This document shows positions 1-38,242 of a DNA stretch of 38,242 nucleotides, piece by piece. The DNA comes from Candidatus Faecalibacterium intestinigallinarum. Lineage in GTDB: Bacteria; Bacillota; Clostridia; Oscillospirales; Ruminococcaceae. The notes beneath the pieces were generated by a model. That model had not been told where the DNA came from and searched no databases. It worked only from the letters and a program-made list of their open reading frames with translations. Both the position numbers and the translations under genes were made by a program. The number at the start of each line of letters is the position of its first letter. The first letter of the stretch is position 1. The DNA is taken from contig DXHQ01000008.1 of assembly GCA_019113345.1 (NCBI GenBank), positions 1-38,242 of the forward strand, written 5' to 3'.

Positions 1-948
1 GTCACCGAGGACAGCTCCTCGGTCTGCTACCTGCGGCCCGAGACCGCCCAGGGCATCTTTGTCAACTTTGCCAACATCCAGCGCACCACCCGCCGCAAGC
101 TGCCCTTCGGCGTCTGCCAGGTGGGCAAGGCTTTCCGCAACGAGATCACCCCGGGCAACTTCACCTTCCGCACCCGCGAGTTCGAGCAGATGGAGTGCGA
201 GTTCTTCTGCAAGCCGGACACCGACCTGGAGTGGTTCGCCTACTGGAAGGACTACTGCAAGAACTGGCTGCTCAGCCTGGGCATCAAAGAGGAGCACCTG
301 CGCCTGCGCGACCACGAGCCCGCCGAGCTGGCCTTCTACAGCCGCGCCACCACCGACATCGAGTACGCCTTCCCCTTCACCGACTGGGGCGAACTGTGGG
401 GCATCGCCGACCGCACCAACTACGACCTGAGCCGCCACCAGGAGGCTTCGGGCAAGAGCCTGGAATACTTCGACCCCGAGACCGGCGAGCACTATATCCC
501 CTACGTCATCGAGCCGTCCCTGGGCTGCGACCGCGTGGCCCTCGCCTTCCTGTGCGAGGCCTACGACGAGGAGCACCTGGTCGACGCCAAGGGCAAGGAG
601 GACGTGCGCACCGTGCTGCACCTGCACCCGGCGCTGGCTCCCTTCAAGTGCGCCGTGCTGCCCCTGAGCAAAAAGCTGGGACCCAAGGCGATGGAGATCC
701 GCAACGAGCTGTCCAAGTACTTCATGGTGGACTACGACGAGACCGGCTCGATCGGCAAGCGCTACCGCCGCGAGGACGAGATCGGCACTCCCTACTGCAT
801 CACCGTCGACTTTGACACGGTAGGCGACGAGGCCAAGGGCATCGCAGCCGACAACTGCGTCACCGTCCGCGACCGCGACACCATGGAGCAGGTCCGCCTG
901 CCCATCGACCAGCTGAAAGCCTGGCTGGAGGAGAAGATCGCCTTCTAA
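1..948 (+). CDS. glyS: Glycyl-tRNA synthetase, single-chain type (5' truncated by window)
   Basis: Reads in frame from base 1, so the N-terminus lies outside the window; 315 codons remain of a family usually near 460 aa. It attaches glycine to tRNA-Gly in the cytoplasm. Class II synthetase motif 2 is visible ([21 protein letters not shown], about residues 43-62 of the fragment) and motif 3 near [14 protein letters not shown]. The C-terminal part ([14 protein letters not shown] onward) is the anticodon-binding domain, ending in the [14 protein letters not shown] and [11 protein letters not shown] signatures. This is the alpha2, GRS1-like form, not the two-subunit GlyQ/GlyS form. Three hairpins follow, the last a strong terminator. 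A T-box leader, if any, would lie upstream and cannot be seen. Identification is secure. Confidence 0.97.
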
Positions 949-952
949 GCAT

Positions 953-1007
953 CTAGGGGGAACCAATTTCTGCGCGCATCCGCGCGCCAGAAATCCTTTC
1001 CCCCTAG
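953..1007. other. Long imperfect hairpin downstream of glyS
   Basis: Outer arms CTAGGGGG (953-960) and CCCCCTAG (1000-1007) are perfect complements, and the inner arms ATTTCTG (966-972) and CAGAAAT (988-994) continue into a CGCGC/GCGCG helix. A small internal loop and one bulged C interrupt it. No T-tract follows, so it is not a standard terminator by itself; it may protect the glyS 3' end or act in transcript processing. Confidence 0.7.
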
Positions 1008-1023
1008 TATCCCCCTTTTAGAC

Positions 1024-1088
1024 AAAATTTCCCGCAGAACCATGCACTCGGCCCGAACGGGCCTCGCACACTCTCTGCGGGAAATTTT
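1024..1088 (-). terminator. Probable terminator for rlmH (15-bp stem, A/T-rich base)
   Basis: A perfect 15-bp inverted repeat has arms 1024-1038 and 1074-1088 (AAAATTTCCCGCAGA and its complement), with a smaller GGCCCGAACGGGCC hairpin in the loop. Read on the minus strand, the GC-rich helix ends in AAATTTT just past the rlmH stop and the small 1098-1132 hairpin. Its symmetrical A/T flanks would also work on the plus strand. Confidence 0.6.
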
Positions 1089-1097
1089 CCTGTATGT

Positions 1098-1142
1098 GTC
1101 CCAACCGTACGTACATGCCGTCCGGTTGGGACTTTTTATTTT
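1098..1142 (+). terminator. Rho-independent terminator for glyS
   Basis: A 10-bp stem (GTCCCAACCG 1098-1107, complement 1123-1132) is followed immediately by TTTTTATTTTT. This is a strong intrinsic terminator on the plus strand and sits at the point where glyS and rlmH converge. Confidence 0.85.
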
Positions 1143-1628
1143 TCACTTGTGGTACTTCATGCCGGCGTTGATGGTGCAGGCGCGGTAGAGCTGTTCGGTC
1201 AGGACCAGGCGGGCCAGCTGATGGGGCAGGGTGATCCGCCCCAGGCTGATGCGGGCGGCGGCCGCCCGCTTGACCTCCTCCGAGAGGCCGTGGGACGATC
1301 CGATCACAAAGGCGACATCCCCCGCGCCGCTGGCGGCCTTGTCGGCCAGCAGAGCGGCCAGCTCCTCGCTGGAAACCAGTTTGCCCTCGACGCAGAGGGC
1401 CACCAAACTCTGCCCCCGCCGCAGATGGGCGAGGATGGCCCTGCCTTCCTTTTCCAGCGCGCGGGCCACCAGCGCGGGCGAGGCGTTCTTCTCCTCGATC
1501 TTTTCCTCCGGCAGCTCGATGATCTTAAAGTTGGCGAAGGCGGCCAGCCGCTTCTGGTATTCGGCCACCCCCTCGGCGCAGTATCTGGCATTCAGCTTGC
1601 CCAGACAGATTAGGTCAATGGTTTGCAT
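1143..1628 (-). CDS. rlmH: 23S rRNA (pseudouridine1915-N3)-methyltransferase RlmH
   Basis: 161 aa, the usual RlmH length. It methylates N3 of pseudouridine 1915 in helix 69 of 23S rRNA on assembled 70S ribosomes, using S-adenosylmethionine. The SPOUT-fold knot is recognisable from FVIGSSHGLSEEV (about residues 107-119; the family usually has FVIGGxxGL) and the C-terminal block ITLPHQLARLVLTEQLYRA ending in the family signature YHK. The start ATG at 1628 is preceded by AGAAAGGATTTCC. It is the last gene of a leftward unit with the DUF2442 and DUF4160 genes, 12 bases after the DUF2442 stop. RlmH is typically a solitary housekeeping gene, so the shared transcript is a local feature. Confidence 0.95.
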   Translation of the reverse strand: MQTIDLICLGKLNARYCAEGVAEYQKRLAAFANFKIIELPEEKIEEKNASPALVARALEKEGRAILAHLRRGQSLVALCVEGKLVSSEELAALLADKAASGAGDVAFVIGSSHGLSEEVKRAAAARISLGRITLPHQLARLVLTEQLYRACTINAGMKYHK

Positions 1629-1640
1629 GGAAATCCTTTC

Positions 1641-1940
1641 TCAGGCAATGTGGGCATCCTGAACCAGAACGCCTTTCTCGTACAGATACTCGGGCGCAAG
1701 GTCGATCTCCCCGTCCTTCCAGACCGTCACGCCGTAGTCGATATAAACGCCGCGAAATACTTCTTCATCCCGCAAAGGCGCAAAAGCCGGCGTGTCCAGC
1801 AGGCTGCTGCAATCGAAAATTTTGGCTTCACCGGTGGAAAAACGCACCCACAGTTTATAGCCATCCAGAGGGCGCACCCCGCTGACCTTGATCGGCTGCT
1901 GCGGCTGGCCCGCATAAACGACACCATTCTTGACATACAT
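1641..1940 (-). CDS. DUF2442 domain protein
   Basis: 99 aa, one small domain. The core IKVSGVRPLDGYKLWVRF, then GEAKIFDCSSLLD, then VYIDYGVTVWKDGEIDLAP matches the DUF2442 pattern of a beta-rich domain with a conserved KIFD-type strand and a Vxxx-Y/F-G-xVxW segment near the C-terminus. No catalytic residues are evident. The start at 1940 has a good AAAGGAGGA site. It lies 21 bases after a DUF4160 gene on the same strand; these two families are often neighbours and have been treated as possible toxin-antitoxin-like or accessory pairs. That role is inference, and no biochemical activity can be assigned. Confidence 0.75.
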   Translation of the reverse strand: MYVKNGVVYAGQPQQPIKVSGVRPLDGYKLWVRFSTGEAKIFDCSSLLDTPAFAPLRDEEVFRGVYIDYGVTVWKDGEIDLAPEYLYEKGVLVQDAHIA

Positions 1941-1961
1941 GATTGCGTCCTCCTTTCCCTG

Positions 1962-2228
1962 TCAACGCAGAGGCTCAATTTTTCCAAAAGGAATGTTGCG
2001 CACAGCATTATTCCAGGCTGCATACAATTCGTCTTCATGGATCGCAGCCCAAGCCTGCACCAGCTTGAATTGCTTGAGTGGAAGGCTGCCTGCCAGCAAT
2101 TCGCCATCGATCCCAACGGACGCTTCGTATTCGGCATAATACACATGAAAATGTGGTTTGTGGTGTTGTCCGCTGTCACTGAAGATCATCTTGATGACGA
2201 TGTTATAGAACCGGCACAACTCTGGCAT
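1962..2228 (-). CDS. DUF4160 domain protein
   Basis: 88 aa from ATG at 2228, which has a GGGGGG-type ribosome site upstream and begins MPELCRFYNIVIKM, the normal DUF4160 start. A longer reading from 2285 would begin inside the promoter at 2252-2280, so it is rejected. The conserved HHKPHFHVYYAEYEASV segment (about residues 22-38) and the ending FKLVQAWAAIHEDEL...KIEPL are typical of the family. The function is unknown. It is first in a three-gene leftward unit with DUF2442 and rlmH, under its own promoter. A toxin-like role is possible from the pairing but unproven. Confidence 0.8.
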   Translation of the reverse strand: MPELCRFYNIVIKMIFSDSGQHHKPHFHVYYAEYEASVGIDGELLAGSLPLKQFKLVQAWAAIHEDELYAAWNNAVRNIPFGKIEPLR

Positions 2229-2251
2229 GACACGCCCCCCTTTCTGTATCC

Positions 2252-2280
2252 AGTATACCATATTCAGCCTTTTTGTACAA
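2252..2280 (-). promoter_or_regulatory. Promoter of the DUF4160-DUF2442-rlmH unit
   Basis: On the minus strand, -35 TTGTAC (2275-2280) and -10 TATACT (2252-2257) are separated by 17 bases, giving a start site near 2245, just ahead of the DUF4160 ribosome site. It lies between the topoisomerase stop and DUF4160, so the small genes can be transcribed independently. Confidence 0.75.
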
Positions 2281-2298
2281 GGCACCGTTCTTTCCCGC

Positions 2299-4548
2299 TC
2301 AGAGTAGCGTCGTCTGCTCCGCGATGTCGTCGCCGCGCAGCAGCGCGCCGAGGGCCGGCAGGGTGCGCACCCGGTAGCGGTGCGGGTCGGCCAGGTCGAG
2401 GCCGGCCGCCGGGCGGACCGAGGTGATGGTCTGGTTCTTTTTCAGGGTGACCACCGCCACGCCCTGGCTGTCCCGGGTGGCCTTTTCGGCGATCTGGGCC
2501 GAGCCCACCAGCAGCAGCCGGCCGGCGCTGGTGCGGATGGCCAGCTCCTGCTCTTCGGGCAGGAAGAGCAGGGCGGCCAGCGGCTCCTTGTCGCTGTAGG
2601 CGCGCAGCAGCTTGCGGCGGTTCTGCTTGGTGGCGTAGGAGGCAAGCGGCACCTTGGCGCACTTACCGCTGGCGAAAAAGAAGAGCATCCAGCCGCTGTA
2701 GTCGCTTGTCAGGACCATGGCGATGGGGTTCTCCCCTTCTTCCATCCCCAGGCGGGTGGGCAGATAGACCCCCATCTGGCCCACCTTGCCGTCCTCAAAC
2801 TCGGCCAGGCGGGTCTTGTAGACCTGGTGGCGGTCGGTGAAAAAGAGGGCTTCGAGGTTGTTGCGGGCCTCGGCCTGGACGACGATCTCGTCCCCCTCCT
2901 TCAGCTTGTGGGCGCCGGCCGAGCGCAGGCTCTGGGGGGTGATCTTTTTGAGGTAGCCCTCCCGGGTGAAAAAGACGGTGACGGGATAATCGGGCACCGC
3001 CTCCTCGCCGGCGTCGGCCTCCTCGGCCGGCAGGTCGTAGAGGACCTCGCTGCGGCGGGGCTGGCCGTACTTTTTGGCCACCGCCGTCAGCTCCTGGATG
3101 ATGATCCTGCGGATGCGGGCGGGCTTTGCCAGAATGTCGTTCAGGTCGGCGATCTCGTTTTTCAGCGCCTCGATCTCGCCGGTCCGCTTGAGGATATACT
3201 CCCGGTTCAGATGGCGCAGCCGTATCTCGGCCACATACTCGGCCTGCGCCTCGTCGATGCCGAACCCGATCATCAGGTTGGGGACGACCTCGTCCTCCTC
3301 CTCGGTCTCGCGGATGATGCGGATGGCCTTGTCGATGTCCAGCAGGATGGCGGCCAGGCCCTCCAGCAGGTGCAGCCGCTTTTCCTTGCCGTGCAGGTCG
3401 AACCAGGTGCGGCGGCGGACGCACTCGGTGCGGAAGGCCGTCCACTCCTGCAGAATTTCCCGCACCCCCATCACCCGGGGCTGACCCGAGACGAGGATGT
3501 TAAAATTGCAGCTGAAGCTGTCCTCGAGGGGGGTCAGCTTGAAGAGCTTGGCCATCAGGCGGTCGTGGTCCACCCCGCGCTTGAGATCGAGGGCCAGCTT
3601 GAGGCCGTTCAGGTCGGTCTCGTCCCGCATATCGCTCAGCTCTTTCAGCTTGCCGGCCTTGGCCAGCTCGGCGATCTTGTCCATGATGGCCTCCACCGTG
3701 GTGGTGGGCGGGATCTGGGTGATCTCGATCATATTTTCGCCGGGGACCGAGCGCCACCGGGCCCGCACCTTGACGCTGCCCCGCCCGGTCTCAAAGATCT
3801 CCCGCATCTGGGCCGCGTCGTACAGGATCTGGCCGCCGCCCACAAAGTCGGGGGCGGGCATGGTCGAGCCGATGTCGTGCTGCGGGTCTTTGATGAGGGC
3901 GATGGTGGTGGCGCACAGCTCGGCCAGGTTGAACGAGCAGATGTTGCAGGCCATGCCCACCGCGATGCCCAGGGTGTTGTTGGCCAGGATGGTGGGGAAG
4001 GTCACCGGCAGGAGGGTAGGCTCGGTGGTGGTGCCGTCGTAGTTGGGGACAAAGTCCACCGTCTCCTTGTCGATGTCCCGGAACAGTTCCTCACACACCG
4101 GCTCCAGCCGGGCCTCGGTGTAACGGGCGGCGGCGCAGGACATATCCCGGCTGTAAGCCTTGCCGAAGTTGCCCTTGCTGTCCACATAGGGGACCAGCAG
4201 GCTCTCGTTGCCGCGGCCCATCCGGACCATGGTGTCGTAGATGGCGGCGTCGCCGTGGGGGTTCAGGTGCATGGTGGCGCCCACGATGTTGGCCGACTTG
4301 GTCCGGGCGCCCTTGAGCAGCCCCATCCCGTACATGGTGTACAGCAGCTTGCGGTGGGCGGGCTTGAAGCCGTCGATCTCGGGCAGCGCCCGGCTGACGA
4401 TGACGCTCATGGCGTAGGGCATATAGTTGGTTTCCAGGGTGCGGGTGATGGGGTCCTCCAGGACGCTGCCCGCGTTCAGGATCTCGACCCCCTCCCCCAG
4501 CTGGGGGCGCACCGGCCTGGATGTTTTTTTGCTCTGTTTTTTTGGCAT
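2299..4548 (-). CDS. Type II DNA topoisomerase subunit A (ParC/GyrA-like)
   Basis: 749 aa. This is the DNA-cleaving subunit of a type II topoisomerase that passes one duplex through another, relaxing or decatenating DNA. The winged-helix/tower region contains NYMPYAMSVIVSRALPEIDGFKPAHRKLLY (residues 41-70), the quinolone-region HGDAAIYD (98-105) and the catalytic Tyr143 in AARYTEARL. A C-terminal beta-propeller-like region (about 500-749) is shorter and more diverged than GyrA's, without a clear GyrA-box. The Ser83-equivalent of E. coli GyrA is Ala101, and Asp87's equivalent (Asp105) is present. It lies 54 bases after the B subunit and has no clear Shine-Dalgarno, so expression may rely on translational coupling or another mechanism. 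A topoisomerase IV-like or extra clostridial type II enzyme is more likely than the primary gyrase; this window does not decide it. Confidence 0.9.
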   Translation of the reverse strand: MPKKQSKKTSRPVRPQLGEGVEILNAGSVLEDPITRTLETNYMPYAMSVIVSRALPEIDGFKPAHRKLLYTMYGMGLLKGARTKSANIVGATMHLNPHGDAAIYDTMVRMGRGNESLLVPYVDSKGNFGKAYSRDMSCAAARYTEARLEPVCEELFRDIDKETVDFVPNYDGTTTEPTLLPVTFPTILANNTLGIAVGMACNICSFNLAELCATTIALIKDPQHDIGSTMPAPDFVGGGQILYDAAQMREIFETGRGSVKVRARWRSVPGENMIEITQIPPTTTVEAIMDKIAELAKAGKLKELSDMRDETDLNGLKLALDLKRGVDHDRLMAKLFKLTPLEDSFSCNFNILVSGQPRVMGVREILQEWTAFRTECVRRRTWFDLHGKEKRLHLLEGLAAILLDIDKAIRIIRETEEEDEVVPNLMIGFGIDEAQAEYVAEIRLRHLNREYILKRTGEIEALKNEIADLNDILAKPARIRRIIIQELTAVAKKYGQPRRSEVLYDLPAEEADAGEEAVPDYPVTVFFTREGYLKKITPQSLRSAGAHKLKEGDEIVVQAEARNNLEALFFTDRHQVYKTRLAEFEDGKVGQMGVYLPTRLGMEEGENPIAMVLTSDYSGWMLFFFASGKCAKVPLASYATKQNRRKLLRAYSDKEPLAALLFLPEEQELAIRTSAGRLLLVGSAQIAEKATRDSQGVAVVTLKKNQTITSVRPAAGLDLADPHRYRVRTLPALGALLRGDDIAEQTTLL

Positions 4549-4602
4549 AGTGTTTTTATCTCAATCTATTTCTTGCTTTGCGCATTCTGGCGAAGCGGGC
4601 CC

Positions 4603-6594
4603 TTACGACAGGTCGAGGTCGTCCAGATATTCCGCGCCGTGGGCGGCGATGTGGTCCTTGCGGCCGGCCAGGTTGTCCCCCAGCAGGATGTCAAAGACCC
4701 GGGCCGTCTCGGCCGCGTCGGTGGGCATCACCTTGATGAGGCGGCGGCTTTCCGGGTTCATGGTGGTCAGCCACATCATCTCGGGGTCGTTTTCACCCAG
4801 ACCTTTCGAGCGCTGGATGGTGTATTTCCGGTCCCCGATCTTTTTCAGAAAGGCCGCCTTTTCGGCCTCGGTGTAGGCAAAGCAGGTCTCGTCTTTGGTG
4901 TTGATCTCGTACAGGGGCGACTCGGCGATATAGACGTACCCCTTTTCGATCAGGGTCGGGGTCAGGCGGTAGAGCATGGTCAGCACCAGGGTGCGGATCT
5001 GATAGCCGTCCACGTCGGCGTCGGTACAGATGACGATCTTGTTGAAGCGGAGGTTGTCCAGGCTGAAGGTGGCCAGCTCCTTGTTGTACTTGCCTCCCAG
5101 CTCGATGCCGCAGCCCATCACCTTGATCAGGTCGACGATGACGTCCGACTTGAAGATTCGGGCGTAGTCGGCCTTGAGGCAGTTCAGGATCTTGCCCCGG
5201 ATGGGCATGATGGCCTGGAACTCGCTGTCCCGGCTGGTCTTGACCGCGCCCATGGCCGAATCGCCCTCGACGATATACAGCTCCCGCCGGGCGGGGTCCT
5301 TGGTGCGGCAGTCAACGAACTTCTGCACCCGGTTGGCCAGGTCGATCTGGGTGGAGAGGGTCTTTTTGATGCTCTGGCGGGTCTTTTCGGCATGTTCCCG
5401 GCTCTGCTTGTTGACCAGCACCTGCTGGCAGATCTTCTGGGCCTCCTCCGGCTTTTCGAGGAAGTAGACCTCGAGGTAATGCTTCAAAAAGTCGGTCATG
5501 GCCTGGGAGATGAACTTGTTGGTGATGGCCTTTTTGGTCTGGTTCTCGTAGCTGGTGCGGGTGGAAAAGCTGGAGGACACATAGACCAGACAGTCCTGGA
5601 TGTCCTGGAAGGTGACCGAGCTCTCCCCCTTCTTGTACATCCCCTTGTCCTTCAGGTACTTGTTGATCTGGTAGACAAAGGCGGTGCGGACGGCGTGCTC
5701 GGGGCTGCCGCCGTGCTCCAGCCAGGAGGAGTTGTGGTAGAACTCCAGCAGCTGCACCCGGTTGGAAAAGCAGAAGGCGGCGCTCATCCGCACCTTATAG
5801 TCGGGCTGATCCTCCCGGTCGCGGCCGGTGGCCTCCGACTCGCAGGTAAAGACAGGGGTCAGCGGGTCGTCGCCGGCGGCCTCCCGGACGTAGTCGGCGA
5901 TGCCGTTCTGGTAGCAGTAGCTCTCCTGCCAGGGCTTGCCGGTGGCGGGGTCGGGCTCCTTCTCGTCGGTGAAGGTCAAAGTCAGCCCCGCGTTGACCAC
6001 CGCCTGGCGGCGCAGCACATCTTTATAGTAGCTGGCCGGCACGTCGGTGTCGGTAAAGACCTCGTCGTCCGGCATCCAGTGGATGATGCTGCCGGTCCGG
6101 CGGCCCTTGTAAGGCTCCTTTTTCAGCCCGCCGACGTTCTCGCCTTTGGCAAAGTCGAGGTGATAGTGGAAGCCGTCGCGGTAGATGTCGGCGGTCATCC
6201 AGGCCGAGGCGTACTGGGTGGCGCACAGGCCCAGGCCGTTCAGCCCGAGGCTGAACTCGTAGTTGTCCTCCCCCTCGCCGTATTTGCCTCCGGCGTACAT
6301 CTCGCAGAACAGCAGCTCCCAGTTGTAGCGCTCCTCGCCCTTGTTCCAGTCCACCGGCATCCCGCGGCCGAAGTCCTCGACCCTGACGCTGCCGTCTTTG
6401 CAGCGGGTCACATTGATGACCTTGCCGTAGCCGTCCCGCGCCTCGTCGATGGCGTTGGAGATGATCTCAAAGATGGAGTGGGCGCAGCCGTCCACCCCGT
6501 CCGAGCCGAAAATGACAGCCGGCCGCTTGCGGACCCGGTCGGCCCCCTTTAAGGATGTGATGCTCTCGTTGCCGTATTCCTGTTTTTTTGCCAT
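4603..6594 (-). CDS. Type II DNA topoisomerase subunit B (ParE/GyrB-like)
   Basis: 663 aa, the ATPase subunit partnering the ParC/GyrA-like gene downstream. The GHKL ATPase domain shows RKRPAVIFGS (about 21-30), a metal-binding-type Asn in EIISNAIDEA, the DFGRGMPVDW loop, and GGKYG...SLGLNGLGLCATQYAS in place of the usual GGKFD...SGGLHGVG. The TOPRIM domain has ELYIVEGDSAMGA (near 440) and the metal-binding TDADVDG (near 522), then an ending with QRSKGLGENDPEMMW. Nucleotide-binding motifs are present but divergent from standard GyrB and ParE, which fits a distinct clostridial subfamily. The ATG at 6594 has GGAGG, and a promoter lies just upstream. Identification as a type II topoisomerase B subunit is secure; gyrase versus topo IV is not. 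Confidence 0.9.
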   Translation of the reverse strand: MAKKQEYGNESITSLKGADRVRKRPAVIFGSDGVDGCAHSIFEIISNAIDEARDGYGKVINVTRCKDGSVRVEDFGRGMPVDWNKGEERYNWELLFCEMYAGGKYGEGEDNYEFSLGLNGLGLCATQYASAWMTADIYRDGFHYHLDFAKGENVGGLKKEPYKGRRTGSIIHWMPDDEVFTDTDVPASYYKDVLRRQAVVNAGLTLTFTDEKEPDPATGKPWQESYCYQNGIADYVREAAGDDPLTPVFTCESEATGRDREDQPDYKVRMSAAFCFSNRVQLLEFYHNSSWLEHGGSPEHAVRTAFVYQINKYLKDKGMYKKGESSVTFQDIQDCLVYVSSSFSTRTSYENQTKKAITNKFISQAMTDFLKHYLEVYFLEKPEEAQKICQQVLVNKQSREHAEKTRQSIKKTLSTQIDLANRVQKFVDCRTKDPARRELYIVEGDSAMGAVKTSRDSEFQAIMPIRGKILNCLKADYARIFKSDVIVDLIKVMGCGIELGGKYNKELATFSLDNLRFNKIVICTDADVDGYQIRTLVLTMLYRLTPTLIEKGYVYIAESPLYEINTKDETCFAYTEAEKAAFLKKIGDRKYTIQRSKGLGENDPEMMWLTTMNPESRRLIKVMPTDAAETARVFDILLGDNLAGRKDHIAAHGAEYLDDLDLS

Positions 6595-6638
6595 GTTGTT
6601 CCTCCGGCAAAATAATGGATAGATGATTTCAACTGTTT

Positions 6639-6667
6639 ATTTAACCATATTCCCGCCCAAAAATCAA
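6639..6667 (-). promoter_or_regulatory. Promoter of the topoisomerase operon
   Basis: Minus-strand -35 TTGATT (6662-6667) and -10 TTAAAT (6639-6644), spacer 17 bases, about 40 bases upstream of the B-subunit start. Confidence 0.6.
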
Positions 6668-6745
6668 ATCCGGGGCTGCCCGCGCAAAAAGTCCTGCGCA
6701 GGAGCGCTGTTTTCTAAATTCTTTGAAAAAATTTGCAATTTCCTC

Positions 6746-6773
6746 TTTACAAATCCGAATTTTGCGGTATAAT
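6746..6773 (+). promoter_or_regulatory. Promoter of the tRNA-Phe/tRNA-Gly cluster
   Basis: TTTACA (6746-6751) and a perfect TATAAT (6768-6773) with a 16-base spacer; the first tRNA begins 16 bases later. This is a strong housekeeping-type promoter, divergent from the topoisomerase promoter. Confidence 0.85.
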
Positions 6774-6789
6774 AATCAACGTCCGGTGC

Positions 6790-6865
6790 GCCTCTGTAGC
6801 TCAGTTGGTAGAGCAGGGGACTGAAAATCCCCGTGTCATTGGTTCGATTCCGATCGGAGGCACCA
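6790..6865 (+). tRNA. tRNA-Phe (anticodon GAA)
   Basis: 76 nt including an encoded CCA. The acceptor stem pairs GCCTCTG with CGGAGGC, the anticodon arm is GGGGA-CTGAAAA-TCCCC with anticodon GAA at 6823-6825, and the T-arm contains GGTTCGATTCC. It is separated from tRNA-Gly by 3 bases. Confidence 0.97.
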
Positions 6866-6868
6866 TAT

Positions 6869-6944
6869 GCGGCCGTAGCTCATCTGGTAGAGCGCCACCT
6901 TGCCAAGGTGGAGGTAGCGAGTTCGAGCCTCGTCGGCCGCTCCA
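6869..6944 (+). tRNA. tRNA-Gly (anticodon GCC)
   Basis: 76 nt with encoded TCCA end. The acceptor arms GCGGCCG and CGGCCGC pair, the anticodon arm is CCACC-TTGCCAA-GGTGG with anticodon GCC at 6902-6904, and the T-arm carries GAGTTCGAGCCTC. It is co-transcribed with tRNA-Phe. Confidence 0.97.
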
Positions 6945-6951
6945 GAATAGA

Positions 6952-7000
6952 AAAACGTCGGTGCCGGCGCGGATGCGCCAGTTCCGGCGTTTTCTGTTTG
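6952..7000 (+). terminator. Terminator/attenuator between tRNA-Gly and the ABC exporter
   Basis: AAAACGTCGG (6952-6961) pairs with CCGGCGTTTT (6984-6993), with one G-T pair, around an inner GGCGC-GGAT-GCGCC helix. TTTTCTGTTT follows. It would end the tRNA transcript while allowing some read-through into the exporter genes, for which no other promoter is obvious. Confidence 0.7.
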
Positions 7001-7023
7001 TTGAACAAAAAGGAGGGAACCAT

Positions 7024-8805
7024 GTGATCTTCGGCAAGTACATCAACCGCTACTATCTCCGCCACGCGCCCACCCTGCTGCTGGGCATCGCGGCGCTGAT
7101 CCTGGTCGACTACATGCAGCTGATTATCCCGGAGCTGTACCGGATGCTCATCAACGGGGTAAACAGCGGGCAGGTGCTGGTGGGCGGCGTGCCCACCGCC
7201 TTTACCAAAGAGGTGCTGATGCAGAACATCTGCCTGCCCATGATCGGGATCATCGTGTCGATGGTGATCGGGCGGTTTCTGTGGCGCATCTGCTTTTTCG
7301 GGGCGGCCATCCGGGTCGAGACCGAGCTGCGCAACCGGATGTTCGACCACAGCAAGGACCTGTCCCAGGCTTATTACCAGGTCAACAAGGTCGGCAACCT
7401 GATGAGCCTGTACACCAACGACCTGGAGACCATCCAGGAGTGCTTCGGCGACGGCGTGCTGATGTTCTGCGACGCGCTGTTCCTGGGGCTGCTGGCCTTT
7501 ATTAAGATGTGGCGGATGGACGCCTCTCTGACCCTGATGGCCATGATCCCCGCCTTTTTGATGTTCCTGGTGGGCAGCATCGTCGGCCGGGTGATGACCC
7601 GCCGGTGGGAAGAGCGGCAGCAGGCGTTCGCCGATCTGTCCGACTTCGCGCAGGAGAATTTCTCGGGCATCGCGGTGGTCAAGGCCTTTGTCAAGGAGAC
7701 AAAGGAGCTGATGGCCTTCCGCAGGCTCAACCGGGAAAATGAGGAGATCAACGTCATCTACACCCGCATCTCCACCCTGCTGAATATCCTGGTCACCCTC
7801 TTTGTCGAGTCGGTCACCTGTGTTATTCTGGGCTACGGCGGCTACCTGGTCTACACCGGGCGGTTCAACGCCGGGCAGCTGGTGGAATACATCGGCTACT
7901 TTTCGGCCATCGTCTGGCCCATCATGGCGGTGTCCATGCTGATCGAAAAGACCTCCCGCGGCAAGGCCTCCCTCAACCGGATCACCGAGCTGCTGGACGC
8001 CCCGGTCGACGTGGCCGACCGCCCCGGCGTCCGCAGCCTGGAACACGCCCGGGGCGAGATCGAGTTCCGCCACCTGACCTTCCGCTACCCGGACGGGGAG
8101 TTCGACGTGCTGAAGGACGTTTCCTTCACCATCCATGCCGGGGAGCGGGTGGGCATCGTGGGCAAGACCGGCGCGGGCAAGACCGCCCTGGTCGACCTGA
8201 TCCTGCGGATCTACAACGTGCCGGGCGGCAGCCTGTTCATGGACGGGCAGGACGTCAACAGCCTGACCATCCGGTCGGTCCGGTCGGCCTGCGCCTATGT
8301 GCCGCAGGATAACTTCCTCTTCTCGGACACCATCTCCCACAACATCGCCTTCGGCGTCGACGCCGCCGGGCAGGACGCCATCGAGCACGCGGCCCGGATG
8401 GCCGACGTCCACGACAACGTGGCCGCCTTCAAGGAGGGCTACAACACCGTGCTGGGCGAGCGGGGCGTGACCGTCTCGGGCGGGCAGAAGCAGCGCATCT
8501 CGATCGCGCGGGCCCTTCTGATGGACGCGCCGGTCCTGATTTTGGACGACTCGGTCTCGGCGGTGGACACCAGCACCGAGAAGGTCATCCTCGACAACCT
8601 CAGCGCCGAGCGCGCCGGCAAGACCACCATCCTGATCGCCCACCGCATCTCGACGGTGGAACGGATGGACAAGATCATTTTCATCGACGACGGACAGGTC
8701 GTGGACGTGGGCGCCCACGACGCTTTGTATGCGCGCTGCGAGGACTACCGCAGGATGGTCGACCTGCAGCGGCTGGAGGACGAGCTGGGAGGTGGCAATT
8801 CATGA
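7024..8805 (+). CDS. ABC exporter half-transporter, degenerate-site subunit
   Basis: 593 aa from GTG at 7024, 6 bases after AAGGAGGG; the nearby ATG at 7022 is followed at once by TGA and cannot start the gene. A six-helix type I ABC exporter membrane domain occupies about 1-330 and a nucleotide-binding domain follows: Walker A GKTGAGKT (near 380-387), signature VSGGQKQR, and Walker B VLILDDSVSAVD. The residue after the Walker B Asp is Asp rather than the catalytic Glu, as in the non-hydrolysing subunit of heterodimeric exporters (TM287/288, BmrCD class). Its stop overlaps the next start as ATGA, so the two half-transporters are coupled. It probably expels lipids, peptides or drugs; the substrate is unknown. 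Confidence 0.92.
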   Translation: MIFGKYINRYYLRHAPTLLLGIAALILVDYMQLIIPELYRMLINGVNSGQVLVGGVPTAFTKEVLMQNICLPMIGIIVSMVIGRFLWRICFFGAAIRVETELRNRMFDHSKDLSQAYYQVNKVGNLMSLYTNDLETIQECFGDGVLMFCDALFLGLLAFIKMWRMDASLTLMAMIPAFLMFLVGSIVGRVMTRRWEERQQAFADLSDFAQENFSGIAVVKAFVKETKELMAFRRLNRENEEINVIYTRISTLLNILVTLFVESVTCVILGYGGYLVYTGRFNAGQLVEYIGYFSAIVWPIMAVSMLIEKTSRGKASLNRITELLDAPVDVADRPGVRSLEHARGEIEFRHLTFRYPDGEFDVLKDVSFTIHAGERVGIVGKTGAGKTALVDLILRIYNVPGGSLFMDGQDVNSLTIRSVRSACAYVPQDNFLFSDTISHNIAFGVDAAGQDAIEHAARMADVHDNVAAFKEGYNTVLGERGVTVSGGQKQRISIARALLMDAPVLILDDSVSAVDTSTEKVILDNLSAERAGKTTILIAHRISTVERMDKIIFIDDGQVVDVGAHDALYARCEDYRRMVDLQRLEDELGGGNS

Positions 8806-10691
8806 TCCAGATAAATCCGCTGCTGCTGGCGGGCGGGCTGATCGGGACGGTATCGGCCCTACTCATCTTTGCCTACGCCACCGTCAAGGACAAAAAGACC
8901 TCGATGGGCTTTGAGCGCAACATCCCCGACAGCGAGATCGTCCGCCGGCTGGCCCATTACGCCCGGCCCTATCTGGGCAGCTTTGCCGCGGCGGGGCTGC
9001 TGATGCTCTTTTCCATCGTCTACGACATCGTCTCGCCCCTCATCGTGGGCGAGGTGGAGGAGATGCTGGTGGGGGATTTCACCCTGGACGCCCTGTTCGG
9101 GATGGTGGCGGTCTACGCCGGTATCCTGGTCTTTTCGATGGCCAGCTCCTATTTCCAGGCCGTCATTTTGCAGAAGGCGGGCCAGCGCATCATCTCCGAC
9201 CTGCGCGAGGACCTGTTCACCCACATCGAGTCCCTCGCGCACGAGCAGCTGAACGAGATCCCGGTGGGCAAGCTGGTCACCCGTGTGACCAACGACACCA
9301 ACGCCATCTCGATGATGTTCACAAACCTGCTGGTCAACCTGGCCAAAAACTGCTTTGTCATTCTGGGCATCCTGGGGGCCATGCTGCTGGTGAACTACGA
9401 GCTGACCCTGATGGTCCTCTGCTTTGTTCCCTTTATCGTGCTGTTCACCGTCATCTTCCGCAAATTCTCCCGCCGGGCCTACCGCCGGGTCAAGGACCGC
9501 ACCACCGACATCAACACCTACCTGTCCGAGAACCTTTCGGGCATCAAGATCACCCAGATCTTCGGCCGGGAGGACGCCCGGATGGAGGACTTCCGCCGCC
9601 GCAGCGAGGCGCTGGGCAAGGCCAAGCGGGACGAGATCTTCGTCTTTGGCGTATTCCGCCCGCTGGTGTATATGCTGTACGTCAGCTCGGTGCTCTGCCT
9701 GTTCTACCTCGGCGGCATGGGCTACCTCGACGGCCACTCCTTTTTGGGGCAGACCATCTCGGGCGGCACCATCGTCACCTTTTATATGTACATCTCCAAG
9801 TTCTATAACCCCATCCAGAACCTGGCCGAGCAGTTCAACTGGCTGCAGTCGGCCATGGCATCCTCCGAAAAGGTCTTTTCCATCCTCGATCTCCAGCCCA
9901 AAATGGTGGACGCCCCCGACGCTGTCGAGCTGGACGAGATCCGGGGCGAGATCGAGTTCCGGGACGTCTGGTTCAGCTATGTCCCCGGCGAGTGGGTGCT
10001 GAAGGGGGTCTCCTTCCACGTCCAGCCCCGGCAGACGGTGGCCTTTGTCGGCTCGACCGGTTCGGGCAAGACCACCATCCTCTCCCTGATCTGCCGCAAC
10101 TACGAGTTCCAGCGCGGGCAGATCCTGATCGACGGGGTGGACATCCGCAAGATCAAGATCTCCTGCATCCGCCGCCACTTCGGCCAGATGCTGCAGGACG
10201 TCTTTCTCTTCTCGGGCACCATCCGCAGCAACATCGTCCTGCGGCGGGAAGGGGACAGCGACGAGCGGATCATGGAGGTCTGCCGGTACGTCAACGCCGA
10301 CCGCTTCATCGGCAAGCTGGACCACGGCCTGGACGAGCCGGTGCGGGAGCGCGGCAACAACTTCTCGGCCGGCCAGCGCCAGCTGATCTCCTTCGCCCGC
10401 ACCATCCTGCACGAGCCCTCGGTCATGATTCTGGATGAAGCCACCGCCAACATCGACACCGAGACCGAGCTGCTGATTCAGGACTCGCTGGAGAAGATGC
10501 GCTCGGTGGGCACCATGCTGATCGTGGCCCACCGGCTTTCGACCATCCAGCACGCCGACAACATCATCGTGCTGTCCCACGGACGGATCATCGAGCAGGG
10601 CACCCACCAGCAGCTGCTGGAAAAACGCGGCCGCTACTACCAGCTTTACACCCTGCAGTACCACCGCGAACAGATGAAAAAATCGGGCTGA
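8802..10691 (+). CDS. ABC exporter half-transporter, catalytic subunit
   Basis: 629 aa, partner of the upstream half-transporter. An N-terminal hydrophobic stretch precedes six membrane helices, which give way near residue 375 to the nucleotide-binding domain. Walker A is GSTGSGKT (about 417-424), Walker B is MILDEATANID with the catalytic Glu intact, and the H-loop is VAHRLS. The signature is FSAGQRQL, with Ala replacing the usual first Gly. In the dimer this signature would sit over the partner's Asp-bearing Walker site, so both defects fall in the same degenerate ATP site, a strong sign of a true heterodimer. The substrate cannot be read from the sequence. Confidence 0.93.
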   Translation: MIQINPLLLAGGLIGTVSALLIFAYATVKDKKTSMGFERNIPDSEIVRRLAHYARPYLGSFAAAGLLMLFSIVYDIVSPLIVGEVEEMLVGDFTLDALFGMVAVYAGILVFSMASSYFQAVILQKAGQRIISDLREDLFTHIESLAHEQLNEIPVGKLVTRVTNDTNAISMMFTNLLVNLAKNCFVILGILGAMLLVNYELTLMVLCFVPFIVLFTVIFRKFSRRAYRRVKDRTTDINTYLSENLSGIKITQIFGREDARMEDFRRRSEALGKAKRDEIFVFGVFRPLVYMLYVSSVLCLFYLGGMGYLDGHSFLGQTISGGTIVTFYMYISKFYNPIQNLAEQFNWLQSAMASSEKVFSILDLQPKMVDAPDAVELDEIRGEIEFRDVWFSYVPGEWVLKGVSFHVQPRQTVAFVGSTGSGKTTILSLICRNYEFQRGQILIDGVDIRKIKISCIRRHFGQMLQDVFLFSGTIRSNIVLRREGDSDERIMEVCRYVNADRFIGKLDHGLDEPVRERGNNFSAGQRQLISFARTILHEPSVMILDEATANIDTETELLIQDSLEKMRSVGTMLIVAHRLSTIQHADNIIVLSHGRIIEQGTHQQLLEKRGRYYQLYTLQYHREQMKKSG

Positions 10692-10704
10692 GGCCCGTTC
10701 ACGC

Positions 10705-10746
10705 AGCAGCCCCGCCGGGCAGAAGAGCTCCGGCGGGGCTGCTTTA
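10705..10746 (+). terminator. Terminator after the ABC exporter
   Basis: A perfect 14-bp stem has arms 10705-10718 and 10730-10743 (AGCAGCCCCGCCGG and complement) with a short T-rich tail. It lies between converging genes; the weak T-tract makes efficiency uncertain. Confidence 0.65.
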
Positions 10747-10748
10747 TG

Positions 10749-11351
10749 TTATCGCAAAACTTCTTTGATCCACCCGTCCAGAAAGGCGAGCTGTTCCGCG
10801 GTGTGGAACCAGTGCTCGCCGTTTTCCATCACGGTGAGGCGGGCGCGGTGGCTGCGGACAAAAGCGTCCACCGTCTGCCGGGCGGTCAGAGGATCGTTCC
10901 CGGCGTAAAGGATCTCGGTGGGGATGTCCCAGGCAATGGGATGTTCCCGGACATAGCAGAGATACCGCCAGGAGAGGGTCTCCCCGAAGGCGGTTGGAAT
11001 TTCGCCCCGCTCCCGCAGTTCCGCCTCCGATACGCCGGCCCAGCCCATCATCTCCAAAATCAGCCGCTCCATGTCCAGGACAGGGGAGATGAAGAGCGCC
11101 TTGGCAAGCGGACGGTCCTGCAAAGCGTCCATCGCAAAATAGGCGCCGATGCTGTTGGCGAGGACGATGACCGGTTCGCTTTGCCGGCGGGCCTGGTCAT
11201 AGGCCGCCCGAAGCTGTCCCCGCACCTCCCAGGGCAGTTCGCCCTGATAATCGACGCCCACAACCCGATATTCCGGGCAGAGGGGACGATAGCGCTCGGC
11301 CTCCCGGGCACTGCCGCCCTTGCCGTGGATATACAAAAGGACCTTTTTCAC
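10749..11351 (-). CDS. Alpha/beta hydrolase, small
   Basis: 200 aa. The N-terminal HGKGGS (residues 9-14) is an oxyanion-hole loop, the nucleophile elbow is LANSIGAYFA with Ser67 in N-S-I-G rather than G-x-S-x-G, and Asp153 (AGNDPLT) and His180 or His183 (NGEHWFHT) complete a likely triad. It starts at GTG 11351, preceded by GGAGGTGTGCG, and overlaps the stop of the acetyltransferase gene as GTGA, so translation is coupled. No signal peptide is seen, so it is cytoplasmic. The substrate is unknown, perhaps an ester; pairing with a CAT-like enzyme may be regulatory more than metabolic. Confidence 0.8.
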   Translation of the reverse strand: MKKVLLYIHGKGGSAREAERYRPLCPEYRVVGVDYQGELPWEVRGQLRAAYDQARRQSEPVIVLANSIGAYFAMDALQDRPLAKALFISPVLDMERLILEMMGWAGVSEAELRERGEIPTAFGETLSWRYLCYVREHPIAWDIPTEILYAGNDPLTARQTVDAFVRSHRARLTVMENGEHWFHTAEQLAFLDGWIKEVLR

Positions 11352-12001
11352 CGCACACCTCCTGTGCCCATGGCATTGATCTGTGCCTGCACTTCGGTAA
11401 AGAAACGGGACAGGTGGAACCCGTCCGCCACGGCATGGTGGATGTTCATGGTCAGGGGCATCATCAGCTTTCCGCCCTCCGCTTCTTCAAACCGGCCCCA
11501 GGTGACCACCGGGGCCAGAAACTTGCCCTCGTCGAACACATGCAGATCAAAATGCCGGTAGCGGACCCATGGCAGGCAGGACACGTCGAAAAAATTCGGC
11601 GGCTGATGGGGGACGATGGCCCGAAGCTCCCGGCAGCGCGCACGGTCCCGCAGGAACTGCGCATGGAACACGGCCAGGTCGTCTGCATAAGGGGTGACCA
11701 TCTTGGTAAACGCCTGATCTTCCGGGTGAAAATGGGCGTAGCTGGGCGATACAAAATCCCAGCGGATCAGGCTGCCGTCGGCGTCCCAGCCATATTTGAA
11801 CTCGTCGTGGGCGTTGATGACCCGGGACACCGTCCAGATCATGGCCGGGTAGAATTTCAGGCCGTTTTGGCGGACAAAGGCCGCCAGCGGCGCCACGTCA
11901 ACGTCCACGGTCAGGCTCATGACGATCCGCATGTTGCGGATATAAAAGGCAAAAAGCTCGCCCCGATCCCAGGCGGCAAGGTCTATTTTCTGGTAATTCA
12001 T
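11348..12001 (-). CDS. Chloramphenicol O-acetyltransferase family protein (CatA-like)
   Basis: 217 aa, the usual length of trimeric CAT. It begins MNYQKIDLAAWDRGELFAFY and has LKFYPAMIWTVSRVIN, SCLPWVRY, and the active-site block NIHHAVADGFHLSRFF, with catalytic HHxxxDG at about 188-194, all typical of the family, which acetylates chloramphenicol 3-OH from acetyl-CoA. Whether this one confers resistance is not shown by sequence; distant CAT-like acetyltransferases are also known. The ATG at 12001 has AAAAGGAG. A leader peptide and stem-loop upstream suggest inducible expression. Transcribed with the alpha/beta hydrolase. Confidence 0.85.
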   Translation of the reverse strand: MNYQKIDLAAWDRGELFAFYIRNMRIVMSLTVDVDVAPLAAFVRQNGLKFYPAMIWTVSRVINAHDEFKYGWDADGSLIRWDFVSPSYAHFHPEDQAFTKMVTPYADDLAVFHAQFLRDRARCRELRAIVPHQPPNFFDVSCLPWVRYRHFDLHVFDEGKFLAPVVTWGRFEEAEGGKLMMPLTMNIHHAVADGFHLSRFFTEVQAQINAMGTGGVR

Positions 12002-12043
12002 CTCAATGACTCCTTTTCTTTTGATGCTGATGCGTCAAACAGC

Positions 12044-12097
12044 AAGGCCATTGAGAGATAGCGGTTTGCTCCATACAAGTCTATCTCTTCAGGCCTT
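12044..12097 (-). promoter_or_regulatory. Leader stem-loop of the CAT-like gene
   Basis: In the minus-strand RNA, AAGGCC...GAGATAG (12097-12081) can pair with CTATCTC...GGCCTT (12061-12044), a 6-bp and a 7-bp helix separated by mismatched bases. The first arm contains the last two codons and the stop of the leader peptide, the arrangement of ribosome-controlled attenuators. The second arm also has CTCAATG, complementary to CATTGAG just before the CAT start (12002-12008), so an alternative fold is possible. The CAT ribosome site itself lies outside the hairpin. Confidence 0.6.
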
Positions 12098-12127
12098 GCA
12101 TGGAGCTGCGGCAATGCAGAGCTTCAT
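12089..12127 (-). CDS. Leader peptide upstream of the CAT-like gene (12 aa)
   Basis: ATG at 12127 follows CGGAGGTGG at a good distance and encodes MKLCIAAAPCKA before a TGA at 12091-12089. It lies between the extended -10 promoter and the CAT gene, and its stop codon is inside the 5' arm of the leader hairpin. Chloramphenicol- and macrolide-inducible genes of Gram-positive bacteria use such short peptides as ribosome-stalling sensors. The peptide sequence does not resemble those I know, so the inducer is unknown. Confidence 0.6.
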   Translation of the reverse strand: MKLCIAAAPCKA

Positions 12128-12161
12128 GGTTCCACCTCCGTTCGGTCAAATTGCAGCTTTC

Positions 12162-12170
12162 ATTATAGCA
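12162..12170 (-). promoter_or_regulatory. Extended -10 promoter of the leader-CAT-hydrolase unit
   Basis: Minus-strand TGCTATAAT is a perfect -10 with the TG extension. No good -35 is found at 17 bases, which an extended -10 does not need. It predicts a leader RNA of about 150 nt. Confidence 0.65.
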
Positions 12171-12230
12171 TAGAACACCCGAAAGAGGAAGCAATTTGCC
12201 CCGGATTTTGTGAATTTATCCCAAATCGGC

Positions 12231-12259
12231 TTTACTTGCGCCCGGCGCGCTGGTACAAT
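12231..12259 (+). promoter_or_regulatory. Promoter of the secreted/anchored hydrolase gene
   Basis: TTTACT (12231-12236) and TACAAT (12254-12259) with a 17-base spacer; about 39 bases before the chosen ATG. Confidence 0.7.
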
Positions 12260-12297
12260 AAAGGCAGGAATTTCTGATTGCAGGGAAGGTGAAAGTC

Positions 12298-13263
12298 ATG
12301 TTTGAGACAGTGCAGAAGCTCGCCATCGCCGTCCTGGTGGGAATGGCCGTGGTGGGGGCGGTTCAGGACTGGAGCAACGACGTCCCCTCGGTGACGGCCG
12401 GCTATTACGAACAGACCCAGACCGGCGGCGAGATCGAGGCCGATTACACGGCAATGGGGGAGTACGAAGTCGCCCATGCCGAGTACCCCGCGCAGGACGT
12501 GCTGGTCAAGCAGTACGAGGTCTGGTATCCCGCCGCGCTCGCGGCGGATGACGGCCGGGAGTGGCCCATCGTGGTGATGGCCAACGGCACCGGGGTGCCG
12601 GCGTCCCGCTACGCGCCGGTTTTCCAGCATCTGGCGTCCTGGGGGTTTGTGGTGGTCGGCAATGAGATGCAGAATTCCTGGAGCGGCGACGCCTCGGCCG
12701 GCGCGCTGGACCTGCTGATCGCCCTGAACGAGGACCCCGACAGCCTCTTTTACCACAAGCTGGACACCGACAACGTCGGCTCGGCGGGCCACTCGCAGGG
12801 GGCCATCGGAGCCATCAACGCGGTGACCAGCCAGCCGAACGGCGGCCGCTACAAGGCGCTCTATCTGGCCAGCACCCCGTCCAGCCGCTATGCGGCCACC
12901 CTCGACTGGGCCTATGACCCCGCCCGGATCGGCGTGCCCTGCATGATGGTGGCCGGCACCGGCCTGCTGGATGCCGGCGAGGCCGGCAGCCCCGAGGTGG
13001 CCGCCGAGGCGCAGGAGGTGTCCATCGCGCCGCTGTGGTCTCAGGAGGAAAACTACGGCCTCATCCCGGCCGATGTGCCCAAACTCCGGGCCCGGCGCAC
13101 CGGCGCCGACCACGCCGAGATGCTGCCCTGGCCGGACGGCTACATGACGGCCTGGTTTTGCTATTGGCTGCAGGGGGACGAGGCGGCGGGCAGGGCCTTC
13201 CTCGGGCCCGACGCCGAGATCGCCAAAAACCCCCTCTGGCAGGACCTCGAGAAGAATCTGTAA
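12298..13263 (+). CDS. Membrane-anchored or secreted alpha/beta hydrolase
   Basis: 321 aa from ATG 12298, spaced 8 bases after GGAAGG; an in-frame GTG at 12289 is possible but lacks a site. A hydrophobic segment at about 9-24 (LAIAVLVGMAVVGAV) is a signal sequence or anchor. The fold is an alpha/beta hydrolase of the chlorophyllase/cutinase-like type: MANGTG oxyanion loop, nucleophile GHSQGA with Ser166, and a late His in GADHAEMLPW. It likely hydrolyses esters outside the membrane. Transcribed alone from its own promoter and terminated by a strong hairpin; divergent from the CAT-like operon. Confidence 0.8.
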   Translation: MFETVQKLAIAVLVGMAVVGAVQDWSNDVPSVTAGYYEQTQTGGEIEADYTAMGEYEVAHAEYPAQDVLVKQYEVWYPAALAADDGREWPIVVMANGTGVPASRYAPVFQHLASWGFVVVGNEMQNSWSGDASAGALDLLIALNEDPDSLFYHKLDTDNVGSAGHSQGAIGAINAVTSQPNGGRYKALYLASTPSSRYAATLDWAYDPARIGVPCMMVAGTGLLDAGEAGSPEVAAEAQEVSIAPLWSQEENYGLIPADVPKLRARRTGADHAEMLPWPDGYMTAWFCYWLQGDEAAGRAFLGPDAEIAKNPLWQDLEKNL

Positions 13264-13264
13264 A

Positions 13265-13306
13265 AAAACGCGCCCGGACGCTGCTTTGATGCGCCGGGCG
13301 CGTTTT
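13265..13306 (+). terminator. Terminator after the hydrolase
   Basis: A 13-bp stem (AAAACGCGCCCGG 13265-13277 with CCGGGCGCGTTTT 13294-13306) just past the stop, ending in T4. Confidence 0.8.
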
Positions 13307-13322
13307 GGCCTGAATTTATGGA

Positions 13323-13351
13323 TTGACATTTCCCGCCCGGATTGGTAGACT
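13323..13351 (+). promoter_or_regulatory. tRNA-Leu promoter
   Basis: Perfect -35 TTGACA (13323-13328), 17-base spacer, -10 TAGACT (13346-13351), 14 bases before the tRNA. Confidence 0.8.
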
Positions 13352-13365
13352 AAAGAAGCATTCGC

Positions 13366-13448
13366 GCGGGAGTGGCGGAATGGCAGACGCGCTGGTTTTA
13401 GGCACCAGTTCCGAAAGAGTGAGAGTTCGACCCTCTTCTCCCGCACCA
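13366..13448 (+). tRNA. tRNA-Leu (anticodon TAG)
   Basis: 83 nt with encoded CCA and a class II variable arm. The acceptor GCGGGAG pairs with CTCCCGC, and the anticodon arm CTGGT-TTTAGGC-ACCAG places TAG at 13399-13401. It reads CUA and related CUN leucine codons. Confidence 0.97.
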
Positions 13449-13452
13449 CAGA

Positions 13453-13484
13453 AAAAGGCGTGCTTGTGCGGCACGCCTTTTCTT
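13453..13484. terminator. Bidirectional terminator between tRNA-Leu and hydrolase
   Basis: AAAAGGCGTGC (13453-13463) pairs perfectly with GCACGCCTTTT (13471-13481). T-runs exist on both strands, so it can end the tRNA transcript on the plus strand and the hydrolase transcript on the minus strand. Confidence 0.85.
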
Positions 13485-14110
13485 TATGCCTGTTTGCGCA
13501 GAACGTCGGCGAAAGCCTGGGGCGCGCAGGTGTTCAGCTCGTGGCCCGCGCCGGGGAGGATGTAAAGGCGCGCCTGCGGCAGCAGCCGCGCCAGCTGGCG
13601 GGAGGCTTTCAGGTTGGCGGCGTCCTTTTCGCCGCAGACAAGGGTCACCGGGCAGGCGACGCGGCGCAGGCCCCGGCTCAGATCGAGGGTGCGCATGGAG
13701 TGGGCCAGCCGGATGAAATCCTGCTTGGAGACGCCCATCCCGGCAAAGGCGCGCCGGGGCATCAGGCGGAACAGCAGGTTCTGCAGGTCGATCGTCCGGG
13801 TGGGGATCTTGCACTGCACCCCGGCCAGGACCAGGGAAGCGGGCGCGGCCGGGCCGTCCGGGTGGCGGATGGCGTAGTCCAGCGCAAGGACCGCCCCCAG
13901 CGACAGCCCGCAGAGGCGGAAGGGCTGCTGCTGCGCGCCGCAGTAGCGCTCGAGGCCGGCCACGAGGCGGGGGTAGGCGAGCTGGCCCGGCTCGGCCCAG
14001 GAGAAGAGCTCGGGGCAGTCGATCTCGGCGGGCGGACAGGCGAGCAGCCGGGTCACCGGCTGCCAGTCCCCGGCGCTCTGGCCCAGGCCGTGGAGGAAGA
14101 TGGTTTTCAT
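13484..14110 (-). CDS. Alpha/beta hydrolase
   Basis: 208 aa from ATG 14110, with GGAG overlapping the stop region of patB 13 bases upstream; the longer reading from 14395 runs through patB and is rejected. Features are HGLGQSAGDW (oxyanion loop, 7-16), nucleophile GLSLG with Ser70, Asp163 in VCGEKDAAN and His190 in PGAGHELN. The compact size and lid-like segment around 100-135 fit the MhpC/esterase type. Operon partner of a C-S lyase; it may act on a thioester or lactone but nothing fixes the substrate. Confidence 0.8.
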   Translation of the reverse strand: MKTIFLHGLGQSAGDWQPVTRLLACPPAEIDCPELFSWAEPGQLAYPRLVAGLERYCGAQQQPFRLCGLSLGAVLALDYAIRHPDGPAAPASLVLAGVQCKIPTRTIDLQNLLFRLMPRRAFAGMGVSKQDFIRLAHSMRTLDLSRGLRRVACPVTLVCGEKDAANLKASRQLARLLPQARLYILPGAGHELNTCAPQAFADVLRKQA

Positions 14111-14123
14111 GGCGGGGCTCCTT

Positions 14124-15341
14124 TCAGGCATTGAACACATACCGGTCCAGCCGGCGGAAGGCTTCCTGCACCCGGGCGAAGGGCAGGGCCAGGTTGATCC
14201 GCAGGGCGAAGGGGCCGTGGAACATCCGGCCGTCCTGCAGGGCGACGCCCACCGCCCAGGCGGCCTTTTCGACCTCCTCGATGGTCTTGCCGTGGGCTGC
14301 GCACCATTTGGTGCAGTCGGCAAAGAGCATATAGGTGCCCTCGGGCTTGGCCGCTTCGACGCCGTCGAAGTGCGCGCGGATGTAGTCGCAGGCAAAGTTG
14401 ACGTTGCCCGAAAGGACCTTGCAGAGCTGGTCCACCCAGGCGTGGCCCTCGGGCCGGTAGGCGCCGATCAGGGCGTGCATGGACAGGACGTTCATGCTGT
14501 TGTAGTGGCTCTTGCTGGCTTTGGCGCGGACGCGGTCCCGCAGGTATTCGTCGTAGATGATGTGGTAGCTGCCGACCAGGCCCGCCAGGTTGAAGGTTTT
14601 GCTGGGGGCGTAGAGGGCGATGGTCCGGCGGCGGGCGTCCTCGCTGACACTCTGGGTGGGGGTGTGCTTGTGGCCGTTGAGCAGGATGTCGGACCAGATC
14701 TCGTCCGAGATGACGACGCAGTCGTTGACCCGGTAGACTTCCATCGCGCAGGCCAGCTCTTCCGGCGTCCAGACCCGGCCGCAGGGGTTGTGGGGGCTGC
14801 AGAGAATGGCGGCGTGGATGTGATGTTCTTTCAGCTTGCGGTCCATGTCGGCATAGTCCATCCGCCAGACGCCCGCCTCGTCCCGGACGAGGGGGGAGTG
14901 GACGATCTCGAAGCCGTTGTTCTTCAGCGATTTGGTAAAGCCGATGTAGGTGGGGCTGTGGACCAGGACCGGGTCGCCGGGATTTGCAAAGCTGGTCAGG
15001 GCCGAGACCACCCCGCCCAGCACCCCGTTTTCGTACCCGATACAGTCCCGGGTCAGAAGGGCGGGGTTGCAGCCGTTGCGCTGCACCTGCCAGCCGATGA
15101 TGGCGTCGTAGTAGGCTTCGGTCGTCTCAAAGTAGCCGTAGGCGGGGTGGCTGGCCCGCTCGATCAGGGCGGCGGGGACGGTGGGCACGGTGGGGAAGTT
15201 CATGTCCGCCACCCACATGGGGATGGCGTCAAAGCCGGGCTGCGGGGCGTCGGGGGCAAAGCCGGGGCTGCGGCCCAGGCCGTCCACCGCGATGGAATCC
15301 CGGCCGTGCCGGTCGAGGATGGAAGTGAAATCGTACTGCAT
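14124..15341 (-). CDS. patB: PatB/MalY-type cystathionine beta-lyase (PLP aminotransferase fold)
   Basis: 405 aa from ATG 15341, preceded by AAAGGAGAACCGCCT; an upstream ATG at 15386 is before the ribosome site. It is a fold-type I PLP enzyme. MWVADMNF (about 42-49) is the family's substrate-entry loop, GYENGVLGGV and SPHNPCGRVW are PLP-aminotransferase motifs, and Lys248 in APSKTFNLAG is the likely Schiff-base lysine. Family members cleave the C-S bond of cystathionine or cysteine conjugates to pyruvate, ammonia and a thiol; some (MalY) also have regulatory roles. Leftward operon with a hydrolase; promoter just upstream. Confidence 0.88.
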   Translation of the reverse strand: MQYDFTSILDRHGRDSIAVDGLGRSPGFAPDAPQPGFDAIPMWVADMNFPTVPTVPAALIERASHPAYGYFETTEAYYDAIIGWQVQRNGCNPALLTRDCIGYENGVLGGVVSALTSFANPGDPVLVHSPTYIGFTKSLKNNGFEIVHSPLVRDEAGVWRMDYADMDRKLKEHHIHAAILCSPHNPCGRVWTPEELACAMEVYRVNDCVVISDEIWSDILLNGHKHTPTQSVSEDARRRTIALYAPSKTFNLAGLVGSYHIIYDEYLRDRVRAKASKSHYNSMNVLSMHALIGAYRPEGHAWVDQLCKVLSGNVNFACDYIRAHFDGVEAAKPEGTYMLFADCTKWCAAHGKTIEEVEKAAWAVGVALQDGRMFHGPFALRINLALPFARVQEAFRRLDRYVFNA

Positions 15342-15376
15342 AGGCGGTTCTCCTTTGCTGTGTGTGGTTTGTCCCC

Positions 15377-15405
15377 AGTGTAGCACAAGGCGGCGGGCCG
15401 GTCAA
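15377..15405 (-). promoter_or_regulatory. Promoter of the patB-hydrolase operon
   Basis: Minus-strand -35 TTGACC (15400-15405), 17-base spacer, -10 TACACT (15377-15382); 36 bases from the patB start. Confidence 0.75.
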
Positions 15406-15413
15406 TCGGGGCG

Positions 15414-15442
15414 GGATATTTGCCCCGCCGCTGCGCATACTG
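15414..15442 (+). promoter_or_regulatory. Possible forespore-sigma (SigG/SigF-like) promoter
   Basis: GGATA (15414-15418) and CATACTG (15436-15442) are 17 bases apart. The SigG consensus is near GHATR and CATWMTA, so four of five and six of seven positions fit. No sigma-A-type pair is visible ahead of the Ger(x)C-like gene. Short motifs like these can arise by chance. Confidence 0.35.
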
Positions 15443-15470
15443 AGAGCAGAAAAGCGCAAGGAGGGGGAGT

Positions 15471-16430
15471 ATGGCGCGTCTGAACTATCTGGCCGCCGGG
15501 CTGCTGGCGGCGTTCTGCCTGGCCTTTGCCCGCACCGACACCACCGAGAAGAGCATGGTCCGGGCGGTGCTGCTGGAACCGGACGGGGAGAACTGGACGG
15601 TGGGCCTGCTCTACCAGGCGCCGGAGGGGTCGGCCGATTCGTCCGAGGTGTCGGACGGCATCCGGTTCGCGGCGGCCGAGGGCCCCGGTCTGGAGCGGGC
15701 CCTCGCAAACGCCGAGGCCGCCCTGCCCTTGACGGCCAACTTCCGCCTCTGCGACTATCTGCTGCTGATGCCGGGCGGCGGCCGGGAGGCGCTGGAAGAA
15801 TACGAGGCGCTGGTCCTGGCCCGGCGGTGCGGGCGGACCGGCGCCCGGCTGGCCGCCTGCGCGTTCAGCTGCGCGGAGCTGTCCGCGGCCACCGAGGAAG
15901 AGGGCGAGCCGCTGAGCGCCCTGCTGCAGGCCCTCAAGCAGGCGGGGCCGGCTCTGCCGCGCCTGTACGAAATGCAGGCGGACGGCGGCGTGCTGCTGCC
16001 GGTGCTGACGGCCGGGGCGGACGGCCCGGCGCTGTCGGCCGAGGGGCTGTTCCTCTCCGGGGCGGCGCCGGAGGCGTGGGACGCCGAGAAAACGGCGGTC
16101 TACCGCCTGCTGACCGGCCGGGGAGAGGAGGCCGTCTTCTGGCTGGAGGGGCGGCCGCTGGCGCTGCGCCGGCCCCTGTGCGGGGTGGAGGCGGAGGGGG
16201 AGGGCTTTCTCCTCCGGCTGAGCTGCCAGACGGCGGCGGACAGCGAAGCGCCCGGCCCGGCCGAGCTGGAAAAGCTCGGGCAGCTGTGCACCGCCCTTGT
16301 GCGGGAACGGTGGGCCGCCGGGCAGGACCTGCTGGGTCTGGGGGCATACCGCGCCCTGTGGGGCGGCGGGGCGCTGGACCCGAAAAAAGACGCCTGCCCG
16401 CAGCTGCGGACAAGCGTCGGCGTGTATTAG
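15471..16430 (+). CDS. Divergent Ger(x)C (GerAC)-like germination protein
   Basis: 319 aa with AAGGAGGGGG just upstream and a hydrophobic N-terminus (about 5-20) carrying a Cys at 16 that only poorly fits a lipobox. Regions align by eye to Ger(x)C: an EKSMVRAVLLEPDGENWTVG-type first strand pair, the EGPGLERALANAEAALP stretch (70-86), and GLFLSGAAPEAWDAEKTAVY (192-211), the segment where family members have a variant of FxxxxLVGWLDxxET. Ger(x)C proteins are the C subunits of nutrient-germinant receptors. No A or B subunit is adjacent. It overlaps the converging phoR-like gene by 4 bases. Called with moderate confidence; an HMM search would decide. Confidence 0.55.
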   Translation: MARLNYLAAGLLAAFCLAFARTDTTEKSMVRAVLLEPDGENWTVGLLYQAPEGSADSSEVSDGIRFAAAEGPGLERALANAEAALPLTANFRLCDYLLLMPGGGREALEEYEALVLARRCGRTGARLAACAFSCAELSAATEEEGEPLSALLQALKQAGPALPRLYEMQADGGVLLPVLTAGADGPALSAEGLFLSGAAPEAWDAEKTAVYRLLTGRGEEAVFWLEGRPLALRRPLCGVEAEGEGFLLRLSCQTAADSEAPGPAELEKLGQLCTALVRERWAAGQDLLGLGAYRALWGGGALDPKKDACPQLRTSVGVY

Positions 16431-17778
16431 TGCAGTCCCTCGAAGGTGACGGTGACGGTGGTGCCCACCCCGGGCTCGCTGTCCAGGTGGATGCGGGCGC
16501 CGTGGATGCGGGCAATCTGCTTGACGATGGCAAGGCCGAGGCCGGTGCCGCCGGTGGCCTTGCTGCGGCTCTTGTCCACCCGGTAGAACCGCTCAAAGAC
16601 GCTGCCCTGCGCCTCTTTCGGGATGCCGATGCCGTTGTCCTGCACCGAGAGATAGGGGTGGCCCTCCCGGGTGCAGCCCGTTTCCAGCAGGACCCGGCCG
16701 CCGGGGCGGTTGTAGCGGATGGCGTTGTCGCACAGGTTCTGGCAGAGCTCTTCCAGCAGGCTGGGGGAGCCCCGGACCTCGGCCCGCTCGCCGCGGCAGC
16801 TGAGGGTGACGTAGGCCCGGCGGGCGTTCACCTTGAGCCGCTCGGCGCACTCGCCGGCGATGGCGGCCAGGTCGACCGGCTCCATCACGGGGGCGTCATG
16901 GGTGCTGCCCGAGGCGTCCAGGTGGGACAGCTGGATGATATCGTTGACCAGCCGCAGCATCCGGCTGGCCTCGCTGTGGATCTTCTGCCCGAAGGAGGCC
17001 ACGTCCTCGGGGCGGGCAAGGCCGGTCTCGATCATCTCGGCGTAGCCCGAGATGCTGGTCAGCGGGGTCTTGAGCTCGTGGCTGACGTTGGCGGTGAACT
17101 CCTGGCGCATCTTTTCGTTGCTCTCCCGCATGGCGCGGTCGGAGTAGATGGCGTCGGCAAAGGGGACCAGCTCCCGGTAAGGGACGTTCTCCTGGATGCG
17201 GTCGAGGTCGTCGGTCATCCGCAGCATGGGCCGGACCAGGCGCCGGGTCAGAAAGCCGGCCAGCAGCGCCGCGCTGCCCATGATGACAAAGCAGCTGACC
17301 AGGATGGCGGGCAGGGCCTGGTCGTAGAGGGCCCAGATGGTCTCGGCGTCCTGGCTGGTGCGCAGGACGTTGCCGTCGTCCAGCAGCACCGCGTAGTAAT
17401 AGGTCTCGTAGCCGGTGGTGGCCGAGTCCCGGATGTCCTGGCCCCGGCCGGCGGCGAAGGCCTGCTGCACCTCGGGGCGGGAGAGGTGGTTTTCCATCTC
17501 GGCCTGCTCGTCGGCGTCGGTGGATTCATACAGCACCTCGCCCCGGGGAGAGATGAGGGTGACCCGGACCCGGTCCTCCATGTCGAGGGCGCTGAGGCTG
17601 GCGGGGTCGTAGCGGTACTGGGCGGTGATGAGGGCGGACTCGTTTTCCAGCGCCCGCCAGGCCTGCATGGTGAAGGCCCGGTGAAAGACAAAGACACAGA
17701 CCGCCACCGCCATCACCAGGCTGAGCAGCCCCATCAGGTAGAGCCGGCGGCCGATGGTCTCCTCCATGCTGCGGGTCC

Positions 17779-17782
<4 letters not shown>
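16427..17782 (-). CDS. phoR: PhoR-type sensor histidine kinase
   Basis: 451 aa. Two transmembrane helices (about 16-34 and 157-178) frame an extracellular sensor segment; a HAMP-like stretch follows. The H-box is SHELKTPLTSISGY with phospho-acceptor His235. ATPase boxes are NLCDNAIRYN (N), DNGIGIP (G1), FERFYRVDKSRS (F) and GGTGLGLAIVKQI (G2). It phosphorylates the adjacent PhoB-type regulator; gene order Na/Pi transporter-regulator-kinase points to phosphate sensing. The ATG overlaps the regulator's stop as ATGA. It converges with the Ger(x)C-like gene. Confidence 0.9.
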
Positions 17783-18468
<686 letters not shown>

Positions 18469-18469
18469 C

Positions 18470-20260
18470 TCAGGATTCCTCCTTTTCGGCGCTCCCGCCC
18501 TCCGTGGGGAAGGTGTAGCGGGCCCGGTAGCGGTCCACCCGCCGCTGGAACGCCTGGCTCTCCTCGGCGGCCTTGTTGTGCCGCAGGTCGGACAGGTAGG
18601 CGTGGGTGTCAAAGCTGTCCTGCGCCACCTCGATCAGGGCCACCGCCACATTGCTGCAGTGGGCGCAGATGCGGGAGTAGCTGGTCAGCAGGTCCTCCAG
18701 GACAAAGCCGTAGGCGATGGAGCAGCTGCCGGCCTGCAGGCGGGCGATGTGCCGCGCCTTGATGGCCCGGACCAGTTCGCCCACCACCGACTCCATCGGC
18801 TCGACCTTGCTGGCCAGATGCAGGTCGTTCTGGCGGAAGGCTTCGGCCGTCCGGTTGAGCAGGTCCTGCACCACGTCCTCGAGGACGCCCAGCTCCTCCT
18901 GCGCGTCGGCCGAGAAGGTGATCTCCTTGTCGTGGATCTCCTGGGCCGAGTTGAGCAGGTTGACCGAGTAGTCGCTGATCCGCTCAAAATCGCTGATGGT
19001 GTGCAGCAGGGTGTTCACCTGCTGGCTGTCGTCGTGGCTGAGGGCGCGGCCGGACAGCTTGACCAGGTAGGTGCCGAGGGCGTCCTCGCTGCGGTCGACC
19101 TGCTTTTCCTGCTCCCTGACCTTTTTGGCCAGATCCTCGTCCCAGCGGTGGGTCAGGCTCATGGCCTGGATGACGCCGGTGCGGGCCGATTCGGCCATGT
19201 TGGAGGTGACGGTGCGGGCCTGCTCGACCGCCACCGAGGGGGTGTTCAGCAGACGCTCGTCCAGCAGGGTGAAGCGCTCCTTCTCCTCGCTGTCGGGGAT
19301 GGTCAGGCAGGCCAGCTTTTCCAGCACGCTGGTGAAGGGCAGCAGCAGGGCGGTGGTGCCGAGGTTAAAGACCGAGTGGACCACCGCGATCCCCCAGGGG
19401 GCGATGGTGTCGTCCACAAAGGAGAAGCGGAAGACGGCGTTCAGTCCGTAGAAGAGGACCAGGAAGACCGCCACCCCGATGATGTTGAAGTAGAGGTGGA
19501 CCATGGCCGCCCGGCGGGCGTTTTTATTGGTGCCCACCGAGGAGATGAGGGCGGTGGCGCAGGTGCCGATGTTCTGGCCCATGATGATGGGGATGGCGCT
19601 GCCGTAGGTGATAACGCCAGTGGAGCTGAGAGCCTGCAGGATGCCCACGCTGGCGCTGGAGCTCTGGATGACGGCGGTGACCAGCGCGCCCACCAGCACG
19701 CCCAGGATGGGGTTGGAGAAGCGGACGAACAGCTCGGTGAACCAGGGCTCATTCTCCAGCGGAGCGACGGCGTCCGACATGGCGGTCATGCCGGTCATCA
19801 GGATGGCAAAGCCGATCAGGATACCGCCGATGCCCTTTTTCTTTTCGCCGCCGAACATGAACAGCAGAATGCCGATAAAGGCGAGCAGCGGGCTGAAGGT
19901 GGAGGGCTTGAGCAGCTGGATCAGCAGGCTGTCGCCCTCGATGCCGGTCAGGCTGAGCAGCCAGCTGGTGACGGTGGTGCCCACGTTGCTGCCCATGATG
20001 ATGCCGATGGCCTGGTGCAGCTGCATGATGCCGCTGTTGACAAAGCCGACCACCATGACGGTGGTGGCGCTGGAGCTCTGGATGACGGCGGTGACGGCCA
20101 GGCCCAGCAGAAAGCCTTTGAAGGGGTTGTCGGTCAGGCGGCTGAGGATCTTCTGCAGCCGGCCGCCGGCCTGCCGCTCCAGCGACTTGCCCATCAGGTC
20201 CATGCCGTAGAGGAAGAGGGCCAGCCCGCCCAACAGGGAAAATACGTGCGTGATGCTCAT
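18470..20260 (-). CDS. Na+/phosphate cotransporter with C-terminal PhoU domain
   Basis: 596 aa. Two inverted repeats of the NptA/YjbB family are marked by QSSSATT (about 61-67) and QSSSASVGIL, the sodium/phosphate-binding hallmarks, in eight or so membrane helices to about residue 330. The remainder (about 350-560) is alpha-helical with the pattern of PhoU helices, e.g. MAESARTGVIQAM and ISDFERISDYSVNLL. It brings inorganic phosphate in with Na+, and the PhoU region may report flux to PhoR. The ATG at 20260 follows AAGGAGCGAAC. First gene of a three-gene operon with phoB and phoR. Confidence 0.9.
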   Translation of the reverse strand: MSITHVFSLLGGLALFLYGMDLMGKSLERQAGGRLQKILSRLTDNPFKGFLLGLAVTAVIQSSSATTVMVVGFVNSGIMQLHQAIGIIMGSNVGTTVTSWLLSLTGIEGDSLLIQLLKPSTFSPLLAFIGILLFMFGGEKKKGIGGILIGFAILMTGMTAMSDAVAPLENEPWFTELFVRFSNPILGVLVGALVTAVIQSSSASVGILQALSSTGVITYGSAIPIIMGQNIGTCATALISSVGTNKNARRAAMVHLYFNIIGVAVFLVLFYGLNAVFRFSFVDDTIAPWGIAVVHSVFNLGTTALLLPFTSVLEKLACLTIPDSEEKERFTLLDERLLNTPSVAVEQARTVTSNMAESARTGVIQAMSLTHRWDEDLAKKVREQEKQVDRSEDALGTYLVKLSGRALSHDDSQQVNTLLHTISDFERISDYSVNLLNSAQEIHDKEITFSADAQEELGVLEDVVQDLLNRTAEAFRQNDLHLASKVEPMESVVGELVRAIKARHIARLQAGSCSIAYGFVLEDLLTSYSRICAHCSNVAVALIEVAQDSFDTHAYLSDLRHNKAAEESQAFQRRVDRYRARYTFPTEGGSAEKEES

Positions 20261-20310
20261 GTTCGCTCCTTGTTTTAAGTTTTACAACGGTTTTACCTGC
20301 ATTCTCTTTC

Positions 20311-20339
20311 AGTATAGTGCAGGAATGTAAAATGTGAAA
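20311..20339 (-). promoter_or_regulatory. Proximal (P1) promoter of the Na/Pi-phoB-phoR operon
   Basis: Minus-strand -10 TATACT (20311-20316) and a poor -35 TTTCAC (20334-20339) 17 bases apart. The weak -35 and overlapping TTTACA-type motifs fit an activator-dependent promoter. Confidence 0.5.
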
Positions 20340-20382
20340 CCGGACTTATGTAAAATCCGGGTAAAGCGCAGTTTACATAAAC
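20326..20382 (-). promoter_or_regulatory. Candidate Pho-box region
   Basis: On the minus strand, TTTACC (20360-20365) and TTTACA (20349-20354) are exactly 11 bases apart, the period of PhoP/PhoB direct repeats, and TTCACA (20333-20338) and TTTACA (20326-20331) lie nearer the gene. GTTTACATAAAC (20371-20382) is a perfect palindrome. The consensus in Firmicutes is TT(A/C/T)ACA repeats. Assignment to PhoB is inference from context. Confidence 0.45.
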
Positions 20383-20398
20383 CCTGCGTTTCGCTTCT

Positions 20399-20427
20399 AT
20401 TATACAGGATGAGCCCCCGGCGCGCAA
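20399..20427 (-). promoter_or_regulatory. Distal (P2) promoter of the Na/Pi-phoB-phoR operon
   Basis: Minus-strand -35 TTGCGC (20422-20427), 17-base spacer, perfect -10 TATAAT (20399-20404). It could give basal transcription, with the Pho-box-like sequences just downstream. Confidence 0.6.
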
Positions 20428-20451
20428 CGGCGGAAAAATGCCTCGGGGGAA

Positions 20452-20480
20452 TTGTAATCCCGCCCGGTTTTGATTATAAT
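20452..20480 (+). promoter_or_regulatory. Promoter of the hprK-murB-rapZ-whiA-dnaE operon
   Basis: TTGTAA (20452-20457) and perfect TATAAT (20475-20480) with a 17-base spacer. It predicts a leader of about 80 nt before hprK. Confidence 0.8.
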
Positions 20481-20565
20481 ATAAAAAATGGGAATTTTGC
20501 GCACGACCTGCAAGTCCCGGCCGAAACGGACGGCGCGCCGCGCCTGTCACAGGGAGGAAACAAGG

Positions 20566-21501
20566 ATGGAAAACTTTACAATATCGCTCGCCAAACTGTC
20601 CGAGCGGATCAACATGGAGGTGGTCTACACCCCCCGTGAGCTGAGCGAGATCCACGTCGAGATCGCCGAGGTCAACCGGCCGGGCCTGTTTCTGGCCGGG
20701 TATTACGAGTACTTCGACAATCTCCGGCTGCAGATCATGGGCCTGGCCGAGATGAACTTCCTCTCGGTCCAGACGGCCGAGCGCCGGTACGAGGCGCTGG
20801 ACCATCTGCTCGGGGCGATGCCCCCGGCGGTCATCGTCTCCCGCAGCGACGAGCTGACCCCCTTCCCCGAGATGATCGAGCTGGCCCGGAAGTATAAGGT
20901 GGCCCTGCTGCGCTCCAACGAGGCCAGCGGCGTTTTGATGGGCAACCTGCTCAGCGTGCTGAACATGGAGCTGGCCCCCCGCATCACCCGCCACGGCGTG
21001 CTGGTGGAGGTGTACGGCGAGGGCATCCTGCTGCTGGGCGACAGCGGCATCGGCAAGAGCGAGCTGGCCATCGAGCTGGTCAAGCGGGGCCACCGGCTGG
21101 TGGCCGACGACGCCGTCGAGCTGCGCAAGGTCTCCAACCGGCAGATCATGGGCACCGCCCCCGAGAACATCCGCCACTTCATCGAGCTGCGGGGGGTGGG
21201 CCTCATCAACGTCTCCCGGGTGTACGGCGCGGGCGCGGTCAAGGTGAGCGAGACGGTGGACCTGGTGGTCGAGCTGGCCCCCTGGGACCCCCGGAAGAAT
21301 TACCAGCGCACCGGCCTGGAAAACGAATACTACGATATCCTGGGGGTCAAGATCCCCAGCACCGAGATCCCCGTATCGCCCGGCCGCAACCTGGCGGTGG
21401 TCATCGAGACGGCGGCCGTCAACAACCGCCAGAAGAAGATGGGCTACAACGCAGCCAAAGACCTGCTGACCCGGCTGGGCGCCAACATCGACATAGAGTG
21501 A
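20566..21501 (+). CDS. hprK: HPr kinase/phosphorylase
   Basis: 311 aa from ATG 20566 after AGGGAGG; a reading from 20488 adds a basic, non-conserved extension and starts at the -10. It phosphorylates and dephosphorylates Ser46 of HPr, the switch of carbon catabolite repression. It shows the Walker A GDSGIGKS (158-165), the adjacent VADDAVELRK segment, and the HprK signature RGVGLINV. The N-terminal domain is normal length. It opens a rightward operon with murB, rapZ, whiA and dnaE. Confidence 0.96.
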   Translation: MENFTISLAKLSERINMEVVYTPRELSEIHVEIAEVNRPGLFLAGYYEYFDNLRLQIMGLAEMNFLSVQTAERRYEALDHLLGAMPPAVIVSRSDELTPFPEMIELARKYKVALLRSNEASGVLMGNLLSVLNMELAPRITRHGVLVEVYGEGILLLGDSGIGKSELAIELVKRGHRLVADDAVELRKVSNRQIMGTAPENIRHFIELRGVGLINVSRVYGAGAVKVSETVDLVVELAPWDPRKNYQRTGLENEYYDILGVKIPSTEIPVSPGRNLAVVIETAAVNNRQKKMGYNAAKDLLTRLGANIDIE

Positions 21502-21513
21502 GAGGAACGCAGT

Positions 21514-22422
21514 TTGGAACACAACCAGAACCTGACCGCCCGGCTGCGGGAAGCCGGCATCACGTATCAAGAAGGGGAGCCGCTGGCTTCCCACACCACC
21601 TTTAAGATCGGAGGGCCGGCGGCGGTCTTTGTCCAGCCGGACGGCGAGGCGCAGCTGTGCCAGGCGGTCCGGCTGTGCCGGCAGCTGGCCGTGCCCTGCT
21701 ATCTGCTGGGCAACGGCAGCAACGTCCTGTTTGGGGACAGAGGCTACGCCGGGGCGGTCATCAGCACCGCCGGCATGAAAGGGGAGGTGTCCCGGCAGGG
21801 AGACACCCTGACCGCGCCGGCCGGGATGCCCCTGGGCGTTTTGTGCATGGCGGCGCTGCACGCCGGGCTGACCGGGCTGGAATTTGCCTACGGCATCCCC
21901 GGCACAGTGGGGGGCGCCGTCTATATGAACGCCGGGGCCTACGGCGGCGAGATGAAGGACGTCCTGGTCTCGGTGCGGTATCTGACCGCGGAAGGGACGG
22001 TAGAGGAGCTCCCCGCCTCACAGCTGGAGCTGGGCTACCGGCACAGCGTCTTTGAGACAAACGGCGGCTGCATCCTGGCGGCCACCGTCCGGCTGGCGCC
22101 GGGGGACCCCGACGCCATCGCCGCCAAAATGAACGAACTGATGGGCCGCCGCCGCGACAAGCAGCCCCTCGACAAGCCCAGCGCCGGCAGCACCTTCAAG
22201 CGGCCGGCCGGGGCCTTTGCGGGGGCGCTGATCGAGCAGTGCGGCCTGCGGGGCCATCGCTGCGGCGGGGCCGCCGTCAGCGAAAAGCACTGCGGCTTTG
22301 TGGTCAACCTGGGCGGGGCCACCTGCGCCGACGTGCTGGCCCTCTGCGACGAGGTGGCACGGACGGTGAAGGAACAGACCGGCTACACCCTCGAAAAAGA
22401 GATTCGGGTGGTAGAACTGTAA
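21514..22422 (+). CDS. murB: UDP-N-acetylenolpyruvoylglucosamine reductase
   Basis: 302 aa, starting at TTG 21514 with AGAGGA upstream, 12 bases after hprK. FAD enzyme of peptidoglycan precursor synthesis that makes UDP-MurNAc using NADPH. FAD-binding blocks HTTFKIGGPA (27-36) and GNGSNVLFGD and AYGIPGTVGGAVYMNAGAYG are present; catalytic Ser226 sits in GSTFKRP and the C-terminal Glu is in EKEIRVVEL. Length and motifs are of the type II (Gram-positive) class. Linked with rapZ, whose targets lie in amino-sugar supply. Confidence 0.96.
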   Translation: MEHNQNLTARLREAGITYQEGEPLASHTTFKIGGPAAVFVQPDGEAQLCQAVRLCRQLAVPCYLLGNGSNVLFGDRGYAGAVISTAGMKGEVSRQGDTLTAPAGMPLGVLCMAALHAGLTGLEFAYGIPGTVGGAVYMNAGAYGGEMKDVLVSVRYLTAEGTVEELPASQLELGYRHSVFETNGGCILAATVRLAPGDPDAIAAKMNELMGRRRDKQPLDKPSAGSTFKRPAGAFAGALIEQCGLRGHRCGGAAVSEKHCGFVVNLGGATCADVLALCDEVARTVKEQTGYTLEKEIRVVEL

Positions 22423-22450
22423 ACATCAACCAAGGAAGTGGAGAGCGGCT

Positions 22451-23314
22451 ATGGAGCTGTTGATCGTAAGCGGGCTTTCGGGCTCGGGCAAATCGGTCTC
22501 GATGAACGCGCTGGAGGATATCGGCTATTTCTGCATGGACAACATCCCGGCCTGGCTGCTGCCGCAGATCGTGGCCTTTTCCCGGGCGGGCGACAGCCAG
22601 CTGGACCGGGTGGCCATCTCGATGGATGTGCGGGGCTGCCGCACCCGTCAGGAGGTGCAGGCCGCGCTGGACCAGCTGGACCTGCAGCAGGTGCCCTACA
22701 AGGTCCTGTTTCTGGATGCGTCGGACGAGGTGCTCTGCTGCCGCTACAAGGAGACCCGCCGCCGGCACCCCATCAGCCTGACCGAGAACATCCCCACCAT
22801 CCAGGCCATCGCCAAGGAGCGGGAGATTTTGCAGCCCCTGCTGGACCGGGCCGACTATGTGATGGACACCAGCCTGTTTTCCACGGCCCAGAACAAGGAG
22901 CGGATCTGCGATCTGTTTGTGCCGGGGGGCGGGGCCAAGGCCGCCATGCGGCTGAACGTCGTCTCCTTCGGGTTCAAGTTCGGGCTGCCGGGGGAGGCCG
23001 ACCTGGTGCTGGACGTCCGCTGCCTGCCCAACCCCTTCTATGTGCCGGCCCTCAAGCACAAGACCGGCCTGGACGAGGAAGTGGTGGACTACGTCATGGG
23101 CTTTGCGGAAGCGAAAGAGCTGCTGGCCCGGATCGAGTATTTTCTGGCGTACGCCCTGCCCCTCTATGTCAAGGAGGGCAAGAGCGAGCTGACCATCGCG
23201 GTGGGCTGCACCGGCGGCAAGCACCGGTCCATCACCTTTGCCCGCAAGATTGCAGCCTACTGCGAGGAACAGGGCTACGCCGTCAGCCTCCAGCACCGGG
23301 ACGCGTCGCGGTGA
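22451..23314 (+). CDS. rapZ: RNase adapter / nucleotide-binding protein RapZ (YvcJ)
   Basis: 287 aa. Walker A GLSGSGKS (8-15) and a Walker B-like segment (VLFLDASDE) form the N-terminal nucleotide-binding domain; the C-terminal domain has DVRCLPNPF and the GCTGGKHRS sugar-phosphate pocket. In E. coli RapZ senses glucosamine-6-phosphate; in Bacillus YvcJ has a nucleotide-signalling role. It stands between murB and whiA, with no yvcK (gluconeogenesis factor) in between as is common in Firmicutes. Confidence 0.95.
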   Translation: MELLIVSGLSGSGKSVSMNALEDIGYFCMDNIPAWLLPQIVAFSRAGDSQLDRVAISMDVRGCRTRQEVQAALDQLDLQQVPYKVLFLDASDEVLCCRYKETRRRHPISLTENIPTIQAIAKEREILQPLLDRADYVMDTSLFSTAQNKERICDLFVPGGGAKAAMRLNVVSFGFKFGLPGEADLVLDVRCLPNPFYVPALKHKTGLDEEVVDYVMGFAEAKELLARIEYFLAYALPLYVKEGKSELTIAVGCTGGKHRSITFARKIAAYCEEQGYAVSLQHRDASR

Positions 23315-23342
23315 CTATCTTTGAAAAAGGAAGGGACGAAGC

Positions 23343-24262
23343 ATGAGCTTTGCCTCCGAGGCCCGGGCCGAGATCGCCGCCTGCCAGCCGGACACCGAAG
23401 CCGGCGTCCGGGCGGCCTGCTATGGCCTGGCCTGCTTTGCAAAACATTTTGACGCCCGCGGCCTGGTCATCCAGACCGAACAGGCCGAGACCGCCGGCTA
23501 TGCCCGGCGGTGCTTTGCCCGCTGCGGCATCGAGGGCGCCGTCCGCCGGAAGGACCATGCCAGCGGGACGGTGTATGAATTCAAGATCGGGGAGGGGGCC
23601 GAAGCGGAGCGGATGCACGCCCTCTTCGGCACCACCGGCCGGGAGCCGAGCTTGCAGATCGACCCCGAGCTGATCCGCAGCCGGAGCAGCGTCAGCGCCT
23701 ATGTGGGGGCGGCGTTCCTCTGCTGCGGCACGGTGACCGACCCGCAGAAGGGTTACCACCTGGAATTTACCACCCCCCGCACCAACCTGGCCCGGGACTT
23801 TGAGGCCCTGCTGGCCGAACACGAGTTTGCCCCCCGGCGCAGCCGCCGCAAGGGGGTCAACGTCATTTATCTCAAAGCCTGCGCCAGCATCCAGGCCCTG
23901 CTGGTCTTTATGGGGGCCGAACAGGCCGCCGGCCAGATGGACACCGAGCGGGTGGTCAAGTCGGTGCGCAACCGGGTCAACCGGTACACCAACTGCGAGA
24001 CCGCCAACCTGGGCAAGACGGTGCGGGCCAACGCTTCGGCCATCCGGGCCCTGCGCTACCTGGAAGAACAGGACGCCCTCGGCGCCCTGCCCGAGCCGCT
24101 GCGCCAGACGGCCGCCGTGCGGCTGGCCTACCCGGAACTTTCTCTGGCGGCATTGTGTGAAAAAATGGAACCGCGGCCCAGCAAGTCGGGGCTGGCCCAC
24201 CGCCTCAAGCGGCTGGAAGCCATCTCGGCCGGCCTGCGGGCCCGGAAGGAGGGGGAGTCACC

Positions 24263-24266
<4 letters not shown>
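23343..24266 (+). CDS. whiA: DNA-binding protein WhiA
   Basis: 307 aa. N-terminal LAGLIDADG-like domain, seen in EFTTPRTNLARDFEALL and neighbouring repeats, followed by the WhiA C-terminal helix-turn-helix region (RVNRYTNCETANLGKTVRAN and YPELSLAALCEKMEPRPSKSGLAHRLKRL). In Firmicutes WhiA helps cell division and chromosome organisation; in actinomycetes it controls sporulation. RBS AAAGGAAGGG precedes the ATG; the stop overlaps the dnaE start as GTGA. Confidence 0.94.
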
Positions 24267-27763
<3,497 letters not shown>

Positions 27764-27781
27764 CATGTATGTGAGTGAATC

Positions 27782-27800
27782 AAAACAGGTGCACTGTTTT
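27782..27800. promoter_or_regulatory. Operator-like palindrome at the pfkA promoter
   Basis: AAAACAG-GTGCA-CTGTTTT has perfect 7-bp arms and overlaps the -35 region. Its location suits a repressor or activator of pfkA. Confidence 0.4.
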
Positions 27801-27825
27801 CAAAAGAAACAAAATGTGTTATAAT
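27797..27825 (+). promoter_or_regulatory. pfkA promoter
   Basis: TTTTCA (27797-27802) and perfect TATAAT (27820-27825), spacer 17 bases; leader of about 100 nt before pfkA. Confidence 0.75.
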
Positions 27826-27929
27826 GTCAGTGATACGGCGGGGGCGGCAGGGCCCCGGCCGGACAGGTATAAGAAGGAACGCGTTTTATAAAAGGGAAAA
27901 GGCATATGTGAATTGGGAGGATTTCCACT

Positions 27930-28904
27930 ATGGAGAGACAGATCAAATCCATCGGCGTACTGACCAGCGGCGGCGACGCACCCGGCATGAATGCGGCGGT
28001 GCGCGCGGTCGTCCGCACCGGCATCCACAAGGGGTACCGGATGATCGGCATCCAGCGCGGCTACAACGGCCTGCTGAACGGCGAGTGCTACGAGATGAAC
28101 CTGCGCAGCGTCTCCAACATCATCCAGGACGGCGGCACCATCCTGTACACCGCCCGCTGCCTGGAGTTCAAGACCAAGGAGGGCCAGGACAAGGGCGCGG
28201 CCAAGTGCCGTGAGCTGGGCATCGACGCGCTGGTGGTCATCGGCGGCGACGGCTCCTACCGCGGCGCCCGCGAGCTGGCCCACCGCGGCATCCCGATGGT
28301 CGGCCTGCCCGGCACCATCGACAACGACATCGCCTGCACCGACTACACCGTCGGCTACGACACCGCCATGAACACCGCCATGGAGATGATCGACAAGCTG
28401 CGCGACACCACCCAGAGCCACGACCGGTGCAGCGTGGTGGAGGTCATGGGCCGCAACGCCGGCTATATCGCCCTGAACGTGGCCATCGCCTCGGGCGCCA
28501 TGGCCGTGCTGCTGCCCGAGCACCAGTTCGATATGCAGCGCGACATCCTCGACCGCATCGAGATGACCAAAAAGACCGGCAAGAACCACTTCATCATCAT
28601 CGTCGCCGAGGGCGTCGGCCATGCCCAGGAGATCGCCAACGAGATCCAGGCCCGCACCGGCATCGACTCCCGCGCCACCATTCTGGGCCACGTCCAGCGC
28701 GGCGGCTCGCCCACCCTGCGGGACCGCGTCAACGCCTCCGCCATGGGCTACCGCGCCGTCTGCCTGATCGACGAGGGCAAGTACAACCGCATCGTCGGGA
28801 TGCGGGGGGAGACCCTGGTGGACTACCCCGTCGACGAGGCGCTGGAGATGACCAAGTCTCTGGACCCGGTGCTGCTGGACGTCTGCAACACCATCTCGAT
28901 CTGA
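27930..28904 (+). CDS. pfkA: ATP-dependent 6-phosphofructokinase
   Basis: 324 aa. Phosphorylates fructose 6-phosphate with ATP, the committed step of glycolysis. LTSGGDAPGMNA (11-22) is the N-terminal ATP loop. GGDGS at 105-109 has Gly rather than Asp in the donor-selecting place, supporting ATP use over pyrophosphate. Catalytic TIDND and the EVMGRNAGY sugar-binding block follow, with RGGSP at the allosteric/substrate interface. Good GGGAGG site ahead of ATG. Transcribed from its own promoter and ended by a strong terminator. Confidence 0.97.
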   Translation: MERQIKSIGVLTSGGDAPGMNAAVRAVVRTGIHKGYRMIGIQRGYNGLLNGECYEMNLRSVSNIIQDGGTILYTARCLEFKTKEGQDKGAAKCRELGIDALVVIGGDGSYRGARELAHRGIPMVGLPGTIDNDIACTDYTVGYDTAMNTAMEMIDKLRDTTQSHDRCSVVEVMGRNAGYIALNVAIASGAMAVLLPEHQFDMQRDILDRIEMTKKTGKNHFIIIVAEGVGHAQEIANEIQARTGIDSRATILGHVQRGGSPTLRDRVNASAMGYRAVCLIDEGKYNRIVGMRGETLVDYPVDEALEMTKSLDPVLLDVCNTISI

Positions 28905-28934
28905 TGCCCGGCAGTACATCTGAATAAACTGCGT

Positions 28935-28976
28935 AGCGCACAGTTGGCGTTTTGGCCCGCTGTGCGCTTTCTTTTT
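28935..28976 (+). terminator. pfkA terminator
   Basis: AGCGCACAG (28935-28943) pairs with CTGTGCGCT (28960-28968), followed by TTTCTTTTT. Confidence 0.85.
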
Positions 28977-29111
28977 GCCTTCTCTGAAAAAAGATACGGT
29001 GGCACGCTGTAAAATATGACGTCAATACGTTTTGTATAGGATGGGAGATTTTGGGTCAACCTGCTGCCGGGTTTGTTTTTCTGTTTTTTGTTCGTTTTGG
29101 GGCGGCCGGGT

Positions 29112-29140
29112 TTGCCCGGCGGCGGATTTTGTGGTATCAT
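29112..29140 (+). promoter_or_regulatory. ligA promoter
   Basis: TTGCCC (29112-29117), 17-base spacer, TATCAT (29135-29140). A CCGGG-TTTG-CCCGG hairpin overlaps the -35. The AT-rich stretch 28981-29060 includes a TGACGTCA palindrome of unknown meaning. Confidence 0.55.
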
Positions 29141-29146
29141 ACATAG

Positions 29147-31168
<2,022 letters not shown>

Positions 31169-31206
31169 GGGCGACCACAATTTCCAAAAACTGGCAATTT
31201 TTACCG

Positions 31207-31235
31207 TTGCGCCTGCTGGTAAAATATGGTAAAAT
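31207..31235 (+). promoter_or_regulatory. spo0A promoter with GGTAAAAT direct repeats
   Basis: TTGCGC (31207-31212), 17-base spacer, TAAAAT (31230-31235). GGTAAAAT occurs at 31218-31225 and 31228-31235, and an inverted TTTTACC lies at 31199-31205. The second repeat overlaps the -10. No classical 0A box (TTGTCGAA) is visible. Confidence 0.5.
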
Positions 31236-31358
31236 CTATCGTGTCAGGAGAGGGTGGATCGGATAAGCCAGAAAGGCCGGCGGCCCCCGCGCAAAAGCGC
31301 GCAGCCGGGGCAGGGCACACCCGCACAGGCAAACACACCATCAATGGGAGGAACGAAG

Positions 31359-32117
31359 ATGGATAGGATTCGGTTTCTGATGTCGGACACGGACGCGAAT
31401 ATCACGCGGCGCTGCCGCGAGGCGCTGGAAAAAGAGGGCGTCGAGGTGACGGTGGTGGACAAGGACGGCACCAAGGTGCTGCAGAAGATGCTGATCGTCC
31501 GGCCCAACGTGGTCCTGCTGGACGCCTTTATGCCGGGGCTGGACGCGCTGACCATCAAGCAGCGCTACGACGCCGCCGGCGAGGGGCGGGCCGCCTTTTT
31601 CGTCACCGGCGCGTTCCAGAGCGAAGAGATGGTCCAGGAGCTGCTGGACGCCGGGTTCTCCTACTATTTTGTCAAGCCGTTTGAAGAGAGCGTGCTGGTG
31701 GGCCGGGTGCTGAAAGCCGCGGCCATGCCGGTGCGGCAGAACACCTACACCACCTCCGACAGCGACGAGATCAACGTCACCGAGATCATGCACCAGCTGG
31801 GCGTGCCGGCCCACATCAAGGGCTACCAGTACCTGCGCGAGGCCATCCTGATGGCGATGAAGAACCCCGACTACATCAACGCCGTCACCAAACGCCTGTA
31901 CCCCGAGATCGCCCAGCGGGACCACGCCACCCCCAGCCGGGTGGAGCGTGCCATCCGCCACGCCATCGAGGTGGCCTGGGACCGGGGCGACGTCGACACC
32001 CTCAACCGCTATTTTGGCTATACCATCCACAACATGCGCGGCAAACCCACCAACTCGGAGTTCATCGCCATGATCGCCGACAAGATGCGCCTGGACAAAA
32101 AGAGGCGGATCGGGTAA
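31359..32117 (+). CDS. spo0A: Spo0A-family response regulator with atypical receiver
   Basis: 252 aa from ATG 31359 after GGGAGG. The DNA-binding domain (about 150-250) is the Spo0A effector domain in full: VPAHIKGYQYLREAI, SRVERAIRHAIEVAWDRGD and KPTNSEFIAMIADKMRL. The receiver is divergent: the acidic pocket is SDTDAN (9-14) rather than the usual ADDN, the phospho-acceptor Asp55 lies in LLDAFMPGLDAL, Thr83 replaces the usual Ser/Thr context and Lys106 is kept. Spo0A switches sporulation and many stationary-phase genes. No spoIVB precedes it, and an integrase island follows directly. The product is likely functional but signal input may differ. Confidence 0.9.
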   Translation: MDRIRFLMSDTDANITRRCREALEKEGVEVTVVDKDGTKVLQKMLIVRPNVVLLDAFMPGLDALTIKQRYDAAGEGRAAFFVTGAFQSEEMVQELLDAGFSYYFVKPFEESVLVGRVLKAAAMPVRQNTYTTSDSDEINVTEIMHQLGVPAHIKGYQYLREAILMAMKNPDYINAVTKRLYPEIAQRDHATPSRVERAIRHAIEVAWDRGDVDTLNRYFGYTIHNMRGKPTNSEFIAMIADKMRLDKKRRIG

Positions 32118-32118
32118 C

Positions 32119-32146
32119 AAAACAGCGATAAAAAGCCTGTTTTTTT
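32119..32146 (+). terminator. spo0A terminator
   Basis: AAAACAG (32119-32125) pairs with CTGTTTT (32137-32143) directly after the stop and runs into seven T residues. Confidence 0.75.
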
Positions 32147-32220
32147 GGGTGCTGTTTCCTGCACGGCAACATCCATGCCGACCTATTTTTGAAAAAACGT
32201 ATGGCCGTATGGATCTAGGC

Positions 32221-32253
32221 CAACCAATTTGTTTGGCTCAGGGCAACCAATTT
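32221..32253. repeat. Direct repeat CAACCAATTT x2 at the island's left edge
   Basis: CAACCAATTT at 32221-32230 and 32244-32253, spaced 23 bases, between the spo0A terminator and the recombinase. The composition changes here, so this region is a candidate for attachment or recombinase arm sites; a matching right end is not in the window. Confidence 0.4.
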
Positions 32254-32295
32254 CCTGTATTCATTGGGTGAAAGCTTGGGAAGACAGGAGGCTGT

Positions 32296-33261
32296 ATGCT
32301 GTTGCAGGATGTCGAGATTTTTATAGAACACTGTACGGAAAAAGGTCTGGCCGCTAAAACGATTGCCAGCTATGAGCAGACGCTGCGCCTACTCATTCAG
32401 TATCTGGATGCACAGGGAATTCACCGGATAGATCAGATCACGCACACAGTGATACGAGATTATGTCAGATGCATTCAACAGAGAGGAAAGTACACCGTAG
32501 CTGTCAGCTCATACAGCAGTAACTGTCCAGAACGCCGGAGAGACTACGGAAAGAAAGTATCTCCTACGACCATCAATAATTACTTGAGGAATATGAGTGT
32601 ATTCTTCAACTGGTGTGTGGAAGAAGGTTTGATGCTGCGCTCCCCGATCAAGAGGGGAGACTACCTCAAAGTGGAGAGAAAGCCTCTTGAGTTTGTCTCA
32701 GATGAGGACTTCCGCAGGCTGCTGAAGTGTATGGACATATCCCGCTTCAGCGAGTACAGAGATTCCATTATTGTACAGCTACTGCTGGACACAGGAATGC
32801 GGATCAGCGAATGTCTGCTGATTCATGTGACAGATGTAGATTTGAGAAAGCACTGTATCTACCTGCCTTCTGACCATACGAAAGGCAAGAAGGGAAGATA
32901 TGTATTCTACTCGGACAAGATGGCTTCCATGCTTCAAAGATGGCTGAAGTACAAGGACAGATACAGAGACAGTGATTTTCTGTTCTGCACAAATCAGGGA
33001 AAGCCCGTAGAGGTGTCCAATTTTGAGAAAAATATAACAAAATATGCAAAGCGTGTTGGTCTTGTCAACATTCACCCTCATGTGTTCCGCAATAACTTTG
33101 CTAAGCGCTTCTTGATGAATGGGGGAGATATTTACACGTTAAGCAGACTTTTAGGGCACAGCAGTGTGACTATAACAGAACAGGCATATCTGGACATCAC
33201 ACAGGACGATCTGGCAGAGCTGTACAGGAAACACAGTCCCCTGAAGCACATGACAAAATAA
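32296..33261 (+). CDS. Tyrosine recombinase/integrase
   Basis: 321 aa with AGGAGG 5 bases before ATG. An N-terminal SAM-like core-binding domain (about 1-120) precedes the catalytic domain. Catalytic residues by position: Arg169 (TGMRISE), Lys196 (TKGKKGR), His262 and Arg265 (HPHVFRNNFA), His288 (LLGHSS) and Tyr298 (QAYLDI). Length and simplicity resemble XerD-like integrases of mobile elements. Its AT-rich composition contrasts with spo0A 180 bases upstream. It probably integrates or excises the island; no partner excisionase is seen. Confidence 0.9.
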   Translation: MLLQDVEIFIEHCTEKGLAAKTIASYEQTLRLLIQYLDAQGIHRIDQITHTVIRDYVRCIQQRGKYTVAVSSYSSNCPERRRDYGKKVSPTTINNYLRNMSVFFNWCVEEGLMLRSPIKRGDYLKVERKPLEFVSDEDFRRLLKCMDISRFSEYRDSIIVQLLLDTGMRISECLLIHVTDVDLRKHCIYLPSDHTKGKKGRYVFYSDKMASMLQRWLKYKDRYRDSDFLFCTNQGKPVEVSNFEKNITKYAKRVGLVNIHPHVFRNNFAKRFLMNGGDIYTLSRLLGHSSVTITEQAYLDITQDDLAELYRKHSPLKHMTK

Positions 33262-33263
33262 AG

Positions 33264-33297
33264 AAAGGGTATCGTGAAACGCGATACCCTTTTTTGA
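33264..33297. terminator. Bidirectional terminator after the recombinase
   Basis: AAAGGGTATCG (33264-33274) pairs perfectly with CGATACCCTTT (33282-33292), followed by TTTTT on the plus strand and by a T-rich run on the minus strand past the repressor gene. Confidence 0.85.
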
Positions 33298-33314
33298 ATG
33301 TTAAGATTTAATGT

Positions 33315-33593
33315 TCAGCGTTCCCTCAACCGGTCTGCTAGTTGTGCAATCAGAGCCACGTCCTTTTCATCCAGCCCGCTTACATTAACAGTCTGGTGAG
33401 GTTCCAGTCCCAGCAGATAGTCAGTAGATACAGAAAACAGCTTTGCCAGCTCTACAAGTAGAGGGGGAGAGGGCATGGATAGCCCTTGTTCCCAGGAATT
33501 GACGCCGTTGCGTGTCATATTCAGCCGCCGGGCCAGTTCAGCCTGTGTCCATCCCCGTGCTTCCCGCAGCGTTTTGATTCGATCAGCAGTCAT
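33315..33593 (-). CDS. XRE-family transcriptional regulator
   Basis: 92 aa from ATG 33593, spaced 6 bases after AGAGGTG. The helix-turn-helix is canonical: RIKTLREARGWTQAELARRL, then MTRNGVNSWEQGLSMPSPPLL, then the typical ending FSVSTDYLLGLEP. The C-terminal tail (SGLDEKDVALIAQLADRL) is likely a small dimerisation segment. A pair of inverted operator-like sites lies just upstream. It is probably the repressor of this island's rightward genes. Confidence 0.9.
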   Translation of the reverse strand: MTADRIKTLREARGWTQAELARRLNMTRNGVNSWEQGLSMPSPPLLVELAKLFSVSTDYLLGLEPHQTVNVSGLDEKDVALIAQLADRLRER

Positions 33594-33607
33594 GTGCAAC
33601 ACCTCTT

Positions 33608-33666
33608 TGTCAAGTATAGCTGGACAATTTGATTTATCTTTATCTTTTAGGCTCTAATACTTGACA
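33608..33666. promoter_or_regulatory. Paired operator-like inverted repeats of the XRE regulator
   Basis: TGTCAAGTAT (33608-33617) and its exact complement ATACTTGACA (33657-33666) are separated by 39 bases. The left copy overlaps a TATACT on the minus strand close to the regulator's start. The right copy contains TTGACA that could serve as -35 for the rightward genes, with a weak TACTTT 17 bases later. Confidence 0.6.
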
Positions 33667-33741
33667 TAATGGCTGATTTGTGTTACTTTTATGAAAACAA
33701 CCTGCTGATTGCATCATATCAGATGAGGAGGACAAGACCCT

Positions 33742-33969
33742 ATGTTTTTTGTAGTTATTGTATTGGTGCTGGTGATTATTACAATAATATCATATTTTGC
33801 GGCCAAATGTTTCTGGGAAATTGCTCAAATGAAGGGGCATTCTGATAGCAAATATTTTTGGTGGTGCCTCTTTTTTGGAATTTGCGGATGGATAATGGTT
33901 GCTGCACTTCCTGATAATAGAAATAGCCTACAACAGAACGAGATGTCGGATGAACTGCCTAATCTTTAA
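33742..33969 (+). CDS. Small two-helix membrane protein
   Basis: 75 aa with GAGGAGG upstream. Residues 1-22 (MFFVVIVLVLVIITIISYFAA) and about 37-56 (YFWWCLFFGICGWIMVAALPD) are membrane helices with a short loop that includes KGHSDSK. The ALPD ending before a polar tail is seen in small clostridial membrane proteins of unknown role. 18 bases before the zinc-ribbon gene, likely co-transcribed. No function assigned. Confidence 0.6.
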   Translation: MFFVVIVLVLVIITIISYFAAKCFWEIAQMKGHSDSKYFWWCLFFGICGWIMVAALPDNRNSLQQNEMSDELPNL

Positions 33970-33987
33970 AAAGTAAGGTTTAAAAAC

Positions 33988-35619
33988 ATGAGCGAAAGAT
34001 ATACTAGAGTGTTCTTTTTGGATAAAAAACTATATGCGGAAGGAGCTCCTGTAATCATTTCAGCAGGAGCTTTACTCGTAGATAATCAAAGCAATGATAT
34101 ATTAGCTCAGCTTAAATTTCAAAATATAACCGATAATATCATAAAGGCAATCAGTGTGCAGATTGTTCAGTTAGATGTTCTCGGCAATAAACTAGGTGAT
34201 ACTGTTCCTTACCAGTATTTGGGTTTACATCTGAGTCGTGATGAAGAAGAAGGACAAAAAGTGCCAGTTTATCTTCCAGATAGAACAACAAGAAGTTTTC
34301 GGGTCTCGATTGAAAAGGTAATCTTTGATGACAACAAGATATGGGAGTGTAAGGAAGATCGCTGGTTGCCATTGACTCCACAAGTTACGCTAGAGCAATA
34401 TCTGGGTAGTCATGAGCTTGTCAAACAATATTGTATTAAGTACGGCAATAATTGTAAATATAAGCCATATATGCAATATGATTTGTGGCAGTGCAGTTGT
34501 GGTGTATACAATCATAACAGCGAAAATGTATGCCATAAATGCGGGAACAAGATTGCAGAATTAGCGTCAATTAATTTAGATCAACTTAAAGAAGAGTGTG
34601 GAGCTCGAATTAAAATTGAGGAGAAAAGAAGAAATCAAAAGAATGCTGCTGAAGCAAAAAGAAGGAAAAAGATTGCCATTTCAATATCTGGCATTATTGT
34701 GGCAATTCTTATTATAAGCATAGGAACAAAATCGGCGTTGGATTATGTCGATTCTAATAATTCTTACAATTCTGCGGTCACTTTGATGGAATCAGGAAAC
34801 TATGAAGAAGCAAATGAGATTTTTGAAAGCCTAGGTGGTTTTAAGGATAGCCAAGAACTATCAAAAGAAAGTGTCTATCGTATGGCTTCTGAACTGATTG
34901 AAGATGATAGAGCAGAAGAAGCTATTAGCGTTCTCAGCAGTATACCCGATTACAAAGACAGTGAAAATCTTATTACAAACCTTCAGACTGAAATAAATAT
35001 GGATACTTATAATTTAGCTTTGTCTAATCTACAAGCTCATAATTATATGGTGGCTATAGAGCTCTTTTCATCTTTGGGTAACTTTGAGGATAGTGCAGAA
35101 CAGTTAAAATTTGCTCAAAATGAAAACAGAGTTATTAAGGAGCTGTATAATTCTGTACTATCGGCGTATGAATTGATGACAACGCTGGATGTTACAGGTA
35201 AATTTGAAAATAGTCTGACAAGTTTGTATTTATATTGCGGACAATTTAACTGCACTACAAGCAGTACACCAAGTCAGTTGTTTTCAGATTTTTATCTTGA
35301 AACGGATTTTGACTTTACATCTGATTATCTTTATGTATTAAATATGGATAACTATTGTTGGGATGTTGCAATTCCTGCAAATGAATCATCTGTATTTGAT
35401 GGTGATGATGAAGGAATATATGATTTTATGGATTCTAAAGGAAAGCATCAAAATTCAAATGTTTCCTTAAATCGTTCTGAAATGGAATTCACAGATCATG
35501 TGTTTGGAGAAGCTGAATTTGTAAATGGGAATATATCCCTTTCAATAAACACGAGGACTAGAAGACATGGGCCTACTGACTCTCATATAGCAGATTTGAC
35601 ATATGTGAAAGCAGAATGA
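33988..35619 (+). CDS. Zinc-ribbon membrane protein with TPR-like repeats
   Basis: 543 aa, AT-rich. Four regions: a beta-rich N-terminal domain (1-130); a zinc ribbon CSC-x10-CHKC (Cys169, 171, 182, 185); a basic stretch KRRNQKNAAEAKRRKK followed by one membrane helix (about 229-249); and TPR-like repeats (about 260-365, each ending near GxFKDSQE or YKDSE) with a C-terminal domain beyond. The arrangement suggests a cytoplasmic sensor joined to an outside repeat domain. The ribosome site is weak (AAGG). It is not a family I can name, and its job is unknown. Confidence 0.6.
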   Translation: MSERYTRVFFLDKKLYAEGAPVIISAGALLVDNQSNDILAQLKFQNITDNIIKAISVQIVQLDVLGNKLGDTVPYQYLGLHLSRDEEEGQKVPVYLPDRTTRSFRVSIEKVIFDDNKIWECKEDRWLPLTPQVTLEQYLGSHELVKQYCIKYGNNCKYKPYMQYDLWQCSCGVYNHNSENVCHKCGNKIAELASINLDQLKEECGARIKIEEKRRNQKNAAEAKRRKKIAISISGIIVAILIISIGTKSALDYVDSNNSYNSAVTLMESGNYEEANEIFESLGGFKDSQELSKESVYRMASELIEDDRAEEAISVLSSIPDYKDSENLITNLQTEINMDTYNLALSNLQAHNYMVAIELFSSLGNFEDSAEQLKFAQNENRVIKELYNSVLSAYELMTTLDVTGKFENSLTSLYLYCGQFNCTTSSTPSQLFSDFYLETDFDFTSDYLYVLNMDNYCWDVAIPANESSVFDGDDEGIYDFMDSKGKHQNSNVSLNRSEMEFTDHVFGEAEFVNGNISLSINTRTRRHGPTDSHIADLTYVKAE

Positions 35620-35687
35620 CAATTCATGACGCAAAATAGTAATACCAATCCTTCAAGCAATCAAACATACATTTAAAGAATGCTTTC

Positions 35688-35725
35688 AAGAGCTGTCGCC
35701 ATATACTGCGGCAGCTCTTCTTATT
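35688..35725 (+). terminator. Terminator after the zinc-ribbon gene
   Basis: AAGAGCTGTCGC (35688-35699) pairs with GCGGCAGCTCTT (35708-35719) with one G-T pair; T-rich tail follows. Confidence 0.75.
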
Positions 35726-35814
35726 AAAGAGGTGTGAAGATGATCATAAAGTGGATATGTTGTTATAATATGAATCATAGATTGACATAAAATGCCAGAA
35801 AACACTGTATTATC

Positions 35815-35843
35815 TTGACATTTTTTTGTAAATATGATAATTT
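35815..35843 (+). promoter_or_regulatory. Promoter of the secreted repeat protein
   Basis: Perfect TTGACA (35815-35820) with AT-rich -10 choices (GATAAT at 35836-35841, spacer 15; TAATTT at 35838-35843, spacer 17). A second TTGACA lies at 35782-35787. Confidence 0.5.
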
Positions 35844-35887
35844 GAAGAAAGAAATAATGATGATTATCGCTTGACGAAGGAGGATTC

Positions 35888-36844
35888 ATGATGAAAAAGA
35901 AAATAGTATCGTTACTTATGTGCCTGTTGTTGTGTATAGTGGCTATTGTGCCAATGAGCGCTTCTGCTGTGACACCTGCTGTAGCCGTAATGGACATAGA
36001 TGTCAGTGGAGACGATTATGGTTGGACTGATGTAGATTTTTATTTTAGAAATAATTCTGGGAAAACGATTAAATACATTGATTTTTATGTATCTGCATAT
36101 AACCGTGTTGGAGATCTTATACATGATGAAATAACATTTAACGCTACAAAAAAACTTACAGGTGTAGGCCCAACAGAACCATTTGTTCCACAAAAACTAC
36201 AAGGACAAGTTCACACTAGCCTGAGTAATGGAGATGGAACCCCATTTTCGGAATATCGAGAAGCCGGATATATGATAAATGACGGACAATATCGTTTAGC
36301 TGTATATCTTGACAAATACAACAACTTTTTCACAAAACCAACATTATCGTATGATGCAAATGAATGTGTGTATTTGTCTGATTATGAAATCAACAATATG
36401 ATATATAGCAGCTATATATGCTTTGACGATGTGTTCTATAACGATATGTTAGATAGTGTGACACTTAACAAAATTGTTGTTACATATATGGATGGTTCAC
36501 AACAAACCATTTCGGGTGAAGATGCAACCGTTCTTAGAAATGAACCACTCCAAAATCAGCCATTCCTTCCTACTGTTGCCCGTTATAGTGCTGTGTATAA
36601 TTACGAAGATTATAAAACTCTTAATCCAGATCTCGTAGCGGCTCTTGGCGATAATGAAAAACTCTTATTTGAACATTTCATTAACAACGGTATGAAGGAA
36701 GGCCGTCAGGGTAGCACAGAATTCAATCTGGCAACCTACAAAGCAAACAATCCCGATCTTGTAGCTGCTTTTGGTGATGATAATGTAAAGTACTATGAGC
36801 ACTACATCTCTTCTGGTAAAGCGGAAGGCCGTAAAGCTGTATAA
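35888..36844 (+). CDS. Secreted protein with two C-terminal NPDL...EGR repeats
   Basis: 318 aa; AAGGAGG suits the second ATG at 35891 about as well as the first. A signal peptide covers 1-27 and likely ends at SASA. The middle (about 30-230) is a beta-rich domain I do not recognise by name. Two C-terminal repeats (237-278 and 279-318) share YK-x3-NPDLVAA-x-GD, then EH and a closing EGR. Such repeats are common on clostridial surface proteins and may bind the cell wall. No LPXTG. Probably the island's exported factor. Confidence 0.65.
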   Translation: MMKKKIVSLLMCLLLCIVAIVPMSASAVTPAVAVMDIDVSGDDYGWTDVDFYFRNNSGKTIKYIDFYVSAYNRVGDLIHDEITFNATKKLTGVGPTEPFVPQKLQGQVHTSLSNGDGTPFSEYREAGYMINDGQYRLAVYLDKYNNFFTKPTLSYDANECVYLSDYEINNMIYSSYICFDDVFYNDMLDSVTLNKIVVTYMDGSQQTISGEDATVLRNEPLQNQPFLPTVARYSAVYNYEDYKTLNPDLVAALGDNEKLLFEHFINNGMKEGRQGSTEFNLATYKANNPDLVAAFGDDNVKYYEHYISSGKAEGRKAV

Positions 36845-36876
36845 TGCGGCTCAAAAGCAAAGTTAACACCTAAACT

Positions 36877-36916
36877 AAAGACCTCTGCCTTTCAATGGGT
36901 AGAGGTCTTTCTATTT
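36877..36916 (+). terminator. Terminator after the secreted protein gene
   Basis: AAAGACCTCT (36877-36886) pairs with AGAGGTCTTT (36901-36910), extended by GCC/GGT-type pairs; TCTATTT follows. Confidence 0.8.
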
Positions 36917-36970
36917 GCAGCAAAAGCTACTGTGTCTGTTTTGAATACTAAGCTTTAAGAGAGAAGAAGC

Positions 36971-37026
36971 ACAACATCTCCCTTGCCTCTTGTGTCTGGC
37001 CCGCCGTGAGATGTTGTTTTTATTTC
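36971..37026 (+). terminator. Terminator-like hairpin
   Basis: ACAACATCTC (36971-36980) pairs perfectly with GAGATGTTGT (37008-37017), 27-nt loop, then TTTTATTT. No gene immediately precedes it, so it may end a non-coding transcript or be a second terminator. Confidence 0.55.
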
Positions 37027-37335
37027 CAAAGATACAAAACCTGCCTATTGCTCTGTTTCAGCTTCAGATTTCCAGTTCGGAACTGATAAGATTAAGAACT
37101 AATCCCTATTCCTTGGAATTTTGCTGTGAAACTACAATATCTCAGATTTCTATTTCGGAAGTAGAGATTTCAAGCGGAAATGAAGCAGAGTGATTGAAAG
37201 GGGCTTAGAGTTAGGGTAAAGGGCAGTTATCTTTGAAGAATCCCATTTTTCTGCTCCTGTTGTGAGACTCCTGAGATTTTTGAGACTTCCGGCACTCTTT
37301 GGACTTCTGAGACCTCTGATCTCATTTGTAGAAAA

Positions 37336-37366
37336 AATCTGACCCTTTGAAACGCCGGGTCAGATT
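37336..37366. other. 10-bp perfect hairpin
   Basis: AATCTGACCC (37336-37345) and GGGTCAGATT (37357-37366) with an 11-nt loop. Its right arm also joins the weaker ATTCC/GGAAT pairing to 37380. Confidence 0.7.
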
Positions 37367-37391
37367 CCTGTTTTGGGAATTCAATAAGAAA

Positions 37392-37416
37392 GGGGGTCGC
37401 TGAATTGCCGACCCCC
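37392..37416. other. 8-bp GC-rich hairpin
   Basis: GGGGGTCG (37392-37399) and CGACCCCC (37409-37416), 9-nt loop. Confidence 0.7.
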
Positions 37417-37610
37417 TGTGTCAAATCTGGCGCACCCTAGACCCCATCGGGATTCATGAAAGTATGGAAGGGGAGTCAACGCAGTGGACGCCCCTATTAT
37501 TCAAAACGGTGAACGATTTGTTCACCATTGCTCTGGGCCCAATACACAAGTAGCTTGACAGCTCAAAATTGAACTGCCAGATTGTTCCTTGGGGGTCAAA
37601 TTTGATCCTG

Positions 37611-37637
37611 AAGGAGGACGAGATTTCGTCCCCCCTT
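37611..37637. other. Long hairpin with one mismatch
   Basis: AAGGAGGACGA (37611-37621) pairs with TCGTCCCCCCTT (37626-37637), one A-C mismatch and one bulged C, 4-nt loop. Confidence 0.65.
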
Positions 37638-37673
37638 TGGTTTCTCTGCCTTTCGCTCAAAAATGAGCAAGTT

Positions 37674-37699
37674 CACTCGGTCCAAGTTTGGACTGAGTG
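37674..37699. other. 10-bp hairpin, one G-T pair
   Basis: CACTCGGTCC (37674-37683) and GGACTGAGTG (37690-37699) with loop AAGTTT. Confidence 0.7.
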
Positions 37700-37761
37700 C
37701 AGATTTGCGCCCAATAACAGGTATTGGACATTTTTGTCCATAACCTTCAAAGCCGACGATC

Positions 37762-37796
37762 AGCAAGGGGAGGATCAAATTTGATCCCCCTTTGCT
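37762..37796. other. 17-bp hairpin around GGATCAAATTTGATCC
   Basis: The palindrome GGATCAAATTTGATCC (37772-37787) is continued outward by AGCAAGGGG (37762-37770) pairing with CCCTTTGCT (37788-37796), the only faults being one bulged A at 37771 and one G-T pair. The 13-mer TCAAATTTGATCC is also found at 37596-37608. Confidence 0.75.
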
Positions 37797-38024
37797 TTCC
37801 TGATTCCCATCGCCACAAGTGGCGACGCTAAAGAAACTTTGGATTAAAACCTTTTCCCAGCTTGTTGGGGAAAAGCAATTCCCTAAATCTGGGGAGTCCG
37901 CAGGACAGGGAGATTTTTCCCAGTCCGATTTTTCGACCACTTGTGGGGGGAATTCTTGTCTTGTTGTAACAAATGGCAATCCATCCGGCCATTCAGCAGA
38001 AGTGCCGAAACGAAGTGATTTATT

Positions 38025-38052
38025 AAGTAGCCCCCAAAATTGGGGGCTGCTT
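38025..38052. other. 12-bp hairpin
   Basis: AAGTAGCCCCCA (38025-38036) pairs with TGGGGGCTGCTT (38041-38052), one T-G pair, loop AAAT. Confidence 0.7.
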
Positions 38053-38174
38053 CATGTTGGGCTGCAAATTTGAGGCTGAACATTCCGCTTGTCAAAAGGG
38101 GCTGGAAATTTCCGGGTCAGTCCCAAATTTTGTGTAAAGTCCAATGAGTGCAGGAATAGAGCAAAATTTATATG

Positions 38175-38206
38175 TAGGCGGCAGCGGCTTGACCGTCTGC
38201 CGCCTA
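38175..38206. other. 13-bp hairpin at the window's right end
   Basis: TAGGCGGCAG (38175-38184) pairs perfectly with CTGCCGCCTA (38197-38206), and the loop adds CGG/CCG. No T-tract follows. Confidence 0.7.
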
Positions 38207-38242
38207 TGTCTACAACATAACGCCGGTGGGGATGGATGTCAA

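Follow-up and report, generated by a model that had tools for sequence, protein, structure and literature searches.

The window, by which we mean the whole stretch of 38,242 nucleotides analyzed here, is one complete contig (C47); the Faecalibacterium assembly to which it belongs totals 2.2 Mb and has 130 contigs. From ∼32.2 kb onward its G+C content drops from 64% to 34–47%, and this right end of the window is an integrative element adjoining spo0A. As listed in Table 1, the element carries a Xer-like tyrosine recombinase, an HTH regulator and, beyond two cargo genes without a Pfam match, an array of palindromes. The protein encoded by the cargo gene at 35888–36844 carries at its C terminus two repeats matching YKxxNPDLVAAxGDxxxxxxEHxIxxGxxEGR, and this end is kept in Faecalibacterium sp. 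An121 (89% over 37 residues), where the remaining cargo differs. The recombinase belongs to a family that adjoins spo0A: a search for its relatives returned 23 loci, and spo0A lies directly upstream in 17 of the 19 with at least 45% identity (L057–L075), which come from Clostridia and one Ureibacillus. A second 3′ fragment of spo0A is present several kb downstream in two relatives (L058/L047 and L069), and L063, which starts at a contig edge, also has such a fragment. Judged by these arrangements, it looks as if the 3′ end of spo0A is the attachment site; among the matches listed from the open-license PMC literature, none described spo0A as an integration site.

Table 1. Features of the integrative element and units of its palindrome array (positions in the window; empty cells where nothing applies)
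Feature	Position	Strand	Remarks
spo0A	31392–32117		Directly upstream of the element's recombinase
Xer-like tyrosine recombinase of the integrative element	32296–33261	+	Directly behind spo0A
HTH (Cro/CI-type) regulator of the element	33315–33602	−	
IS leader remnant, outside the array	37241–37329	+	86–94% identical to several copies in An121
Palindrome array proper	37330–38113		∼15 palindromes, mostly with 4-nt loops; CA..TG flanking the loop
Unit AATCTGACCC...GGGTCAGATT	37336–37366		Two-sided change of one pair in An121, pairing kept; antirepressor match not found
Unit GGGGGTCG...CGACCCCC	37390–37417		One frame gives KGVAELPTP, resembling the P22_AR_N peptide KGVANLQLP; p 0.04 (test floor)
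Unit TGTGTCAAATCTGGCGCA	37417–37434		An121 version TGCGTCAAATTTGACGCA identical to the P22_AR_N palindrome encoding CVKFDA
Unit with perfect 7-bp stem GGTGAAC/GTTCACC	37505–37529		Not in An121; match not found
Unit CAGCTCAAAATTGAACTG	37559–37576		Weak pRha-like peptide LDSSKLNCQ, p 0.04; DNA match not significant, p 0.63
Unit GGGTCAAATTTGATCC	37586–37615		P22_AR_N-like, 15/16; alone not significant, p 0.14
Unit GGAGGACGAGATTTCGTCCCCC	37613–37634		22/22 in L085, a P22_AR_N antirepressor gene, peptide GGRNLVLP; An121 has its exact reverse complement at this place
Unit CACTCGGTCCAAGTTTGGACTGAGTG	37674–37699		19/22 with pRha gene L340; p 0.02, and p 0.025 after removal of array-found targets
Unit TGGACATTTTTGTCCA	37719–37746		20/20 (37726–37745) within the AntA/KilAC antirepressor gene of phage phiPVL108 and relatives
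Unit GGAGGATCAAATTTGATCCCCC	37762–37796		21/22 with P22_AR_N gene L111
Unit TCGCCACAAGTGGCGA	37808–37827		Match not found
Unit CCTTTTCCCAGCTTGTTGGGGAAAAG	37849–37876		17/22 with the Bro-N/KilAC antirepressor of phage 187, p 0.02; partly circular, the target family having been found through An121
Unit GGACAGGGA...TCCCAGTCC	37903–37926		Window version without match; aligned An121 unit 24/25 with the antirepressor of a Terrisporobacter phage
Unit AGTAGCCCCCAAAATTGGGGGCTGCT	38022–38055		pRha-like, 18/22; not significant, p 0.12
End of an IS256-family element, contig break	∼38114–38242		Overlaps contig C95 by 131 bp

A reading of the sequence without database searches had described a dense, gene-free array of stem-loops at 37023–38242. 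The dense run of differing palindromes is there and contains no gene, the ORFs that span it (127 aa on the minus and 84 aa on the plus strand) not being conserved between the window and An121; its extent, however, is smaller, and the true array occupies 37330–38113. At its left, the segment 37023–37275 folded near chance in sliding folds compared with controls, and the adjacent leader remnant is presumably of the IS66 type. At its right, the assembly stops because the end of an IS256-family element sits there; contig C95 was rejected as a continuation of the window, as it is a different locus carrying the same IS end. Against dinucleotide-shuffled controls the stem-loops held up in number, score, and loop size. 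A strand-symmetric scan of 37330–38120 found 15 hairpins, compared with 7.9 on average and at most 14 in 300 shuffles; the summed hairpin score was 296 versus 126 ± 33 (maximum 236), and 10 hairpins had 4-nt loops versus a shuffle mean of 1.6 (maximum 7). In 150-nt sliding folds, 37651–37800 reached z = −8.2 on the plus and −6.9 on the minus strand. The loop is often AATT, and CA and TG stand beside the 4-nt loop in many hairpins, the stems of which differ. The G-T pairs, which had been taken as a sign of selection on structure, do not bear that interpretation: the mismatches within stems have no strand preference, with 3 G-T and 8 A-C in the window and 6 G-T and 5 A-C in An121.

The homologue of the array lies in the same spo0A-linked integrative element of An121 (L024 7329–7892, minus strand), which is the only relative of the whole array among the 297 family, 31 genus, and 394 order genomes searched, the family and order sets being samples and the other hits being IS sequence or short single-unit matches. 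The two arrays are 72–81% identical and are separated by indels of 1, 1, 2, 2, 6, 7, 14, 16, 18, 21, and 100 nt, the longest of which correspond to whole hairpins. Of the stem pairs, 74 are unchanged, 70 fall in gaps or outside the alignment, and 35 ungapped pairs have changed: 11 on both sides and still paired, 10 on one side and still paired, and 14 broken. Of the 11 pairs changed on both sides, 5 come from a single hairpin whose alignment is perhaps not truly orthologous. One imperfect palindrome (37613–37634; L024 7714–7735) is inverted in place between the two species with all 22 bases retained.

Neither array has an HTH gene directly upstream, and no consensus promoter stands out upstream of either. 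In An121, a hairpin followed by CTTTTT was seen by eye ∼240 bp behind the array, for which the terminator scan gave no entry. No second array was found in the window's own genome, where the only long recurrences were the 131-bp IS end and a 35-bp palindrome matching itself; elsewhere in Faecalibacterium the palindrome GRTCAAATTTGAYC occurs at one place only (G321), within ordinary coding sequence. Plasmid records gave no match to the array region, phage records queried with the whole region gave a single match confined to the IS256 end, and exact IMG/VR scans with two conserved non-palindromic pieces of the array had no hits. Copies of a REP element resemble one another and occur throughout a genome; the array resembles REP/BIME elements in consisting of short palindromes in non-coding DNA, but its units differ from one another, and neither a second array nor many similar copies were found on searching its genome. 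It is likewise unlike an integron attC array, as the integron integrase match (TIGR02249) scored 78 bits against a cut-off of 265.

What the units correspond to emerged from comparison with phage genes, a step beyond the reach of any reader without databases. An order-wide search with the An121 array gave a 26-bp exact match inside an antirepressor gene of the P22_AR_N type in another family (L085) and, in L086, a near match close to genes that by eye look phage-derived. Exact IMG/VR scans with two An121-type units found 8 and 11 loci, of which 6 and 4, respectively, lie in P22_AR_N-type coding sequences, where the unit always follows D-x-V-L-x-x-G; the remainder of the 11 loci comprised 2 in other arrays and 5 elsewhere. 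Among the scan loci outside antirepressor genes are the array-bearing phage contigs L090, L100, and L101, together with the doubtful L093, which was initially counted as an array but dropped from later tests because its other hairpins look unrelated; in an earlier test 1 of its 7 units had reached p ≤ 0.05. That earlier test, made against P22_AR_N targets only, had given 2/12 units at p ≤ 0.05 in the window, 5/9 in An121, 1/11 in L101, 3/11 in L090, and 1/3 in L100.

Compared with 125 target regions, 23 of 53 units from seven arrays matched at p ≤ 0.05 under a stem-pair-shuffle null, which keeps core, composition, and symmetry (window, 5/12; An121, 7/9; L090, 5/11; L101, 2/10 and 1/3; L100, 2/3; L194, 1/5); the other 7 of the 12 window units had no significant DNA match to these regions. 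Because some targets had been found through arrays, the test was repeated with array-found targets and scanned units removed, and 9 of 46 units still matched at p ≤ 0.05 (binomial p 4e-4, Fisher p 1e-3), compared with 0/46 for control regions of the same antirepressor genes. When the units were translated, 11 of 29 reached the test floor of p 0.04 against antirepressor peptides. Among single units of the window, 37762–37796 codes for KGGSNLILP, identical to P22_AR_N peptides at 9 of 9 residues, and its 19-mer has a single exact IMG/VR locus, inside a P22_AR_N-type gene. The match of 37719–37746 to the phiPVL108 gene has a BLAST E-value of 10 and a stem-shuffle p of 0.03, and the An121 counterpart of 37849–37876 shares 18/20 with the phage 187 antirepressor (p 0.01).

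In BLAST searches of phage records, E-values for single units were mostly 0.7–10 and at best (L090) 1e-4 to 3e-4. The window array returned 54 records (40 listed), 31 of them staphylococcal, with an antirepressor label in 14 of the 17 listed staphylococcal records, all at the same 20-nt stretch; the others (15 enterococcal, 5 Vibrio, 2 Aeromonas, and 1 other) were unrelated or unlabeled. Of 37 records returned by the An121 array, 19 were labeled antirepressor, representing two antirepressor loci and two of eight query stretches, and the reversed An121 array returned 1 record, not an antirepressor. The L090 array gave 20 records, 11 labeled antirepressor or Rha, and none of the 7 found with the L101 array carried an antirepressor label. 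Overall, the link between array units and antirepressor palindromes is, as far as sequence comparison goes, well supported, and we hold it with high confidence: so compared, the array is a collection of 20–34-nt palindromic segments that correspond to a palindrome in the antirepressor genes of many phages.

The palindrome is a feature of the antirepressor genes themselves. Among 67 distinct P22_AR_N regions (the best 80 of 135 IMG/VR relatives, 62 of them viewed by eye; the 67 include seven scan loci), 42 contain a palindrome exceeding synonymous-codon shuffles at p ≤ 0.05 and 22 at p ≤ 0.01, with a mean score of 19.6 versus 11.6 in the shuffles. It occupies the codons following D-x-V-L-x-x-G, and the peptide varies with the stem (GCVKFDAGV, GCLKFEAGV, GGSNLILPT, GVANLQLPT, GAGNFPLPT, and KKLPLKFEG). 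Similarly, 33 of 47 distinct pRha proteins, taken from the best 80 of 175 relatives, have a palindrome above synonymous-codon shuffles (17.7 versus 11.0), compared with 8 of 41 for a downstream control region of the pRha genes (11.3 versus 10.3). A significant palindrome is absent from 25 of the 67 P22_AR_N and 14 of the 47 pRha genes. In named phages, the AntA, Bro-N/KilAC, and pRha genes matching array units also contain the palindrome, which lies 129–191 nt past the start codon in seven annotated antirepressor genes. By the codon-shuffle comparison, the protein sequence does not account for the strength of the palindrome in the 42 P22_AR_N and 33 pRha genes, and the stem differs between phages. 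A variable palindrome kept within the coding sequence of several antirepressor families would be new, as would arrays that collect such palindromes; searches of the open-license PMC literature (excluding preprints) turned up a description of neither.

Several phage contigs place such units next to a regulator. In four of them, an array or a single hairpin lies just behind a Cro/CI-type HTH gene on the same strand. At two loci of L101, an HTH gene is followed by an array and then an integrase, all on one strand, and L100 has the order HTH gene, array, serine recombinase, with the array directly behind the HTH gene. In Geobacillus phage PK3.5 (L194), the array follows an XRE gene and covers most of a short predicted coding sequence. 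Ruminococcus phage phiRg519T2 (L193) has a single intergenic hairpin (1867–1896) behind its HTH gene; translated, the hairpin gives the pRha peptide NESNFALVD, and the corresponding peptide in the pRha of the phage itself is NESNFGLVD. The L090 array, by eye, is placed behind a structural gene. Within it (2735–3330), antirepressor-matching palindromes alternate with imperfect segments of ∼28–32 nt, GTTCCC...GGGAGATG or GTTCCC...GCGGGAGATG, which resemble degenerate CRISPR repeats.

Antirepressors inactivate CI-type repressors, whereupon lytic growth starts, and the antisense RNAs known to target ant have their site near the translation start. We tentatively favor the reading that the array is a multi-target antisense library silencing antirepressor mRNAs in the manner of the c4 RNA of phage P1. 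The array would be transcribed, each self-complementary unit would pair with the corresponding palindrome of an antirepressor mRNA, first by loop-loop contact and then as a duplex, and the pairing would block or destabilize that mRNA, leaving an incoming or induced phage with no protein to inactivate repressors. A palindrome has the same sequence on either strand, so the orientation of a unit should not matter, in keeping with the inversion of 37613–37634. A unit behind an HTH gene would share a transcript with a repressor-type gene and so be made when the silencing of antirepressors is timely. Antisense control of antirepressor mRNAs has precedents (PMC12197685): c4 (P1 and P7) and sar (P22) are small stem-loop RNAs from the immunity region that pair with ant mRNA, block its translation, and fix immunity specificity, with c4 setting heteroimmunity, and 24B_1 is proposed to act on the antirepressor gene of phage Phi24B. 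The array resembles c4 in that its units match antirepressor palindromes above stem-shuffled controls, a complementarity in sequence from which pairing is predicted. Unlike c4, which is one RNA with one target and pairs around the ribosome binding site, the array is a row of many units of different specificity that match several gene families, and it has no Rfam C4 match. The location of the matched site, 43–64 codons inside the gene and not at the ant translation start, counts against the antisense reading.

If the antisense library is real, it would amount to immunity at the RNA level between phages and mobile elements, keeping a sequence memory but using no Cas protein. Still more tentatively, we propose that mobile elements and prophages may carry heritable, Cas-free libraries of RNA palindromes silencing the antirepressors of many phage families, in which case the coding palindrome would be an immunity tag whose stems diversify in an arms race. 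This would also explain the high variation of antirepressor proteins at the palindrome site, where selection would act on the RNA and not on the protein. The idea is directly testable because each unit names its target.

We consider it unlikely that the array is instead a decoy at the DNA level, in which the palindromes bind a protein and so titrate it, be it an antirepressor, a host factor, or a phage repressor. The palindromes resemble typical binding sites in having a constant AT-rich core, the stems have no strand preference, and the phage arrays lie near regulators, all of which would suit a decoy. Yet stem sequences change freely with complementarity preserved, something that sequence-specific binding of double-stranded DNA does not need. 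An operator bound by a repressor would also be expected to have further copies close to the lysogeny genes, but a second copy of the locus's own palindrome was found in 0 of 54 antirepressor loci (flanks of up to 1.5 kb; 16-mer with at most 3 mismatches), a test of limited reach and no background, as shuffled 16-mers also gave 0. A repressor-operator reading is likewise unsupported by these 54 loci.

It is similarly improbable that the array is a graveyard of functionless palindromic antirepressor fragments gathered by recombination or template switching, although IS remnants are dense in the element, the two species differ in the orientation of one unit, and many units have no match at all. 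Against such an origin, the matches fall only at the short palindromic site, in several gene families, with none in the control regions; units are identical to an antirepressor gene at 22 of 22 positions in both species, within arrays that are otherwise ∼72% identical; and similar arrays recur behind HTH genes of unrelated phages.

One large structured RNA, which the sequence-only reading had listed with mobile-element origin and arrayed palindromic repeats as the main options, appears very unlikely, strong local folding and the compensation of some pairs between the window and An121 notwithstanding. At gathering score, Rfam matched nothing in the window except three tRNAs (no C4 and no large structured RNA such as ROOL or GOLLD), and each of the 19 matches of a permissive search, C4 again not being among them, fell far under its family's cut-off. 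We do not take the array for one RNA fold because the stem mismatches have no strand preference, with no excess of G-U, and because unit 37613–37634 is inverted in place in An121. The gaps between the species, of up to 100 and 21 nt, are of whole-hairpin length, and the antirepressor matches weaken this option further. Of the original options, arrayed palindromic repeats of mobile-element origin are what the integrative element and the phage-gene matches bear out. Least probable is a CRISPR-like array whose units serve host Cas proteins as spacers against phages: although CRISPR arrays and phage mini-arrays are also ordered rows of short segments matching other phages' genes, and although the L090 array has repeat-like GTTCCC segments between palindromes and one unit with ∼30 nt common to an antirepressor coding sequence, L090 is the only array with such spacers, no repeat family was found between the units of the window or, by eye, of An121, and the units are palindromic and limited in their targets to one site of one functional gene class.

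Further points against the proposed antisense library are the window units with no significant match, the position of the window and An121 arrays away from an HTH gene or an evident promoter, and the distribution of possible target genes. Of 396 family genomes, one had a P22_AR_N-type gene, and none of the Faecalibacterium genomes among them did; pRha genes were found in 0 of 31 Faecalibacterium genomes. The best-matching targets are therefore not sampled prophages of the genus. They may belong to lytic or unsampled phages, or the array may derive from another host, the latter being possible because the integrase family spans Clostridia and one Bacilli genome. Bro-N genes are present in 16 and AntA genes in 2 of the 31 Faecalibacterium genomes, but 30 of 32 such genes tested lack the palindrome, and no targets were found among the antirepressors of the genus in the genomes searched. 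In two Faecalibacterium Bro-N genes, presumably DinD-like, the coding sequence includes a large palindrome (p 0.0 for each when compared with synonymous shuffles): a perfect one of 30 bp, GACCATTTTCGGGGCGCCCCGAAAATGGTC, and GATCATTTTGCCGACGTTGGCAAAACGATC, in L372 (genome G309) and L386 (genome G300), respectively.
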